A stretch of DNA of 64,000 nucleotides, taken from NCBI RefSeq assembly GCF_014640075.1, contig NZ_BMGG01000001.1:248001-312000 (forward strand), written 5' to 3'. Positions 1-64,000 of the stretch are shown here, piece by piece. The notes under the pieces are model-generated. The model ran no database searches and was not told the origin of the DNA. It worked only from the letters and a program-made list of their open reading frames with translations. The translations under genes and the position numbers were made by a program. Each line of letters starts with the position of its first letter. Within the stretch, counting starts at the first letter, position 1. This DNA comes from Chelatococcus reniformis. GTDB taxonomy: Bacteria; Pseudomonadota; Alphaproteobacteria; Rhizobiales; Beijerinckiaceae.

Positions 1-166
1 ACCGATTTTCCATGCAGAAGCTGATGACCGAGCTCCAACGGGCCAGCGGGACTTCACGCTCGCTTCGCGCGGATGGCTGGCTTAAGACGCGTCGGAAACG
101 CCGCCCCGCTCGGGGCGGTGCGCGCCAGGACCAGCCCCAGCAAGACCAGCCCAGGAGGACGCCGCC
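1..166. other. Left-edge region, no supported gene
   Basis: No convincing coding region is seen before the crotonase gene. A 7-bp hairpin (CCGCCCC at 101-107, GGGGCGG at 112-118, four-base loop) could be the terminator of a gene ending left of the window, but it has no T-run. An open frame through 12-183 may be the tail of a truncated gene; I do not recognise its product. Confidence 0.3.
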
Positions 167-943
167 ATGCCGGATCTCGTGATCGAACGCTCGGATGCCA
201 TCGCCACCATCACGCTCAATCGACCCGACGCGATGAACGCGCTGTCGAAGGCGCTCCGCCGCGATCTGGCCGACGCGATCAATGGCATTAATGCGGATGA
301 CGCGATCCGCGTCGTCATCCTCACCGGCGCCGGCCATCGCGCCTTCACCGCCGGCCTCGACCTCAAGGAGCTCGGTCACGACCAGGATGCGCTCGGCGCG
401 GCCAACGCCGAGACCGCCGATCGCAATCCGGTGAAGGCGATCGAGATGTGCACCAAGCCGGTGATCGGCGCCATCAACGGCGTCGCCATCACCGGCGGTT
501 TCGAGCTGGCCCTGGCCTGCGACGTCCTCATCGCCTCGGTCGACGCGCGTTTCGCCGACACCCACGGCCGCGTCGGCATCATGCCCGGCTGGGGCCTGTC
601 GCAGAAGCTGTCGCGCCTGGTCGGGCTCTACCGTGCCAAGGAGCTGTCGCTCACCGGCAATTTCATCGATGCGCAGACGGCGCAGGCCTGGGGTCTCGTC
701 AACCGGGTGGTGGCGCGCGATGAACTGATGCCGCAGGCGCGCCAGCTCGCCGCCGAGATGGCGCAGCTCGAGCCGGTCATGCTCGTCGGGTTGAAGCGGC
801 TGATCGACGACGGCTTCGGCCTGCCGCTGGACGCCGCCCTCGCCCTCGAGCAGGAGCGCTCGATCCAGCACAACCGGGCTGTCACCCCCGCCGCTGTGGA
901 GGCTCGCCGCGCCGCCGTGCAGGCCCGCGGCCGCACGCAGTGA
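167..943 (+). CDS. Enoyl-CoA hydratase/isomerase (crotonase family)
   Basis: A 258-residue crotonase-fold protein, the usual length for a single-domain enoyl-CoA hydratase acting on acyl-CoA in the cytoplasm. The oxyanion-hole stretch GAINGVAITGGFELALACD (101-119) carries the first catalytic-type glutamate (E113). Where classical hydratases have a second Glu in a PE motif, this protein reads ADTHGRVGIMPGWG (130-143), with Thr-His at 132-133. That variant is widespread in actinobacterial and proteobacterial paralogues annotated as hydratases, so true hydratase activity is likely but not certain. The start follows AGGAGG at 151-156. Nearby genes (thioesterase, acyl-CoA dehydrogenase) also act on acyl-CoAs. 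The substrate cannot be read from sequence. Confidence 0.85.
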   Translation: MPDLVIERSDAIATITLNRPDAMNALSKALRRDLADAINGINADDAIRVVILTGAGHRAFTAGLDLKELGHDQDALGAANAETADRNPVKAIEMCTKPVIGAINGVAITGGFELALACDVLIASVDARFADTHGRVGIMPGWGLSQKLSRLVGLYRAKELSLTGNFIDAQTAQAWGLVNRVVARDELMPQARQLAAEMAQLEPVMLVGLKRLIDDGFGLPLDAALALEQERSIQHNRAVTPAAVEARRAAVQARGRTQ

Positions 944-1389
944 CGCCAAGGGGCGACGGGCTCATCCCATCGCCCCTGGCCAAGCCCGCGACGAGCGGGT
1001 TCGGCGGCCGGGACGCCACGCCGCGGCGCCGGCAGGATCTCGCGGCACTGCACGGATGATGGATCGCGATCCGGACGGCCAGGCACAGCTTTGCCGGCCG
1101 CCTGACTGATGCAATAGCGCCACGCTGAGCCACGGCAATGCCGTCCAGCGCCTGGCGCAGGCGTCCTGCCATTGCATCACGGCGCCAGGGCCGCCATCTG
1201 CCCATGGCGTCCGCATCGGACCAATCCGACCTTTCAAAGACACATTCGGCCGGCAAACGCGCCGCGGCACGCGCTGTCACGGTTTCGGCCGGGCGCGTGG
1301 CGGGGCGGCCACCGCGGCGTGTCCGCCGCTCGCACGGCGCGCGCACGTCCTCCCCGCAGGCCGGCCCTCGCCCGGCCAGGAGCACAGGC
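944..1389. other. Non-coding gap with inverted repeats before the MFS gene
   Basis: About 450 bp without a convincing gene. It holds a terminator-like hairpin just after the crotonase stop (GGGGCGA at 950-956 with TCGCCCC at 970-976, no T-run). A perfect 12-bp palindrome GGATCGCGATCC lies at 1061-1072. A 9-bp inverted repeat follows, TGATGCAAT at 1107-1115 and ATTGCATCA at 1171-1179. The last could be paired operator half-sites or the closing stem of a structured leader. An open frame upstream of 1390 is best read as leader, not coding. Confidence 0.4.
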
Positions 1390-2634
1390 ATGAAGATGAT
1401 CGTCCGGGGCATACCCCACCCCGGCATGAGCTTCCGCGAGTTCGTCGCGCTGACGGCCGCGCTGATGGCGCTCAACGCCCTCGCCATCGATTCGATGTTA
1501 CCGGCGCTTCCGGTGATCGGCCGGGATCTGGGCCTCACCGCCGCCAATCAGCAGCAGTGGGTGGTGACGTCGTACCTGCTCGGCTTCGGCGGTGCGCAGA
1601 TCTTCTATGGGACGCTGTCGGACCGCTTCGGCCGCAAGCCAGTGCTGCTGGCCGGCACGGCCATGTACATCGTCTTCAGCGTCCTCGCCGGGTTCGCCAG
1701 CTCCTTCGAGACCATGCTCGCCGCGCGCGTCCTACAGGGTGTCGGCGCCGCCGCCACGCGCGTGATATCGGTCTCGATCGTGCGCGACTGCTACTCCGGG
1801 CGGCAGATGGCCCGTGTGATGTCGCTCGCCTTCATCGTCTTCCTCGCCGTTCCCATCCTGGCGCCCTCGGTCGGCCAGCTCATCATCCTGTTCGCGCCCT
1901 GGCACCTGATCTTCGGCGTGCTTGCCGCCTTCGGCGCCGCCGTGTTCGCCTGGGTGGCGCTGCGCCTGCCCGAGACGCTGCACGGCGAGGACGTCATGCC
2001 CATTTCGGCCTCGCGGGTGCTGCGCGCCTTCCGGGCCACGCTGAGCGACCGGCTGGCGGTGGGATATATGTTCGCCACGGCGTTCGTGATCGGCGGGCTC
2101 TTCGGCTACATCAACTCGGCCCAGCAGATCTTCGTGGATGTGCTGCACGCCCCCAATCTGTTCACCATCGTATTCGCCCTGACGGCCGGCTTCATGGCAC
2201 TATCGTCGCTGCTCAACTCGCGCCTCGTGGAGCGGGTCGGCATGCGCGTGATGTCGCATTCCGCGCTCATCGGCTATATCGCGTTGTCGGCCCTGCACCT
2301 CATCGTCGTGCTCGCCGGCTTCGAATCGCTCTGGGTGTTCGCGGCGCTGCAGGGCGGCGTCATGTTCTGCTTCGGCCTGCTTGCCGGCAACTTCGGCGCC
2401 ATGGCGATGCAGCCGCTGGGCCACGTGGCCGGCACCGCCGCGTCGGTACAGGGCTTCTTCACCACCGTGGGCGGCGCCCTCGTCGGCCTCTACATCGGCC
2501 AGCACTTCAACGGCACCACGGTGCCGATGACGATCGGCTTCACCATGTGCGGCCTGATGGCGCTCGCCTGCGTGCTCTTCGCGGAGCGCGGGCGGTTGTT
2601 CCGGCCGCACAACCCGCCCGCCGCGCAACACTGA
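1390..2634 (+). CDS. MFS multidrug exporter, Bcr/CflA type
   Basis: A 414-residue inner-membrane protein with about twelve hydrophobic segments. The motif GTLSDRFGRKPVLL in the loop after TM2 is the MFS motif A, and the N-terminus (ALNALAIDSMLPALP) matches the Bcr/CflA drug:proton antiporter family, which normally runs 390-420 residues. The frame is open from 1138, but the ATG at 1390 is preferred. It is preceded by AGGAG at 1377-1381 with good spacing, and residues upstream of it are Arg/Ala-rich and not family-like. The exported compound is unknown. It appears to be its own transcription unit after a 446-bp gap. Confidence 0.85.
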   Translation: MKMIVRGIPHPGMSFREFVALTAALMALNALAIDSMLPALPVIGRDLGLTAANQQQWVVTSYLLGFGGAQIFYGTLSDRFGRKPVLLAGTAMYIVFSVLAGFASSFETMLAARVLQGVGAAATRVISVSIVRDCYSGRQMARVMSLAFIVFLAVPILAPSVGQLIILFAPWHLIFGVLAAFGAAVFAWVALRLPETLHGEDVMPISASRVLRAFRATLSDRLAVGYMFATAFVIGGLFGYINSAQQIFVDVLHAPNLFTIVFALTAGFMALSSLLNSRLVERVGMRVMSHSALIGYIALSALHLIVVLAGFESLWVFAALQGGVMFCFGLLAGNFGAMAMQPLGHVAGTAASVQGFFTTVGGALVGLYIGQHFNGTTVPMTIGFTMCGLMALACVLFAERGRLFRPHNPPAAQH

Positions 2635-2693
2635 TCTGCGCTGGTGCATGTCGCCGCGCGCAACTCCCTTGAATCCGGTGGCACCGCTCCGGG

Positions 2694-2822
2694 ATGGAGT
2701 GGCTCCGCCCGGACGCGCGGCGCCCGCGGCGCAACGAGGCATTGCGAAAGGCCGCCGACGCGGCCTATGTCAGCGCCTTGATCGAGGATGCCGACGACTG
2801 GCCGCGACGGGGGGATGGGTGA
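2694..2822 (+). CDS. Possible small protein upstream of thioesterase
   Basis: A 42-codon frame with a typical high-GC third-position pattern and a helical, charged middle (NEALRKAADAAYVSALIEDA). Its TGA overlaps the GTG start of the next gene as GTGA, the arrangement used for translational coupling. There is no strong ribosome-binding site. I do not recognise it. It may be a real small protein, a leader peptide, or an open stretch by chance. Confidence 0.3.
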   Translation: MEWLRPDARRPRRNEALRKAADAAYVSALIEDADDWPRRGDG

Positions 2823-3271
2823 CAGAGCAGCAGATCCTGGACGCGTTCCGCGCGCACCCCAATCCGTGCCTCGTCACCCTGGGCGGCAAGGTGGTCAGCT
2901 TCGATCCCGAGACCGACGTCTGCGTCATGCAGTGGCAAGCGACGCAGGCGCACTGCCACTCGACGCACGGGCATCCCAAGGGCGGCATCGTGCAGGGCGG
3001 CTTCGTCACCGGCTGGATCGACGCCGCCATGGCCCATGCCTGCATGGCCAAGTCCCGCTTCACCATGGCCGTGCCGAGCCTCGAGATCAAAGTGAGCTTC
3101 CTGCTGGCCGCTCACCCGGGCCGCTACCATGCCAAGGGCTGGGTCACGCGCTGGGGCCGCACCGTCGCATTCCTGGAGGGCGAGCTCACCGACGAGGCGG
3201 GCCAGCTCATCGCCCGCGCCAGCTCCACGGTGGCTTTGCGGCCAGCCCCGGCCCGCGCCCCCGCTGCCTGA
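2819..3271 (+). CDS. PaaI/YigI-type hotdog thioesterase
   Basis: A 150-residue single hotdog-domain protein expected to hydrolyse acyl- or aryl-CoA thioesters in the cytoplasm. The hotdog helix region [20 protein letters not shown] is the equivalent of the HGG motif of PaaI enzymes, followed by the conserved strand SLEIKVSFL. The frame is open from 2648, but the GTG at 2819 gives a normal PaaI length and begins directly before the first conserved strand; the longer N-terminus is Arg/Ala-rich and unlikely. It overlaps the stop of the small frame at 2694-2822. An ABC transporter pair follows 67 bp later. Confidence 0.75.
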
Positions 3272-3338
3272 AGCCATTCGGCCACAGTGGCGCGGCCGCA
3301 GCCTGGCCGGCCGGGCAATCCGCGGACCAGGGGCCTAT

Positions 3339-4270
<932 letters not shown>

Positions 4271-4274
<4 letters not shown>

Positions 4275-5032
4275 ACTTCCATGCCATCCGCTCCATCTAC
4301 ATCTTCGAGATGGCTCGGACCTGGCGCACGCTGCTGCAGAGCGTGGTGTCGCCGGTGATCTCGACGGCGCTCTATTTCGTCGTGTTCGGCGCGGCCATCG
4401 GCTCGCACATGGCCGCCATCGACGGCATCAGCTATGGCGCCTTCATCGTCCCGGGCCTCACCATGCTGTCGCTGCTCACCCAGAGCATCGCCAACGCCTC
4501 GTTCGCCATCTACTTCCCGCGCTTCGTCGGCACCATCTACGAGGTGCTGTCGGCGCCGGTCTCGGTCTGGGAGATCGTCATGGGCTACGTGGGAGCGGCC
4601 GCCACGAAATCGGTGATCCTCGGCCTGATCATCCTGGCGACGGCCGCCTTCTTCGTGCCGCTGCGGATCGACCATCCGGTGTGGATGCTGACCTTCCTCG
4701 TCCTGACGGCGGTGACCTTCAGCCTGTTCGGCTTCCTCATCGGCATCTGGGCCGACAACTTCGAGAAGCTGCAGGTGATCCCGCTGCTGGTGGTGACGCC
4801 GCTGACCTTCCTCGGCGGCAGCTTCTATTCTATCGACATGCTGCCGCCGTTCTGGCGCACGGTGACGCTGTTCAACCCCGTCGTCTATCTCGTCAGCGGC
4901 TTTCGCTGGAGCTTTTACGGCGTCTCGGACGTGGGCATCGAGATCAGCCTGGCCATGACGCTGGTGTTCCTGGCCTGCTGCCTCACCCTGGTCTACTGGA
5001 TTTTCAGGACGGGCTACCGGCTGAAGAGCTGA
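4271..5032 (+). CDS. ABC-2 type exporter, permease subunit (YadH-like)
   Basis: A 253-residue membrane protein with six predicted transmembrane stretches and the ABC-2 permease core ([17 protein letters not shown] before the fifth segment). It pairs with the upstream ATPase through an ATGA overlap to form a two-gene exporter. The 3' end overlaps the convergent GntR gene by 29 bp, so the two transcripts are antisense there. Confidence 0.85.
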
Positions 5033-5690
5033 TCGGGGCGGCCGCCGCCGAGGCGGCTTCGCGCTCCGCCATATACCGGGTGAGGCGGGCGATATGGGCG
5101 CGCCCGCGCCGCTCCGCCTCCTCCGGGTCGCCGGCCAGCACGGCGGCCGCGATGGCGCGGTAGTCCTCGTGGCGGCGGGCGTCGACCGCGGCGAGATCCC
5201 GCCGGAACTGCACCCGCAGCAGGTGCACCTGCACGGCGGGCATCACCCGCGCCAGTTCGGCATTGGCCCCGATGGCGATCAGCGTGCCGTAGAAGCTGTC
5301 GCGCGCGCGGGCGTAGTCGGCCGAGCCGTCGCGGGCGTCGAAGGCCTCCAGGGCGGCTAGCGCCTGGGCCAGGCGCTGGCGCGCCCCCGCATCGACGTGG
5401 GCCGCCGCCTGCCGGGCCGCCAGCCCGACGAGGACCTCGAGGAGGTTCAGCAGATCGACGGCCTCGCGCGCGGTCAGCCTGCGGATCGAGGCGCTGCGGC
5501 CCATGGCGAGGGTGACGATGCCCTCGGCCGCGAGCCGGCTCAGCGCCTCGCGCACGGGGCCGCGACTGACCCCGTACTCGGCCGTCAGATCGGCCTCGAT
5601 CAGCCGCTGGCCGGGAGCGTAGCGGCCCTCGTAGAGGCCGCGCACGATGGCCCCGACGATGCTGTCACGCGAGCGCTGCGGCATCGGCAT
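5004..5690 (-). CDS. GntR-family transcriptional regulator, FCD subfamily
   Basis: A 228-residue repressor-type protein. It has an N-terminal winged helix ([25 protein letters not shown], recognition helix about residues 40-60) and a C-terminal all-helical FCD ligand domain with the [15 protein letters not shown] stretch. The start at 5690 (MPMPQRSR) is chosen because it begins 14 bp after the stop of the upstream acyl-CoA dehydrogenase on the same strand. The frame could extend to 5732 inside that gene. It probably lies in one transcript with the dehydrogenase and may control it. FCD ligands are usually organic acids. Confidence 0.8.
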
Positions 5691-5701
5691 CAGGCGTTCG
5701 T

Positions 5702-7015
5702 TCAGGCCACCCACCCGGCCGGCTTCGGCCACAGCCCCTCGCGGCCGACGAGTTCGGCCTCCTCGCGGGTGAGGCCGTTGGCGTAACCGCCCGTGGTCGC
5801 CGGGTCGATGTTGCGGTGGCGCTTGAGCTCAAGGCGGCCGATCTGGTTGCGGTGCACCTCGTCGGGCCCGTCGGCGAGCCTCAGCGCACGGGCCATGGCA
5901 TAGGCCGACGACAGGAAGTGGTCGTTGTTGGTGCCCCCGCCGCCAAACATCTGGATCGCCCAGTCGACCACCTGGCAGGCCATGATCGGCGCCGCCACCT
6001 TGATCATGGCGATTTCCTGCTTGGCCTCCTTGTTGCCGACCTCGTCCATCATGCGCGCCGCGTTGAGGGTCAGCAGCCGGCACTGCTCGATCATGATCCG
6101 CGCATCGGCGATGCGCTCGAGCGTGACGGTCTGCTCCGACACGGGCTTACCGAAGGCGACGCGCGCGTCGGCGCGGCGACACATGCGTTCCAGTACGCGC
6201 TCGGCCATGCCGATCAGCCGCATGCAGTGGTGGATGCGCCCCGGGCCGAGGCGCCCCTGGGCGATCTCGAAGCCGCGGCCTTCGCCGAGCAGCATGTTGG
6301 CGGCCGGCACGCGCACGTTGTCGAGCCACACCTCGGAGGCACGGTCGGGCACGCCGTAGAAGCCGAACACCGGCAGCGGACGGATCACCTTGACGCCGGG
6401 CGTATCCTTTGGAACCAGGATCATCGACTGCTGGCGATAGGGGCTCGTCCCGTCCTCGAAGTTGCTGCGGCCCATGACGATCAGGATCTTGCAGCGCGGA
6501 TCGGTGGCGCCCGTGGTGTACCATTTGCGGCCGTTGATGACGTAGTCGTCGCCGTCACGGCGCATCTCGCAGCCGATATTGGTCGCGTCCGAGGAAGCGA
6601 CGTCCGGCTCGGTCATCGCGAAGGACGAGCGGATCTCACCCGCCAGCAGGGGCTCGAGCCAGCGCCGCTGGTGCTCGGGCGTGCCGTAGCGGACCAGCAC
6701 CTCCATATTGCCGGTGTCGGGCGCCGCGCAGTTGAACACCTCCGGCGCCATGAGCGAGCGGCCCATGATCTCGCACAGCCCGGCATACTGGAGGTTGGAG
6801 AGGCCGGCGCCGCGCTCGTCGTCCGGCAGGAACAGGTTCCACAGCCCTTCCGCCTTGGCCTTGGCCTTCAGCTCCTCGATCACCGGAATGGCCGCCCACG
6901 GACCGAGGCGCTCGCCTTCCAGATAGAAGCGTCGCTCGTTCGGATAGATCTCGCGCGCCATGAATCCCTTGAGCTGCTCGCGCAGCTCGGCGAGCTGGGT
7001 CGGTGTCGCGGCCAT
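5702..7015 (-). CDS. Acyl-CoA dehydrogenase
   Basis: A 437-residue FAD flavoenzyme of the acyl-CoA dehydrogenase superfamily, oxidising acyl-CoA to the 2-enoyl-CoA. The FAD/substrate-binding signature [13 protein letters not shown] is clear, as are the [11 protein letters not shown] strand region and the C-terminal helical bundle ([15 protein letters not shown]). The size and the [13 protein letters not shown] ending resemble the ACAD10/11-like group. The start at 7015 has a strong site (AAGGAGAGG) just upstream. This frame stays open to 9706, but everything before 7015 is antisense to tex and is not coding. The GntR regulator follows on the same strand. Confidence 0.88.
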
Positions 7016-7054
7016 CGGCCTCTCCTTAATGTCGTCCTCTTTGATAAGCCGATC

Positions 7055-7065
7055 TTGTATTACAA
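7055..7065. promoter_or_regulatory. Palindrome in the acd-tex divergent region
   Basis: TTGTA-T-TACAA is a perfect 11-bp palindrome in a locally AT-rich stretch, 40 bp upstream of the acyl-CoA dehydrogenase start and between two divergent genes. It could be a regulator operator, possibly for the linked GntR protein. No regulator can be assigned from sequence alone. Confidence 0.3.
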
Positions 7066-7231
7066 TTTTGAGAGACAGAAAGATGCAATTTGCCGCGCCG
7101 GAGCATTTCCTGATGAGATGCCTCACCCATCGCGAAGCGTTCGGGTCTAACCACAGGAAAACGCGCGCCCAGGTTTGACCCCGGCGCGGCGACGGCGCTA
7201 ACAAGCGCCCCCACCGAGAGCGGAGATCCGA

Positions 7232-9571
7232 TTGACGACCATCGGCCAGCGCATCGCCCACGAGCTCGGCGTCGCCGAGCGGCAGGTCGCGGCGGCGATC
7301 GAATTGCTCGACGGCGGCGCCACGGTGCCGTTCATCGCCCGCTACCGCAAGGAGGCGACCGGCACCCTCGACGATACGCAGTTGCGCACGCTCGAGGAGC
7401 GCCTGCGCTACCTGCGCGAGATGGACGAGCGCCGCAAGGCGATCCTCGACAGCATCATCGCGCAGGGCAAGCTCGACGCCGCGCTGAAGAAGGAGATCGA
7501 GGCGGCCGAGACCAAGGCGCGGCTCGAGGATCTGTACCTGCCGTTCAAGCCCAAGCGGCGTACCAAGGCGCAGATTGCCCGCGAGGCGGGGCTGGAGCCG
7601 CTGGCCGACGCTCTGCTCGCCCGGCCGGAGGCAGAGCCGGCTCGCGCGGCGGCGGGCTTCGTCGACGAGGGACGCGGCGTTGCGACCACCGAGGCCGCCC
7701 TGGAAGGCGCGCGCGCGATCCTGGTCGAGCGGTGGGCCGAAGACGCCACGCTGCTGGGCGCATTGCGCGAGGCCTATTGGCAGCGGGGCCGCATCACGGC
7801 GCAGGTGCGCGCCGGCAAGGAGACCGACGGCGCCAAGTTTGCCGACTATTTCGATTTCGCCGAGCCGCTCACCAAGCTGCCGTCGCACCGCATCCTGGCG
7901 CTGTTCCGCGGCGAGAAGGAGGAGGTGCTGAACCTGCGCCTGGAGGAGGACGGGAAGGTCGCCGAGCCGGGTTACGTCAGCCTGTACGAGGGCCGGGTCG
8001 CCGTGCACGCGGGCATCGCCGACCGGAGCCGGCCCGGCGACCGCTGGCTGCTCGAGGCTGCCCGCTGGGCGTGGCGCACCAAGCTCCGGGGGTCGATCGA
8101 GGTCGACCTGCGCATGCGGCTGTGGACGGCCGCCGAGGACGAGGCGGTGCGCATCTTTGCCGGCAATCTGCGCGACCTGCTGCTCGCAGCGCCCGCCGGC
8201 GCGCGCGCCACGCTCGGGCTCGATCCGGGCTTCCGCACCGGCGTCAAGGTGGCGGTGGTGGATGCCACGGGCAAGGTCGTCGCCACCGACACCGTCTACC
8301 CGCACGAGCCCAGGCGGCAGTGGGACGAGGCGCTGACGCGCCTGTCGCAGCTCTGCCGGGCGCATGAGGTCGAGCTCATCGCCATCGGCAACGGCACAGC
8401 CTCGCGCGAGACCGACAAGCTCGCCGGCGAGCTCGTCGCCCGCCATGCCGAGCTCAAGCTCACCCGCATCATGGTGTCCGAGGCCGGCGCCTCGGTCTAT
8501 TCGGCTTCGGCCTATGCCAGTGCCGAGTTGCCCGACCTCGACGTCTCGCTCCGCGGCGCCGTATCGATCGCCCGCCGCCTGCAGGACCCGCTGGCGGAGC
8601 TGGTCAAGATCGAACCCAAGTCGATCGGCGTCGGCCAGTACCAGCACGATCTCGCCGAGCATAAGCTGTCGCGCTCGCTCGACGCGGTGGTGGAGGACTG
8701 CGTCAACGCGGTCGGTGTCGACGTCAACACCGCCTCGGTGCCGCTGCTGGCGCGCGTCTCGGGCCTGGGCGAGTGGATGGCGCGCAGCATCGTCACCCAC
8801 CGCGATGCCAACGGGCCGTTCGCCAGCCGCAAGGCGCTGACCAAGGTCACCGGCCTCGGCCCCAAGACGTTCCAGCTCAGCGCCGGCTTCCTGCGTATCC
8901 AGGACGCGGCCGATCCGCTCGACGCCTCGGGCGTCCACCCTGAGGCCTATCCGGTCGCGCGCCGCATCGTGGAGGCGAGCCGGCATGGTCTCGGCCAGTT
9001 GATCGGCAACCGGACAGTGCTCCGCACGCTCCGGCCCGAGCAGTTCGTGGACGCCACGTTCGGGCTGCCCACGGTGAAGGATATCCTGGCGGAGCTGGAG
9101 AAGCCCGGCCGCGATCCACGCCCCGAGTTCAAGACGGCGAGCTTCAAGGATGGCATCGAGAAGATCGGCGATCTGACCCCCGGCATGGTGCTGGAGGGGG
9201 TGGTCACCAACGTCGCGGCGTTCGGCGCGTTCGTCGACGTGGGCGTGCACCAGGATGGGCTGGTGCACATTTCCGCGCTGGCCAACAGCTTCGTCAAGGA
9301 TCCGCGTGCCATCGTCAAACCCGGAGACGTGGTGCGCGTCAAGGTCGTCGACGTCGACGTCGGGCGCAAGCGCATCGGCCTCAGTATGCGCCTCGACGAT
9401 GAGGTGACGCCCAGGTCCGCCAGCCGCGGACAGGACCGGCGCGCTCAGCCTGCCGCCGGGCCGCGCGGCAACGAAGGGGCGCGCCGTGGCAATGAGTCGG
9501 GCGGCGCGCTGGCTGACGCGCTGCGCCGGGCGGGCCTGCGGCCGGACCCGACCAAGCCGCGTGGACGGTAG
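7232..9571 (+). CDS. tex: Tex family transcription accessory/RNA-binding protein
   Basis: A 779-residue Tex protein, the usual length. Domain order: an N-terminal helical Tex region ([20 protein letters not shown] near residues 30-50), a YqgF/RNase H-like domain starting near [17 protein letters not shown] (about 328-344), helix-hairpin-helix repeats ([16 protein letters not shown]), and a C-terminal S1 domain (about 650-720). Tex binds nucleic acid and is linked to transcription fidelity and ribosome-associated rescue. The start is a TTG preceded by GGAG, and the sequence matches family N-termini from there. Codon use is ordinary for the window. Confidence 0.93.
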
Positions 9572-9582
9572 GTCGGGAGATG

Positions 9583-9602
9583 ATTCCACCTGATCGGGGA
9601 AT
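9583..9602. terminator. Weak bidirectional hairpin between tex and the histidine kinase
   Basis: ATTCC at 9583-9587 pairs with GGAAT at 9598-9602, extended by an inner CC/GG pair. It sits between two convergent stop codons and may act as a shared terminator, but has no strong T-run on either side. Confidence 0.3.
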
Positions 9603-9605
9603 ACT

Positions 9606-11597
9606 CTACGAGCCGAGCAAGTCGGCCAGGGCCGTTGCCAGCGCTTCGCGGCGGAACGGCTTCGCCAGGCGCACTGCGACCGCCCCCGTATCGCCGGGAT
9701 CGGCATAGCCGGTAGCGAGCAGGACGGGCAGGCCGGGCCGCAGCGCCTTGGCGCGATCGGCGAGCGCGGCGCCGGTCATGCCGGGCATGGCATGATCGGT
9801 CATCAGCACATCCGCAGCCTCGCCGCGCGCGAGGATGTCGAGCGCCGAGCGCGCCGATTGGGCCTCGATGACGCGGTAGCCCAGATCCTCCAGCATGGCG
9901 GCCGTGCCGGTGAGCACCAGCGGATCGTCGTCCACCAGCAGCACGGTGCGGACGTGTCCGCCCGATCCGCGAGGCGCCGCCGCAGCGCGCGGCTCGTGGG
10001 CACCGGGCCGGGCGAGAGGAAGCCAGAGCTCGGCTGTCGTGCCGACGCCCGGCGTGCTCGCCAGGCGGAAGTGGCCGCCGGATTGCTCGGCCAGGCCCTG
10101 GATCATCGACAGACCGAGTCCGGTGCCCTTGCCAACGCCCTTCGTCGTGAAGAAGGGCTCCGCGGCCCGGGCTAGCGTCCGGGCATCCATGCCTTGCCCG
10201 GTGTCGGTCACCTCGATGACGATGAAACGGCCGGGGTGTGCGCGATCGGGGCCCTGGTCCGCCGCCCGGCCGTGGATCGACAGGCGGCCGCCCGCCGGCA
10301 TCGCGTCGCGTGCGTTGACCGCCAGGTTCAGAATCGCAAGCTCGAGCTGGGCCGGATCGACGTGGGCCGGCGCCAGCCCCGGCGCGAAGCCGCGCCTGAG
10401 CGTGACGTTGCTGCCCAACGACTGCTCGAGCAGATCGTGCATGCCGCCCACCAGCTCTTCGACATCGACCGCGGTGGGCCGGAGCTGCTGTTGGCGTGCA
10501 AAGGCGAGCAGCCGCTGGGTGAGGCCGCTCCCGCGCTCCGCCGCGCTGACGGCATTGTCCAGCAGCCGCAGGGTCCTTGGCTCGTCCGGAAGGCGCTTGC
10601 GCAGCAGCTCGAGGCTGCCGAGAATCGCCATCAACAGGTTGTTGAAGTCGTGCGCCACGCCCCCGGTGAGCTGCCCCAGGCTCTCCATCTTCTGCGAATG
10701 GACGAGCTGGCGGGTGCGCTCCTCCACAACGGCTTCGAGGCGCTCGTTCAGCAGACGCAGCTCCTCCTCCGCCTGCTTGCGCTCGGTAATGTCGATATGG
10801 GCGCCGAACAGCCGCAGCGGCCGCCCCGCCTCGTCCCGTTCGATCTGCGCCCGCACGGCGAGCCAGCGCACGTGGCCGTCGCTGGGACGAATGATGCGGT
10901 ACTCGACCGAATAGTCGGGCGCCGAGCCGGCCACGGCCTCTCGAAAAGCACGATCGGTGGCAGCACGGTCATCCGGATGCACCCTGGCGACCCAGGCCTC
11001 GTGGGTCTCGCTCGAGGCGCTCGGCGGCAGCCCGTGGAGCTGGAGGTATTCGGGCGAGCGACGGTTGCGGAAGCCGTTAGCCAGATCGACGTCAACGCCG
11101 GCAACGCCGCCGATGCGCTGCACCAGCGCCAGCTCCGATTCACGCTGGTTCAGCTGTTCCTGGGCGACGATCTGTTCGGTCGTGTCGGTATGGATACCGT
11201 CCCAGACGTAGCTGCCATCCGGCTGGATCCGCGGCGTTGACCTGATCCGGCAGCGCCGCACCTCGCCGGTGTCGGCTCGACGGGCCCGCCCCTCGAACAG
11301 GAACGGCATGGCCGCCTCGTGCGCCGCCCGCTCGGCCGCCAGCAGCCGCTCGCGGTCGTCGTCGTCGATGAGCGAATGGAGCAGGTCCGGGTTGGCGAGG
11401 ACGGCCTCGGGGGAGACGCCGGTGATGGTCGTGCAGGCAGGCGACACGTAGACGAAGCGGCGGCTGCGACGGTCGGCGGCCGCATGGATCTGAAAGACGA
11501 AGCTGCTGGCGAGATTGCTTTCGAGGGCGGCCAGCCTTGCCCTGAGCTCGGCCGGCTCCTCCCACGGATCGACAGACTGACGCTCGACGTGGCTCAT
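9606..11597 (-). CDS. Hybrid sensor histidine kinase with PAS domains and receiver
   Basis: A 663-residue soluble hybrid kinase; no transmembrane segment is seen. Order: a PAS/PAC domain ([19 protein letters not shown]), one or two more PAS/PAC units ([19 protein letters not shown]), a coiled linker, HisKA with the phospho-acceptor in [14 protein letters not shown], an HATPase domain ([26 protein letters not shown]) and a C-terminal receiver ([19 protein letters not shown]). The ATG at 11597 begins right before the family-like sequence; 39 residues upstream look non-coding. It belongs to the FixL-like hybrid group of Alphaproteobacteria. Its signal and output partner are not encoded alongside. 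Confidence 0.88.
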
Positions 11598-11752
11598 ATC
11601 ATCCGCCCGTCCCACGACCTTCGCAGCATAAGCATTCCATCTCCCGACACGAGCACAATGTTCCCCAACGGAACAAGCACGGAGCAACTGGCGATCACGC
11701 CCGCGCTCAGCCATCTTAACCGGACCGGTCGGTGGAGGCTCGAGGATCGGCC

Positions 11753-14700
11753 ATGGACAGCAGCGCAGACGATCCTCCGGCCCCGTATCGGGAGCTGATG
11801 GGCGCCCCGGTGCCGCCGTCGCCGTTGCGTGCGGCCATCAGCGCCGCCACGCGGCCTGCGGAAGTAGACTGCGTGCCGCCGCTGATCGCCGAGGCGACGC
11901 TGCCGTCGGATCGTGCGGCGGATGTCGCGGCCCAGGCCCGTCGCCTGATCGAGGCCTTGCGGGCCAAAGGGCAGCGCAGCCTGGTCGAGGCGCTGATTCG
12001 GGAGTACGCGCTGTCCACCCAGGAGGGCGTCGCCCTCATGTGCGTGGCGGAGGCGCTGCTGCGCATCCCCGACCGAGAGACACGCGATGCGCTGATCCGC
12101 GACAAGCTCGGCTTCGGCGACTGGCTGGCGCACGTGCACCACAGCCCGTCGCTCTTCGTCAACGCCGCGACCTGGGGGCTCGTGATCACCGGCCGGCTGG
12201 TCGCGACCCGCAGCGACGCAAGCCTGTGGAGCGCGCTGACCCGGCTCGTGGCGCGCGGCGGCGAACCGCTGATCCGGGCCGGCCTCGACATCGCCATGCG
12301 TCTTCTGGGCGAGCAGTTCGTGGCCGGCGAGACTATCGCTGAGGCGCTCGGCCACGGCCGGCGCATGGAGGCCAAGGGCTATCGCCTCTCCTACGACATG
12401 CTGGGTGAAGCGGCGATGACCGCGGCCGACGCCGCACGCTATTTCGACGCCTACGAGGAGGCCATTCACGCCATCGGCGACGACGCACATGGCCGCGGCA
12501 TCCGCGAAGGGCCGGGCATCTCGATCAAACTGTCGGCCCTGCACCCTCGCTACGCCCGCGCGCAGCGGCGGCGGGTCATGACCGAGCTGGTGCCGCGCGT
12601 CGCGCGCCTCGCCGCCGTCGCCCGGCGCCATCGGATCGGCCTCAACATCGACGCGGAGGAAGCCGATCGTCTGGAGCTGTCGCTCGACGTGCTCGAGGCG
12701 CTCTGCTTCGATCCGGCGCTGGCCGGCTGGGACGGCATTGGCTTCGTCATCCAGGCTTATCAGAAGCGCTGCCCGGCCGTCGTCGACTATCTCGTCGATC
12801 TCGGCCGCCGCAGCGGCCATCGGCTGATGGTGCGCCTTGTCAAGGGCGCCTATTGGGACAGCGAGATCAAGCGGGCCCAGGTCGATGGCCTGGACGGCTT
12901 CCCCGTCTTTACGCGCAAGATCTACACCGACGTCTGTTACCTGGCCTGCGCCAGGCGGCTGCTGGCGGCGCCGGACGCGGTCTTCCCGCAGTTCGCCACC
13001 CACAACGCCCAGACCGTCGCGGCGGTGCTGGCGATGGCCGGGGGAGCGGGCGCCGACTACGAATTCCAATGCCTGCATGGCATGGGCGAGCCGCTCTACG
13101 ACGAGATCGTCGGGCCGGCCAAGCTGGGCCGCCCCTGCCGCATCTACGCCCCCGTCGGCACCCATGAGACGCTGCTCGCCTATCTCGTGCGGCGGCTGCT
13201 GGAGAATGGTGCCAACAGCTCGTTCGTCCATCGCGTGGCCGATCCGGACGTGCCGATCGACGACCTCATCGCCGACCCTGTGGCCCAGGCCCGGGGCATC
13301 GACCCACCCGGCGCCCCCCATCCGGGCATCGCCCTGCCGCGCCAGCTGTTTCCGGACGGCCGCCGCAACTCCCGTGGCCTCGACCTCGCCAGCGACAGCG
13401 AGCTCGCCGCCCTCGCCGGTCGCCTGGCCGCCACCGCGCGCCTGCCCTTGCGCGCGGCGCCCCTGCTCGGCGACGGCGACGAAGAGGCCGGCGCAGGGCG
13501 GCCGGTGTGCAACCCGGCCGATCACCGCGACGTGGTGGGCGAGGTGAGCGATGCGACGGCCGCGACCGTCGCGCGCGCCCTGGTCGCCGCCGAGGCCGCT
13601 GCGGCCGGCTGGGCCGCCACGTCCGCGGCCGACCGCGCCGGCTGCCTGCTGCGGGCCGCCGAGCTCATGCAGGCGCGCATGCCGGAGCTGATGGGCGTCA
13701 TCGTGCGCGAGGCCGGGCGGACGCTGCCGGACAGCGTGAGCGAGGTGCGCGAGGCCGTCGATTTCCTGCGCTACTACGCGGGCCAAGCGCGCGATGGGCT
13801 GGCCGGCCCGGAACATCGGCCGCTCGGCCCGGTCGTCTGCATCAGCCCGTGGAATTTCCCGCTCGCCATTTTCACCGGCCAGCTCGCCGCAGCCCTGGCC
13901 GCCGGCAACCCGGTCATCGCCAAGCCGGCCGAGGAGACGCCGCTCGTTGCGCGCCTGGCCGTCGCCGTCCTGCGCGAGGCCGGCGTGCCCGCCGGGGCGC
14001 TGCAGCTCCTGCCCGGGGACGGCAGCGTCGGCGCCGCCCTGGTCGCCGCCCCCGGCACGCAGGGCGTCATGTTCACCGGCTCGACGGACGTGGCGCGCCG
14101 CATCAACGCCGCCCTCGCCGAGCGTCTCGGCCGGGACGGGCGACCGGTGCCGCTCATCGCCGAGACCGGAGGCCAAAACGCGATGATCGTCGATTCCTCG
14201 GCGCTGCCGGAGCAAGTCGTCGCCGATGTGCTGCTGTCCGCCTTCGCTTCGGCCGGGCAGCGCTGCTCGTCCCTGCGCGTGCTGTGTCTGCAGGAGGACG
14301 TGGCCGGTCCGGTCCTGACCATGCTGAAGGGCGCGCTGGCGGAGTTGGCCGTCGGCGATCCGCAGCACCTGTCGACGGACGTCGGACCGATCATCACGGC
14401 GGACGCGCAAGCCTCCATCCTCGAGCATGTCGCCGCGATGCGGGCCGCGGGCCGGCCGGTGCATCAGCCGCCGCTGCCCCGGGCCTGCAGGCAAGGCACG
14501 TTCGTGCCGCCGACGATCATCGAGATCGCGGGCATGGCGGAGCTGAAACGCGAAGTCTTCGGCCCGGTGCTGCACGTGCTGCGTTACCGGCGCGATGGTC
14601 TGGACGCCCTCATCGCCGCCATCAACGCCACCGGCTATGCACTCACGTTCGGCTTGCACACGCGCATCGACGAGACCATCGCCCACGTGACCGGCCGCAT

Positions 14701-15430
14701 CGCCGCCGGCAACATCTACATCAACCGCAACATCATCGGCGCCGTTGTCGGCATGCAGCCCTTCGGCGGCCACGTGTTGTCCGGGACGGGGCCGAAGGCC
14801 GGCGGTCCGCTCTACCTGTGGCGACTGCTGCGCCCAGCCGCGCCATTGCCTTCGCCGGCCCCGCTCGGAAACGTCGCCGCGAACGCGGCCCTGCACTGGG
14901 TGGCCTGGCTGCGGAGAACCGGAGCCCCGGCGGCGGCAGCGTGCGCCGGCCTGCTCGCAGCCGTTCCGCCGCTCGCGCCCGCGACGCTCGCCGGGCCGGC
15001 GGGGGAGCGCAACATCTATGGGCCCACTCGACGCGCCGGCGTGCTGTGCCGGGCCGCCTCCGCCGCCGGCCTGCACCTCCAGGTCACCGCGGCGCTGGCG
15101 ACCGGCGAACGCGCCGTGCTGGACATCCCGCCGGGCCTCGAAGCTGAACTCGCCGGACTGCCCGACGCTCTGCGGGCGCAGGTACGGCTGGCGCGGGAGC
15201 TCCCCGATGCGTCCGTCGAGGTCGCGCTCGTCGAGGCCGTGGCGGACGAGCTGACGTCGTTCAGCCAGGCGCTCGCGCGCCGCCCCGGCCCCATCGTGCC
15301 GGTCTGGCGGGCACTTCCCGACGACCTCAGCTCCGGCGCCGTACCGCTCGCCCTGCTGATGGCCGAGCGCTCGCTCAGCACCAACACGGCGGCCGCCGGC
15401 GGCAATGCCAGCCTGATGGCGCTCGCCTAG
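11753..15430 (+). CDS. putA: Bifunctional proline dehydrogenase / P5C dehydrogenase
   Basis: A 1225-residue PutA that oxidises proline to glutamate through an FAD-dependent PRODH domain and an NAD-dependent aldehyde dehydrogenase. The PRODH barrel is recognised by GPGISIKLSALHPRY and FVIQAYQKRCPAVVDYL. The ALDH catalytic residues lie in AETGGQNA (Glu) and SAGQRCSSLRV (Cys). After the ALDH there is the extra C-terminal domain of long-form PutAs. There is no ribbon-helix-helix DNA-binding domain at the N-terminus, unlike E. coli PutA, so it should be purely enzymatic. ATG 11753 is chosen over GTG 11732 because CGAGG lies at correct spacing. Antisense frames here are shadows. Confidence 0.93.
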   Translation: MDSSADDPPAPYRELMGAPVPPSPLRAAISAATRPAEVDCVPPLIAEATLPSDRAADVAAQARRLIEALRAKGQRSLVEALIREYALSTQEGVALMCVAEALLRIPDRETRDALIRDKLGFGDWLAHVHHSPSLFVNAATWGLVITGRLVATRSDASLWSALTRLVARGGEPLIRAGLDIAMRLLGEQFVAGETIAEALGHGRRMEAKGYRLSYDMLGEAAMTAADAARYFDAYEEAIHAIGDDAHGRGIREGPGISIKLSALHPRYARAQRRRVMTELVPRVARLAAVARRHRIGLNIDAEEADRLELSLDVLEALCFDPALAGWDGIGFVIQAYQKRCPAVVDYLVDLGRRSGHRLMVRLVKGAYWDSEIKRAQVDGLDGFPVFTRKIYTDVCYLACARRLLAAPDAVFPQFATHNAQTVAAVLAMAGGAGADYEFQCLHGMGEPLYDEIVGPAKLGRPCRIYAPVGTHETLLAYLVRRLLENGANSSFVHRVADPDVPIDDLIADPVAQARGIDPPGAPHPGIALPRQLFPDGRRNSRGLDLASDSELAALAGRLAATARLPLRAAPLLGDGDEEAGAGRPVCNPADHRDVVGEVSDATAATVARALVAAEAAAAGWAATSAADRAGCLLRAAELMQARMPELMGVIVREAGRTLPDSVSEVREAVDFLRYYAGQARDGLAGPEHRPLGPVVCISPWNFPLAIFTGQLAAALAAGNPVIAKPAEETPLVARLAVAVLREAGVPAGALQLLPGDGSVGAALVAAPGTQGVMFTGSTDVARRINAALAERLGRDGRPVPLIAETGGQNAMIVDSSALPEQVVADVLLSAFASAGQRCSSLRVLCLQEDVAGPVLTMLKGALAELAVGDPQHLSTDVGPIITADAQASILEHVAAMRAAGRPVHQPPLPRACRQGTFVPPTIIEIAGMAELKREVFGPVLHVLRYRRDGLDALIAAINATGYALTFGLHTRIDETIAHVTGRIAAGNIYINRNIIGAVVGMQPFGGHVLSGTGPKAGGPLYLWRLLRPAAPLPSPAPLGNVAANAALHWVAWLRRTGAPAAAACAGLLAAVPPLAPATLAGPAGERNIYGPTRRAGVLCRAASAAGLHLQVTAALATGERAVLDIPPGLEAELAGLPDALRAQVRLARELPDASVEVALVEAVADELTSFSQALARRPGPIVPVWRALPDDLSSGAVPLALLMAERSLSTNTAAAGGNASLMALA

Positions 15431-15515
15431 AGCGTTTTTGAGCGAAGTGGACGCCGGTTCGCGTAAAGAAAACGCGACAATTCAAACAGATAGAGCACAT
15501 CCGACGAGGTGGACC
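15429..15515. repeat. Intergenic repeat of the Rhizobiales type
   Basis: Directly after the putA stop the sequence reads AGAGCGTTTTTGAGCGAAG, continues through GGTTCGCGTAAAGAAAACGC and ends near ATAGAGCACATCC. This pattern resembles a dispersed intergenic element I know from Hyphomicrobiales genomes; the identification is from memory. Only one copy is seen in the window. It fills most of the gap to the next gene. Confidence 0.6.
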
Positions 15516-15576
15516 CGTCCGATCGCCAGCAAGCGCGCCCCTTTCGGGCGGTTGGAGCATTGACGAGAAGGACCTC

Positions 15577-16260
15577 TCAGCGCTCGAGCGAATCCCCCCG
15601 ATCGCCCGTCCCTCTCGCCTGCTCCAGCAGGGCGACGACCTCCTCATCCGAGGTCTGAGAGAAGTCCTCGTAGGCCAGGCCGACAGCACGAAAGGGGTCC
15701 AGCGTCGCCAGGCAGACCAGTTCGTCGCACAGCGGCGCGAGGTCAGGCAGCGCATCGGCCGGCGCCACCGGCACGGCCAGCACCAGCCGCGCCGGCCCGC
15801 CGCGGCAGATCGCCTGCAAGGCGGCCCTGACCGTCGCACCGGTGGCGATGCCGTCGTCGATGACGATGACGGTCCGCCCGCGCACCTGCGTGCCGGGCCA
15901 ACCGCCATAGCGGGTCCGGCGCCGCTCTATCTCTGCCAGCGCCCGCGCCTCCGCCGCCGCGATGTAGCCGGGCGGCGGGGCGATGGCGCGCACGAGGTCG
16001 TCGTTCAGCACCAGCACCGGCTCCGCCCCGCCGACGATGGCGCCGAGCGCCAGCTCCGGCTGGCCGGGCGCGCCGATCTTGCGGACGAGCAGGACGTCGA
16101 GTTCGGCATCGAGTGCCCGGGCCGCCTCGAAGGCAACGGGAACGCCGCCTCGCGGCAGCGCCAGCACGAGCGCCTCTCGGCCACCAAGGTGCCGCAAGGC
16201 TGCGGCGAGTTGGCGCCCCGCGTCGCGCCGGTCTCGAAATGACGGGTCGCACGCTGTCAT
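15577..16260 (-). CDS. Phosphoribosyltransferase-domain protein
   Basis: A 227-residue type I phosphoribosyltransferase fold. The PRPP-binding loop reads VIVIDDGIATGAT. The N-terminal LPRGGVPVAFEAARAL and the LVRKIGAPGQPELALGA hood region place it in the group often called phosphoribosyltransferase of unknown substrate (Mycobacterium Rv0571c-like). ATG 16260 is chosen because the 23 residues before it are poorly coding. It is divergent from the DNA ligase with about 180 bp between. The family is common next to stress or DNA-repair genes, which fits the neighbour, but no substrate can be named. Confidence 0.8.
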   Translation of the reverse strand: MTACDPSFRDRRDAGRQLAAALRHLGGREALVLALPRGGVPVAFEAARALDAELDVLLVRKIGAPGQPELALGAIVGGAEPVLVLNDDLVRAIAPPPGYIAAAEARALAEIERRRTRYGGWPGTQVRGRTVIVIDDGIATGATVRAALQAICRGGPARLVLAVPVAPADALPDLAPLCDELVCLATLDPFRAVGLAYEDFSQTSDEEVVALLEQARGTGDRGDSLER

Positions 16261-16436
16261 GGCGGCTCGGGCCTGGGGCACCGCCGGATCGGGCGGGCTC
16301 ACCCGATCGCAAAGGCGCGGTCGTTTCAAACTATAGCGCCAACCGCGCCGCCCGGCGATCGTTCCGTCAGCGTGGGGGAACCGCCGGCCGAGCGCAACGT
16401 TGGTGAAATCACCTCGATCCGACCGGAGCAGCCCGC

Positions 16437-17498
16437 TTGAGCGTCACCCGTCCCGCCACTCGCCCGCCCACGCGAACGCGCGCTGCCGCGCCCCAGGTGT
16501 TCACCCTGCCGCTCGAGACCGCGCCGATGGAGGCCCGGTCCGCCGAAGCGCTTCCTGAAGACGATGGGCCATGGCAATTCGAGCCCAAGTGGGACGGCTT
16601 CCGCTGCGTTGCCTTCAAGGCGGGGCGCGCCGTCGAGCTGCGCGCCAAGTCCGGCAAGCCCCTCGGCCGGTACTTTCCGGAGATCGTGACCGCCCTGCAG
16701 CATCTCCCGGCCGAGCGCTTCGTCGTCGACGGCGAATTGGTCATTCGGCTCGACGGCAAGCCCTCCTTCGAGGCCTTGCAGATGCGGCTGCATCCGGCGG
16801 CGAGCCGCATCGGCAAGCTCGCGGCAACGACGCCGGCGGAGTTGATCCTGTTCGACGTGCTGGTCACCCCAGACGGCCACGACGTGACGGCGCAGCCGCT
16901 GCGCCGACGCCGTCGGCTGCTGGAGGCTTTCGTCGCGGCCGCTGGCGCCGGCCAGGTCGTCCGCCTCTCGCCGCGAACCATCGACGCAGGCGAAGCCCGG
17001 CAATGGCTCCGCGAATCCGGCGAAGCGACGGACGGCATCGTCTGCAAGCGCCTGGACGATGCCTATCGACCGGGCGAGCGCGCGATGGTGAAAGTGAAGC
17101 GGCGGCGCACCGCCGACTGCGTCGTCGGCGGCTTTCGCTACCAATCCGCCAGCCGAGAGGTCGGCTCCCTGCTGCTCGGGCTCTATGATCGCGCCGGCCT
17201 CCTCGACCACGTCGGGTTCACCGCGACGATCGGCGACCTTGAGCGCCCCAGGATCACGCGCGAACTCGAAGCGCTGCGTGCGCCGCCGGGCTTCACCGGG
17301 AGGGCACCGGGCGGCCCAAGCCGCTGGAGCACCGAGCGCAGCAGCGCCTGGGAGCCGCTCGCGCCGGAGCTTGTGGTGGAGGTGCGCTTCGGCCACGTCA
17401 CCGGCGGCCGCTTCAGGCATGGGACCAAACTCGTCCGCTGGCGGCCGGACAAGGCGCCGCGCCAGTGCACCTTCGCGCAACTAGAGCCGCCAGCTTAG
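16437..17498 (+). CDS. ligC: ATP-dependent DNA ligase, LigC type
   Basis: A 353-residue ATP-dependent ligase with the adenylation motif I EPKWDGFR (nucleophilic Lys at about 52), KSGKPLGRYFPE (motif Ia/III area), VVDGEL, GIVCKRLDDAYRPG (motif IV) and MVKVKRRRTADCVV (motif V). A C-terminal OB fold follows. It lacks the polymerase and nuclease domains of LigD and matches the small LigC group that accompanies bacterial NHEJ or base-excision repair. The start is a TTG with GGAG about 9 bp upstream. Its stop overlaps the convergent SelW-like gene by four bases. Confidence 0.88.
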   Translation: MSVTRPATRPPTRTRAAAPQVFTLPLETAPMEARSAEALPEDDGPWQFEPKWDGFRCVAFKAGRAVELRAKSGKPLGRYFPEIVTALQHLPAERFVVDGELVIRLDGKPSFEALQMRLHPAASRIGKLAATTPAELILFDVLVTPDGHDVTAQPLRRRRRLLEAFVAAAGAGQVVRLSPRTIDAGEARQWLRESGEATDGIVCKRLDDAYRPGERAMVKVKRRRTADCVVGGFRYQSASREVGSLLLGLYDRAGLLDHVGFTATIGDLERPRITRELEALRAPPGFTGRAPGGPSRWSTERSSAWEPLAPELVVEVRFGHVTGGRFRHGTKLVRWRPDKAPRQCTFAQLEPPA

Positions 17499-17788
17499 CG
17501 GTGGCGGTCGATGTGGCCCAGGTCGCGCCCCGGATCGAGGCGGTCCCGGACGCGCCGTTTCAACTCCTTGGCGTCGGGAAAGCCGCCGTCGGCCTTGCGC
17601 TCCCAAATCGTCTCGCCGTCACAGGCGATGTGGAAGACGCCGCCGGTCCCCGGCACGAGCGCCACTTCGGCCAGGTCCGGACCGAAGGTGGAGAGTAGTT
17701 CCTGCGCCATCCAGCCCGCCCGAAGCAGCCATTGGCATTGGGTGCAATAGGTGATGGCGATGCGCGGCCGGGCGGGGGCTTGCGGCAT
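17495..17788 (-). CDS. SelW/SelT/SelH-family (Rdx) protein
   Basis: A 97-residue thioredoxin-like protein of the Rdx family, with the redox motif YCTQCQW near the N-terminus. It has Cys in place of the selenocysteine of animal homologues, the normal state in bacteria. The TGGVFHIACDGETIWERK and GGFPDAKELKRRVRD segments are family-typical. The start at 17788 is chosen because it begins just before the first strand; the frame runs back to 17836. Its precise redox partner is unknown. Confidence 0.85.
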   Translation of the reverse strand: MPQAPARPRIAITYCTQCQWLLRAGWMAQELLSTFGPDLAEVALVPGTGGVFHIACDGETIWERKADGGFPDAKELKRRVRDRLDPGRDLGHIDRHR

Positions 17789-17864
17789 ATCGGCTCCTCT
17801 GCGGCGCCAAGGCGCATTCCGAGCGGGTTGGCTCATCTCTTCGAGGAACCCTCAGGGGCAGCGG

Positions 17865-18944
17865 TCAGAGCGAGAGGAACAGCTCGATCTCCGAGAGCGC
17901 CGCGCGTTCGGCACTATAGCGGTATCCGGTGGCGACGGCGTTCATGATCATGCTGCCGCGATCCGGGCCCGAAAGGCCCAGGAAGGCCTCGACCGCCTGG
18001 AGGATGTCGGCGTCGCGGCGCGTGTCGACGATGAAGCCGTTGCGCCCGTGGGACGCGAACTCGTAGGCGCCCCCATGCGCGGGCACCACCGCGAGACAGC
18101 CGCAGGACATGGCCTCCAGCGCCGTGCGGCCGAAGGCCTGGTAGTCGGACAGGTCGAGGAACAGGTCGACGCCGCGGAACAATTCGCCGACCTCATGGCG
18201 ACGCAGCACGCCGACGTGCTGGACGCCGTTGAGCGCCAGGGAGCTCGCCCTGAGGCTTTGGGCCTCGCAGCCGAACGACAGACACGAGACGTTCTCGCCC
18301 AAGGTCTCGGCCACCTGATTGAGCAGCCGCGCCGTGCGGCGCGGCGCCCGGCGCGGGGTCCAGGGCCGGATCATGCCGGCGACGATGAAGCGGTCGCGTG
18401 CACGAGCGCGCGCCGCGAGATCCGGGAAGTAGACCGTGTGGTCGATGCTCGCTTCGACCTTGCGGACCGGGACCTTGTGGTTGGCCTCCACCACCTCCTG
18501 CAGCCAGCGGGTCTTGGCAAAATGGGTCATGCCCGGGATCAGGCCATAGGAGGCGTGGGCCGCCAGCCAGTCGTCGCTGCCCTGGTCGTGGAAGAACGGC
18601 TCGTAATCCTGGATGTAGTAGGCGAATTTCGTGCGGCCCGGCCCGCCGGCGCCCGTCACGGCCGCCGCGATGGTGTGCACCGACTCGTTGGTGGTGGCCA
18701 CCACGACGCTGGGCGCCCGCTGCGCGATCAGGCTCGCCAGGTCGTGGGCGCCTCCGAACCCGACGATCTGGCCGGCGATCAGGGGCAGGTCGTCGTAGGC
18801 AGCGCGCAACCGCTCCGCGTTGACCTGGTCGACGGCGATCGCCACCGGCACGCCGAGGCGCGCCATGGCGTCCGCCTCCTGCATGACCGAGTGGGCGCCG
18901 CCGCTCTCGCCGGCCACGGGAAGGATGAACATCACCGACAACAA
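17865..18944 (-). CDS. Glycosyltransferase, GT-B fold (WsaF-like)
   Basis: A 359-residue protein with the two-lobed GT-B organisation. The first lobe starts SVMFILPVAGESGGAHSV, and the second carries the nucleotide-sugar binding region FGRTALEAMSCGCLAVVPAHGGAYEFASHG, with the conserved Glu of GT4-like enzymes in ALEAM. It resembles WsaF-type rhamnosyltransferases that act in surface polysaccharide synthesis. It is encoded downstream of a GT2 gene on the same strand with 94 bp between them, so they probably act in the same surface glycan. Donor and acceptor are not predictable. Confidence 0.8.
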   Translation of the reverse strand: MLSVMFILPVAGESGGAHSVMQEADAMARLGVPVAIAVDQVNAERLRAAYDDLPLIAGQIVGFGGAHDLASLIAQRAPSVVVATTNESVHTIAAAVTGAGGPGRTKFAYYIQDYEPFFHDQGSDDWLAAHASYGLIPGMTHFAKTRWLQEVVEANHKVPVRKVEASIDHTVYFPDLAARARARDRFIVAGMIRPWTPRRAPRRTARLLNQVAETLGENVSCLSFGCEAQSLRASSLALNGVQHVGVLRRHEVGELFRGVDLFLDLSDYQAFGRTALEAMSCGCLAVVPAHGGAYEFASHGRNGFIVDTRRDADILQAVEAFLGLSGPDRGSMIMNAVATGYRYSAERAALSEIELFLSL

Positions 18945-19038
18945 TGTACGGCTCCTCCTCGCTCGCGGTCACGAATCAATGCGGCGCCGCTCCGTTGTAG
19001 CGTCAATCGCTGGCTCACCGCAGGAGCGGCGTCCATCG

Positions 19039-20982
19039 CTACCTGTCGTTCATGCCGGCGGCGCCTTCGCTCGCCAGCAGCTCACCGAGCCGGCGCCGCA
19101 GAGCGTTCAACGGCTCGCACGCGCGCATCGTCTCCTCCAGATCGGCGATGACGATCTCGGGATATTTGGCGGCCAAGACCTGGCTCGTCCGGCCCGAGAG
19201 CTCGGCGCGTACGTCGGCGCCGAACGAGCGCGACTTCTTGTGAAAGACGTAGGCATCGTCGGCCACCCTGAGCTTCCACCCGGCGCGTCCCAGCCTGATG
19301 CAGAGATCATTTTCCTCGCCGTAGCCGGAGGGGAAACTCTCGTCGTCGAAGTGACCCACCCCGTCCAAGGCGGCCCGGCGAAAGAGGGTGCAAAAGCCGT
19401 TGAGCAGCGGAAACTCCGGATGGGCCGCCAGACTGGCCCGGGAGACGGTGCGCGCCATGTCCGCCACGGTGAGCGCGCCGGGCAGCACGTTGACCACCCA
19501 TTGCCCGTCCCGCCCCTTGGTCAATGGCACCGATTGCCACGAAGCAGCGTTGGAGACCGGCCCGACGGCGGCCACGGTTTCGTCGGCCAGCAGGACGGCC
19601 ATCATCCGCTCGAGCCAGCCGGGGGACACGACGGTGTCGCTGTTGATCAGCACGACGAAGTCGGCGACGGCCGTTTGCAGCGCCAGGTTGACGTTGCGGG
19701 TGTAACCGACGTTCTCGGCGTTGCGCAGGACGCGGATGCGCGGATCCTGGACATGCCAGGTGTCGGCGTGGTGGAGCAGGAACGGGCTCGAATGGTCGTC
19801 CGCCACGATGATCTCGATCGGCGAGCGCGCCTCGCGCAGGATCGAATCGATCAGCTCCAGGGTGTCGGCGACGGCATTGAACACCGGCACGACGATCTGC
19901 ACGAACGGAAGTCGCTGCTGCACGCCGGTGGGCGAGACAGGCGCCGCCGGGCGTGGCGGTTGGGGTGCCGCCGGCGACGGCACCGCCCGCACGCCGGCCG
20001 ACCAGATCGGCGAGAGCTTCAGCATCTGCGCCTGCTCGAAGACATTGGCGTCCTCGAAGCGTTCGGGACTGTCGGCGACGACGCGGGGCCGCAGCGGCAA
20101 GCCGAGCCACGGCAGGGCGATCACCAGTTCGCCGGCACCGACGAACTCGAAGGTCAGGGCGAAGCGGGCGCCGGGCGAATGGCGCGCCAGCACCTCCGGA
20201 TCGAGCACGACCGGCACGTCGGCGACGCGCACGCTTCGGCTTGCGGCCACATCCTGGCCGATGACCTCCACCTCGTGGCGAGCCGCGCCGTCCAGCACGG
20301 ACAGGCGGATCGCCGCGCAGCGCAGCCCCGGCTCCGCGCCGCCGAGAGGCCGCCGGAACGAGCAGGAGAACGAGCAGGCGGTCGATGCCTGGGGCCTCGC
20401 GTCGAGGGGAACGATCAGCCATACGCGGCCGCCAAGCTGGCCGGTGGCGATCTTCAGAGCGCATTCGTCATCGGCCAGGCCCATGCCTACCGGCTTGGCC
20501 AGCGAAGCGACGACCCGCGCGGGCATGCGTGCGTCGGCCTCGACGAACCAGCCTTCCGCGACCTCGGTCAGCCCCTCCGCGACCGTGACCGAGACGCTGC
20601 GCGGCCAGCGCTGAAAATCGGCATTGGGCAGCAGGTTGGCGGCCTGGGCGCGCGCGCTCGGTTCAAGGCTGCCGACTTGAACCTGCTGGGGCGAATTGCG
20701 CAGCTCCGCGCCGTTCCCGGCGGCACGCACCGAGACCAGGTAGGTCCCTTCCTCGAAGGCGTCGTCGGGCAGCTTGAACCAGAACGCACAGTTCGGATTG
20801 GCAAAGCCGGCGTCGCGCAGGTCCTGGCGGAACTGGTCGGCGGCGATCACGCCGACGATGCGCTCGTTGACCGCGAACTCCAACAGGATGGGCTGCCCCC
20901 GATCGTCGTCGTCCTGGGCCCACCCCGAGGCCCAGCCGTCCTCGCTGATCTCGTCCAGGTGGCCCCGCAATCGTCCCGCCAT
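19039..20982 (-). CDS. Glycosyltransferase family 2 with N-terminal beta-domain
   Basis: A 647-residue protein. Residues about 1-75 form a small beta-domain (GHLDEISEDGWASGWAQ, then AADQFRQDLRDAGF) that recurs at the N-termini of alphaproteobacterial polysaccharide enzymes. The middle (about 90-350) is unassigned and probably beta-rich. The C-terminal third is a GT2 domain: FVQIVVPVFNA, IEIIVADDHS, the DxD-like VLINSDTVVSPGW, and GEENDLCIRLGRAGW (acceptor-binding ED region). ATG 20982 is chosen because upstream codons look like leader sequence. It is likely a transferase for surface polysaccharide working with the next GT-B enzyme. Confidence 0.82.
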   Translation of the reverse strand: MAGRLRGHLDEISEDGWASGWAQDDDDRGQPILLEFAVNERIVGVIAADQFRQDLRDAGFANPNCAFWFKLPDDAFEEGTYLVSVRAAGNGAELRNSPQQVQVGSLEPSARAQAANLLPNADFQRWPRSVSVTVAEGLTEVAEGWFVEADARMPARVVASLAKPVGMGLADDECALKIATGQLGGRVWLIVPLDARPQASTACSFSCSFRRPLGGAEPGLRCAAIRLSVLDGAARHEVEVIGQDVAASRSVRVADVPVVLDPEVLARHSPGARFALTFEFVGAGELVIALPWLGLPLRPRVVADSPERFEDANVFEQAQMLKLSPIWSAGVRAVPSPAAPQPPRPAAPVSPTGVQQRLPFVQIVVPVFNAVADTLELIDSILREARSPIEIIVADDHSSPFLLHHADTWHVQDPRIRVLRNAENVGYTRNVNLALQTAVADFVVLINSDTVVSPGWLERMMAVLLADETVAAVGPVSNAASWQSVPLTKGRDGQWVVNVLPGALTVADMARTVSRASLAAHPEFPLLNGFCTLFRRAALDGVGHFDDESFPSGYGEENDLCIRLGRAGWKLRVADDAYVFHKKSRSFGADVRAELSGRTSQVLAAKYPEIVIADLEETMRACEPLNALRRRLGELLASEGAAGMNDR

Positions 20983-21148
20983 GCAAGCAAACCCGCGATT
21001 CGGCCTCGGCACCCGCGCCGACATCGGCCGGGACGGCGCTGGCCGGTCCGTGGTACGCGACCCGGCCGGCAGACGCCTCACGGTCTTCTAGACCATGATT
21101 TGCGCGCGCGGGCAGCGGCTTTGCGCCGGCGACACCCGCATTCGCCGC

Positions 21149-21937
21149 TCAGGCGAATACTGCAATAGTCTGCCGCGCCAGCATCAGGGGCTGGCCCGCC
21201 TGCGACCAGACGGCGATCTCCTGAGTGGCGTAGCCGTCGGCGACGGCTTCGCAGCGACACCGGATCAGCCGCCATTCCTGGTGGTCGGCGATGGTATCGG
21301 AGAGCATGTCGACCAGCCAGGTCATGGTGCTGATCGGCGCGAACTCCGTGAGCATCGCAATGGCCGCCGGCGGCGGCGCGTCGGCAAGGGCAATGAGGGC
21401 GGCGAGCCCATTGCCCGCCTCGGTGTCCCGATGGCGCAGCCAGATCAAGTATTCGGGCGTCGCCGCGCCACTGAGCGGACGCGCCGCACCGGCCGACCGA
21501 AACTCGAAATGGCGGGCGAAAGTCGGCCCCGGAGCGTCGCCGAAGAATGACGGCGAACGGTCGGGGCCCGGCACCTCCGGCATCTGCAGGCGGGCGTAGG
21601 CGAGCCTGGAGGTCCGGCTGGCTCCGAACGTCAGCATGGCGCGGGTCGCCAGCCCCTGCTCCCCGGCAAGGTCCACGCCGATGAAGGCGGCCGATTTGCC
21701 CTGGCGCAGGACGGTCGGCACCATGCTCACCGACCCGCCCGCCGGGCCGACGAAGCTGAACTGAGCCGAGCGCAGGGGCGGCAGCCCGGGGTTGGCACGC
21801 AGCGCAGCCTCCACGCACAGCGCGGCCGAAAGGCCGCCGTAGGTGGTGCGCCCCTGCTGCCAATCCTCGCTGACGGAGCCGGCGAAGCCCGAGCCCGCAG
21901 GGGTCAAACTGGCCAGGAGGGTCGAAATCGGCGTCAT
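21149..21937 (-). CDS. Acyl-CoA thioesterase, TesB-like (double hotdog)
   Basis: A 262-residue protein with two hotdog repeats as in TesB/FadM-like thioesterase family proteins. The first repeat shows GRTTYGGLSAALCVEAALRA, the second FAPISTMTWLVDMLSD. It should hydrolyse medium or long acyl-CoA. The gene stands alone. A palindromic motif 50-70 bp upstream of its start matches one upstream of the second thioesterase gene near 26.54 kb (see findings). Confidence 0.78.
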   Translation of the reverse strand: MTPISTLLASLTPAGSGFAGSVSEDWQQGRTTYGGLSAALCVEAALRANPGLPPLRSAQFSFVGPAGGSVSMVPTVLRQGKSAAFIGVDLAGEQGLATRAMLTFGASRTSRLAYARLQMPEVPGPDRSPSFFGDAPGPTFARHFEFRSAGAARPLSGAATPEYLIWLRHRDTEAGNGLAALIALADAPPPAAIAMLTEFAPISTMTWLVDMLSDTIADHQEWRLIRCRCEAVADGYATQEIAVWSQAGQPLMLARQTIAVFA

Positions 21938-21978
21938 GGCTCATCCTTCCGACAGCGCGCGAAAACGATGCTGCACTG

Positions 21979-22007
21979 CACGCATAGGCATATGCGTGTA
22001 GATACAG
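21979..22007. promoter_or_regulatory. Palindromic operator candidate upstream of the TesB-like gene
   Basis: CACGCATA-GGCA-TATGCGTG (21979-21998) is a perfect 8-bp inverted repeat. Overlapping it, CATATGCGTGTAGATACAG (21989-22007) matches 15 of 19 positions with a sequence upstream of the other thioesterase gene (minus strand, 26562-26544). Position and symmetry suggest a binding site for a shared regulator. Confidence 0.5.
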
Positions 22008-22421
22008 GATCGGTCAACCGTCGCCGCGAGGATCCCCGCACGCGCCCGTGGCGCGGTGGGCCTGCCATGTCTTCACTGCAATCCTGGAGGCCGCGCGACG
22101 GCCTTGCCGGGAAGGACCAACGCGTGAACCGGCGGCGCTCCTCCGACGAGGCCGGTCGCGCGCGGCAGCTGGGCATGACGCAACGTCTGCGGCCAACGCA
22201 ACTGCGGAATGAAAGCAATCAACTGTGGTTGCTCACCGACACCGTGTCGTCATAGTCTTGCGCAGCGCCGATATTGGCTCGGCGTCGTGGGCGCTGACCG
22301 GCTCGATGAAAGGGCGTTGCCCGACAGGCCGGCGACAGCATTGTTGATACGCTGCCCGGCACCGCGCATCGGGTTACCACTGGTGCGTCGGCCGGCGGGC
22401 AAGAACAAGAAGAGCCTGCCG
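22008..22421. other. Gap upstream of the cfa-like gene
   Basis: About 410 bp with no convincing gene. It contains a perfect palindrome CGACAC-C-GTGTCG at 22237-22249, a possible operator for the methyltransferase gene. Open frames in this stretch have poor codon character and no family match. Confidence 0.35.
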
Positions 22422-23687
22422 ATGAAAGCTCTCGACCTCCTGCTCAAGCCCCTGATCCAGCAAGGCACTCTCAAGGTGCTGGACGCGTCGGGCGGGACAT
22501 CGACCTACGGTGACGGGACCGGCGCGGCGGTCACCATTCGCATCAACGACCGCCGCGCGCCGTTCAAACTGCTGCTCGACCCCGAGGTGGCCGCGGGCGA
22601 AATCTACATGTCCGGCGGCCTCGACATGGTCGAAAGCGACATCTACGGGCTCGTCGAGCTGGTCGCACGCAATGCTTGGACGCTCAAGCATTCGGGGCCC
22701 TTCGATCGTCTCAACACCTGGCGGCGCATGGTGGCCAGACGGCTCGACCAATACAATCCGGTTGGCACGGCGCAGCGCAACGTGGCGCACCATTACGACC
22801 TGTCCGACGCGCTGTTCGACAACTTTCTGGACATCGACCGCCAGTATTCGTGCGCCTACTTCATGCATCCGAGCGACTCGCTGGAGCTGGCGCAGGCGCA
22901 GAAGAAGCGTCACCTGGCAGCCAAGCTGCTGCTGCGACCCGGCCAGAAGCTGCTGGACATCGGTTCCGGATGGGGCGGCCTCGGGCTCTATCTGGCCCGC
23001 GCCGCGGGCGTCGATGTCACCGGCATCACGCTGTCCGAGGAGCAACTCGCGGTGGCCCAGCAGCGGGCGGCGACGGCGCGCCTGGACGAGCGGGTGCACT
23101 TCAAGCTCTGCGACTACCGCAACGAGACCGGCCGCTACGATCGCATCGTCTCGGTCGGCATGCTCGAGCATGTGGGCGTCAACCACCTGGACGGCTTCTT
23201 CCGCAAGGTCGCCACGTCGCTCACCGATGACGGCGTGGCGCTCATCCACGCCATCGGCCGCTCGGACGGCCCCGGCTCGACCAACAAGTGGATCCAGAGA
23301 TATATCTTCCCGGGCGGCTATTGCCCGGCCCTGTCGGAGGTGCTGCCGGCCATCGAGCGCTCCGGCCTCATCGTCACCGACATCGAGATTCTGCGGCTGC
23401 ACTACGCCGAGACGCTGAAGGCCTGGCGCGAGCGCTTCACGCGGAACCGTGAGGCGGTGAAAGCGCTTTACGATGAACGCTTCTGCCGTATGTGGGAGTT
23501 CTATCTCGCGGCGTCGGAAGCGGCCTTCCGCCACGGCGGGATGATGATCTTCCAGATCCAAGTCGCACGCTCGCTCGAGACCGTGCCTCTGACGCGCGAC
23601 TACATCTACGAGGCCGAGCGGACGTTGCCCCTGGAGACGCAGGCGGAGGGCATGAACGGCGTCAGAAAAGGTGTCGCCGCCGCCTGA
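22422..23687 (+). CDS. cfa: Cyclopropane-fatty-acyl-phospholipid synthase family methyltransferase
   Basis: A 421-residue SAM-dependent enzyme of the CFA synthase family, which adds a methylene bridge to unsaturated acyl chains of membrane phospholipids. The SAM-binding motif is LLDIGSGWGGLGLYLAR; EHVGVNHLDGFF and the SNKWIQRYIFPGGY-like segment (TNKWIQRYIFPGGYCP) are family signatures. The N-terminal domain (KLLLDPEVAAGEIYMSGGLD) is the lipid-binding part. The frame is open from 22209; the ATG at 22422 gives a family-like N-terminus (MKALDLLLKPLIQQG). A 9-bp hairpin follows the stop. Confidence 0.85.
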   Translation: MKALDLLLKPLIQQGTLKVLDASGGTSTYGDGTGAAVTIRINDRRAPFKLLLDPEVAAGEIYMSGGLDMVESDIYGLVELVARNAWTLKHSGPFDRLNTWRRMVARRLDQYNPVGTAQRNVAHHYDLSDALFDNFLDIDRQYSCAYFMHPSDSLELAQAQKKRHLAAKLLLRPGQKLLDIGSGWGGLGLYLARAAGVDVTGITLSEEQLAVAQQRAATARLDERVHFKLCDYRNETGRYDRIVSVGMLEHVGVNHLDGFFRKVATSLTDDGVALIHAIGRSDGPGSTNKWIQRYIFPGGYCPALSEVLPAIERSGLIVTDIEILRLHYAETLKAWRERFTRNREAVKALYDERFCRMWEFYLAASEAAFRHGGMMIFQIQVARSLETVPLTRDYIYEAERTLPLETQAEGMNGVRKGVAAA

Positions 23688-23699
23688 GCGAAACCCGGC

Positions 23700-23724
23700 G
23701 CTCCGCGGCCGCCCGCCGCGGAGC
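23700..23724. terminator. Hairpin between cfa and the DUF3175 gene
   Basis: GCTCCGCGG at 23700-23708 pairs perfectly with CCGCGGAGC at 23716-23724 (9-bp stem, 7-base loop). No T-run follows, so it may be an attenuating or transcript-stabilising hairpin and not a strong intrinsic terminator. Confidence 0.4.
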
Positions 23725-23731
23725 ATTCGCC

Positions 23732-24012
23732 ATGACGGACAAGTCCAGATGGTCGGCCGAGGTGACCCGGCATAGCGACGCCCTCGATCTGGAGGGCGGC
23801 GTCTTCGCTTCGGATGATCCCAAGCACATCGCCCGGTCGTTGAAGCATTCGGCCGAAGCGATCCCGCGCCGCAAGGCGGGCTCCGCGCGGCCATGTCGAT
23901 GCTGACCTTCTACATCAATCGCGCCGGCAACAACCTGAGCCGGCGCCGGCTGCGCACGCTCAACGCCGCCAAGGCCGGGTTGCGGCGGTTGTTCGGTCGT
24001 CCGGCGAGGTAG
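23732..24012 (+). pseudogene. DUF3175-family protein, frameshifted
   Basis: The first part (ATG 23732) encodes MTDKSRWSAEVTRHSDALDL and continues through DDPKHIARSLKHSAEA to RRKAGS. The rest of the family domain (AAMSMLTFYINRAGNNLSRR and onward to a stop at 24010-24012) is in another frame. One base missing around 23878-23885 would join the two into a normal protein of about 90 residues. The unshifted frame stops at 23905. DUF3175 proteins are small, of unknown role, and common in Hyphomicrobiales. Either the gene is broken or the base is a sequencing error. Confidence 0.72.
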
Positions 24013-24188
24013 GCAGGTCCACCCGAGCCAGCTCTCGTTGTCGAGGCCGATGCCGCGCGACGCGAGGCGCACAATCCCAGCCTCGTGACAATTCTTTGAC
24101 CTGCCCGGCCGAATGCGGAATATGCGGGCGATCAGCGGCGTGCACGGCGGCTGCCGCGGCACCAGCGGGAAGAGCGGTTGAGGGGAAC

Positions 24189-25796
24189 ATGAAGTCGACG
24201 ATGATGTCGGATCAGCTGTCGCTGAACTCGATTTTCGCGCGCATGGACAAGCTGTTCGGTCAGTCGGAGGTGGTCTCCCGGCTGCCGGACAAGAGCCTGA
24301 AGCGCCACTCCTACGCGGAGGTGGCGGCCCGCACGCGAGGGCTTGCCCATGCGCTCAAGGGGCTCGGCATCGCCAAGGGCGATCGCGTCGCGACGCTGTG
24401 CTGGAACCACCACGTGCACCTGGAATGCTACTTCGGCATTCCGCTCTCCGGTGCGGTGATGCACACGCTGAACCTGCGGCTGTCCGGCGAGGAGATCGCC
24501 TGGATCGCCGATCACGCCAAGGATCGCGTGCTCATCGTCGACGACATCCTGCTGCCGCTCTACCGGCAGGTGGCCGAGCACTACACCTTCGAGAAGGTCA
24601 TCGTCTTTCCCTTCGGCGGCGAATCGGTCCCGGCCGATCTCGCCGACTACGAGACGCTGATCGGGCCGCACGTCGGCCAGCCCTTTACCCCGGCGCCCCA
24701 CGACGAGACCGACCCGATCGGCCTCTGCTACACCTCGGGCACCACCGGTCGTCCCAAGGGCGTCGCCTACTCGCACCGCTCGACCGTGCTGCACTCGCTC
24801 ACCGCCTCGCTGCCCGACTACTGGGCGCTGAGCGGCAGCGACGTGGTGCTGGCCGTGACCCCGATGTTCCACGCCAATTGCTGGGGCATGCCCTACGGCG
24901 CTGTCATGACCGGCGCCAGCCTGGTGATGCCGGGCCCGCATCTTCACGCCGACGATCTGCTCGATCTGATCAAGGAGGTTCCACCGACCCTGTCGCTCGG
25001 CGTGCCGACGATCTGGCTGTCGCTCATCCAGGCGATCGAGGCCAACCCCGGGCGCTGGGCGCTGCCGCGGGGCATGCGAAGCATCGTCGGCGGCTCGGCG
25101 GCGCCCGAGAGCCTGATCCGGGCGTTTGCCGACCATGGCGTCACCCTGTGCCAGGGCTGGGGCATGACGGAGACATCGCCCCTGTGCACCATGAGCTACA
25201 TCAAGCCCGAGCTCGCCGACGCCGGCGAGGACGACAAGTTCCGCCGCCGCGCCACCGCCGGCGTGCCCGTGCCGATGGTCGGCGTGCGCCTCGTCGGCGA
25301 GGACGGGGAGGAGATCCCGTGGGACGGCAAGACGCCGGGCGAGCTGCAGGTGCGCGGCCCCTACATCACCGGCGGCTACCATGACCTGCCGGCCGACCTC
25401 GACAAGCACACCGCCGACGGCTGGCTGCGCACCGGCGACGTCGCCACCATCGACCCGCATGGCTACATGCGCATCACCGACCGCACCAAGGACCTGATCA
25501 AGAGCGGCGGCGAATGGATCAGCTCGGTGGACATGGAGAACAGCCTGATGGCCCACCCGGCGGTGGCGGAAGCCGCCGTCATTGCCGTCCCCCACCCCAA
25601 GTGGAACGAGCGGCCCCTCGCCTGCATCGTCTTCAAGCCCGGCCAAACCGCAACGCCGGAAGCCTTGAACGAGCATCTGCTCGGCGTCTTCGCCAAGTGG
25701 CAGCTGCCCGACCGCTACGAGGTGCTCGACGCCATCCCGCGCACGTCGACCGGCAAGTTCTGGAAGCTCAAGCTGCGCGAGGTGTTCCCAAGCTGA
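24189..25796 (+). CDS. Fatty-acyl-CoA synthetase (AMP-binding, AlkK-like)
   Basis: A 535-residue adenylate-forming enzyme that activates a carboxylic acid to its CoA thioester. The P-loop-like motif is YTSGTTGRPKGVAYSHRS; GWGMTETSPLC, DGWLRTGDVA and the C-terminal catalytic Lys region TSTGKFWKLKLRE are present. Length and sequence match the medium/long-chain AlkK/FadD3-like group. ATG 24189 is preceded by GAGGGG at correct spacing; the frame upstream to 24096 is leader. Nearby thioesterase, cyclopropane synthase and acyl-CoA dehydrogenase genes suggest a role in fatty acid use. Confidence 0.88.
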   Translation: MKSTMMSDQLSLNSIFARMDKLFGQSEVVSRLPDKSLKRHSYAEVAARTRGLAHALKGLGIAKGDRVATLCWNHHVHLECYFGIPLSGAVMHTLNLRLSGEEIAWIADHAKDRVLIVDDILLPLYRQVAEHYTFEKVIVFPFGGESVPADLADYETLIGPHVGQPFTPAPHDETDPIGLCYTSGTTGRPKGVAYSHRSTVLHSLTASLPDYWALSGSDVVLAVTPMFHANCWGMPYGAVMTGASLVMPGPHLHADDLLDLIKEVPPTLSLGVPTIWLSLIQAIEANPGRWALPRGMRSIVGGSAAPESLIRAFADHGVTLCQGWGMTETSPLCTMSYIKPELADAGEDDKFRRRATAGVPVPMVGVRLVGEDGEEIPWDGKTPGELQVRGPYITGGYHDLPADLDKHTADGWLRTGDVATIDPHGYMRITDRTKDLIKSGGEWISSVDMENSLMAHPAVAEAAVIAVPHPKWNERPLACIVFKPGQTATPEALNEHLLGVFAKWQLPDRYEVLDAIPRTSTGKFWKLKLREVFPS

Positions 25797-26004
25797 CGGC
25801 GCTGCGCAGCGATCTTGCCGCGCTTGTGCCGCGGCGCGCCGCATTCTGAAGTCGATGGGCCGGGCCAACATCAAGCCCCCGGCCATGGCGCGGGCGAGGG
25901 CGAACAGCCCTTTCCTGCAATGTCGTGGCCGGCCTCAAGCCGATCATCCATCGCACGCGATCAAGACGCCGTGCAGGGTGCGGCGCGCCACCACGGGTCG
26001 GCCA

Positions 26005-26538
26005 TCACCCCCGCTCCGGCGCGATGAGCGAAAAATTGCCGACGGCGTGCACACACAGCGCGTCGCGGCCGTCGCGCAGCTCTCCCTCGACATAGGCAGT
26101 CTGCCGTCCACGGTTGAGCACCCGGCCCGTGCCGCGCACGCGGCCGGAGCGCAGGGTGATCGGCCTCATGTAGGTGAGCTTGATGTCGAGCGTCACCGAG
26201 ATCCAGCCGGCGGGCAGCAGCGTGTGCGCCGCGGCGCCCATGGCCGTGTCGAGCACCGTCGCGGCGGCGCCCCCGTGCAGCATGCCGGCGAGATTCTCCA
26301 GATCCTCTCGCGAATCCAGTTCCATGGCGATCCGCCCTTCTTCGGCGACCGTGCAGTCGAAGCCGATGAGCGCGGCCATGGGCGGCGGCGGAAACCGGCG
26401 ATCGCGGATGCCCTGCATGATCTCGAGGCCCGATAGGCCTGCGGTGGCGGAACGACCGGCAGCTGGATCGACCCAGGTGACGACACGGGAGCGATCAGCC
26501 CCCAGGGCGGGCGTGGCATCGTTCAAGCTTGGCCTCAT
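26005..26538 (-). CDS. PaaI-type thioesterase
   Basis: A 177-residue hotdog protein with the PaaI motif ENLAGMLHGGAAATVLDTAMG (HGG plus the catalytic-type Asp) and the strand ISVTLDIKLTYMRPI. It should hydrolyse aryl- or acyl-CoA. The ATG at 26538 is used; the same frame stays open to 27768 but that part is antisense to amiC. The start lies only a few bases from a palindrome (26544-26555) that probably controls it. It is divergent from amiC. Confidence 0.82.
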   Translation of the reverse strand: MRPSLNDATPALGADRSRVVTWVDPAAGRSATAGLSGLEIMQGIRDRRFPPPPMAALIGFDCTVAEEGRIAMELDSREDLENLAGMLHGGAAATVLDTAMGAAAHTLLPAGWISVTLDIKLTYMRPITLRSGRVRGTGRVLNRGRQTAYVEGELRDGRDALCVHAVGNFSLIAPERG

Positions 26539-26543
26539 CAATA

Positions 26544-26562
26544 GTGTACCTACACATATATG
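26544..26562 (-). promoter_or_regulatory. Operator candidate upstream of the PaaI thioesterase
   Basis: On the minus strand this reads CATATATGTGTAGGTACAC. Its core GTGTA-GG-TACAC is a perfect palindrome (26544-26555). It matches 15 of 19 bases with the site upstream of the TesB-like gene. Being 6 bp from the start codon, a bound protein would block transcription or translation initiation. Confidence 0.5.
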
Positions 26563-26739
26563 AACGGGCGGCGGATGGCAAGCAGGCGCCGCCGCGCCCC
26601 GTCCCCTCACCAAAAACACCGCCTTGCCCCGCATGGAATTTGGCTTATTCTGGCCGTTGCCAGAGCAGCAAGGACGCTGCCCGGCGCACGAGCAGGAAGC
26701 TCTCGACCGCAGGCGCGGCGAGAGCTTTTCTTTTTTCGA

Positions 26740-27924
26740 ATGGGATCCGCGATGGCAGCAGCGCCCGGTTGGCCGAACGAGCCCCTGAAGGTCGGCGTTC
26801 TGTTCTCGTCGTCGGGGGTGACCAGCGCGGTCGAGCGCACACAGCTTCTGGCGACACTGCTCGCCATCGACGAGATCAACCGCCGCGGCGGCATCGGCGG
26901 CCGCCCCATCGAACCGCTGGTGCAGGATCCGCAATCCAATCCAAAACTGTACCGCCAGTTCGCCGAGCAACTGCTCAAGGACGATGGCGCGCGCATTATC
27001 TTCGGCTGCTACATGTCGAGCGCCCGCAAGGCGGTGCTCCCGCTCGTCGAGGCACGCGACGCGCTGCTGGTCTACCCGACGCTCTACGAAGGCTTCGAGT
27101 ATTCCCCCAATTGCATCTATACAGGCGCCGTTCCCAACCAGAACTCGCTGCCGCTGGCGAAATACATCCTGGAGAATCATGGCAACCGCGTACTGCTGGT
27201 GGGATCGAACTACATCTTTCCGTACGAATCCAACCGCATCTTCTCCGATCTGATCATCGAAGCGCGCGGCAAGGTGCTGGACGAGCTGTACGTGCCGCTG
27301 TCGCCTGCCCCGGAGGATTTCGCGCGCACCCTGCGCCAGATCGAAAAGCTCAAGCCGGACACGGTCTTCTCGACCATCGTCGGGGCGGGCACGGCGATGT
27401 TCTACGAGGCCTACCGCCGCGCGGGCTTCAACGCCCTGGTCAATCCGATCGCCAGCCTGACGACGAGCGAGGCCGAGGTTGCCGAGATGTCGGCGGAGGC
27501 CGCCGAAGGCCACCTCACCGCAGCGCCCTATTTCGCGTCGTTGCAGACACCGGCGAACCTTGCCTTCGTCAGTGCCTACCGCGAGCGCTTCGGGCCCGAC
27601 ATCCCGGTCACCGCGGCAGCCGAGGCCGCCTATTTCCAGGTGCACCTCGTCGCCTCGGCCCTGGCGCAGGCCGGCAGCCTCGACCGCCGCGACATCGTCG
27701 CGGCCATGCGCGGCGTCGGATTCGAGGCACCGCAGGGGGCCGTGGCGCTCGACCCAGAGAATCACCATACGTACCTGTGGCCGCGCGTCGCCAGGCTCGA
27801 CGCCGACAAACAGTTCCGCATCATCTGGAACCCCAACGTGCGCATGAAGCCGGACCCCTATTTCGTCTCCGGCGCCATGAACGACTGGTCACCGGGAGGC
27901 CGGGCCCCGGCCCGGGCCACCTGA
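26740..27924 (+). CDS. amiC: AmiC-like amide sensor/negative regulator
   Basis: A 394-residue protein with the periplasmic-binding fold but no signal peptide, as in Pseudomonas AmiC, which binds small amides in the cytoplasm and sequesters AmiR. Similarity runs end to end: VGVLFSSSGVTSAVERTQL, GCYMSSARKAVLPLVE, TLYEGFEYSPNCIY, SLTTSEAEVAEMSAEAAEG and a tail ending NDWSPGGR. The start MGSAM at 26740 mirrors the MGS start of AmiC; ATG 26752 is an alternative and the frame extends to 26560. amiR follows 4 bp later, so the sensor and antiterminator are co-expressed. Confidence 0.87.
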   Translation: MGSAMAAAPGWPNEPLKVGVLFSSSGVTSAVERTQLLATLLAIDEINRRGGIGGRPIEPLVQDPQSNPKLYRQFAEQLLKDDGARIIFGCYMSSARKAVLPLVEARDALLVYPTLYEGFEYSPNCIYTGAVPNQNSLPLAKYILENHGNRVLLVGSNYIFPYESNRIFSDLIIEARGKVLDELYVPLSPAPEDFARTLRQIEKLKPDTVFSTIVGAGTAMFYEAYRRAGFNALVNPIASLTTSEAEVAEMSAEAAEGHLTAAPYFASLQTPANLAFVSAYRERFGPDIPVTAAAEAAYFQVHLVASALAQAGSLDRRDIVAAMRGVGFEAPQGAVALDPENHHTYLWPRVARLDADKQFRIIWNPNVRMKPDPYFVSGAMNDWSPGGRAPARAT

Positions 27925-27928
27925 CCCG

Positions 27929-28537
27929 ATGGCCATGCCGCCGCTCAAGAGCCTCAAGGGGCTCTCGGTCCTGATCATCCACCCCGCCAACACGGACGGA
28001 CAGATCCTGGTCGACCACATCAAGCGCATCGGCTGCCGGGCGGAGGCGCAATGGCCGATTCCCAAGGCGATCCCCGCGACGACGGATGTATTGTTCCTGT
28101 CGGTCGACCATGAGTATCGCACGGAGCTGTCGCGGCTGGTCAGGAACATCGACGGCATCCCGCCGACGACCGTCGCCATCGTCGACTACGAGAATCCGAG
28201 CACCCTCGAGCTGCTGTTCGAGATCGGCGCGCTCGCCGCCATGGAGCGGCCGATCCGCCCGTTCGGCGTGCTCACCAACCTGCTGCTGGCGCGCGGCCTG
28301 TGGCTCGACCGCATCGAGCAGCAGAAACGTGTGACGAAGCTGGAACGCAAGCTGTCCAGCATGCAGCGGATCCAGAAGGCCAAGTCGATCCTGATGGCGC
28401 TCCAGGGCGTCGGCGAGGAGGCCGCCTACCAGACGATCCGCAAGCAGGCGATGGCCAAGCGGGTCTCCATGGACGAGATCGCGACTTCGATCATCAACGC
28501 CAATGAGCTCTTGCATTCGATCAGAAACGATGATTGA
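27929..28537 (+). CDS. amiR: AmiR-like ANTAR-domain antiterminator
   Basis: A 202-residue regulator with an N-terminal pseudo-receiver (LSVLIIHPANTDGQILVDHI; it lacks the acidic phosphorylation pocket), a central coiled coil (about 125-150, RIEQQKRVTKLERKL) and a C-terminal ANTAR RNA-binding three-helix domain (KAKSILMALQGVGEEAAYQTIRKQAM). Like Pseudomonas AmiR it should bind a leader RNA and stop transcription termination when AmiC releases it on amide binding. A leader with an intrinsic terminator lies directly downstream and before amiE. Confidence 0.87.
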   Translation: MAMPPLKSLKGLSVLIIHPANTDGQILVDHIKRIGCRAEAQWPIPKAIPATTDVLFLSVDHEYRTELSRLVRNIDGIPPTTVAIVDYENPSTLELLFEIGALAAMERPIRPFGVLTNLLLARGLWLDRIEQQKRVTKLERKLSSMQRIQKAKSILMALQGVGEEAAYQTIRKQAMAKRVSMDEIATSIINANELLHSIRNDD

Positions 28538-28539
28538 AT
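28511..28539 (+). promoter_or_regulatory. Weak candidate promoter for the amiE leader
   Basis: TTGCAT at 28511-28516 and TTGAAT at 28534-28539 are separated by exactly 17 bases at the end of amiR. The boxes match sigma-70 consensus only in part. If real, transcription would begin just before the leader hairpins and give amiE its own regulated transcript. Confidence 0.25.
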
Positions 28540-28655
28540 TTTGAAGGTTCGCGATGAACCCGCCGCTTAGCGGCAGATCGGACGAGACAGTGCTGTCCGT
28601 CCGAAGTGGCTAGGAAGCCCAAGTCCTCCTGCGGGAGCGCTTGGGCTTTTTTGTT
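28540..28655 (+). promoter_or_regulatory. amiE leader: candidate ANTAR-controlled attenuator
   Basis: The region between amiR and amiE can form several hairpins. They are GGTTC/GAACC (28544-28560 area), CCGC/GCGG just after, a long stem TCGGACG/CGTCCGA (28578-28604), and GGCT-AGGA-AGCC (28608-28619). The last shares bases with the 5' arm of the terminator at 28616-28623, so the two structures exclude each other. This is the geometry expected of an antitermination switch worked by AmiR. The tandem hexanucleotide loops described for ANTAR targets were looked for and not clearly found. Confidence 0.55.
28616..28652 (+). terminator. Intrinsic terminator in the amiE leader
   Basis: AGCCCAAG (28616-28623) pairs with CTTGGGCT (28640-28647), with an inner CTCC/GGAG stem, followed by a run of T (28647-28652). 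It lies about 325 bp before the amiE start and not at a gene end, so it is best read as the attenuator that AmiR must overcome. Confidence 0.85.
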
Positions 28656-28975
28656 TTCAGCTGCCGACAGGGACGTCGGTGCAGCGCTCCATGACGTACC
28701 GATCTTGGCGCGCGTTGCGGCCGCATTGACTGCTTTGGCGGCAAGTAACGCGCCCGATGTCTGAAGTGCTGGAGCAAATCGTTCCAGCCGGCGCGGCCAT
28801 GTCCGAGCCGGCGACATCCGACCGATCCGCGCAGTTGCCACGCCGCCGGCGTGCCGGCGCGACCTCCGCCCGATTCAGCCGCTGGCCTCCAGCCGGCGCA
28901 ACGAAAACGTGTGGCCGCCACGGCCGGACCGATGCCAGCAGACGTCCGCGCGGATGCCCCGAGAAGGAAAATGTC
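28656..28975 (+). other. Long untranslated leader between terminator and amiE
   Basis: About 320 bp with no supported gene. A short hairpin (CTGCCGAC with GTCGGTGCAG, around 28661-28684) follows the terminator. The amiE frame stays open through this stretch to 28757, but the residues are Arg/Pro-rich and unlike AmiE, so it is taken as leader. Confidence 0.45.
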
Positions 28976-30016
28976 ATGCAACACGGCGACATCTCTTCCA
29001 GCAAAGACTCCGTCGGCGTTGCCGTCGTCAACTACAAGATGCCGCGGCTCCATACACGCGCGGAAGTTCTGGCCAACGCCAAGAAGATCGCCGAGATGAT
29101 GATCGGCATGAAGCGCGGCTTGCCGGGCATGGACCTCGTCATCTTCCCGGAATACTCGACACACGGGATCATGTACGATCCGGGCGAGATGTACGAGACC
29201 GCATCGCAAATCCCCGGTGACGAGTCCGAGATCTTTGCCGAGGCCTGCCGCACCGCCAAGTGCTGGGGTGTCTTTTCCCTCACCGGCGAGCGCCATGAGG
29301 AACATCCCAACAAGGCGCCCTACAACACGCTGATCCTGATGAACGACAAGGGGGAGATCGTTCAGAAGTATCGCAAGATCATGCCGTGGGTGCCGATCGA
29401 GGGCTGGTATCCCGGCGACTGCACCTATGTCTCGGAAGGCCCCAAGGGGCTCAAGATCAGCCTGATCATCTGCGACGATGGCAACTATCCCGAGATCTGG
29501 CGCGACTGCGCCATGCGGGGCGCCGAGCTGGTGGTGCGCTGCCAGGGCTACATGTACCCGGCTAAGGAACAGCAGATCGTCATGGCCAAGGCGATGGCCT
29601 GGGCCAACAATGTCTACGTCGCGGTGGCCAACGCCGCCGGCTTCGACGGCGTCTACACCTACTTCGGCCATTCCGCCATCGTCGGCTTCGACGGCCGCAC
29701 GCTCGGCGAATGCGGCACCGAGGAGATGGGCATCCAGTACGCCCAACTGTCGGTGCCGCTGATCCGCGAGGCGCGGGTCAAGGGCCAGGCGCAGAACCAC
29801 CTCTACAAGCTGCTGCACCGCGGCTACACAGGCATGATCAACTCGGGTGAGGATCCGCGCGGCACCTGCGCGCTGCCCTTCGAATTTTACAAGAAATGGG
29901 CGAACGACCCGGAAGGCACCCGCGACATGGTGGAGGCGCTGACGCGCCAGGCTCCCGGCGTCGAGGACAACCCGATCGAAGGCATCCCACTCAAGGTCGC
30001 CGGCGGACACCGCTAG
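28976..30016 (+). CDS. amiE: Aliphatic amidase
   Basis: A 346-residue nitrilase-superfamily amidase, exactly the length of Pseudomonas AmiE. It hydrolyses short aliphatic amides to carboxylate and ammonia in the cytoplasm. The catalytic triad falls at the family positions: E59 in VIFPEYST, K134 in QKYRKIMPW and C166 in LIICDDGN. The ATG at 28976 has AAGGA upstream and restores this numbering. It sits downstream of an attenuator and of amiC-amiR. The permease that follows replaces the amiB/amiS of Pseudomonas, suggesting that a different amide or uptake route is used. Confidence 0.95.
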
Positions 30017-30030
30017 CCGGTCGCCCCGAT

Positions 30031-30056
30031 CATGGCCGGGATCGGCCCCGGCCATG
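30031..30056. repeat. Perfect hairpin between amiE and the permease
   Basis: CATGGCCGGG (30031-30040) and CCCGGCCATG (30047-30056) form a 10-bp stem with a 6-base loop. It resembles the short palindromic repeats elsewhere in the window (core CGGG...CCCG) and has no T-run, so it may stabilise the upstream mRNA and need not end transcription. Confidence 0.5.
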
Positions 30057-30190
30057 ACGAAACGGGCCGTGAGCAAGGCAAGGCGGCCGCTGGCGAGTAT
30101 CGGTCGCCCGAAGGGCCGCCCGGTGCCAGCTCATCGTGATGGAGCGTGCAGGGATCTCGGCGACAACACGGCAGACGCGAGGGGCAGCAG

Positions 30191-31504
30191 ATGAGCCAAG
30201 CAACGGCACAGACCGCGACGGACGAAATCGATCACGTCCTGGGTGATGAATACGAACATAATCCGGTGCCGGCCGCGGCGCGCCACGGCCTGTTCTCGAT
30301 GATCCTGGTCTGGGCCGGCTTTCCCATGATCATCACCGGCGCCATGACCGGATCGCTGCTCGTGCTCGGCATGGGCTTCTCGCGTGCCCTGGTGGCGATG
30401 GTGGTCGGCAATCTGATCATGCTGGCCTATGTGGCAGCGCTCGGTCATCTCGGCATGCGCTCCGGCTCCAACTTCGCGCTCATCGCCAACAAGGTGTTCG
30501 GCCAGAAGGGCTACATGTTGGCCTCGGGGCTGCTGTCGACCCTGCTGCTCGGCTGGTACGCGGTGCAGACCGGCATCACCGGCGCGCTGATCAGCGGCAC
30601 CTACGGCCTCAACTACGTCGCCATGACCGTCGTGGCGGGCCTCCTCTACATCGCCATTACCTTCGTCGGCGTGAAGGGGCTGCACTACATCGGCCTGGTC
30701 TCGGTGCCGCTGTTCGTCATCCTCGGCGTCTTCGTCGCCGGGCACGCCGCCGCGACCGCGGGTTGGAGTGCGATCATGAGCTATGCCGGCAACAACGGCG
30801 TCGCCACCATGTCCATGGGGGTCGGCCTCACCGTGGTGATCGCCCTGTTCATCGATGCCGGCACCGTCACCGCCGACTTCAACCGGTGGGCCAAGAACGG
30901 CACCCACTCGTTGATCGCCACATTCTCCGCCTTCCCCGTGGCCAACCTGGTCGCCATGCTGGTCGGCGGCATCATGACAGCGGCCCTCGCCGTGCCGAAC
31001 GCCAATCCGTTCGGCGCCGACAACATGTTCGGCTACATGAACTCGCTGCACGTCGGCTGGCTCAGCGTGCTCGCCTTCCTGTTCCTCTACATCAACCTCG
31101 GCTCGGTCTGCTCGCACTGCCTGTACAACGCGGCCACCGGCTGGTCGCGCATCCTCGGCACCCACATGCGCGTCATGGCGGTGGTGCTGGGCGCCATCGG
31201 CATCGCCGTCGCCGCCGGCAACATCTGGGCCTTCTTCATCCAGTGGCTGTCGCTCCTCGGCATTCTCGTGCCGCCCATCGGCGTCATCATGCTGCTCGAC
31301 CGCTACGTGATCCGGCCGCAGGCCGAGGCGACCAGCGACTGGCGCCCGACCGCTTTTGGCGCCTGGGCCATCGGCTCGCTGGCGGCCTTCGTCGTCGAAT
31401 TCTACGCGCCACAGCTGTCGACGGCCCTCTCGTCCGGGATCGTCGCGGGCGCCGCCTATTGGGGCCTCTCCTACGCGATAGCCCCGAAGCCGCAGGCCGC
31501 CTGA
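30191..31504 (+). CDS. NCS1-family nucleobase/amide:cation symporter (CodB-like)
   Basis: A 437-residue inner-membrane transporter with about twelve hydrophobic segments, similar to cytosine permease CodB and related NCS1 carriers. Recognisable parts are HGLFSMILVWAGFPMIITGA in TM1 and DAGTVTADFNRWAKNGTHSL near TM6-7, a CodB-like signature. ATG 30191 follows GGGGCAGCAG. It stands where Pseudomonas ami operons carry the AmiS/UreI channel, so it probably imports the amide, urea derivative or nucleobase that feeds the amidase and urease. The substrate is inference. Confidence 0.83.
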   Translation: MSQATAQTATDEIDHVLGDEYEHNPVPAAARHGLFSMILVWAGFPMIITGAMTGSLLVLGMGFSRALVAMVVGNLIMLAYVAALGHLGMRSGSNFALIANKVFGQKGYMLASGLLSTLLLGWYAVQTGITGALISGTYGLNYVAMTVVAGLLYIAITFVGVKGLHYIGLVSVPLFVILGVFVAGHAAATAGWSAIMSYAGNNGVATMSMGVGLTVVIALFIDAGTVTADFNRWAKNGTHSLIATFSAFPVANLVAMLVGGIMTAALAVPNANPFGADNMFGYMNSLHVGWLSVLAFLFLYINLGSVCSHCLYNAATGWSRILGTHMRVMAVVLGAIGIAVAAGNIWAFFIQWLSLLGILVPPIGVIMLLDRYVIRPQAEATSDWRPTAFGAWAIGSLAAFVVEFYAPQLSTALSSGIVAGAAYWGLSYAIAPKPQAA

Positions 31505-31593
31505 CGGGCCCGGGACCGACGGCGGCGCGGAGCCCCGACGGGCGGGGGCGCCGCACAACGCAGCTGGCCGAGCCGGCGTTCACGGAGGGGATC

Positions 31594-32613
31594 ATGGCGG
31601 TTGACTACGCGACCTTCGAGCTGGGCGACTTCACGCTCCAACGCGGCGCCACGCTGAGGGGCGCCAAGCTCGCCTACAAGACCTTCGGCGAGCTCAACGC
31701 CGCCAAGGACAACGTCATCGTCTATCCGACCTGGTATTCCGGTCAGCATTACGACAACGAGTGGCTGATCGGCGAAGGCATGGCCCTCGATCCGGCCAAA
31801 TACTTCATCATCATTCCGAACATGCTCGGCAACGGCCTGTCGTCATCGCCCAGCAACACGCCGGAGCCCTACAACGCCAGCCGCTTTCCCAAGGTGACGG
31901 CGTACGACAACGTCCGCGCCCAGCACAAGCTGGTGACGGAGCTGTTCGGCATCTCCCATATCCGCCTCGTCGTCGGTTGGTCCATGGGCGCGCTGCAGAC
32001 GTTCCACTGGGGCGCCATGTACCCGGATATGATGGACCTGCTGGCGCCGTTCTGCGGCTCGGCCAAGTGCTCGCGCCACAACTTCGTCTTCCTGGAAGGG
32101 GTGAAGGCGGCGCTGACGGCGGACGCTGCGTTCCTGGACGGCTGGTACACGGACAAGCCGGCAAAGGGCCTGCGCGCCGCCGCCCGCGTCTACGCCGGCT
32201 GGGGCTTCTCCCAGGCGTTCTACCGCGCAGAGCTCGACCTTACGGCCATGGGCTATTCCTCGCTGGAGGACTTTCTGGTGGGCTTTTGGGAAGGTTTCTT
32301 CCTGCCCAAGGACGCCAACAACCTGCTCACCATGCTGTGGACCTGGCAGAACGGCGATATCAGCGACAACGACCTCTACAAGGGCGACTTCCAGGCGGCG
32401 CTGGCGGCGATCAAGGCCAGGACCTTCGTGATGCCGGGCCAGACCGACCTCTACTTCCCGCCAGAGGACAGCGCCAGCGAGGTGGCCGGGATGCCGAACG
32501 CGGAGCTGATCCCCGTGCCGTCGATCTGGGGCCACTTCGCCGGCGGCCCCGGCACCAATCCCGAGGACGTGCGCTTCCTCGACCGCAAGCTCAGGGAGCT
32601 CCTGGCGTCATGA
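31594..32613 (+). CDS. MetX-like alpha/beta hydrolase
   Basis: A 339-residue alpha/beta-hydrolase of the homoserine O-acetyltransferase (MetX/E22) superfamily. The nucleophile elbow is VVGWSMGALQ; IWGHFAGGPG carries the catalytic-type His and PGQTDLYFPPED the Asp. It lacks flanking methionine genes and is shorter than typical MetX, so hydrolysis of an ester or amide is more likely than acetyl transfer. It lies between an NCS1 permease and ureE and overlaps ureE by four bases (ATGA), so it belongs to the amidase-urease block. The ATG is preceded by GGAGGGG. Confidence 0.75.
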   Translation: MAVDYATFELGDFTLQRGATLRGAKLAYKTFGELNAAKDNVIVYPTWYSGQHYDNEWLIGEGMALDPAKYFIIIPNMLGNGLSSSPSNTPEPYNASRFPKVTAYDNVRAQHKLVTELFGISHIRLVVGWSMGALQTFHWGAMYPDMMDLLAPFCGSAKCSRHNFVFLEGVKAALTADAAFLDGWYTDKPAKGLRAAARVYAGWGFSQAFYRAELDLTAMGYSSLEDFLVGFWEGFFLPKDANNLLTMLWTWQNGDISDNDLYKGDFQAALAAIKARTFVMPGQTDLYFPPEDSASEVAGMPNAELIPVPSIWGHFAGGPGTNPEDVRFLDRKLRELLAS

Positions 32614-33143
32614 CGGGGCACCTGCATCACCACCATCACCACGCCGAGCATGCCCATTCCCATGATGGGGGCGCCGGGCATGCGATCACGGTGACGACCA
32701 TCATCGGCTCGCGCATCGATCCGATGCTGTCGCGCTGGCTGCACGACATCCAACATCACGGCCAGGTGGAGACCATCAGCCTGGAGACGCGCGACATGGC
32801 CCGGCGGCGCCTGCGCGCCATCACCGACCACGGCACCGAGTGCATGATCGCGCTGCCGCGGACGGAGTGCCTCTATGATGGCGCCGTGCTGCTGATGGAG
32901 GACCGGCGCGCCATCGTCGTGCGCGTGTCGCAGGAGAACTGGCTGCGGCTGCGGCCGGTCACGGCGGCCGATGCGCTGTCGCTCGGCTACGCCGCCGGCA
33001 ACCTGCACTGGCGGGTGCGCTTCACGGGCGGCGATCTGGAGATCGCGCTGGAGGAACCGGCCGACACCTACCTCGCCCGCATCGCCGACCTGATCGAGCG
33101 CGGCCGCGTCGTCGTGGTCACCCCCAAAGCCCGGGCGGCCTGA
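32610..33143 (+). CDS. ureE: Urease accessory protein UreE with N-terminal His-rich tail
   Basis: A 177-residue nickel-binding metallochaperone. The conserved metal-site region reads LGYAAGNLHWRVRF, preceded by a peptide-binding-type beta domain (SLETRDMARRRLRAITDHG). The unusual part is the N-terminus: within the first 25 residues there are about a dozen His (HLHHHHHHAEHAHSHDGG). Classical UreE carries its His-rich segment at the C-terminus, which here ends plainly (TPKARAA). The tail would store or load nickel. The start overlaps the hydrolase stop. Confidence 0.88.
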   Translation: MTGHLHHHHHHAEHAHSHDGGAGHAITVTTIIGSRIDPMLSRWLHDIQHHGQVETISLETRDMARRRLRAITDHGTECMIALPRTECLYDGAVLLMEDRRAIVVRVSQENWLRLRPVTAADALSLGYAAGNLHWRVRFTGGDLEIALEEPADTYLARIADLIERGRVVVVTPKARAA

Positions 33144-33157
33144 GAGGAGACCGATCC

Positions 33158-33841
33158 ATCGATCCCGTCCTCACCCTGCTCACCGCTCTGCGCCATGGCG
33201 ATTCCGCCTTTCCCAGCGGCAGCTTCGCCTTCTCGCAAGGACTTGAAGGGCTGGCGGCGCTGGCCGGCGGCAAGCCGGACGAAGCCGCGGTCGCCGCCTT
33301 CATCCGCGAGCAGATCCGCCATCGCTGGGCGAGCGCCGATCGGGTCGCCCTGGCCCTCGCCCACCGGGGCGGCGCAGACATCGGCGCCGTGGCGGACGCC
33401 GACCGCGACCTCGATCGCTCGACCGTCTGCGCCACGCTGCGCGAAGGGGCGACGCGCAACGGCCGGGCGCTGCTCGCCACCCACCGGCGGCTGGGCACGC
33501 CCGGCGCCGACGTCTACGCGGCGGCGGTGGCCGCCGGCGAGACGCCGGGCACGCTCGCGTGCGTGCAAGGCTTCTGCTGGCGCGCCATCGGGCTCGAGGA
33601 GGCGACGGCGGTCGCTCTCTCCGGCTACGGGCTCACCGCCGCCGGCCTGGCGGCAAGCGTGCGCCTGGGCTTCGTCGGCGCCTTGCGCGCCCAGGTTCTC
33701 ACCGGCCCGCTCCTGGCCGAGGTGGCGAGTGTGTGCGCCGCGCCGGTCGCCGCCGGCGCCGAGATCGCGGGGTTCACCCCCTTCGCCGACATCGCCGCCA
33801 TGCGGCAGGCGACCCTGCCGCTGCGCCTCTTCTCCAACTGA
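33158..33841 (+). CDS. ureF: Urease accessory protein UreF, apparent AUC start
   Basis: The UreF frame encodes a normal protein of about 227 residues (family cores [19 protein letters not shown] near the N-terminus and [19 protein letters not shown] after it). UreF binds UreD and UreG to load nickel into urease. No ATG, GTG or TTG exists in this frame until a GTG at 33389, which would remove a third of the protein. The codon at the expected place is ATC (33158), 8 bases after AGGAG (33145-33149). A CTG at 33140 overlaps the ureE stop but has no binding site. The start is therefore either non-canonical or affected by a base error. Confidence 0.75.
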
Positions 33842-33851
33842 CGGGACGGCC

Positions 33852-34547
33852 ATGCTGCTGACGCCCACCGAATACGAACGGCTGACGATCTTCACCGCCG
33901 CCGAGCTCGCCCGCAAACGGCGCGCCCGCGGCCTCAAGCTCAACGCGCCCGAGGCCATCGCCCTCATCTGCGACGAGATCCTGGAGGGCGCGCGCGACGG
34001 CCGCTCGGTGGCGGAGATGATGTCGTACGGCGCCTCCATCCTCACGACCGACGACGTCATGCCGGGTGTCGCCGCGATGACGCCCATGCTGCAGGTGGAG
34101 GCGACCTTTCCCGACGGCACCAAGCTGGTCACCGTGCACGAGCCGATCCGGCCCGGCCACGAGGCCGCCGATGCCGGGCCGACGCCCGGCGAGATCATCC
34201 CGGCCGACGGCGACATCGAGCTCAACGCCGGTCGCCGGCCGGCCGCGGCGATCGTGATCAACACGGGAGACCGGCCGGTGCAGGTCGGCAGCCACTTCCA
34301 TTTTTTCGAGGCCAACAAAGCGCTGGATTTCGACCGCGCCACCGCCTTCGGCATGCGCCTCGACATCCCGGCGGGCACCGCGGTGCGCTTCGAGCCCGGG
34401 CAGTCGAAGGAGGTCAAGCTGGTGGCCTTCGGCGGCCGCCGGGAGGTGAGCGGCCTCAACGCCCTGACCGAGGGCACGACGGCCGGCGATGCGGCGGCCC
34501 AGGGGGCGCTCGCCCGGGCGCGCGCCGCCGGCTTCAAGGGCGCGTGA
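33852..34547 (+). CDS. ureAB: Urease gamma/beta fusion subunit (UreAB)
   Basis: A 231-residue fusion. Residues 1-100 are the gamma subunit ([37 protein letters not shown]); residues about 110-210 are the beta subunit ([51 protein letters not shown]). Many Proteobacteria keep ureA and ureB separate; the fused form occurs in Helicobacter, some actinobacteria and a subset of alphaproteobacterial clusters. It forms the structural shell of urease with UreC. The gene lies 10 bp after ureF and 31 bp before ureC. Confidence 0.92.
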
Positions 34548-34578
34548 CGATGGCGCCGCGTTCCCAGACGGAGACCCC

Positions 34579-36288
34579 ATGACGCGCATCAGCCGCCGCG
34601 ACTACGCCGCCATGTACGGGCCCACCACCGGCGACGGGGTGCGGCTGGGCGACACCTCGCTCATCGCCGTGGTGGAGAAGGACCACGCGGTCTACGGCGA
34701 CGAATGCCTGCACGGCGGCGGCAAGACGCTGCGCGACGGCATCGGCATGGTCGCCGGCCTCACCAGTGCCGAGGGTGCGCTCGACCTTCTGCTGTGCAAC
34801 GTGCTGGTGATCGACCCGGTGCTCGGCATCGCCAAGGGCGACCTCGGCATCCGCGACGGCCGCATCGTCGGCTTCGGCAAGGCCGGCAACCCGGCCATCA
34901 TGGACGGCGTCGATCCGCGCCTGCTGGTCTCCGCCGCCACCACGGTGCGCGACTGCGAAGGCCTCATCGCCACCGCCGGCGCCATCGACGTGCACGTGCA
35001 CTTCGACAGCGCCCAGCTCTGCGAGCACGCCATCGCCGCCGGCATCACCACCATGATCGGCGGCTCCCTCGGCCCCATCACCGTGGGCATCGACAGCGGC
35101 GGCCCGTTCAACGTCGGCAAGATGCTGCAGGCCTCGGAGGCGTGGCCGATCAATTTCGGCTTCCTGGGCCGCGGCAATTCGCACAAGCCCGCCTCGCTGG
35201 TCGAGCAGATGCGCACCGGCTGCCTGGGCCTCAAGCTGCACGAGGACTGGGGCTCCATGCCGGCGGCCATCGACGCCTGCCTCAAGGTGGCCGACGAGCT
35301 CGATTTCCAGGTCCAGATCCACACCGACACGCTGAACGAATCGGGCTTCCTGGAGGACACGCTCGCGGCCATCGGCGGGCGCACCATCCACATGTACCAC
35401 ACGGAAGGCGCCGGCGGCGGCCACGCCCCCGACATCATCCGCGTCGCCGGCATCCCCCACTGCCTGCCCTCGTCGACCAATCCGACCAATCCCTACACGG
35501 TCAACACCTTCGACGAGCACCTCGACATGACGATGGTGTGCCACCACCTCAACCCGGCGATTCCCGAGGACGTCGCCTTCGCCGAGAGCCGCATCCGGCC
35601 GCAGACCATCGCGGCGGAAGACATCCTGCACGACATCGGTGCCATCTCGATGCTGGGGTCCGACAGCCAGGGCATGGGCCGCATCAACGAGGTCATCACC
35701 CGCACCTGGCAGCTCGCCTCCAAGATGAAGGACCAGCGCGGCCGCCTGCCCGAGGAGGCGACCTTCGGCGACAACGAGCGCATCAAGCGCTACGTCGCCA
35801 AATACACCATCAACGCCGCCAGGACCTTCGGCATCGACGCCCAGATCGGCTCGCTCGAGGACGGCAAGCTCGCCGACATCGTGATCTGGCGGCCGGCCTA
35901 TTTCGGCTCCAAGCCGGAGCTGGTGATCAAGGGCGGCTTCATCGCCTGGGGCGCCATGGGCGACAGCGCCGCCTCGTTGATGACCTGCGAGCCGCTGGCG
36001 CTGCGCCCGCAGTGGGGCGCTTTCGCCGGCGCCGCCAAGGCGCTCTCCGCCTGCTTCGTGCACCCCCTCGCCATCGAGGCGGGGCTGGCGCCGCGCCTCG
36101 GCCTCGGCAAGGCTCTGCTGCCGGCCGTGGGCACCCGGCGGCTCACCAAGGCCGACATGCTGCACAACGACGCCGTACCCCACATCGAGGTCAATCCCGC
36201 CACCTTCGACGTCTTCGTCGACGGCGTCCTCGCCACCTGCGAGCCGGCGACCCGGCTGCCGCTCGCCCAGCGCTACATGTTGCGATGA
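34579..36288 (+). CDS. ureC: Urease alpha (catalytic) subunit
   Basis: A 569-residue amidohydrolase, the normal UreC length, that hydrolyses urea to ammonia and carbamate at a di-nickel centre. Nickel ligands are visible: AIDVHVHFD (two His), the carbamylated Lys in [33 protein letters not shown] and the Asp in GSDSQGMGR. The flap Cys/His pair is [13 protein letters not shown]. The loop after [10 protein letters not shown] differs from enterobacterial UreC (it lacks the GTNATTCTPG-type sequence). The start has GGAG upstream. The stop overlaps ureG. Confidence 0.95.
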
Positions 36289-36950
36289 TGCTCGACCGCC
36301 TGTTCGCCCCCACACCGGACGGCCAGTCGCGCCCGGCGCTGCACGGCGCCGCCCGCATCGGCATCGGCGGCCCGGTCGGCTCCGGCAAGACCGCCCTGAT
36401 CGAGCAGCTGCTGCCGATGCTTCAGGCCCGCGGCATTTCGGTTGCCGTCATTACCAACGACCTCGTCACCGCCGAGGATGCCGAGCGCCTGCGCCGCAGC
36501 GGCATCATCGACCCGGCGCGCGTGCTCGCGGTGGAGGCCGGCGCCTGCCCGCACACGGTGATCCGTGAGGACCCGACGCTCAACCTCCTCGCCGCCGACG
36601 AGCTCGACGAGCGCTTCCCCGACGTCGAGCTGGTCATCATCGAATCGGGCGGCGACAATCTCGCCTCCACCTTCTCGCTCGATCTCGTCGACTGGTGGAT
36701 CTTCGTCATCGACGTGGCCGGCGGCGGCGACATCCCGCGCAAGCGCGGCCCGGGCGTGCTCCAGTGCGACCTGCTGGTGGTCAACAAGATCGACCTGGCG
36801 CCGCACGTCGGGGTCGACCTGGCGCAGATGCTGGCGGAGGCCGAGGCGGTGCGTGACGGCCGGCCGATCATCGGCACCAACTGCCGCAGCGGCTTCCACA
36901 TCGACGCGGTGGCGGAGGCGATCGCCCGTGCCGTGCTGGTGGAGCGGTGA
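36285..36950 (+). CDS. ureG: Urease accessory GTPase UreG
   Basis: A 221-residue SIMIBI-class GTPase that delivers nickel to urease. P-loop GGPVGSGKT, the metal-binding CPH motif in [20 protein letters not shown] and the base-recognition NKID are present. The family motif AGGDKIPRKGGPG is here [13 protein letters not shown], a small deviation. Two ATG codons (36285, 36288) are possible; the first overlaps the ureC stop by four bases. Its own stop overlaps the ureD start, so C, G and D are coupled. Confidence 0.93.
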
Positions 36951-37810
36951 ACGGGCCGGTGGATTCCGCGGCCTGGCGGCGGGGGCTCGCGCAGGCCGGC
37001 CGCCGCCGGCCGGAGCTCGACCTCCGCGCCGAACGGCGCGGCGCCCACACGGTGCTCACCGCGCAGTTCGTCACCTACCCCTTCCACCTCACCCGGCCGT
37101 TCCGGCTCGATCCGCTGCGGCCCGAGGTGGCGACGCTCTACATGCAATCGGCCTCCGGCGGTCTCTATGCCGACGAGGACCTCAACGCCGCCGTCGCCGT
37201 GGGGCCGGGCGCGGCGCTGCACCTGACCACGCAGGCCTCGACCATGGTGCTCGGCCCCGCCGGCAAGACGGCGCGCATGCGCGTGCGGCTGGCGGTGGGC
37301 GCCGGCGGCTTTCTCGCCTACGGGCCCGACCCCCTGATCCTCTTTCCGGGCTCGGCGCCCGACACCGAGCTCGCCGTCGACCTGGCCCCCGGCGCTGGCG
37401 CCGTGCTGAACGACGGCTTCCTGCTGCACGATCCCCAGGGGCTGGGCGCCGCTCCGCAATCGTTTCGCTCGGTCACCGAAGTCCGGATCGGCGGACGCCC
37501 CATCCTCGTCGACCGGCAACGGGTGGCGGGTGCCGATCTGGCGGCGCCCGGCGGGCCGCTCAACGGCTACCGCGTGGCCGGCAGCGCGCTGTTGCTGGGG
37601 CTGGGCGCAGCGTTGTCGCCCGAGGCGCTGGGCGAGCGCCTGGGCGCGAGCGGCGTCCTCGCCGGCGTGACCGCGCTGCCGGCCGGCTGCGGCCTGGGCG
37701 TGCGCGTCCTTGCCCACGATGGCGCCTCCTTCCAGACGGCGATGACGGCGGTGTTCGCGGCCGCCTTCACCGCCCGCTTCGGCGTCGAGCCGACACCGCG
37801 GCGCAAGTAG
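36947..37810 (+). CDS. ureD: Urease accessory protein UreD
   Basis: A 287-residue UreD/UreH protein, the scaffold that binds apo-urease with UreF and UreG. Family segments include [20 protein letters not shown]-like start material, [29 protein letters not shown] and [15 protein letters not shown]. The start is GTG overlapping the ureG stop (GTGA). It is the last gene of the block. In many clusters ureD is first, so its terminal position here is characteristic of the fused-UreAB type. Confidence 0.9.
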
Positions 37811-37865
37811 GAGGGGCTCCGGGCCCCAAAGGGGTATGCAGAGGTCAAGCCTACCGAGCGGACGG

Positions 37866-37943
37866 ATGGTCGGGTCAAGCCGACCATGACGGGGCTGGAC
37901 CGGAAGGGCTGTATTCTCAACGTTAGGGTCGGGCTTGACCCGA
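37866..37943. repeat. Two inverted copies of a short palindromic repeat
   Basis: ATGGTCGG-GTCAAG-CCGACCAT (37866-37887) and, inverted, TCGGG-CTTGA-CCCGA (37929-37943) lie between the convergent ends of ureD and the VWA gene. Both contain the core CGGG-TCAAG-CCCG found at other gene ends in the window. They may act as bidirectional terminators or mRNA-end stabilisers. Confidence 0.65.
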
Positions 37944-37983
37944 GCATCCATCTCATTGGAATCTCAGGCCCGTTGATGGCTCC

Positions 37984-40299
37984 TCAGCTCACCGTCAGCC
38001 GGAAGTAGAGCGCGGCGAGGCGCTGCGGCAGGTCGGCGATGCGGTGCACGGCGAGCGTGTTGCGGCGGCCGAAGATGGCTCGGGCACCCACCTCTGCGCC
38101 CGGTCCCAATCCCACGCAGAAGACGTCGAGGCCGGCGGCGCGGGCCGCCGCCACCGCATGCTTGGCATCCTCACGCAGATAGCCGGGGTCGTCGACATCC
38201 ACGTCGGACGGCTCGCCGTCGCTGATCACGATCAGCACCTTGCGAAAGGTGGACTGGCGCGCCAGCCCCTGCGCGGCGTGGCGGACCATAGGCCCGAGCC
38301 GGGTCGAATAGCCGGGGGTGAGCGCCGCGAGGCGCGCGGCCAGAGCCTCGGCGCCCTCGGCGAAGGCCTTGAGGGTCATCGCCCTGACGTCGCCGCGACC
38401 GTTGGACGAGAAGGCCAGGACCTCCAGCGGATCGCCGAGCCCGGCCAGAGCCTCGCCCAGCAAGGCGGCGGCAACGCAGGCGGTCTGAAGCACGGTGCCG
38501 CCGTCGCCGCCCGCCGCATCGCCGGTCGAGGCGGAGGCGTCGATGAGCAAGGTCACGGCGACCGACCGCCGCTGGCGGCGCTTCAGCATGTGGATGCGTG
38601 GATCCGGCGTCTCGCCGATGCGCCGCGAGATCATCACCTCCTGCGCCGCCTCGATGTCGATCTCCTCGCCCTCCAGGCGGCGCTTGAGGCGGACCGGCCG
38701 GTCGAGCTTGGCGCCGGCGACCAGCGCGCCGATGCGGGCGCGCAGACCCGCATGCGGAGTGAGCGCCGCCTCCAGCCAGTCGCGGCGCGCCGCCGGCGGC
38801 GCATAGTCGCGCACGGTGGCATGGTCGGGCTGCTCGGCGCGCAGCCGGTGGTGCCATTCGGGATAGATGGCGAGCACGCGGCCCTCCTCCTCCTCCGGCG
38901 CGGCGACGGCGCTGGGACGGGCCCGCTCTTGCTCCTCCGCTGGCGGCGCCTCGTCGCCCGCCACCTCCTGCTCCCGCTGCTCGACGCGGGCCGCCTCGAT
39001 CAAGAGCTCCAGCGCCTCGCTGTTGTCCGGGTCCGTGTCGGCCGCATCGAACAGCCCGAGCCCGTCGTCCCGATAGGCGGGCTCGACCACATAGCTCTTG
39101 GCGATGAAGGGGATGCGCAATTGCCCGAGATCGTGACCGAGCACATTGGCGATCTCGCGCGCGATGTCCTGGCGCTCGGGCGTGGCGGCGAAGGCGGCGG
39201 CGAACAGCGCCCGCCCCTTCCCGATCCAGCCGTCGCCGTCGGCGAAACCCGGGTCGACGAGGGCGCGCGACAACCGGGCGAACAGCGATTCCACGGTTTG
39301 CGCCCGCGACGCCGGGATGGCGTGAAACGACCGCCACACGGCGAGCAGCCCCGGATAGGCGGCGCCCGCCAGCAGCTCGACGCGCGCATCCTCGATCAGG
39401 GCGGTGAGCGCCAGCTGCATCGGCTTCAGCTTGCCCACCGCAAAGCGCTCGGTGGTGAAGCGCCGGTGCGCGGCACCATGCATCGCCATGGCCTCGAAGA
39501 AGGCATCGGCGCGCTCGCCCGGCACCTGCGGCATCGGCTCCGGCACCAGGAGCAGGCTGCCGGCCAGCCGCGTGCGGCGCAAGCCGCCGTCGCCGATCGG
39601 CCGCGCCCTGAGGTCGAAGCCCCACACGGCGCGCGTCAGGTGCATCAGGCGCGGCTCATGGGCGGCAAAGCGCGAGGCGCCCGCGTGGATGGCGAGCCGG
39701 CTCAGCGCCAGCGGATCGCGCAATTCGAAATAGGCGGCCCGGCGCCGCCGATCCTGGGGATAGAGGCCGATGCCGTCGCCGATCCAACCGGCGATGGCAT
39801 CAGCCTCGAGCGCCGCCAGCCGGCCAGGCGCGAGCGCGGCGACCAGCGGCACCACGTCAGGCGCGCGCCGGGCGGCGTCGGCGAGCACGGCCAGGAGGGC
39901 GGCCGCCTCGCCGCCGTCGCTGCCATGGCGCGTGCGGGCCGCGGCAGCCGTGATCGCGGCAACCGCAGCGGCCGACGAGGCATGGCGGCAGACCTCGTGC
40001 ACGGCGCGGCCGATGGCGAGCAGCGCGCCGCCCTCCGGGCCGGGCGACAGGCGCCCCTCCAGCTCCCACAGCGCCGTCAGCACGCGCGGGCCTGCGTTGG
40101 CGGCGTAGAGCGCAGCCCCCTGGGCGATCCAGGCGTCGAGGGCGGCGTGACCCACGAGCAGGCCGATGCGGCGGCGCGCGGCGGCAAAGCTCGCGGCCAG
40201 CCCCGGCCGGCCCATCACGGCCTGCTCGAAACGGGCGGCGGCCGGCACGGCAGGCGATCGCTCGGGCAGCCGGACGACGGCCACGGCGGCGTCCGTCAC
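37984..40299 (-). CDS. VWA-domain protein, CbbO/NorD type
   Basis: A 771-residue protein with a C-terminal von Willebrand A domain whose metal site reads LLIDASASTGD (DxSxS) and later VISDGEPSDVDVDD. The long N-terminus is helical. Length and arrangement with the AAA+ gene are those of CbbO, the adaptor of Rubisco activase CbbQO; NorD of nitric oxide reductase is shorter (about 630). The GTG at 40299 overlaps the stop of the AAA+ gene (GTGA); the frame extends upstream to 40380 but overlaps that gene. Neither Rubisco nor nor genes occur in the window, so the client is open. Confidence 0.82.
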   Translation of the reverse strand: MTDAAVAVVRLPERSPAVPAAARFEQAVMGRPGLAASFAAARRRIGLLVGHAALDAWIAQGAALYAANAGPRVLTALWELEGRLSPGPEGGALLAIGRAVHEVCRHASSAAAVAAITAAAARTRHGSDGGEAAALLAVLADAARRAPDVVPLVAALAPGRLAALEADAIAGWIGDGIGLYPQDRRRRAAYFELRDPLALSRLAIHAGASRFAAHEPRLMHLTRAVWGFDLRARPIGDGGLRRTRLAGSLLLVPEPMPQVPGERADAFFEAMAMHGAAHRRFTTERFAVGKLKPMQLALTALIEDARVELLAGAAYPGLLAVWRSFHAIPASRAQTVESLFARLSRALVDPGFADGDGWIGKGRALFAAAFAATPERQDIAREIANVLGHDLGQLRIPFIAKSYVVEPAYRDDGLGLFDAADTDPDNSEALELLIEAARVEQREQEVAGDEAPPAEEQERARPSAVAAPEEEEGRVLAIYPEWHHRLRAEQPDHATVRDYAPPAARRDWLEAALTPHAGLRARIGALVAGAKLDRPVRLKRRLEGEEIDIEAAQEVMISRRIGETPDPRIHMLKRRQRRSVAVTLLIDASASTGDAAGGDGGTVLQTACVAAALLGEALAGLGDPLEVLAFSSNGRGDVRAMTLKAFAEGAEALAARLAALTPGYSTRLGPMVRHAAQGLARQSTFRKVLIVISDGEPSDVDVDDPGYLREDAKHAVAAARAAGLDVFCVGLGPGAEVGARAIFGRRNTLAVHRIADLPQRLAALYFRLTVS

Positions 40300-41093
40300 A
40301 GGCAAGCGGAGACGGCGGAGCGCAGCGCGCCGCGCAGGTCGTGGTCGTCGGTCAGGGGCACGACAATGGCCATGTCGCACGCTTCCGCCACGGGGATGCC
40401 ACGCACGATCAGGCGTCCGGCCCGGATCAGCGTGCGGGTGGAAGCGCCTTCGTCGAGGCCGCGGCCGCTGAGGTTGCGCGAGGTGGCGGCGATCTTGACC
40501 AGCTTGCCGGCCAGGCTCCGGTCGATGCCCGCCTCCTCGGCGACGATATCCGCCTCCCGCTCCGGCTCGGCGTAGGTGAAGTCGATCGCCGCAAACCGTT
40601 GCTTGGTCGATTCCTTGAGGTCCTTCACCGCGCTCTGGTAGCCGGGGTTGTAGGAGATGACGAGGAAGAAGGCCTCGTGCGCCTCGACCAGCTCGTTCTT
40701 CTTCTCCAGTGGCAGCACGCGCCGTTCGTCGGTGAGCGGATGGATGACCACGGTGGTGTCCTGGCGCGCTTCGACGATCTCATCGAGATAGCAGATGGCG
40801 CCGCCGCGCACCGCTTCGGTCAATGGGCCATCCTTCCAGTGCGTGCCGTCGCTATCGAGCAGGTAGCGGCCGACGAGGTCGGCCGCCGTCATGTCCTCGT
40901 GGCAGGCGATGGTGATCAGCGGCTGGCCGAGCCGGTAGGCCATGTGCTCGACGAAGCGCGTCTTGCCGCAGCCGGTGGGCCCCTTGAGCATCAGCGGCAC
41001 CCGCTCGTGATAGGCCGCCTCGAAGCGCACGATCTCGTTGGAGAGCGGAGCGTAGAACGGCTCGGCGCTAAGACGGAACTGGTCGAGGCTCAT
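40296..41093 (-). CDS. MoxR-type AAA+ ATPase, CbbQ/NorQ group
   Basis: A 265-residue AAA+ protein with Walker A KGPTGCGKT (37-45), Walker B in GAICYLDEIVEAR, sensor 1 in FFLVISYNPGY and an arginine-finger area TKQRFAAIDF. Size and sequence match CbbQ/NorQ/GvpN, which remodel a target with a VWA partner encoded next door. ATG 41093 is chosen by family length; the frame runs back to 41270. The stop overlaps the VWA gene start, giving strict coupling. The target is unknown here; the nearest metalloenzyme is urease. Confidence 0.87.
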   Translation of the reverse strand: MSLDQFRLSAEPFYAPLSNEIVRFEAAYHERVPLMLKGPTGCGKTRFVEHMAYRLGQPLITIACHEDMTAADLVGRYLLDSDGTHWKDGPLTEAVRGGAICYLDEIVEARQDTTVVIHPLTDERRVLPLEKKNELVEAHEAFFLVISYNPGYQSAVKDLKESTKQRFAAIDFTYAEPEREADIVAEEAGIDRSLAGKLVKIAATSRNLSGRGLDEGASTRTLIRAGRLIVRGIPVAEACDMAIVVPLTDDHDLRGALRSAVSACL

Positions 41094-41210
41094 GTGCAAG
41101 CTCCAGGCTGCCCGAGCGCGAACCTGCGCCGCGCTCGTCGGACTCGAAGGCTCTCCTCCCGATGCGAACGGAGCCGGCCGGATGCGCCTTTCGGGCGGCG
41201 CGGCGGGCAC

Positions 41211-41254
41211 AAAAAAGCCCCATCCGGACCAGGGGTCCGGCATGGGGCTCGCGC
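41211..41254 (-). terminator. Intrinsic terminator after the small secreted protein gene
   Basis: On the minus strand AGCCCCATGCCGGACC pairs with GGTCCGGATGGGGCT and is followed by TTTTTT. It lies 120 bp past the stop of the 41375-41611 gene and 118 bp before the AAA+ start, so it separates the two units, or could attenuate the AAA+/VWA transcript. Confidence 0.8.
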
Positions 41255-41374
41255 GGCCCGCCCTCCGCACGGCGCTGTGCCGGAAGGCTCGCGGGCCTTA
41301 TGCCCGCTGCTGTCAAACTAGGGGCGCACAAGCCGCCTTGGCAAGGCCCCTTTTGTGGCGCTGGGCCCGCGCGG

Positions 41375-41611
41375 CTACAGACCTTCGCGCATGCCCGGAT
41401 TGCAGCGCCCGTCCGCGATCTTGAAGTTGATCGGGTCGCACGGCGCCATGTCCTTGGGGCAGATCCGCTGGCAGACGGCCCGCGGCGGCGGCGCATAGGC
41501 GTAGCCGGACCGTGCCGGCTGATAGCGCATAACCTGCTGGGGCGCCGCAACGGCGGCGGGCGCAGCGGCCAGCGCCAGGGACACGGCGGACAACACCAGG
41601 ATGGCGTGCAT
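41375..41611 (-). CDS. Small secreted cysteine-containing protein
   Basis: A 78-residue protein with a clear Sec signal peptide (MHAILVLSAVSLALAAAPAA, cleavage probably after AVA near residue 22). The mature part is short, with four Cys in AVCQRICPKDMAPCDPINFK and DGRCNPGM. GGGAGG stands ahead of the ATG and a strong terminator follows, so it is a true gene. I do not recognise the family. The Cys spacing suggests two disulfides in the periplasm or outside the cell. Confidence 0.7.
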   Translation of the reverse strand: MHAILVLSAVSLALAAAPAAVAAPQQVMRYQPARSGYAYAPPPRAVCQRICPKDMAPCDPINFKIADGRCNPGMREGL

Positions 41612-41788
41612 GATCGATCCTCCCGTTCCGTCAACTAGACATAAGTCGTCCGTGCCGCCGGACCAGGGACCGCCGCTGAATCGCGCGGCATCGATCGCAC
41701 ATGATCCCTGCAAATCGCCCCGGGGCTGGCGGAACCCGGGCGGAACGCTAAGCTCGGCCAAGCCCGCCCGCGCCAAGGTGAAACGCCC

Positions 41789-42712
41789 ATGCTGACCGTC
41801 TTCGTCGACCGCACCCCGGAGATGCGCGAAATCATGGAGCGGGCCGGGCTGCCGCCGGTAACCGGCATGCGCATCCACGAGGGCGACCCCGACACGGCCA
41901 CCCTCGCCGCCATCGCCACTGAAGCCGAGTGCCTGATCGTCGACCACACCATCATCCCGGCCGCGTTGATCGAAACCGCGCCGAGGCTGAAAGGCATCGT
42001 CTTCCTCGGCACCGGGGCGTCGACCTATATCGATCTGGCCGCGGCCGAACGACGAGGCATCCCCGTTGCTACCATCCGCGGCTACGGGGACCAGGCGGTG
42101 GCCGAGCACGCCATCGCCCTGATGTTCGCCGCCGCGCGCCGTATCGCCGCGATGGACCGGGGCATCCGCGGCGGCATCTGGCATCCCACGGGCGGCATCC
42201 AGCTCGCTGGACGCAAGGTCACCGTGGTGGGCCTGGGCGGCATCGGCACCGCCTTCGCCCGGATGGCCCATGGTCTCGGCATGACCATCGCCGGCTGGAA
42301 CCGCACGCCGCAGCCGAAAAGCCCGTTCTTCGAGGCCGACCTCGATACAGCGCTCACGGGCGCGGACGTGGTGGCCGTGCACCTGGCGCTCAACGACGGC
42401 ACCCGCCACCTCATCGACGCGCGCCGTCTGGCGTTGCCCAAGCGCGGCTTTCTGTTGATCAACACGGCGCGCGCCGCCATCGTCGACCAGGAGGCCATGC
42501 GCGCCGCACTGGACGACGGCCAGATCGGCCACGCCGGCCTCGACGTGTTCTCCCGCGAGCCGCTGCCGGCGGACGACCCCCTGACCAGCCGCTCCGACGT
42601 GACGCTCACCGCCCACGCCGCGTTCATGACCGACGAGGCTCACCTGGTGCTGTGGCAGCGCGCCCTGGAGCAGGCGGCGCGGATCGCGGCAGGGCGCGGC
42701 ATCGCGCCGTAG
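41789..42712 (+). CDS. D-isomer-specific 2-hydroxyacid dehydrogenase (NAD-binding)
   Basis: A 307-residue Rossmann-fold oxidoreductase. The nucleotide motif is VVGLGGIGTAFARM; the catalytic Arg, Glu and His are in LINTARAAIVDQEAM, GLDVFSREPLP and TLTAHAAFMTDE. It is related to phosphoglycerate and glyoxylate/hydroxypyruvate reductases, and is slightly short at the N-terminus compared with SerA. The substrate is undetermined. It stands alone between divergent and convergent genes. Confidence 0.83.
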   Translation: MLTVFVDRTPEMREIMERAGLPPVTGMRIHEGDPDTATLAAIATEAECLIVDHTIIPAALIETAPRLKGIVFLGTGASTYIDLAAAERRGIPVATIRGYGDQAVAEHAIALMFAAARRIAAMDRGIRGGIWHPTGGIQLAGRKVTVVGLGGIGTAFARMAHGLGMTIAGWNRTPQPKSPFFEADLDTALTGADVVAVHLALNDGTRHLIDARRLALPKRGFLLINTARAAIVDQEAMRAALDDGQIGHAGLDVFSREPLPADDPLTSRSDVTLTAHAAFMTDEAHLVLWQRALEQAARIAAGRGIAP

Positions 42713-42791
42713 CGGGATGGCCGGGGCGCAGTCCGCCCCCTCCTTGGCCACCGCCACGATCGTGTCCGGCTCCGCGATTCAATGATCTACA

Positions 42792-43532
42792 TCAAGCGTT
42801 GGCGCCGCCGTCGACGGTGATGGCGCTACCGGTGATCTGGCGGCCGCCGGGACCGGCGAGGAACGCCACGGCGGCGGCGATGTCGTCGGGCGCGCCGTAG
42901 CGGCCCAGGGCGTTGACGGCGAGTTGGGCTGCCGCCTGAGGCCCGTCGGCCGGGTTCATGTCGGTATTGGTGGAGCCCGGCTGCACCAGATTGACGGTGA
43001 TGCCGCGCGGCCCCAGATCACGGGCGAGGCCGCGATTGAACGAGACCAGGGCCGATTTGGTCATGGAATAGACCGTCAATCCGGGGAACGGGACCCTTTC
43101 ACCCAGGTTGCTGCCGATGTTGACGATGCGACCGCCCGTTGGCAGATGGGCGATCGCCGCCTGGCTCGCCAGCACCACCGCGCGAATGTTGACGGCGATG
43201 AGCGCGTCGATGTCCTCCAGGCTCATGCTCTCGAGCGGGCCGCCGCGAGCAATGCCGGCGTTGTTGACGAGGATATCGAGGCCGCCAAGGCCCTGCGCCG
43301 CCTCGTCGACGGAGCGGCGCACGGCGGCCGCGTCGGCACTGTCGGCCTGGATCGCCACACCACGCCCGCCGAGCGCCTCGACCGCGCGCACGACCTCCGC
43401 CGCCTTGTCCGCCGAGCGCTCATAGGTGATCGCCACGTCGGCCCCATCCGCCGCAAGTCGCCTGGCGATGGCCGCCCCGATGCCGCGGCTCGCGCCCGTG
43501 ACCAGCGCCCGCTTTCCCTTGAGGTCAGACAT
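42792..43532 (-). CDS. SDR-family oxidoreductase (FabG-like)
   Basis: A 246-residue classical short-chain dehydrogenase with TGASRGIG (cofactor), NNAGIA, the catalytic Ser region IVNIGSNLGE and YSMTK. The C-terminus (GRQITGSAITVDGGANA) is typical. It is divergent from the TetR gene, with two inverted near-identical sites between them, and is the likely target of that repressor. Such TetR-SDR pairs often deal with reactive carbonyls or quinones. Confidence 0.87.
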   Translation of the reverse strand: MSDLKGKRALVTGASRGIGAAIARRLAADGADVAITYERSADKAAEVVRAVEALGGRGVAIQADSADAAAVRRSVDEAAQGLGGLDILVNNAGIARGGPLESMSLEDIDALIAVNIRAVVLASQAAIAHLPTGGRIVNIGSNLGERVPFPGLTVYSMTKSALVSFNRGLARDLGPRGITVNLVQPGSTNTDMNPADGPQAAAQLAVNALGRYGAPDDIAAAVAFLAGPGGRQITGSAITVDGGANA

Positions 43533-43555
43533 GTGCGGAACCTTTCCGTAGTGTT

Positions 43556-43611
43556 TGATACATAAATCAGATGGGCCGGTTGCCGCCTCATGTCAATCGA
43601 CTTATGTAACA
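43556..43611. promoter_or_regulatory. Paired operator sites between the SDR gene and tetR
   Basis: TGATACATAAATC at 43556-43568 and, inverted, GACTTATGTAACA at 43599-43611 (reverse complement TGTTACATAAGTC) agree at 11 of 13 positions. They are 43 bp apart centre to centre and flank both start regions, consistent with TetR dimers binding each site and repressing both genes. Confidence 0.55.
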
Positions 43612-43617
43612 ATCACT

Positions 43618-44232
43618 ATGGAAAAAATATCCAAGGTGCGAGGCCGGCCGCGCGCATTCGATCGAGATGCCGCGCTGGAGGCGGCCATGAGACTGTTCTG
43701 GCTGAAGGGATTCTCCGCCACGTCGGTGTCGGACCTGTGCGCTGCCATGGGCGTTACCCCGCCCAGCCTGTACGCCGCATTCGGCAGCAAGGAGCAGCTC
43801 TACGTCGAGGCGATCCGGCACTACGAGGCGCGCGGCGGCCCGTCCATCTGGGGGCCTATGGCCGAGGCTCGTTCGGCGCGGGAGGCCATCGAACGGTACC
43901 TGATGACGTCGGCCGAGGTGCTGACCTCGTCGGACCATCCCCCAGGCTGCATGGTCGTACTGTCGACGGCGCGCGAGGAAGGGTGCCCCGCCATCGGCGC
44001 CGTCGTTGCCGAGCTTCGGGCGGCGGCCTACGAGGGGTTGAGGGCGCTGCTCGCGGCCGCCGTCGAAAGCGGCGAATTGCCGATGTCGGTCAACATCGCA
44101 CAACTGGCGCGCTTCGCGCTCTGTGTCCAGCAAGGCATGTCGATCCAGGCCCGCGAGGGTGCCAGCCGCGAGGATCTGGAGGGCGTGGCGCAGGCCGCCA
44201 TGGCGGGATGGGACGGGTTGGTCCGCCCGTGA
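43618..44232 (+). CDS. TetR/AcrR-family regulator
   Basis: A 204-residue repressor with the N-terminal helix-turn-helix (GFSATSVSDLCAAMGVTPPSLYAAFGSKEQLY) and a ligand domain with PPGCMVVLSTAREEG, resembling the AefR/LmrA-like group with a conserved Cys. The ATG at 43618 is inside the operator region; the frame extends to 43555 across it, which is unlikely to be translated. It likely represses itself and the divergent SDR gene. Confidence 0.85.
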   Translation: MEKISKVRGRPRAFDRDAALEAAMRLFWLKGFSATSVSDLCAAMGVTPPSLYAAFGSKEQLYVEAIRHYEARGGPSIWGPMAEARSAREAIERYLMTSAEVLTSSDHPPGCMVVLSTAREEGCPAIGAVVAELRAAAYEGLRALLAAAVESGELPMSVNIAQLARFALCVQQGMSIQAREGASREDLEGVAQAAMAGWDGLVRP

Positions 44233-44243
44233 GATTTCTTAAA

Positions 44244-44280
44244 TCGCCGGATGGCCGGGTCGAACCGGACCATCCGGCGA
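44244..44280. terminator. Long palindrome between convergent tetR and cynS
   Basis: TCGCCGGATGG (44244-44254) pairs with CCATCCGGCGA (44270-44280), with an inner CCGG/CCGG stem and loop GTCGAA. It is a diverged member of the CGGG-TCAAG-CCCG repeat family. It lies within the 52 bp separating two convergent stop codons and likely serves as a two-way terminator. Confidence 0.6.
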
Positions 44281-44284
44281 ATAC

Positions 44285-44767
44285 TCAAGCTTCCTTGAAG
44301 CCGTATTCAGGAATGCCCTGCTCGTTGCCATAGTATTTGTACGGCAGGAACTTGCCGGACATGGAGATCTTCACCCGGTCGCCGCGCGGATTGGGCTCGC
44401 GCTCGAACTCCATGTTGAAATCGATGGCCGACATGATGCCGTCGCCGAACTCCTCCTCGATCAGTGCCTTCCAGGCGGGGCCGTTGACCATCACCAATTC
44501 GTAGAAGCGGTAGATCAGCGGATCGGTCGGCGGCATCGGGCTGCCGCGCAGCGGCACCTCGTTCAGCATGCGCTCCTCCGCCTCGGAGAGCCCGAACAGC
44601 TCGGCCGCGGCGCGGGCCAGCGGCTTCACCAGCTTCATCTGGCCGAGCAGCGCGCCGACGACCAGGACCGGTGACATGCCGCCGATCTCGTCGGTGATAT
44701 ACTTCCAGCTCCAGCCCCTCTCACGCTTGATGTCGAGGATCTTCTCGGTCAGGTCGGCTCGCTTCAT
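44285..44767 (-). CDS. cynS: Cyanate hydratase (cyanase)
   Basis: A 160-residue cyanase that converts cyanate and bicarbonate to ammonia and carbon dioxide. The catalytic residues align with E. coli Arg96, Glu99 and Ser122 as R87, E90 (YRFYELVMVNGPAWK) and S113 (GIMSAIDF). The N-terminal helical domain (LTEKILDIKRERGWSWKYI) is typical. It is the last gene of the minus-strand ABC transporter operon, 40 bp after the ATPase gene. The shared sigma-54 promoter implies nitrogen-limited expression. Confidence 0.95.
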   Translation of the reverse strand: MKRADLTEKILDIKRERGWSWKYITDEIGGMSPVLVVGALLGQMKLVKPLARAAAELFGLSEAEERMLNEVPLRGSPMPPTDPLIYRFYELVMVNGPAWKALIEEEFGDGIMSAIDFNMEFEREPNPRGDRVKISMSGKFLPYKYYGNEQGIPEYGFKEA

Positions 44768-44807
44768 GGCTTTTGTCTCCGTGTCGAAGTGTTTTGAAAT
44801 GTAGAGG

Positions 44808-45701
44808 TCAGGTCATCGCGCGCAGCGCGCCGGACTGCGAATGATGGAGCGTCACGATCGGCGGGTGGCGCGGATCGTAGCCGTCGGGCGGCGCCTCGCG
44901 GAAGGCACTGCTGCGCGCCACCAGGAAGTCCATCAGATGGTTGCGCAGGCTGTAATAGGCCGGGTCGTGGTGCAGGCCGGAGCGGCTGCGGTCGGCGGCC
45001 AACGGATTGATGACGATCTCGGCGATGCGCGCACCCGGCCCGTTGGTCATCAGGACGATGCGGTCGGCCAGGTAGATCGCCTCGTCCACGTCGTGGGTGA
45101 TCATGTAGACGGTCTGGCCGGTGTCGCGGCAGATGCGGCGGGCCTCCTCCTGCAAGGTGCCGCGGGTCAGCGCGTCGAGGGCCGAGAAGGGCTCGTCCAT
45201 GAGCAGCATCTTGGGCTCGATGGCGAGCGCCCGGGCGATGCCGACGCGCTGCTTCATGCCGCCGGACAGCTCGGCCGGACGCTTGTGCTCGGCGCCCGCG
45301 AGGCCGACGGCGGCGATGGCGCGGCGCGCCCGTTCCTCCACCTCCGCCTTGGGCGCGCGCCGCCAGCGCGAAGAGACGGCATAGGCGACGTTGCCGAGCA
45401 CGGTGCGCCAGGGCAGCAGGGCATGGCCCTGGAAGATGACGGCGCGATCGAGGCCGGGCCCGGCAAGTTCGCGCCCCTCCACCAGCACGACCCCTTCGCT
45501 CGGCCGATCGAGGCCGGCCAGGATGTTGAGGATCGTCGTCTTGCCGCAGCCGGAATGGCCGATGACACAGACGAACTCGCCCCGGTTCACCTTGAGCCAC
45601 AGGTTCTCGAAGATGGTGGTGCTCGCCCCGCCGGAAGCCGGATGGCCCTTGGCCCCATAGCGCTTGGCTATGCCCTCGATCGAAATCACCGGATCGGTCA
45701 T
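44808..45701 (-). CDS. Nitrate/cyanate-type ABC transporter, ATP-binding subunit
   Basis: A 297-residue ATPase with Walker A GHSGCGKTT, signature LSGGMKQRVGIARALA, Walker B LLMDEPFSALD and a H-loop in ITHDVDEAIYLADRI. It is close to NrtD/CmpD/SsuB. ATG 45701 has GAGG at good spacing; the upstream ATG 45713 overlaps the permease stop but lacks a site. The C-terminal tail (SLRNHLMDFLVARS) is characteristic of the NrtD/CynD type. With the neighbours it probably imports cyanate for cyanase. Confidence 0.87.
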   Translation of the reverse strand: MTDPVISIEGIAKRYGAKGHPASGGASTTIFENLWLKVNRGEFVCVIGHSGCGKTTILNILAGLDRPSEGVVLVEGRELAGPGLDRAVIFQGHALLPWRTVLGNVAYAVSSRWRRAPKAEVEERARRAIAAVGLAGAEHKRPAELSGGMKQRVGIARALAIEPKMLLMDEPFSALDALTRGTLQEEARRICRDTGQTVYMITHDVDEAIYLADRIVLMTNGPGARIAEIVINPLAADRSRSGLHHDPAYYSLRNHLMDFLVARSSAFREAPPDGYDPRHPPIVTLHHSQSGALRAMT

Positions 45702-45709
45702 GAGCGGCC

Positions 45710-46549
45710 TCATTCGGGAAACGTCACGAGTCGCCCGAGCCGGGCCAGGGCCTGATCCAGGATCATGCCGACGACGCCGATGACCAGGATGGCGACGATC
45801 ACGTTGGTGATCGACAGATTGTTCCACTCGTTCCAGACGAAGTAACCGATGCCGGTGCCGCCCACGAGCATCTCGGCCGCGACGATGACCAGCCAGGCGA
45901 TGCCGACGGAGATGCGCATGCCGGTGACGATGGTGGGTGCAGCCGCCGGCAGGATGACCGTGAAAGCGCGCCGGAGCGGTCCGACCTCGAGCGTGCGGGC
46001 GACGTTGAGCCATTCGCTCCGCACGCTGGCGACGCCGAAGGCGGTGTTGACCAGCATCGGCCACAGCGAGCAGATGAAGATGACGAAGATGGCCGAAAGC
46101 CCGGAATCCTTGATGGTGTAGAGGGCGAGCGGCATCCAGGCGAGCGGCGACACCGGCTTCAGGATCTGGATGAACGGATCGAGCGCCCGGCTCATCAGCG
46201 GCGACATGCCGATGAGGAAGCCGAGCGGGATCGCCACCACCACCGCCAGGAGATAGCCGAGCGCCACCCGGCCAATGGAATAGGCGAGCTGGATACCGAG
46301 GCCCTTGTCATTGGGACCATTGTCGTAGAAGGGCCGCTTCAGGTGCTGCCAGATGGTGGCGCCGACATCGAGCGGACCGGGCATCGCCGACTTGCCGGTG
46401 GTGGCCGTCGCCCCCATCAGCTTGGCATACTCCGGATCCATGACCTGGGTCGGGCCGGTACCTTGGGTGGCGACATGCCAGGCCGCGAGGAAGAGGGCGA
46501 GGACCAGCAGCGACACCGCGAGGGCCCGCGCGCCGAGAGAGGCGTGCAT
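45710..46549 (-). CDS. Nitrate/cyanate-type ABC transporter, permease
   Basis: A 279-residue BPD permease with about six membrane segments and the EAA-type cytoplasmic loop near SEWLNVARTLEVGPLRRAFTVILPAAAP. It has the NrtB/CmpB features: a periplasmic insert between TM1 and TM2 (about 30-85) and ISVGIAWLVIVAAEMLVGGTGIGYF. It starts two bases downstream of the solute-binding protein stop, so the genes are tightly coupled. Confidence 0.87.
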   Translation of the reverse strand: MHASLGARALAVSLLVLALFLAAWHVATQGTGPTQVMDPEYAKLMGATATTGKSAMPGPLDVGATIWQHLKRPFYDNGPNDKGLGIQLAYSIGRVALGYLLAVVVAIPLGFLIGMSPLMSRALDPFIQILKPVSPLAWMPLALYTIKDSGLSAIFVIFICSLWPMLVNTAFGVASVRSEWLNVARTLEVGPLRRAFTVILPAAAPTIVTGMRISVGIAWLVIVAAEMLVGGTGIGYFVWNEWNNLSITNVIVAILVIGVVGMILDQALARLGRLVTFPE

Positions 46550-46551
46550 GA

Positions 46552-47904
46552 TCAGACCCGCTTGATGGCGAAGCTAGCGATATAATCGTCCGGCTTGGAC
46601 GGATCGAACGTCTTGCCCATCACCGCGAAGGTCTTGCTGGTTGCTGTGGGCGGCGTGAGCCCTGCCTCGCGCATCAGCCGGGCCGCATCGGTTGCCAGGT
46701 AAACCTCCGTCGCGATCTTCTGGTAGTCGACGTCGCCCTTGATCTGCCCCCAGCGCTTCATCTGCGTCATGATCCAGATGGCGAAGCTCTCCCAAGGGAA
46801 GGGATCGAAGTCGATGCGCTTGGGATCACGCTTCACGTTGCCCAGGCCGTCGGCATAGGTCCCCGTGAGCACCTGCTCGACCACCGTGACCGGCTGGTTG
46901 AGGTAGTTGGCGGGCGCGATGGCCTCGGCGATCTGCTTGCGATTCTCGGTCTTGGCGGCGAAGGCGGTCGCCTCGATGATAGCCTTGAGCAGGGCCGCGT
47001 AGGTGTTGGGCTGGCCGGTGACAAAATCCTTGGAAGCGGCAAAGGCGCAGCAGGGGTGGCCGTCCCACAGCTCCTTCGACAGTAGATGGATGAAGCCGAC
47101 CCCGTCATAGACGGCGCGCTGGTTGACCGGATCGGGCGCCAGGAAGCCGTCGATGTTGTCGGCCCGCAAATTGGCGACCATCTCCGGCGGCGGCACGGCG
47201 CGGATCTGCACATCGGTGTCGGGGTCGATCCCCGCCTCGGCCAAGTAGTAGCGCAGCAGGTAGTTGTGCATGGAATAGTCGAAGGGCACGGCGAACTTGA
47301 AGCCCTTCCAGGACTTGGGGTCGCGCTTGTCCTTGTGCTTCATAGCCAGGGTGATGGCCTGGCCGTTGATGTTCTCCACCGCCGGCATGGTATAGGGGAT
47401 CGGGGCGGAGCCGACGCCCATGGAGATCGCCAGCGGCATGGGCGACAGCATGTGCGCGGCGTCGTATTCCTTGTTGATGGTCTTGTCGCGGATGACGGCC
47501 CAGCCCGCCGTCTTCACCACCTCGACGTTGAGCCCCTGCTTGGCATAGAAGCCCATGGGCGCGGCCATGATGATCGGCGTGGCGCAGGTGATCGGGATGA
47601 AGCCGACCTTGAGGTCGCTCTTCTCGGGCTTGCCCGCCTGGGCGAAGGCCTCGCTCGCCGTGCCGAGCGGGAAGAACTGTGCCACGGCCGCCGCCGCGGT
47701 GGAGGCGCCGACCGCCTTCAGGAAGGCCCGCCGCTTCATGTCGTCGGGGAACAGCGCTCGCATCACCGCGCCTTCGACCACGCGGCCGGCCTGCGCCTCG
47801 GCCGAGAGGCTGTCGTGCTCGGCCTGGCTGGCGTGGCGGCCGCAGGAACACCCGGTCTTGAAGAAGCGGGTCGCTGCACTGAACGGGTTGTCGAAGAGCG
47901 CCAT
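46552..47904 (-). CDS. NrtA/CmpA-type substrate-binding protein with Cys-containing N-terminus
   Basis: A 450-residue periplasmic binding protein of the nitrate/bicarbonate/cyanate family. A twin-arginine-like signal (KRRAFLKAVGAS, Arg 58-59) is preceded by an unusual 55-residue extension containing KTGCSCGRHASQAEHD (Cys 19 and 21, His 24). The mature domain shows KVGFIPITCATPIIMA and AHMLSPMPLAISMG. ATG 47904 follows GAGGG and removes 20 poorly coding residues. The extension recurs in some proteobacterial homologues; its role is not known to me. Expression should depend on the sigma-54 promoter 33 bp upstream. Confidence 0.88.
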   Translation of the reverse strand: MALFDNPFSAATRFFKTGCSCGRHASQAEHDSLSAEAQAGRVVEGAVMRALFPDDMKRRAFLKAVGASTAAAAVAQFFPLGTASEAFAQAGKPEKSDLKVGFIPITCATPIIMAAPMGFYAKQGLNVEVVKTAGWAVIRDKTINKEYDAAHMLSPMPLAISMGVGSAPIPYTMPAVENINGQAITLAMKHKDKRDPKSWKGFKFAVPFDYSMHNYLLRYYLAEAGIDPDTDVQIRAVPPPEMVANLRADNIDGFLAPDPVNQRAVYDGVGFIHLLSKELWDGHPCCAFAASKDFVTGQPNTYAALLKAIIEATAFAAKTENRKQIAEAIAPANYLNQPVTVVEQVLTGTYADGLGNVKRDPKRIDFDPFPWESFAIWIMTQMKRWGQIKGDVDYQKIATEVYLATDAARLMREAGLTPPTATSKTFAVMGKTFDPSKPDDYIASFAIKRV

Positions 47905-47936
47905 CGGTCCCTCGCTGGATAGATGGCTCTGGTAGG

Positions 47937-47952
47937 TGCAACCGCCGTGCCA
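47937..47952 (-). promoter_or_regulatory. Sigma-54 promoter of the cyanate operon
   Basis: On the minus strand the sequence reads TGGCACGGCGGTTGCA, which agrees fully with the -24/-12 consensus TGGCAC-N5-TTGCA. It is 33 bp before the binding-protein start, on the correct strand. An enhancer-binding protein is encoded divergently. The transcript probably begins about 12 bp beyond, near 47926. Confidence 0.88.
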
Positions 47953-48021
47953 GAATGCTCGCAAGACCGACGTCCCTTGTCCGCCAAGGCCTTGACAGGC
48001 CCTTGCCCTATCGCCAGATCG

Positions 48022-48073
48022 CTACGATATTTCGTCGCCAACGAATTTTCGTAGGGCGCGCTACGATATCTCG
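48022..48073. promoter_or_regulatory. Enhancer-binding sites for the divergent sigma-54 activator
   Basis: CTACGATATTTCGT (48022-48035) and ACGAATTTTCGTAG (48041-48054) form an inverted repeat with 12 of 14 positions paired. A third half-site, CTACGATATCTCG, lies at 48061-48073. They are 70-120 bp upstream of the sigma-54 promoter, the normal distance for an upstream activator sequence, and just before the activator gene, so autoregulation is also possible. Confidence 0.65.
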
Positions 48074-48090
48074 CAGAGGAACTGACGCGA

Positions 48091-50040
<1,950 letters not shown>

Positions 50041-50069
50041 GGATCGGGCGGAGCGCAGACGATTCGGGC

Positions 50070-50123
50070 ATCCTCCTCCGCGCAGCGGGGGAGGGGGACC
50101 ATGCGCAGCATGGTGGAGGGGGC
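50070..50123 (-). repeat. Two-hairpin repeat, copy B (inverted)
   Basis: On the minus strand it reads GCCCCCTCCACCATGCTGCG and onward to GAGGAT. Its first stem ACCATGC-TGC-GCATGGT differs in sequence from copies A and C but keeps perfect pairing, which points to selection on RNA or DNA structure. On the plus strand its end supplies the GGAGGGGG that precedes the DUF559 start. Confidence 0.8.
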
Positions 50124-50125
50124 AA

Positions 50126-51016
50126 TTGCGCGCACCGAGCAAGACAGTCCAGCGCGCTCGCGCACTGCGGCGCGAGATGACTCTGCCGGAGGTGCTGCTC
50201 TGGCGCGAGCTGCGCGGCGGCCGATGCGGCGGGCTCCGGTTTCGGCGTCAGCACCCGATCGGGCCCTACGTGCTCGACTTTTACTGTGCCGATCGCAAGC
50301 TCGGCGTCGAGGTCGACGGCATGGCTCATGCGGGCGCCGAGCAGGCCGCCCATGACGAGCGACGCGGCACCTGGCTTGCGGCAAAGGGGATCACCGTGGT
50401 GCGGTTCAACGCGTCCGACGTACTGAGGGAAGAGACACGGCTCGACGTGCTGGACACGATCATGGCGGCAGCGCGGGACAGCCCCGCCCCCTCCACCGCC
50501 TGCGGCGGTCCCCCTCCCCCGCGGCGCGGGGGAGGATCAGGCGATGTGCACCAGCATCTTGCCGAAGTTCTCGCCGGAGAAGAGCTTGAGGAAGGCGCGC
50601 GGGGCGTTCTCCAGCCCCTCTTCCACCGTCTCCCGCCGCTTCAGCTTGCCGGCTTTGATCAGCGCCCCGGCCTCGGCCATGAACTGCGGCTTGAGATCCA
50701 GGTGATTGCGCACGACGAAGCCTTGCAGCTTGAGGCTGCGCATGATGGCGAGGCTGAGGTTGGAGGGCCCGGGCGACGGCGTCACATCGTTGTACTGGGC
50801 GATCATCCCGCACAGCGCGATGCGGCCGAAGGTGTTCATATGGTTGAGCGCGGCCACCAGATGAGGGCCGCCGACATTCTCGAAATTGACGTCGATGCCC
50901 TTGGGAAAGGCATGACCGACGGCTTCGGTCAGGTCGCCGCAGGTGCGGTAGTTGAGGGCGGCGTCGATGCCGGCCTCGTCCAGCAGCCAGCTGCACTTGT
51001 CGTCGGAGCCGGCTGA
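50126..51016 (+). CDS. DUF559 endonuclease-like protein, no stop near domain end
   Basis: Residues 1-115 are a complete DUF559 domain (Vsr-like PD-(D/E)XK fold): TLPEVLLWRELRGGRCGGLR, FRRQHPIGPYVLDFYC, LGVEVDGMAHAG and VVRFNASDVLREE. The likely metal-site residues are the Glu of LPE, Asp of VLDF and Glu of VEVD. The TTG start is preceded by GGAGGGGG. Repeat copy C begins just after the domain and contains no stop in this frame. The frame therefore runs on to 51016 antisense to the reductase gene, adding some 180 unrelated residues. Function is unknown; a nuclease role is inference from the fold. Confidence 0.7.
   Translation: MRAPSKTVQRARALRREMTLPEVLLWRELRGGRCGGLRFRRQHPIGPYVLDFYCADRKLGVEVDGMAHAGAEQAAHDERRGTWLAAKGITVVRFNASDVLREETRLDVLDTIMAAARDSPAPSTACGGPPPPRRGGGSGDVHQHLAEVLAGEELEEGARGVLQPLFHRLPPLQLAGFDQRPGLGHELRLEIQVIAHDEALQLEAAHDGEAEVGGPGRRRHIVVLGDHPAQRDAAEGVHMVERGHQMRAADILEIDVDALGKGMTDGFGQVAAGAVVEGGVDAGLVQQPAALVVGAG
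50486..50537 (+). repeat. Two-hairpin repeat, copy C
   Basis: GCCCCCTCCACC, stem ACCGCC-TGC-GGCGGT, CCCCCTCCCCC, then CCCCCGCGGCGCGGGGGAG and GAGGAT. It ends at the stop codon of the CurA-like gene and fills the space after the DUF559 domain. It is in inverted orientation to copy B, so B and C bracket DUF559. Confidence 0.8.
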
Positions 51017-51547
51017 ACCGACCACGTAGCAGCCGCGGGCCTTGGCGAGTTGGCAGGCGACGGAGCCCACGGCACCCGCCGCGGCGGAGACGAACACGGC
51101 GTCGCCGTCCTTGAGCTCGGCGATGCGCATCAGGCCGACATAGGCGGTGAGCCCCGGCGCGCCGAGGGCGCCGAGGAAAGCCTCGACGGGGGCCAGGGCC
51201 GGATCAACCTTCTCGAAGCCCTCGGCCGGCGCCACCGCATAGTCGCGCCAGCCGTGCATGTGGAAGACATAGTCGCCTTCGGCGAATTGCGGTGAGCGGG
51301 AGGCGACGACGCGGCCAACGGCGCGGCCGTCCATCACCTCGCCGACCTGGAACGGCCGGGCGTAGCTCTTCTGGTCGATCATCATGCCGCGCATGTAGGG
51401 ATCGACCGACATCCATTCGTTGCGCACGACGATCTCGCCGTCGCCGGGCGCCCGCACCGGCACGGTCGCCAGCTCGAAATGGCTCGCGTTCGGCAGACCG
51501 ACCGGCCGCGACGCCAGGCGGATTTCACGGGAACGTTGCTCGCTCAT
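50537..51547 (-). CDS. NADP-dependent oxidoreductase, CurA-like MDR
   Basis: A 336-residue medium-chain reductase without zinc. The N-terminal LASRPVGLPNASHFELATVP, VDPYMRGMM and the Rossmann motif SAAAGAVGSVACQLAKARG fit the curcumin/prostaglandin reductase (CurA/PTGR) group, which reduces activated double bonds with NADPH. ATG 51547 follows GGGGGAAG; the frame upstream is leader. The stop lies at the edge of repeat copy C. The physiological substrate is unknown. Confidence 0.87.
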   Translation of the reverse strand: MSEQRSREIRLASRPVGLPNASHFELATVPVRAPGDGEIVVRNEWMSVDPYMRGMMIDQKSYARPFQVGEVMDGRAVGRVVASRSPQFAEGDYVFHMHGWRDYAVAPAEGFEKVDPALAPVEAFLGALGAPGLTAYVGLMRIAELKDGDAVFVSAAAGAVGSVACQLAKARGCYVVGSAGSDDKCSWLLDEAGIDAALNYRTCGDLTEAVGHAFPKGIDVNFENVGGPHLVAALNHMNTFGRIALCGMIAQYNDVTPSPGPSNLSLAIMRSLKLQGFVVRNHLDLKPQFMAEAGALIKAGKLKRRETVEEGLENAPRAFLKLFSGENFGKMLVHIA

Positions 51548-51815
51548 GCGCTTCCCCCAAGCTTGAATTCGTGGTGGCGGCACTAGATCACGTCGCGCAT
51601 CGGTGTGCATCAGGCGGCCGCGGTCAGCGTTCGCGCGGAGGGACGCCGAGGCACCGGAACTGGAACGATAATAATTTCAACTTCAATGGCTTAGTCCGAT
51701 AATCGGCCGCTGCCCCCTGTCCATCGCTGCCCGCGATGAGCTATGAGCAGGGCGACTGTCATGGACGCGGCCCGCTCGGCAGGGGCTGCCACCCGCTCAA
51801 TCACGGAGCTCGACG

Positions 51816-53228
51816 ATGACCAGCAAGGCCAAGTTTCGCACCGAAGAGGATGCCCTCGGCGACGTCGAGGTGCCGGCAGACCGCCTCTGGGGCGCGCAGA
51901 CCGAGCGCTCGCTCGAGAATTTCCGCATCGGCGTCGATCGCTTCCGCTGGGGACGCCCGGTCATCCGGGCGCTCGGGATCCTGAAGAAGGCGGCGGCGCT
52001 CGCCAACGGCGACCTCGGCCAGTTGCCGCCGGACAAGGTGGCACTGATCGTGCGCGCCGCCCAGGACGTCATCGACGGCCGCCTCGACGGCGAGTTCCCC
52101 CTGGTCGTCTTCCAGACCGGCTCGGGCACCCAGACCAACATGAATGCCAACGAGGTCATCGCCAACCGGGCGATCGAGCTTGCGGGCGGCGAGATCGGCT
52201 CCAAGAAGCCGATCCACCCCAACGACGACGTCAACCGCAGCCAGTCGTCCAACGACACCTTCCCGACGATGATGTATGTCGCCGCCGCCGAGCAGCTCAC
52301 CGGCGCCCTGCTGCCGGCGGTCGGCAAGCTGCGCGACACTCTCGATGCCAAGGCCGACGCCTATCGCGACATCGTCATGATCGGCCGCACGCATCTCCAG
52401 GACGCGACGCCGCTGACCGTCGGCCAGCTCATCTCGGGATGGGTGGCACAGCTCGACCACGGCATCGCCGCGGTGGAACAGGGCATGAAAGGCCTCTTCG
52501 ACCTGGCCATCGGCGGCACGGCCGTCGGCACCGGGCTCAACGCCCCCGCGGCCTTCGGCGACGTCGTCGCACGGCACATTGCCGAGGAGACCGGCCTTCC
52601 CTTCGTCTCGGCCACCAACAAATTCGCCGCCCTCTCCGCCCACGACGAGATGGTGGTGGCGAGCGGGGCCGTGCGGGCGCTCGCCGGCGCGCTGATGAAG
52701 ATCGCCAACGATGTGCGCTTCTACGCCTGCGGGCCCCGGGCGGGCTTCGCTGAGATCAAGATTCCGGAGAACGAGCCGGGCTCCTCGATCATGCCGGGCA
52801 AGATCAACCCCACGCAGTGCGAGGCCCTGACCATGGTGTGCGTGCAGGTGTTCGGCAACGACCACGCGGTCGCCTTCGCCGGCTCCCAGGGCAACTTCCA
52901 GCTCAACGTCTATAAGCCGGTGATGCTGCACAACCTCCTGGTCTCGGGCGAACTGCTGACCGACGCCTGCCATTCGTTCAACGACCATTGCGCCGTGGGC
53001 ATCGAGCCGGACGAGCGGCGCATCCGTGCCAACCTCGACAACTCGTTGATGCTGGTGACGGCGCTCAATCCGCACATCGGCTACGAGAAGGCGGCGCAGA
53101 TCTCGCTCAAGGCCTACCGCGAGAACCTGTCGCTGCGCGAGGCGGCGCTCCAGCTCGGCTACGTCACCGGCGAGGAGTTCGACGCCTGGGTCAAGCCGGA
53201 GGACATGACCCGCCCGTTGGCGTCGTAA
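51816..53228 (+). CDS. fumC: Fumarate hydratase, class II
   Basis: A 470-residue fumarase C interconverting fumarate and malate in the TCA cycle. The superfamily signature is [43 protein letters not shown] and [15 protein letters not shown] are the active-site segments. The N-terminus [24 protein letters not shown] matches FumC and not aspartase or argininosuccinate lyase. The upstream region is AT-rich for this window and likely holds the promoter. Confidence 0.95.
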
Positions 53229-53275
53229 CAGCGGCTCGACCTATGGAGGGCGCCGCCGTGGATCTCGGCTGAGGT

Positions 53276-53722
53276 TCAGGCGGCCCTTGGCTGGCGGTGA
53301 GGGTGGAGGGGGGCGCTGATGCGCCGCTTGTCCTGTGCGCCCTGGAGGACGAAGGAGACGAGGGCCTCGTCGACCTGCTCGGCCTCGCGGACGATTTCGA
53401 GGGCGGCGGCGACGCCGGCCTCGGTGGGGCCGTTGCCTGCGGCGAGGGAGGTTGTGAGCCAGGCGGCGATGTCGGCGTCGACGCGTCCTGTTGGGCGCAT
53501 GGACCAGACGACGAAGTCGACGATGAGGCGGACGAAGAGGTCGTCCCAGGCGGTGGGCTTGTCGTCGATCATGCGGTCGAGGGCGATGAGGAGGTCGGCC
53601 TCGTCGCGGTGCATGATGTCGTGGGGGAGGATGCGTGTTGCGAGCTCGCGCACGTCGTTGCTTGAGATTTTGGCGGCATCGAGGGTGCGTTCGGCGAAGG
53701 CGTGCAAGGATGTCTTGATCAT
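53276..53722 (-). CDS. Conserved protein of unknown function
   Basis: A 148-residue, mostly helical, acidic protein with no signal peptide or membrane segment. The conserved-looking part is ISSNDVRELATRILPHDIMHRDEADLLIALDRM and LFVRLIVDFVVWSMRPTGRV. The start at 53722 has GGAGAGG upstream; a longer start at 53806 is possible. I do not recognise a domain and assign no function. Confidence 0.55.
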   Translation of the reverse strand: MIKTSLHAFAERTLDAAKISSNDVRELATRILPHDIMHRDEADLLIALDRMIDDKPTAWDDLFVRLIVDFVVWSMRPTGRVDADIAAWLTTSLAAGNGPTEAGVAAALEIVREAEQVDEALVSFVLQGAQDKRRISAPLHPHRQPRAA

Positions 53723-54129
53723 GACTTGAGGCCTCTCCGGCGAATTGTTTTGGTTGCCGGTGTTGTTCCTGTTGTGGCTCAAGCATTGCGCGTTGGATCT
53801 GGCCAATGAGTTAACGGGGAAGTGTGAACGTCTGTTCAGGTTAAACGAAGCTGACGCGGCTTAGTTCATGAAGTCTTGCGTTGGCATTCCGTTAAGCTTC
53901 CCAAATCCTTGACGCAGGGACGCCGCAGCGAGGCGCCGCGCCCGGCGAGGCCATGCCCTGTGGGCCGGCGGCGGCGACGGCGGCGGCGGGCGCGGCAGCT
54001 TTCGACCTGGAGGATGGCTGCCCGGGTCAAGCCCGGGCATGGCCCGGGAGGTCGGCGCCGTGCACCCATGCCGTCATGGTCGGGCTTGACCCGCCCCTCC
54101 ACCCTTCAAAGCAGAGCCAGCCGTGCCCC
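53723..54129. other. Gap with two palindromic repeats
   Basis: About 400 bp with no supported gene. TGCCCGGG-TCAAG-CCCGGGCA (54019-54039) and an inverted CGGG-CTTGA-CCCG (54081-54093) belong to the CGGG-TCAAG-CCCG family and stand after the MarC-family gene (minus strand). The AT-richer part around 53770-53880 probably contains the promoter of the 53722 gene. Confidence 0.55.
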
Positions 54130-54765
54130 TTATGCGCGCCAGCCGGGAAAGAGGTCGCCAAGGGCGCCGACGATCATCTCGGCGGCGATCGCCGCCAGAA
54201 TGATGCCCATCACTCGCTTGGAGATGGAGAGCGCGGTCGGCGACAGGCGGCTGGCGAGCAGCGGGGCGCAGGCCAGCAGGATGGCGAAAAAGACGAGATA
54301 GCCGATGAGCCCGGCATAATAGCCGATCAGGCCGGCCGGGCCGGTCGCCGTCTGCGCGAACACGATGATGGTGGCCATGGTGCCGGGGCCGAAGGCGATC
54401 GGAATGCCGAGGGGATAGATGCCGACGTTCGTCGCGGTCTCGAAGGTCTGCCGTTCGGCCTCCGTGCCGTGATGGGCGCTGCTGTCCTCGCCGTGCAGCA
54501 TCGACAGCGCGATCAGCAGCACGATGAGGCCGCCGGCCAAGCGGAAGTGCGAGACGTCGATGCCGAACATCGCCAGCAGCTGCTGGCCCGCCAGCGCGCA
54601 GACCAGCGAGCCGACCGCGATGGTCACGATCATCCCCACCATGGCACGGCGACGCTCCGCCGGCGGCTGGTCCGCCGTCAGCGCCAGGAACACCGGGATG
54701 GTGCTGAGCGGGTTCATGATGGCGAACAGCGCGGCGAACAGCTTCGTTGTCGTAACCCAGTCCAC
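54130..54765 (-). CDS. MarC-family membrane protein
   Basis: A 211-residue membrane protein with six predicted segments of the MarC/UPF0056 family. Family features are FAALFAIMNPLSTIPVFLAL in TM1, HFRLAGGLIVLLIAL and the PLGIPIAFGPGTMATII re-entrant region. Despite the name, MarC is not shown to be a multidrug pump; its role is unsettled. The GTG at 54765 is preferred (GGAGGG upstream, family-like start DWVTTTKL); the frame extends to 54924. Confidence 0.83.
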   Translation of the reverse strand: MDWVTTTKLFAALFAIMNPLSTIPVFLALTADQPPAERRRAMVGMIVTIAVGSLVCALAGQQLLAMFGIDVSHFRLAGGLIVLLIALSMLHGEDSSAHHGTEAERQTFETATNVGIYPLGIPIAFGPGTMATIIVFAQTATGPAGLIGYYAGLIGYLVFFAILLACAPLLASRLSPTALSISKRVMGIILAAIAAEMIVGALGDLFPGWRA

Positions 54766-55028
54766 CGCTTGCCCTCCCCGTCCAGCCGTATCGCGATCAG
54801 GTGTCGCGAGTCGCCCCAGCTTCAAGCTCGCCCAGCATGCCCTGCCGTCTGCCCTGTACAGCGGATCGGGACCTGTTGGGAAATCGGGATATCCTGGGGG
54901 GCGGCGAGACGGGCCGGACCGCACCGCGTGCGATCCGGGTGAGCGCGCATTCAGGCGTGGCCGATGCCGTGTGCATGTCCCGATCGGACGGCCTTATCCG
55001 ACCGGGCCGGAGCGCCCTTGGGTGTGGA

Positions 55029-56237
55029 CTACTTCAGCATCGGGCAGCCGCCTTCCGAGATCGGCCGGAAGGCCTTGTCCGCCGGCACGGTCGCCACGAG
55101 CTTGTAATAGTCGAAAGGATACTTCGACTCCGCGGGGCTCTTGACCTCGAAGAGGTGGATCGGATGGATGCCGCGGCCGTCCGGCCGCACGGCGAAATCG
55201 CCGAACAGCTTGTCCTGGAACGGCGCCTTCTTCATCTCTGCGACGACGGTCTTGCCGGTATCTGTGCCGGCGGCGGCCACGGCCCTGAGATAGGCCATCG
55301 TGGCCGAGTAGACGCCGGCCTGGTTGCTGCTGGGCATCTTGCCGTCCATGCCCGGCCGGGCGCCGAAGCGCTTGCCGAAGGCGCGGGTGTCGTCGTTCAG
55401 GTCCCAGTAGAAGCCCTCGGTCAGCAGCAGGCCTTGCGCGTTCTTGAGCCCCATGGCGTGCACGTCGTTGATGAAGGCGAGAAAGGCGACGAGCTTCTGG
55501 CCACCCCTCTGCAGGCCGAACTCGGCCGCCTGCTTGACCAGGTTGATGGTGTCGGCGCCGGCGTTGGCGAGGCCGATGACCTTGGCCTGCGAGCTCTGGG
55601 CCTGCAAAAGGAACGAGGAATGATCGGCGGTGTCGAGCGGATGCTTGGCCGAGCCCAGCACCTTGCCGCCATGCTTGAGGATGTAGTTGGTGGCCTCCGC
55701 CTCGATGCCCTGGCCGAGCGCGTAGTTGACGGTGATGAAGAACCAGGTGTCGCCGCCCCGCTGCATCATGGCTGCGGCGGTGGTGTTGCCGGTGGCCCAG
55801 GCGTCGTTGACCCACTGCACCGTATTGGGTGAACAGGCCTTGCCCGTCAGGTCGGACGTTGCGGTGGCCGAGGCGAGGAAGGTCATCGCCGTGTCGCGCA
55901 GCAGCGAGTTGACCGCAAGGCCGACCGATGAGTTCGGCACGTCGACGACGGCGTCGACCTTGTCGACATCGAGCCAGCGCCGCACGATGGCGGAGCCGAT
56001 GTCCGGCTTGTTCTGGTGATCGGCGAAGACGACCTCGACCTTGATGCCCTTGCCGCCGCCGGCGAAGTCCTCCGCCGCCATGCGTGCGGCCTCGACCGAG
56101 CCCATGCCGTTGGTGTCCTGGAATGGACCCGACATGTCGGTCAGTACGCCGACCCGGACGACATCGTCCGAGACCTGCGCCATCGCCGCCCCGGTCCAGG
56201 CCAGCGACACCGCGAACGCCCAACAGGCCACCCTCAT
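55029..56237 (-). CDS. Branched-chain/aromatic-type ABC substrate-binding protein
   Basis: A 402-residue periplasmic protein with a Sec signal (MRVACWAFAVSLAWTGAAMA, cut after AQ-type site). The mature part is the Leu/Ile/Val-binding fold: VRVGVLTDMSGPFQDTNGMG and KVEVVFADHQNKPDIG. GGAGGAG precedes the ATG. No permease or ATPase is next to it; it follows the ferredoxin gene on the same strand. Relatives bind aromatic acids in Rhodopseudomonas, and the P450 neighbour suggests the same here. Confidence 0.83.
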   Translation of the reverse strand: MRVACWAFAVSLAWTGAAMAQVSDDVVRVGVLTDMSGPFQDTNGMGSVEAARMAAEDFAGGGKGIKVEVVFADHQNKPDIGSAIVRRWLDVDKVDAVVDVPNSSVGLAVNSLLRDTAMTFLASATATSDLTGKACSPNTVQWVNDAWATGNTTAAAMMQRGGDTWFFITVNYALGQGIEAEATNYILKHGGKVLGSAKHPLDTADHSSFLLQAQSSQAKVIGLANAGADTINLVKQAAEFGLQRGGQKLVAFLAFINDVHAMGLKNAQGLLLTEGFYWDLNDDTRAFGKRFGARPGMDGKMPSSNQAGVYSATMAYLRAVAAAGTDTGKTVVAEMKKAPFQDKLFGDFAVRPDGRGIHPIHLFEVKSPAESKYPFDYYKLVATVPADKAFRPISEGGCPMLK

Positions 56238-56420
56238 CTGCTCCTCCCCGTCTTTTTGTCGCCGCCTATGCTCAGACCACTTGCCCGCGCCCCGCGCAAT
56301 CGGACGTTCGGACGAGCTGGAGTCGAGTGGTTTTTCTTGAATCATCATCCCGCTCCGGGCCCTCGTTGGGAAGATGATCCTGCCCAAAAGGGGCTCCACT
56401 TTCTCGGATCAGGGTCCAGC

Positions 56421-56744
56421 TCAGGTCTGTCGGTCCGGCAGGCGCACGAGGAGGCCGTCCAGCGCCGGCGTGACCTCGATCTGGCAGGCGAGACGGCTGG
56501 TCGGCTGCCGCTCGGCCGCGGTGCCGTCGAGCAGCGCGTCCTCGTTCTCCGACATCGGCACCAGTCGCCCGATCTGCTCGTCGTCCACATAGACATGGCA
56601 GGTGGCACACATGGCGTTGCCGCCGCATTCGGCCAGGATCTCCTCGATGCCGTGCTGGGTGGCGCCCTGCATGACGCTCGCGCCCACGGCGATCTCGATC
56701 GCGTCCTGCCGACCGTCGGGGTGGACGAAGATGACCTGCGGCAC
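56421..56744 (-). CDS. 2Fe-2S ferredoxin, putidaredoxin/palustrisredoxin type
   Basis: A 107-residue adrenodoxin-type ferredoxin. Cluster ligands are C40, C46, C49 and C87 (ECGGNAMCATCH, then LACQIE), the Cx5Cx2C spacing of the vertebrate/putida type. It begins three bases after the P450 stop and surely is its electron donor, as palustrisredoxin is for CYP199A2. No ferredoxin reductase gene is in the window, so one must come from elsewhere. Confidence 0.92.
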   Translation of the reverse strand: MPQVIFVHPDGRQDAIEIAVGASVMQGATQHGIEEILAECGGNAMCATCHVYVDDEQIGRLVPMSENEDALLDGTAAERQPTSRLACQIEVTPALDGLLVRLPDRQT

Positions 56745-56747
56745 CGA

Positions 56748-57977
56748 TCAGGCTCCCTCGATGGCGAGCGGCAAGCTCTCGAGCCCCCGCAGCGTGTTGT
56801 TGTAGCGGCGCTTGACCGGGCCGCTGACGGTGATCGAGCGGGCTTTGCGCGCGAGCGCTGACAGCAGCACCTCACCCTCCAGCCGGGCTACCAACTGGCC
56901 GACGCACATGTGGATACCGGAGCCGAAGCCGACGTGACCGCTGGTGCGGCGGGTGATGTCGTAACGCTCCGGATTCTCCCAGCGGCGCGGATCCCGGTTG
57001 GCGGCGCCCAGGAACATCAGCACCTTCTCGCCCTCGCCGATAGCGACGCCGCCGAGTTCGACCGGCCGTGTCGTGGTGCGAAAGAAGGTCTGCACCGGGC
57101 TCTCGAAGCGCACCGCCTCCTCGAAAGCGTTGCGGGCAAGGCCGGGGTCGTCGCGCAGGCGCTCCCACTCGTGCGGGAAGCGCGCCAGGCAGTAGAGCGC
57201 GGCACCGATGCCGTTGACCGTGGTGTCGAGGCCGGCGCTGAGCAGCGAGCGCACCAGCAGCGGCGCCTCGGCGTCCGTGATCTCGCCGCTGTCCACGTGG
57301 GCATGGACGCAGGCGCCGAAGCCGCCGGGGCGCAAGCTCTCCCGCTGGCACTGAGCCTGCACATAGGCCTGGTGCGGCGCCGAGCGCTCGATCGCCGACT
57401 GCCGCAGGGCGTTCGGCGGCCCGAAGGCGTTGAAGACCAGGCCGGCATAGGGCAGCAGGTTCTCGCGGCCCTCCGCCTTCAGGCCGACCGCATCGGGAAA
57501 CACCGACAGCGGGTAGGCTTCGGCCACGTCGGCGATGCCGTCGATGCGGCCGCGCGCCACGATCTCGTCGACCGTCGCGTCGGCCGCAGCAGCGAAGCCG
57601 TCGCGGATCTGCTTCATCACGGCCGGCGACAGCACCCGGCTCAGCACGGCGCGGGTGCGGGTGTGGGCAGGCGGGTCCGCCTCGAGAATCAGGCTCGGCG
57701 GCCGCCACGGCGTCTCCTTGGCGAAATCGCTGAGGCCGACGCCACGGCTGGAGCAGAAGGTCGCCGGGTCGTTCAGCACCGCATGCACCTCGGCGTAGCG
57801 GGCGACGGCGAAGACGTTCCACTTGGCGAGATAGACGACGGGGCCGGCCTCCCGCAGCGCCTCATGGATGGGATGAGGATCCTCGAAGAAGGCGTCGGAG
57901 AAGGGATCGACGTCGGACACCGGCGCGGACGACGGCGCCTGCCGGATGTCCCGCGGCTCGACCTGCGGCGTGATCAT
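56748..57977 (-). CDS. Cytochrome P450, CYP199-like
   Basis: A 409-residue class I bacterial P450. The heme-thiolate motif is HVGFGSGIHMCVGQ, the oxygen-activation helix reads SAGLDTTVNGIG and the ExxR is in EEAVRFESP. Size, sequence feel and the linked ferredoxin match CYP199A enzymes, which O-demethylate para-methoxybenzoates such as 4-methoxybenzoate and veratrate. AGGGAGG precedes the ATG 57977; the frame extends to 58055. The downstream pca genes would take the product through 4-hydroxybenzoate or protocatechuate. The substrate is inferred. Confidence 0.85.
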   Translation of the reverse strand: MITPQVEPRDIRQAPSSAPVSDVDPFSDAFFEDPHPIHEALREAGPVVYLAKWNVFAVARYAEVHAVLNDPATFCSSRGVGLSDFAKETPWRPPSLILEADPPAHTRTRAVLSRVLSPAVMKQIRDGFAAAADATVDEIVARGRIDGIADVAEAYPLSVFPDAVGLKAEGRENLLPYAGLVFNAFGPPNALRQSAIERSAPHQAYVQAQCQRESLRPGGFGACVHAHVDSGEITDAEAPLLVRSLLSAGLDTTVNGIGAALYCLARFPHEWERLRDDPGLARNAFEEAVRFESPVQTFFRTTTRPVELGGVAIGEGEKVLMFLGAANRDPRRWENPERYDITRRTSGHVGFGSGIHMCVGQLVARLEGEVLLSALARKARSITVSGPVKRRYNNTLRGLESLPLAIEGA

Positions 57978-58043
57978 GCTCACCTCCCTGGAGTGCGGAG
58001 CCATGCGGCCGGGGCCCGCCGAAAAACGCATGACGAAGGGCAG

Positions 58044-58060
58044 CCGATGCGCCATATCGG
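58044..58060. promoter_or_regulatory. Inverted repeat between P450 and marR
   Basis: CCGAT at 58044-58048 and ATCGG at 58056-58060 with a 7-base spacer, placed in the divergent intergenic region. It may be the MarR operator, but five-base arms are weak evidence. Confidence 0.25.
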
Positions 58061-58081
58061 CGGCAAGGATCGGAAGGCGCG

Positions 58082-58609
58082 ATGGCCAGGGGCAGGACGG
58101 CGAGCGACGAGGACGTGCGAGGCCGCGAGACGGCAGCGCCGCGGCTCGACCTCGACCGCTACGTGCCGGCGCTGCTCGCGTTCCTCGCCAACAAGCTGGC
58201 CAAGACGGCGACCACCACCTACCAGCGCCGCTTCAAGGTCAACGTCACGGAATGGCGGATCCTGTCGCTGCTGGCCATCGAGCCGGCAATTCCGGCCGCC
58301 CGCATCTGCCACGTCATCGGTTTCGACAAGGGGCCGGTGAGCCGCACGCTGGCAGCGCTGCAGGGCAAGGGGCTGGTCGATGTCACGGTCGACCCGGGCG
58401 ACGCGCGCCGCCGGCTGATCAGCCTCACGGACGCGGGAACCGCCCTGCACGATCGCATCATCCTGGTGGCGCTGGAGCGCGAGCGGCGCTTGCTGTCGTG
58501 CCTCACGGCCGAGCAGCGGAACACGCTGATCCACCTCCTCGGCGCCCTGCACGACAATTTGCCGGCGGTCACCCGGCCGGGCGACGCCACTCCCGATAGT
58601 GGACGGTAG
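58082..58609 (+). CDS. MarR-family regulator
   Basis: A 175-residue winged-helix repressor. The recognition helix lies in IPAARICHVIGFDKGPVSRTLAALQGKG and the wing in DARRRLISLTDAG. It is divergent from the P450 gene by about 100 bp, so control of the P450-ferredoxin-binding-protein operon by an aromatic acid is likely. The sequence overlaps the 3' end of a tRNA fragment at its stop. Confidence 0.87.
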   Translation: MARGRTASDEDVRGRETAAPRLDLDRYVPALLAFLANKLAKTATTTYQRRFKVNVTEWRILSLLAIEPAIPAARICHVIGFDKGPVSRTLAALQGKGLVDVTVDPGDARRRLISLTDAGTALHDRIILVALERERRLLSCLTAEQRNTLIHLLGALHDNLPAVTRPGDATPDSGR

Positions 58610-58656
58610 AGCGGGATCCGAACCTGCGACCCCCTCGTCCCGAACGAGGTGCGCTC
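58603..58656 (-). pseudogene. tRNA-Pro(CGG) fragment lacking the 5' half
   Basis: On the minus strand AGCGCACCTCGTTCGGGACG, then AGGGGGTCGCAGGTTCGGATCC, matches the anticodon arm (loop TTCGGGA, anticodon CGG), variable loop and T arm of proline tRNA. The acceptor 5' strand and most of the D arm are missing; a palindromic repeat copy stands there instead. The T stem has one mismatch. It is probably a remnant left by integration or recombination. Confidence 0.6.
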
Positions 58657-58924
58657 CCCGCAGCTCCGGCTCAAGCCCGGCCATGACGCTGAGAGCGACG
58701 CGCGAGGCGCTTGAATCGGCGAACGGCACACGGAACGATATCGGGCAGCGCCGCTTCTGGCCCCGGGGAGTGCTCGGCCGCCGCGGCGTCGCCACGCGGA
58801 TTCGCGGAGCCGCCTCCATCTCGTCCCTCCCGTGAGTGCGGCTTGTGCCGCCTTGTTCAGATCGATTCTATCTCCCACAAATCCGTTGCTTTGGCAACCA
58901 TTAATCAAGCCCGCGCGGCGCGCT
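58610..58924. other. Gap between marR and pcaL
   Basis: Besides the tRNA fragment it holds another short palindrome (CCGG-CTCAAG-CCCGG, 58666-58681) and an AT-richer stretch at 58850-58910 before the end of pcaL. No gene is supported. Confidence 0.45.
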
Positions 58925-60106
58925 TCAGGCCTCGTCGGCCAGGGTTTTCAGGATCTCGCCGGCCTCCGCGAAGGCCGTGTTGGCGGCCGGCACGCCGGCG
59001 TAGATCGCCGTCTGCATCAGCGCCTCCTTCAGCTCGTCGCGGGTGAAGCCACCGCGCGCCAGGCCGGCGCGGGTGTGCAGGCGGAACTCCTCCCAGCGGC
59101 CGAGCGCGGCCGTGATGACGACGACCAGCAGGCGACGGGTGCGCTCGTCGAGCCCTGGCCGACCCCACACCTCGTGCCAGGCGATGCGGGTGATCATGGC
59201 CTGAAAGTCGGCGTTGAACGGCGTGCGGCGGGCCAGCGACTGGTCGACCCAGGCATCGCCCAGCACGCGCCGGCGGTTGGCAAGGCCCGCCGCAAACAGG
59301 GTGTCGGCGGCTGCCTCCGCCGGCTCAAGGGGCAGCAGCGTCCGCCGCAACGCCGCGGCGAGCTCGGCCGGCGCCTCGACCGGGGCGAGGTGCGCGGCAT
59401 CCAGATGCGCCACCTCGGCACCGGGGATGACGGCGGCGATCCTGTCGCCGTGGCCGGCGAAGGGCGTCGAGATGTCCCGGTCGCCGGCGACGACGACGCA
59501 GGGCGCGGCGATGGCGCTTATACGGTCGATGAGCTGCATGTCGCGGATAGCGGCGCCGGCGCCGATGTAGCCGGCTGGAGCCATGGCGAGCAGCCCGGCG
59601 CGGAAGCCCGCCGCGATGTCGGGATGGGCGCGCACGAAGCCGGGCGCCAGGAAGCGCCCCATGGCGAGATCGGCGATGGCCGCCATGCCGCCGGAGCGGA
59701 TCAGCGCGATGCGGTCGGCCCAGGCTGCCGGATCGAGGGCGGCGGAGGTGCAGACGAGGCCGAGCCCAGTGACGCGTCCCGGCGCGGCGAGCGCGATCTC
59801 CATGGCGATCATGCCGCCGAGCGACACCCCCGCAACGGCCGCCCGCTCGATGCCGGCCGCATCCATGACGGCGAGCACGTCGGCGGCGAGCCCGGCCAGG
59901 GTGTAGTCGCCCTCCGGCGCATCGGAGGCCCCGTGGCCGCGCGTGTCGATGCGCAGCAGCCGGAAGGCCGGCAACAGGTGCGGGATGGCCCGGTCCCACA
60001 GGCCCATGTCGGTGCCGATGGAGTTGAGCAGCACCAGCGGCGGCCGCTCGGGAGCGCCGTCGAGCTTCCAATAGAGGCGAATGCCGTCGCGGGTGGTGAA
60101 GGGCAT
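58925..60106 (-). CDS. pcaL: PcaD-PcaC fusion: 3-oxoadipate enol-lactonase/4-carboxymuconolactone decarboxylase
   Basis: A 393-residue fusion. Residues 1-260 are an alpha/beta-hydrolase enol-lactonase (TTRDGIRLYWKLDGAPERP, nucleophile GVSLGGM, VVVAGDRDISTP). Residues about 265-393 are the decarboxylase PcaC (RRVLGDAWVDQSLARRTPFN, HEVWGRPGLDERTRRLL). The two steps from carboxymuconolactone to 3-oxoadipate are joined in one protein, as in PcaL of Streptomyces and Rhodococcus. The start overlaps the pcaB stop (TGATG). Confidence 0.92.
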   Translation of the reverse strand: MPFTTRDGIRLYWKLDGAPERPPLVLLNSIGTDMGLWDRAIPHLLPAFRLLRIDTRGHGASDAPEGDYTLAGLAADVLAVMDAAGIERAAVAGVSLGGMIAMEIALAAPGRVTGLGLVCTSAALDPAAWADRIALIRSGGMAAIADLAMGRFLAPGFVRAHPDIAAGFRAGLLAMAPAGYIGAGAAIRDMQLIDRISAIAAPCVVVAGDRDISTPFAGHGDRIAAVIPGAEVAHLDAAHLAPVEAPAELAAALRRTLLPLEPAEAAADTLFAAGLANRRRVLGDAWVDQSLARRTPFNADFQAMITRIAWHEVWGRPGLDERTRRLLVVVITAALGRWEEFRLHTRAGLARGGFTRDELKEALMQTAIYAGVPAANTAFAEAGEILKTLADEA

Positions 60107-61266
60107 CAGGACGAGCTCCGGTAGGCGGCGATGAGGGCGGCGACGATGGCCTGGGATTCGCCGATGTCGTGGCCGAGGCCGGCTTGGGCGAGGTTGCGGG
60201 CGATAGCGGCGTCGTCGATGTCGAGGCCTTCGGCAACGCAGGCCATGGCCTCCGCGGCGCCGGCGGCCAGCATGAACAGCTCCGCCAGCGCCGGGCCTTC
60301 CGCCTGCCAGCCGCCGAGCCCGCGCTCCTCCTCCTGCGCCATGCCGGCGAGCACTCCGGCGACGAGCCCGGGCGCCCGCACGGCGGCGGCGAGCGCGACC
60401 CCGCAGCCGGTGGGATTGCGCTTGTGAGCCATGGCGGACGAGCCGCCGCGGCCGGGCACCGCCGGCTCGCGCGCCTCGCCGATGGCGTTCTGCGCCAAGA
60501 GGGCGACGTCGCGCGCCATCTTGGCCATGGCGCCGATGGCAATGCCGAGCGCCGTGGCGAGGCCTGCCACCCCGTCGCGGCGGCTGTGCCACGGCCCCGG
60601 CGGCGACACCAGGCCAAGCTCGGCGGCCATCCGGGCGGCGACCTGCTGGCCCTTGCCGGCCAGCCCGGCGCGCGTGCCGGCGGCGCCGCCGAGCTGGAGG
60701 GCGACGGCCGTTGCCGCCTCCCGCGCCAGCCGCGCCCGGGCGCTGGCGATGCCCGCCAGCCACTGGGCGATGCGCAGGCCGAAGCCGATCGGCAGCGCAT
60801 CTTGCAGCAGCGTGCGGCCGATGGCCGGGACGGCGCCGTAGCGCTCGGCGAGCGGCGACAGCGCCGCCGCGAGGCGCGCTAGATCGGCGTCGAGCAGACC
60901 GACGGCGACCCGGGCCTGGCTCATCAGCACCGTATCGGCGAGGTCCTGGCTGGTGGCGCCGTGATGCACGGCCTTGGCGACCGCCGGGTCATCGGCGAGA
61001 ACCTGTCGGAGCCGGGCCACCAGCGGAATGGCCAACGTGCCGGCGAGCGCGGTCTCGTCGGCGAGTTCGGCCGCATCGATGGCGATGGTGGCGCAGGCAC
61101 GAACGATGGCCGCCGCGGCCGCCGCCGGGATCAGCTTTTCGGCCGCCTCCGCCCGGGCCAGGGCGGCCTCGAACGCGAGCGCCGCCTCCAGCGTCGCCTT
61201 GTCGTCGAAGGCGACCAGCATGGCCGGCGTTGTCGCCGGTCGCAGGCGTAGCAGGGCCGTCGTCAC
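60106..61266 (-). CDS. pcaB: 3-carboxy-cis,cis-muconate cycloisomerase
   Basis: A 386-residue member of the fumarase/aspartase superfamily with the signature GSSAMAHKRNPTGC. It lactonises carboxymuconate. HHGATSQDLADTVL and TLLQDALPIGFGLRIAQWL are the substrate-binding regions. It is a bit shorter than Pseudomonas PcaB (about 450). The GTG at 61266 overlaps the pcaG stop (GTGA). The frame extends to 61320 inside pcaG. Confidence 0.92.
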   Translation of the reverse strand: MTTALLRLRPATTPAMLVAFDDKATLEAALAFEAALARAEAAEKLIPAAAAAAIVRACATIAIDAAELADETALAGTLAIPLVARLRQVLADDPAVAKAVHHGATSQDLADTVLMSQARVAVGLLDADLARLAAALSPLAERYGAVPAIGRTLLQDALPIGFGLRIAQWLAGIASARARLAREAATAVALQLGGAAGTRAGLAGKGQQVAARMAAELGLVSPPGPWHSRRDGVAGLATALGIAIGAMAKMARDVALLAQNAIGEAREPAVPGRGGSSAMAHKRNPTGCGVALAAAVRAPGLVAGVLAGMAQEEERGLGGWQAEGPALAELFMLAAGAAEAMACVAEGLDIDDAAIARNLAQAGLGHDIGESQAIVAALIAAYRSSS

Positions 61267-61940
61267 AGGTCGAAGAAGACGGTCTCGCCGTCCCCCTGCA
61301 ATACGATGTCGAAGCGCCACGCGCCGAGCGCCTGCGGTTCCGCCAGCAGGGTGGCCCGGCGTTCGGCCGGCACCAGCGCCAGCACCGGATCCTCCTCGTT
61401 GCCCTCCCCGCCGGCAAAGTAGAGCCGCGTCGCCAGCCGCTTCAGCAGGCCGCGGCCGAACACCGAGACGGCGATGTGGGGCGCCTGCAAGACGTTGCCG
61501 GCGCCCGGCACGCGCCCCGGGCGAATGGTGCGGAAGCGGTAGACGCCATCGGCGCCGGTGGCCGCGCGGCCGAAGCCTATGAAGCCCGGATCGAGGGGCA
61601 CGTCGCTGCGCACATCGTCAGGGCTGGCGTAGCGGCCGGCAGCGTTGGCCTGCCAGATCTCGACCATGGCGTCCGGCACCGGCTGGCCCTCGCCGTCGAT
61701 GACGCGGCCGGTGATCTCGATCACCTCGCCCTCGGGGCGGGCATGCGGCGGCGCCACGTTGAGCACGCAATGCTCGGGCGGGAAAAGGTCGGGCCGGGCG
61801 CCCATGCCGGATTGGCCGACGAGATCGGCGCCCCCCTTCCACGGCAGGCCGTAGTGGAAGAACGGCCCCACCGTCTGCGACGGGGTTTGGCCGAACAACT
61901 CCTGGCTCTGGTTGTCCAGCCCCCGATTGTCAGTGGCCAT
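61263..61940 (-). CDS. pcaG: Protocatechuate 3,4-dioxygenase alpha subunit
   Basis: A 225-residue subunit of the intradiol dioxygenase that opens the protocatechuate ring. TPSQTVGPFFHYGLPW, MVEIWQANAAGRYASP and YRFRTIRPGRVPGAGNVLQA are typical of the alpha chain, which lacks the iron ligands. It overlaps pcaH by 11 bp and pcaB by 4 bp. Confidence 0.93.
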   Translation of the reverse strand: MATDNRGLDNQSQELFGQTPSQTVGPFFHYGLPWKGGADLVGQSGMGARPDLFPPEHCVLNVAPPHARPEGEVIEITGRVIDGEGQPVPDAMVEIWQANAAGRYASPDDVRSDVPLDPGFIGFGRAATGADGVYRFRTIRPGRVPGAGNVLQAPHIAVSVFGRGLLKRLATRLYFAGGEGNEEDPVLALVPAERRATLLAEPQALGAWRFDIVLQGDGETVFFDL

Positions 61941-62643
61941 GGTCGTCCTCCATGGGAGTTGCCTGACGGCCGCGCAGCACGATGTCGAAGAGATAGCCCA
62001 GCGCCCAGTTCGGCACCGTCGTGTCGATATCGAAACGTACCACCAGCCGCTGCCGGTAGGGCATCGGCACCGCGTTGGCGATCGGGTCGATCTCGATCAG
62101 CGGATCATCGGGGAAATAGAGCTGTGTCACCAGGCGGGTGGCGAAGCCCGGCCCGAGCAGCGACAGGTGGATGTGCGCCGGCCGCCAGGCATTGTGGTGG
62201 TTGCCCCAGGGATAGGCACCGGGCCGGACGGTGACGAAACGGTAGCGCCCCTCGCCATCGGTGACGACCCGGCCGGCCCCGGTGAAGTTGGGATCGAGCG
62301 GCGCGTCCCAATCGTCCTTGCTGTGGATGTAGCGGCCGGCGGCATTGGCCTGCCAGATCTCGATCACGGTGTCCGGCACGGGCCGCGCGGTCTCGTCGAG
62401 CACGCGGCCCGAGACGACGATGCGCTGCCCCTGGGGCGGCGCCCTGTGCTGAGCCGTGAGATCGGCGAGCGCATCCCCCATCAGCCGGTCCCAACATCCG
62501 GCCGGCCCGGTCACCTCGGTCAAGGTCGGGGGGATGTGTACCAGTGGCTGCCGGGGGCTGCGCAGCACCGTCGAGCGATAGTCCGGGTAGAGCGACGGCG
62601 GCTGCCCCGCGTCTTCGCGCGCATAGGGGATCACGAGCGACAT
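61930..62643 (-). CDS. pcaH: Protocatechuate 3,4-dioxygenase beta subunit
   Basis: A 237-residue iron-carrying subunit. The two Tyr and two His ligands of the family are in AAGRYIHSKDDW, GAYPWGNHHNAW and RPAHIHLSLLG. With PcaG it cleaves protocatechuate to 3-carboxy-cis,cis-muconate. About 130 bp separate it from pcaI, where a CoA-transferase B subunit would be expected but no such reading frame exists. Confidence 0.94.
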   Translation of the reverse strand: MSLVIPYAREDAGQPPSLYPDYRSTVLRSPRQPLVHIPPTLTEVTGPAGCWDRLMGDALADLTAQHRAPPQGQRIVVSGRVLDETARPVPDTVIEIWQANAAGRYIHSKDDWDAPLDPNFTGAGRVVTDGEGRYRFVTVRPGAYPWGNHHNAWRPAHIHLSLLGPGFATRLVTQLYFPDDPLIEIDPIANAVPMPYRQRLVVRFDIDTTVPNWALGYLFDIVLRGRQATPMEDDHGH

Positions 62644-62773
62644 GTCTTGCCTCCTGGCCGACGGGCCGGCCGCGAGCCCGGTGCAGCGTCCCGCCGGACG
62701 CGGCCGGCAGTGCCCTCGCAGCGGACCCGCATTCGTGCGGCCGGGCGTAGCCGCGGTCGCATCGCGCTGCTGA

Positions 62774-63484
62774 TCAGGCCGGCTCGCGCTGGCGCACGGT
62801 GCGCTTCTCGATCAGCTTGGCGTAGTGCCCGCCCTTGATGATGCGGTTGACGTAGATGCCGGGCGTGTGGATGCAATCCGGCTCGAGGCTGCCGGCTTCG
62901 ACGATCTCCTCGACTTCGACGATCGTCACCTTGGCGGCGGTCGCCATCATCGGATTGAAGTTCCGCGCCGTCTTGCGATAGATCAGATTACCTTCCGGAT
63001 CCGCCTTCCACGCCTTGACGATGGCGAGGTCGGCCCTCAGCCACCGCTCGCGCACGTAGAGCTCGCCGTCGAACTCCTCCACGGGCTTGCCCTCGGCGAC
63101 GACCGTGCCGACACCGGTCTTGGTATAGAAGGCGGGGATGCCGGCGCCCCCGGCGCGGATACGCTCCGCCAAGGTGCCCTGCGGGTTGAGCTCCAGCTCG
63201 AGCTTGCCGGAGAGGTAGAGGCTCTCGAACAGCTTGTTCTCGCCCACGTAGGACGAGATCATCTTCTTGATCTGGCCGTTGTTGAGCAGCATCCACAGGC
63301 CGAAGCCGTCGGCGCCGCAATTGTTGGAGATGACGGTCAGATCCTTGGTCCCGGCATCGCGCAGCGCCGGGATCAGGTTTTCCGGATTGCCGGAGAGGCC
63401 GAAGCCGCCGGACATGATGGTCATGCCGTCGAACAGGACGCCGTCGAGGGCGGCGGCCGGGCTGTCGTAGATCTTGCTGATCAT
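62774..63484 (-). CDS. pcaI: 3-oxoadipate/3-oxoacid CoA-transferase subunit A
   Basis: A 236-residue CoA-transferase family I alpha subunit. The signature MIMSGGFGLSG-type region reads MTIMSGGFGLSGNPENLIP, followed by NNCGADGFGLWMLLNNGQIK. It would attach CoA to 3-oxoadipate together with a B subunit, which is not adjacent. The context (pobA upstream, pcaH downstream) supports PcaI over acetoacetate ScoA, but the family alone does not decide. Confidence 0.87.
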   Translation of the reverse strand: MISKIYDSPAAALDGVLFDGMTIMSGGFGLSGNPENLIPALRDAGTKDLTVISNNCGADGFGLWMLLNNGQIKKMISSYVGENKLFESLYLSGKLELELNPQGTLAERIRAGGAGIPAFYTKTGVGTVVAEGKPVEEFDGELYVRERWLRADLAIVKAWKADPEGNLIYRKTARNFNPMMATAAKVTIVEVEEIVEAGSLEPDCIHTPGIYVNRIIKGGHYAKLIEKRTVRQREPA

Positions 63485-63516
63485 GGTGGCTCCAGTGTGC
63501 GCGCGGCTTCCCGGGA

Positions 63517-64000
<484 letters not shown>

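Follow-up and report, generated by a model that had tools for sequence, protein, structure and literature searches.

The question raised by this locus is how the ANTAR-domain regulator AmiR could control the amidase gene encoded behind its own, and which RNA element in the leader between the two genes it would recognise. The locus lies in a stretch of 64,000 nucleotides from Chelatococcus reniformis, which is referred to here as the window. The leader quite probably forms an AmiR-dependent attenuator between amiCR and amiE, with a third hairpin, P3, as a further putative AmiR site that is made in the read-through RNA.

The amiCR-amiE locus

All genes of the locus are on the forward strand, in the order amiC, amiR, leader with terminator and amiE, followed by a nucleobase permease-like gene and a MetX-like gene. 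The sensor gene (26560..27924), which is amiC/urtA-like, encodes a Peripla_BP_5 protein (Pfam PF13433, E 3.3e-135) and scores 307 bits against the NCBIfam model urea_ABC_UrtA, under the cut-off of 493. The amiR gene (27929..28537) encodes a pseudo-receiver domain, AmiR_N (PF21332, E 2e-35), and an ANTAR domain (PF03861, E 2.8e-15), both over their cut-offs, as expected of the AmiR family. In phmmer the product matches AmiR 1qo0_D over residues 6-189 (E 6.5e-22), and none of the NCBIfam models matches it. The aliphatic amidase gene amiE (28976..30016; NCBIfam NF009802, 690 bits, cut-off 427) is taken as the regulated gene. The genome has five ANTAR-domain matches. The absence of promoter-like sites from 27300-30200, where 0.4 would be expected, decides nothing.

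The sequence-only reading had proposed an ANTAR (AmiR) attenuator in which a leader hairpin is set against the terminator, and this proposal is strengthened by the gene just before the leader, which encodes an AmiR with both the AmiR_N and the ANTAR domain.

Structure of the leader

The elements of the leader are all on the forward strand. The long stem that had been noticed just before the small hairpin occupies exactly 28578-28604 and is P1, which has 10 bp with one bulged A and a hexaloop, AGUGCU, at 28589-28594, with A at position 1 (A1) and G at position 4 (G4). P2, the putative antiterminator hairpin GGC[UAGGAA]GCC (28608..28619), has its loop at 28611-28616 (U1, G4). The intrinsic terminator stem (28612..28651), taken from the minimum free energy (MFE) fold and its energies, overlaps P2 and pairs 28612-28624 with 28639-28651 in the fold of 28540-28655, and the U-tract TTTTTTGTTTT, read from the sequence, spans 28647..28657. 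As had been claimed, the GGC-N6-GCC hairpin GGCTAGGAAGCC at 28608-28619 and the terminator are mutually exclusive, the 3' arm of the hairpin being the start of the 5' arm of the terminator.

The P2 stem has 3 bp, or 4 with U1-A6; both tandem hairpins have at least 3 bp, as a dual hexaloop requires. The pairs A1-U6 in P1 and U1-A6 in P2 would turn the hexaloops into tetraloops, and folding draws them in this way; the P1 hexaloop is hidden in the MFE fold because A1 is drawn paired with U6. The earlier remark that tandem A1/G4 hexaloops are not obvious holds for P2, which has G4 but U1, and fails for P1, which has such a loop. With A1 and G4 in the P1 hexaloop and G4 in that of P2, the suggestion of a different type of recognition element is not upheld.

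The fold of 28540-28655 has an energy of -59 kcal/mol, compared with -40.1 +/- 3.3 for 200 dinucleotide shuffles, none of which is as low (z -5.7). With P2 forced, 28578-28655 folds at -33.9 kcal/mol, compared with -44.8 for the terminator form; since the terminator form is better by 10.9 kcal/mol, P2 would be kept only with a helper, as the ANTAR mechanism provides. In stepwise 5' to 3' folding, P2 is in the optimal fold when the RNA ends at 28619, 28625 or 28644, a different small hairpin uses the P2 5' arm at 28632 and 28638, and the terminator is formed at 28650. The leader terminator is not listed by a simple terminator scan, probably because a stem mismatch breaks the rule of the scan. 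By itself the P2 pattern GGCNNNGNNGCCC is not rare, with 22 matches in the window and 18.6 expected. No Rfam family matches the window at its gathering score; a permissive scan of 28530-28720 gives one miRNA match, which at 23.6 bits falls short of its threshold of 80 and is taken as chance.

Two further hairpins (GGTTC..GAACC and GCCGC..GCGGC) lie upstream of P1 at 28546-28574, with loops that are not of the ANTAR type, and hairpins with changed stems are seen by eye at similar places before P1 in leaders L001 and L075 of Ancylobacter. At 28606-28664 of the window the MFE fold pairs the P2 5' arm with AGCUGC past the U-tract, extending the terminator form; no counterpart of this pairing is seen by eye in L001, the one relative viewed.

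P1 and P2 in related leaders

AmiR loci of at least 85 bits were merged if their first 200 nt downstream were the same, leaving 78 distinct downstream regions to be scored. A P2-like hairpin followed by a U-tract is present in 66 of these regions, and the other 12, in which no hairpin of the pattern GGC-N3-G-N2/3-GCC is followed by a U-run at 90 nt or less, were dropped. The AmiR of 41 of the 66 is at least 44% identical to the window AmiR, a limit picked after the data had been seen, and the remaining 25 leaders belong to more distant AmiRs; in some of the distant leaders the pattern caught P1 instead of P2, the U-tract being the same. In a quick tree the AmiRs of the 41 leaders form one group, with a support of 83 that is unstarred and accompanied by long-branch warnings. 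A MAFFT alignment, which covered 25 of the 32 leaders with P3, misplaced P1 and P3 in several rows, and the counts were made on anchored pieces.

P1 with an A1/G4 hexaloop is present in 24/41 leaders when counted in a relaxed manner with a shuffle control, compared with 1.2 expected from dinucleotide shuffles and 5/41 for the next letter pair, G1/G4. A stricter count gives A1/G4 in 14/41; at 7 bp, 19 are found compared with 0.7. Judged by eye, the 17 leaders that were missed comprise two with A1/G4 on a less regular stem (L075 and L076), ten with G1/G4 (L052, L093, L094, L003, L004, L097, L045 and L079-L081) and five with no clear P1 of either kind (L078, L100, L101, L102 and L105).

In P2, even though no loop letters were required, G4 is present in 38/39 leaders, counted on the last P2 match in each leader, so that the lone case without G4 may be a wrong pick. 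Position 1 in the same 39 leaders is U in 15, G in 11, A in 12 and C in one. The six-base spacing is kept in the relatives, except for the seven-base P2 loop in L003 and L004. This fixed spacing, together with G4 amid varying neighbours, supports the predicted P2 hairpin. The only changed P2 stem, AGC[TATGCA]GCT, is found in the distant leaders L065 and L067, and the search in the 41 leaders, in which GGC/GCC was fixed, is blind to stem changes.

In the window, P1 and P2 both have a hexanucleotide loop (AGUGCU and UAGGAA) with G4, and P2 overlaps an intrinsic terminator, as in the dual-hexaloop class; A1 is found in P1 only, since position 1 of P2 is U. Judged from these features, the P1-P2 pair is an AmiR-type dual-hexaloop attenuator, of a known kind, in which position 1 of the P2 loop is relaxed. 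It is filed as a variant and not as a strict member because P2 is without A1 and the EutV structure, as described in PMC8934654, shows no specific A1 contact. That the fixed letter of P2 is G4 and not A1 (12/39) is in line with the same structure (PMC8934654). A search that demanded A1 in both loops would miss 27/39 of these amide and urea leaders.

Several other leaders have distinctive features. Eight leaders of distant AmiRs (L018, L019, L020, L069, L071, L086, L087 and L103) have two tandem A1 hexaloop hairpins before P2 instead of one, with a position 4 that is often not G; three-hairpin leaders of another order therefore exist. L103, the sole annotated member of the eight, precedes a nitrilase gene. 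The second AmiR of the window's own genome (L074; G000:C10, about 167411-167986) is 41% identical to the window AmiR, and its gene is followed by a terminator with a P2-like hairpin that has a seven-base loop, GGC[TAAGGGA]GCC. At L141 (G000:C16:5924-5984), in the same genome, the P2-like hairpin GGC[AGAGTA]GCC, with A1 and G4, lies about 21 nt upstream of a strong terminator and does not overlap it. L108 and L110, upstream of amiE in other groups of the phylum, have a terminator with hexaloop-like hairpins without G4 (AACAAG and AAAAAA), which may not be the true sites, and were left out of the counts; no leader of this kind is seen at L109. P2-like hairpins near an A-run give nine matches at eight places in the genome of the window (five in the reversed control), and inspection by eye of these nine candidates for trans targets shows a P2 3' arm inside a terminator stem at the window's own site alone.

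The third hairpin, P3

A few bases after the U-tract, distal to the terminator, the window has another hairpin of the ANTAR type, P3 (UGCCGAC[AGGGAC]GUCGGUG, 28662..28681, forward strand), with its loop (A1, G4) at 28669-28674. A hexaloop hairpin of at least 4 bp with A1/G4, at most 65 nt from the U-tract start, is present in 32/41 leaders (L056 and L098 being doubtful), compared with 2.0 expected by shuffle and a maximum of 10 in 200,000 simulated sets. The 25 distant leaders are at chance level, with 3 compared with 2.1 expected. When near-identical stretches are merged, 37 leaders are left and 29 A1/G4 hexaloop hairpins of at least 4 bp are counted, the next letter pairs giving 6 each. The stem core GAC-N6-GTY is present in 31/41 leaders, while spacers of 3-5 and 7-12 give 0-8. 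Of the 31 core cases, 29 have A1, 29 have G4 and 29 have both together, and the mirror positions 6 and 3 vary. The same core is found in 1/25 distant leaders and in none with A1/G4; the distant rows L090, L091 and L103, which carry the P3 label in the tree, have no GAC core and are taken as chance.

The stem of P3 also has two-sided changes. Among the 24 different sequences that 30 loci provide (L056 and L098 left out), such changes occupy 23 cells, compared with 9.7 when shuffled (0/500 as high), and affect 5/7 stem pairs (11/500 shuffles as high); slid versions are lower on every measure, and the counts of the inner four pairs lean towards pairing, since the selection of P3 required A1/G4 and at least 4 bp. 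The loop consensus common to P1 and P3 is A-R-N-G-N-N, and that of P3 alone is A-R-N-G-N-Y.

The start of P3 is 11-32 nt (median 18) past the U-tract start in 30 core cases. The distance from the core to the first matched gene is 61-352 nt, a small intervening gene going unseen; of five query proteins, amiE is the first to be matched downstream in 18 of the 41 leaders, urtA in 21 and ureE in 2. Because the distance to the U-tract is steady, while the distance and identity of the gene vary, P3 is attached to the terminator and not to the ribosome binding site or to one gene. A search for a terminator plus P3 that was independent of AmiR, in 397 genomes of the order, gives 22 matches in 19 genomes and 7 in the reversed-pattern control. 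Eleven of the 22 are AmiR leaders, all with P2, and the other eleven are near the control level; among the latter, the P2 letters are found in one match (L116), where they are part of an ordinary terminator hairpin, and the remaining ten are without P2 letters.

Each of the three main branches into which the 41-row group falls on the AmiR tree has leaders with P3, Variovorax, a betaproteobacterium, being among them. P3 is absent from 9/41 leaders, six of which are in one branch with L003 and L004 of Bradyrhizobium, the others being L016, L048 and L050; it is therefore not essential. This distribution, on a tree whose root was not inferred, suggests that P3 has one origin with some losses. P3 is present in 13/13 leaders with A1 in P2 and in 19/28 others, a difference (p 0.04) that is weakened by the relatedness of the sequences.

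More ANTAR hairpins past P3, at 70-200 nt after the U-tract start, are found in 2/41 leaders, as many as single-base shuffling predicts (2.0). The idea that P3 is a dispersed palindromic repeat was rejected: the window has a single copy of the core CGACANNGNNGTCG (0.46 expected), that of P3 itself, so P3 is not a local repeat. This single occurrence is not significant alone, and the case for P3 is the comparison of leaders, according to which P3, as a predicted hairpin, is conserved with one AmiR group. In a search of the open-access literature, no description of an ANTAR hairpin beyond a terminator was found.

Proposed mechanism

Transcription of the leader presumably enters from amiCR. When no amide is present, the AmiC-like sensor would keep AmiR inactive, and RNA polymerase would stop at 28647-28657. 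When an inducer is present, freed AmiR would bind the P1 hexaloop and then the emerging P2 hexaloop, holding P2, so that the terminator 5' arm would be occupied and amiE would be transcribed. After read-through P3, a hexaloop hairpin of the same class, would be made just past the U-tract. AmiR may also bind P3, and would most likely stay on the read-through RNA, either by hand-on from P2 or as a titration that limits induction. Since transcription reaches P3 only by going past the terminator, P3 cannot be what decides termination of its own RNA.

A tentative reading, to which we give somewhat less than an even chance, is that P3 is a terminator-distal AmiR-binding hexaloop and that AmiR moves along with the polymerase from P1 over P2 to P3, remaining on the RNA just behind it. 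This would be a post-termination stage of the ANTAR switch, which could serve for retention, for feedback or even for processive protection of the elongating complex. No description of such a stage was found in the open-access literature.

In an alignment read by eye, with the EutV numbering fitted to the residues named in PMC8934654, AmiR keeps the equivalents of EutV Tyr164, Met172, Lys147, Lys149, Glu160, Arg168 and Arg175, while those of Arg142, Lys143, Asn173 and Arg177 are absent, the residues there being Met, Gln, Ala and Ser. In the EutV structure Tyr164 is the stacking partner of G4, and A1 has no specific contact; each site contacts one hexaloop through G4, and the authors allow for single-hexaloop sites (PMC8934654). 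The same work describes a single hexaloop as a sufficient binding site, proposes a hand-over from P1 to P2 and calls for work on the role of single-hexaloop sites (PMC8934654). An ANTAR dimer may use its two hexaloops one at a time with hand-over, as the EutV structure suggests (PMC8934654). A conserved single hexaloop in a place where a direct effect on termination is impossible lends itself to testing this, and of the whole finding it is this third hexaloop, conserved and distal to the terminator, that is worth testing.

Some features do not fit the switch so well. The P1-P2 linker is 3 nt, which counts against it, and a linker of 3 nt impaired the E. faecalis eutP leader (PMC3369931). Changes at position 1, including A53U in the eutP leader, cut EutV-dependent induction, and EutV binding is lowered by changes at positions 1 and 4 (PMC3369931); the relaxed position 1 of P2 runs against the strict A1/G4 rule and this effect of A53U (PMC3369931). 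A result that speaks against binding at P3 is the lower affinity of NasR for one hairpin, P2, than for both, about 12 uM (PMC7496416).

Alternative explanations

P3 might be bound by AmiR as a titration, that is, as negative feedback, without aiding read-through or holding AmiR near the polymerase. This is a serious possibility, although not one we would favour. Extra ANTAR sites that titrate their regulators are reported for EutX/rli55 (PMC8934654) and for the PPE1-5' RNA (PMC8131098), and the presence of P3 only in read-through RNA suits feedback, but one cis site per transcript would add little as a sink to P1 and P2, which the same RNA already has. P3 is less likely to be a plain hairpin that stabilises or processes the read-through mRNA, with loop letters inherited from an old duplication of P1. 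Its closeness to the 5' side of the message that follows and the consensus common to P1 and P3 agree with this reading; a plain hairpin would not, however, need to keep A1/G4 loops in 29/31 core cases while its stems change.

As would suit a DNA operator, the core GAC-N6-GTC forms a palindrome of conserved sequence, 61-352 nt before the first recognised gene; on this view P3 would not be an RNA element but an inverted repeat at which a DNA-binding protein regulates the genes that follow. An operator is nevertheless improbable, because the spacer is asymmetric, with A1 and G4 kept where positions 6 and 3 vary, and because P3 follows the terminator and not the gene: it is over chance only with this AmiR group and lies near the terminator whichever gene comes next. 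In addition, the stem length and outer pairs of P3 vary with compensation, and its loop fits the P1 consensus. It is most improbable of all that AmiR recognises, over the whole leader, an element unlike the ANTAR dual hexaloop. The lack of A1 in P2 and the five leaders without a recognised A1/G4 or G1/G4 P1 would suit such an element, but A1/G4 in P1 is far over chance and G4 in P2 is near invariant. A dual-hexaloop attenuator with P3 as an additional putative AmiR site is the preferred reading.

Comparison with known systems

This attenuator resembles the ANTAR dual-hexaloop antiterminators (EutV/eut, NasR/nasF and AmiR/amiE) in having two hairpins with six-base loops and G4, of which P2 excludes an intrinsic terminator, and in its association with nitrogen genes and a nearby ANTAR gene (PMC3369931). 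ANTAR RNA matches upstream of urea transporters have already been reported (PMC3369931). The leaders of the present group differ from these systems in that A1 is present in P2 in only 12/39, the stem of P1 is long and is interrupted by a bulge or mismatch, and a third hexaloop hairpin follows the U-tract. A loose conservation of A1/G4 (>50%) has already been reported for actinobacterial ANTAR RNAs (PMC8164766).

The AmiC-AmiR system of P. aeruginosa likewise has an AmiC-like sensor, an AmiR with a pseudo-receiver domain and amiE as the controlled gene, and its leader has A1/G4 loops (PMC3369931). The gene order there is amiECBRS, with amiE first (PMC3369936), while here it is amiC-amiR-leader-amiE. 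In contrast to the amidase system of P. aeruginosa, the related leaders precede urtA or ureE in 23/41 and amiE in 18/41, so the system would be as much a urea as an amide regulator. Examples among the 41 leaders are L001, L075, L077, L078, L100, L102 and L076.

EutX/rli55 and other RNAs that sequester ANTAR proteins also have extra ANTAR hexaloops beyond the dual motif, EutX being reported to have an additional single hexaloop with G4 (PMC8934654). Those RNAs act in trans, whereas P3 is in cis, directly behind the terminator.
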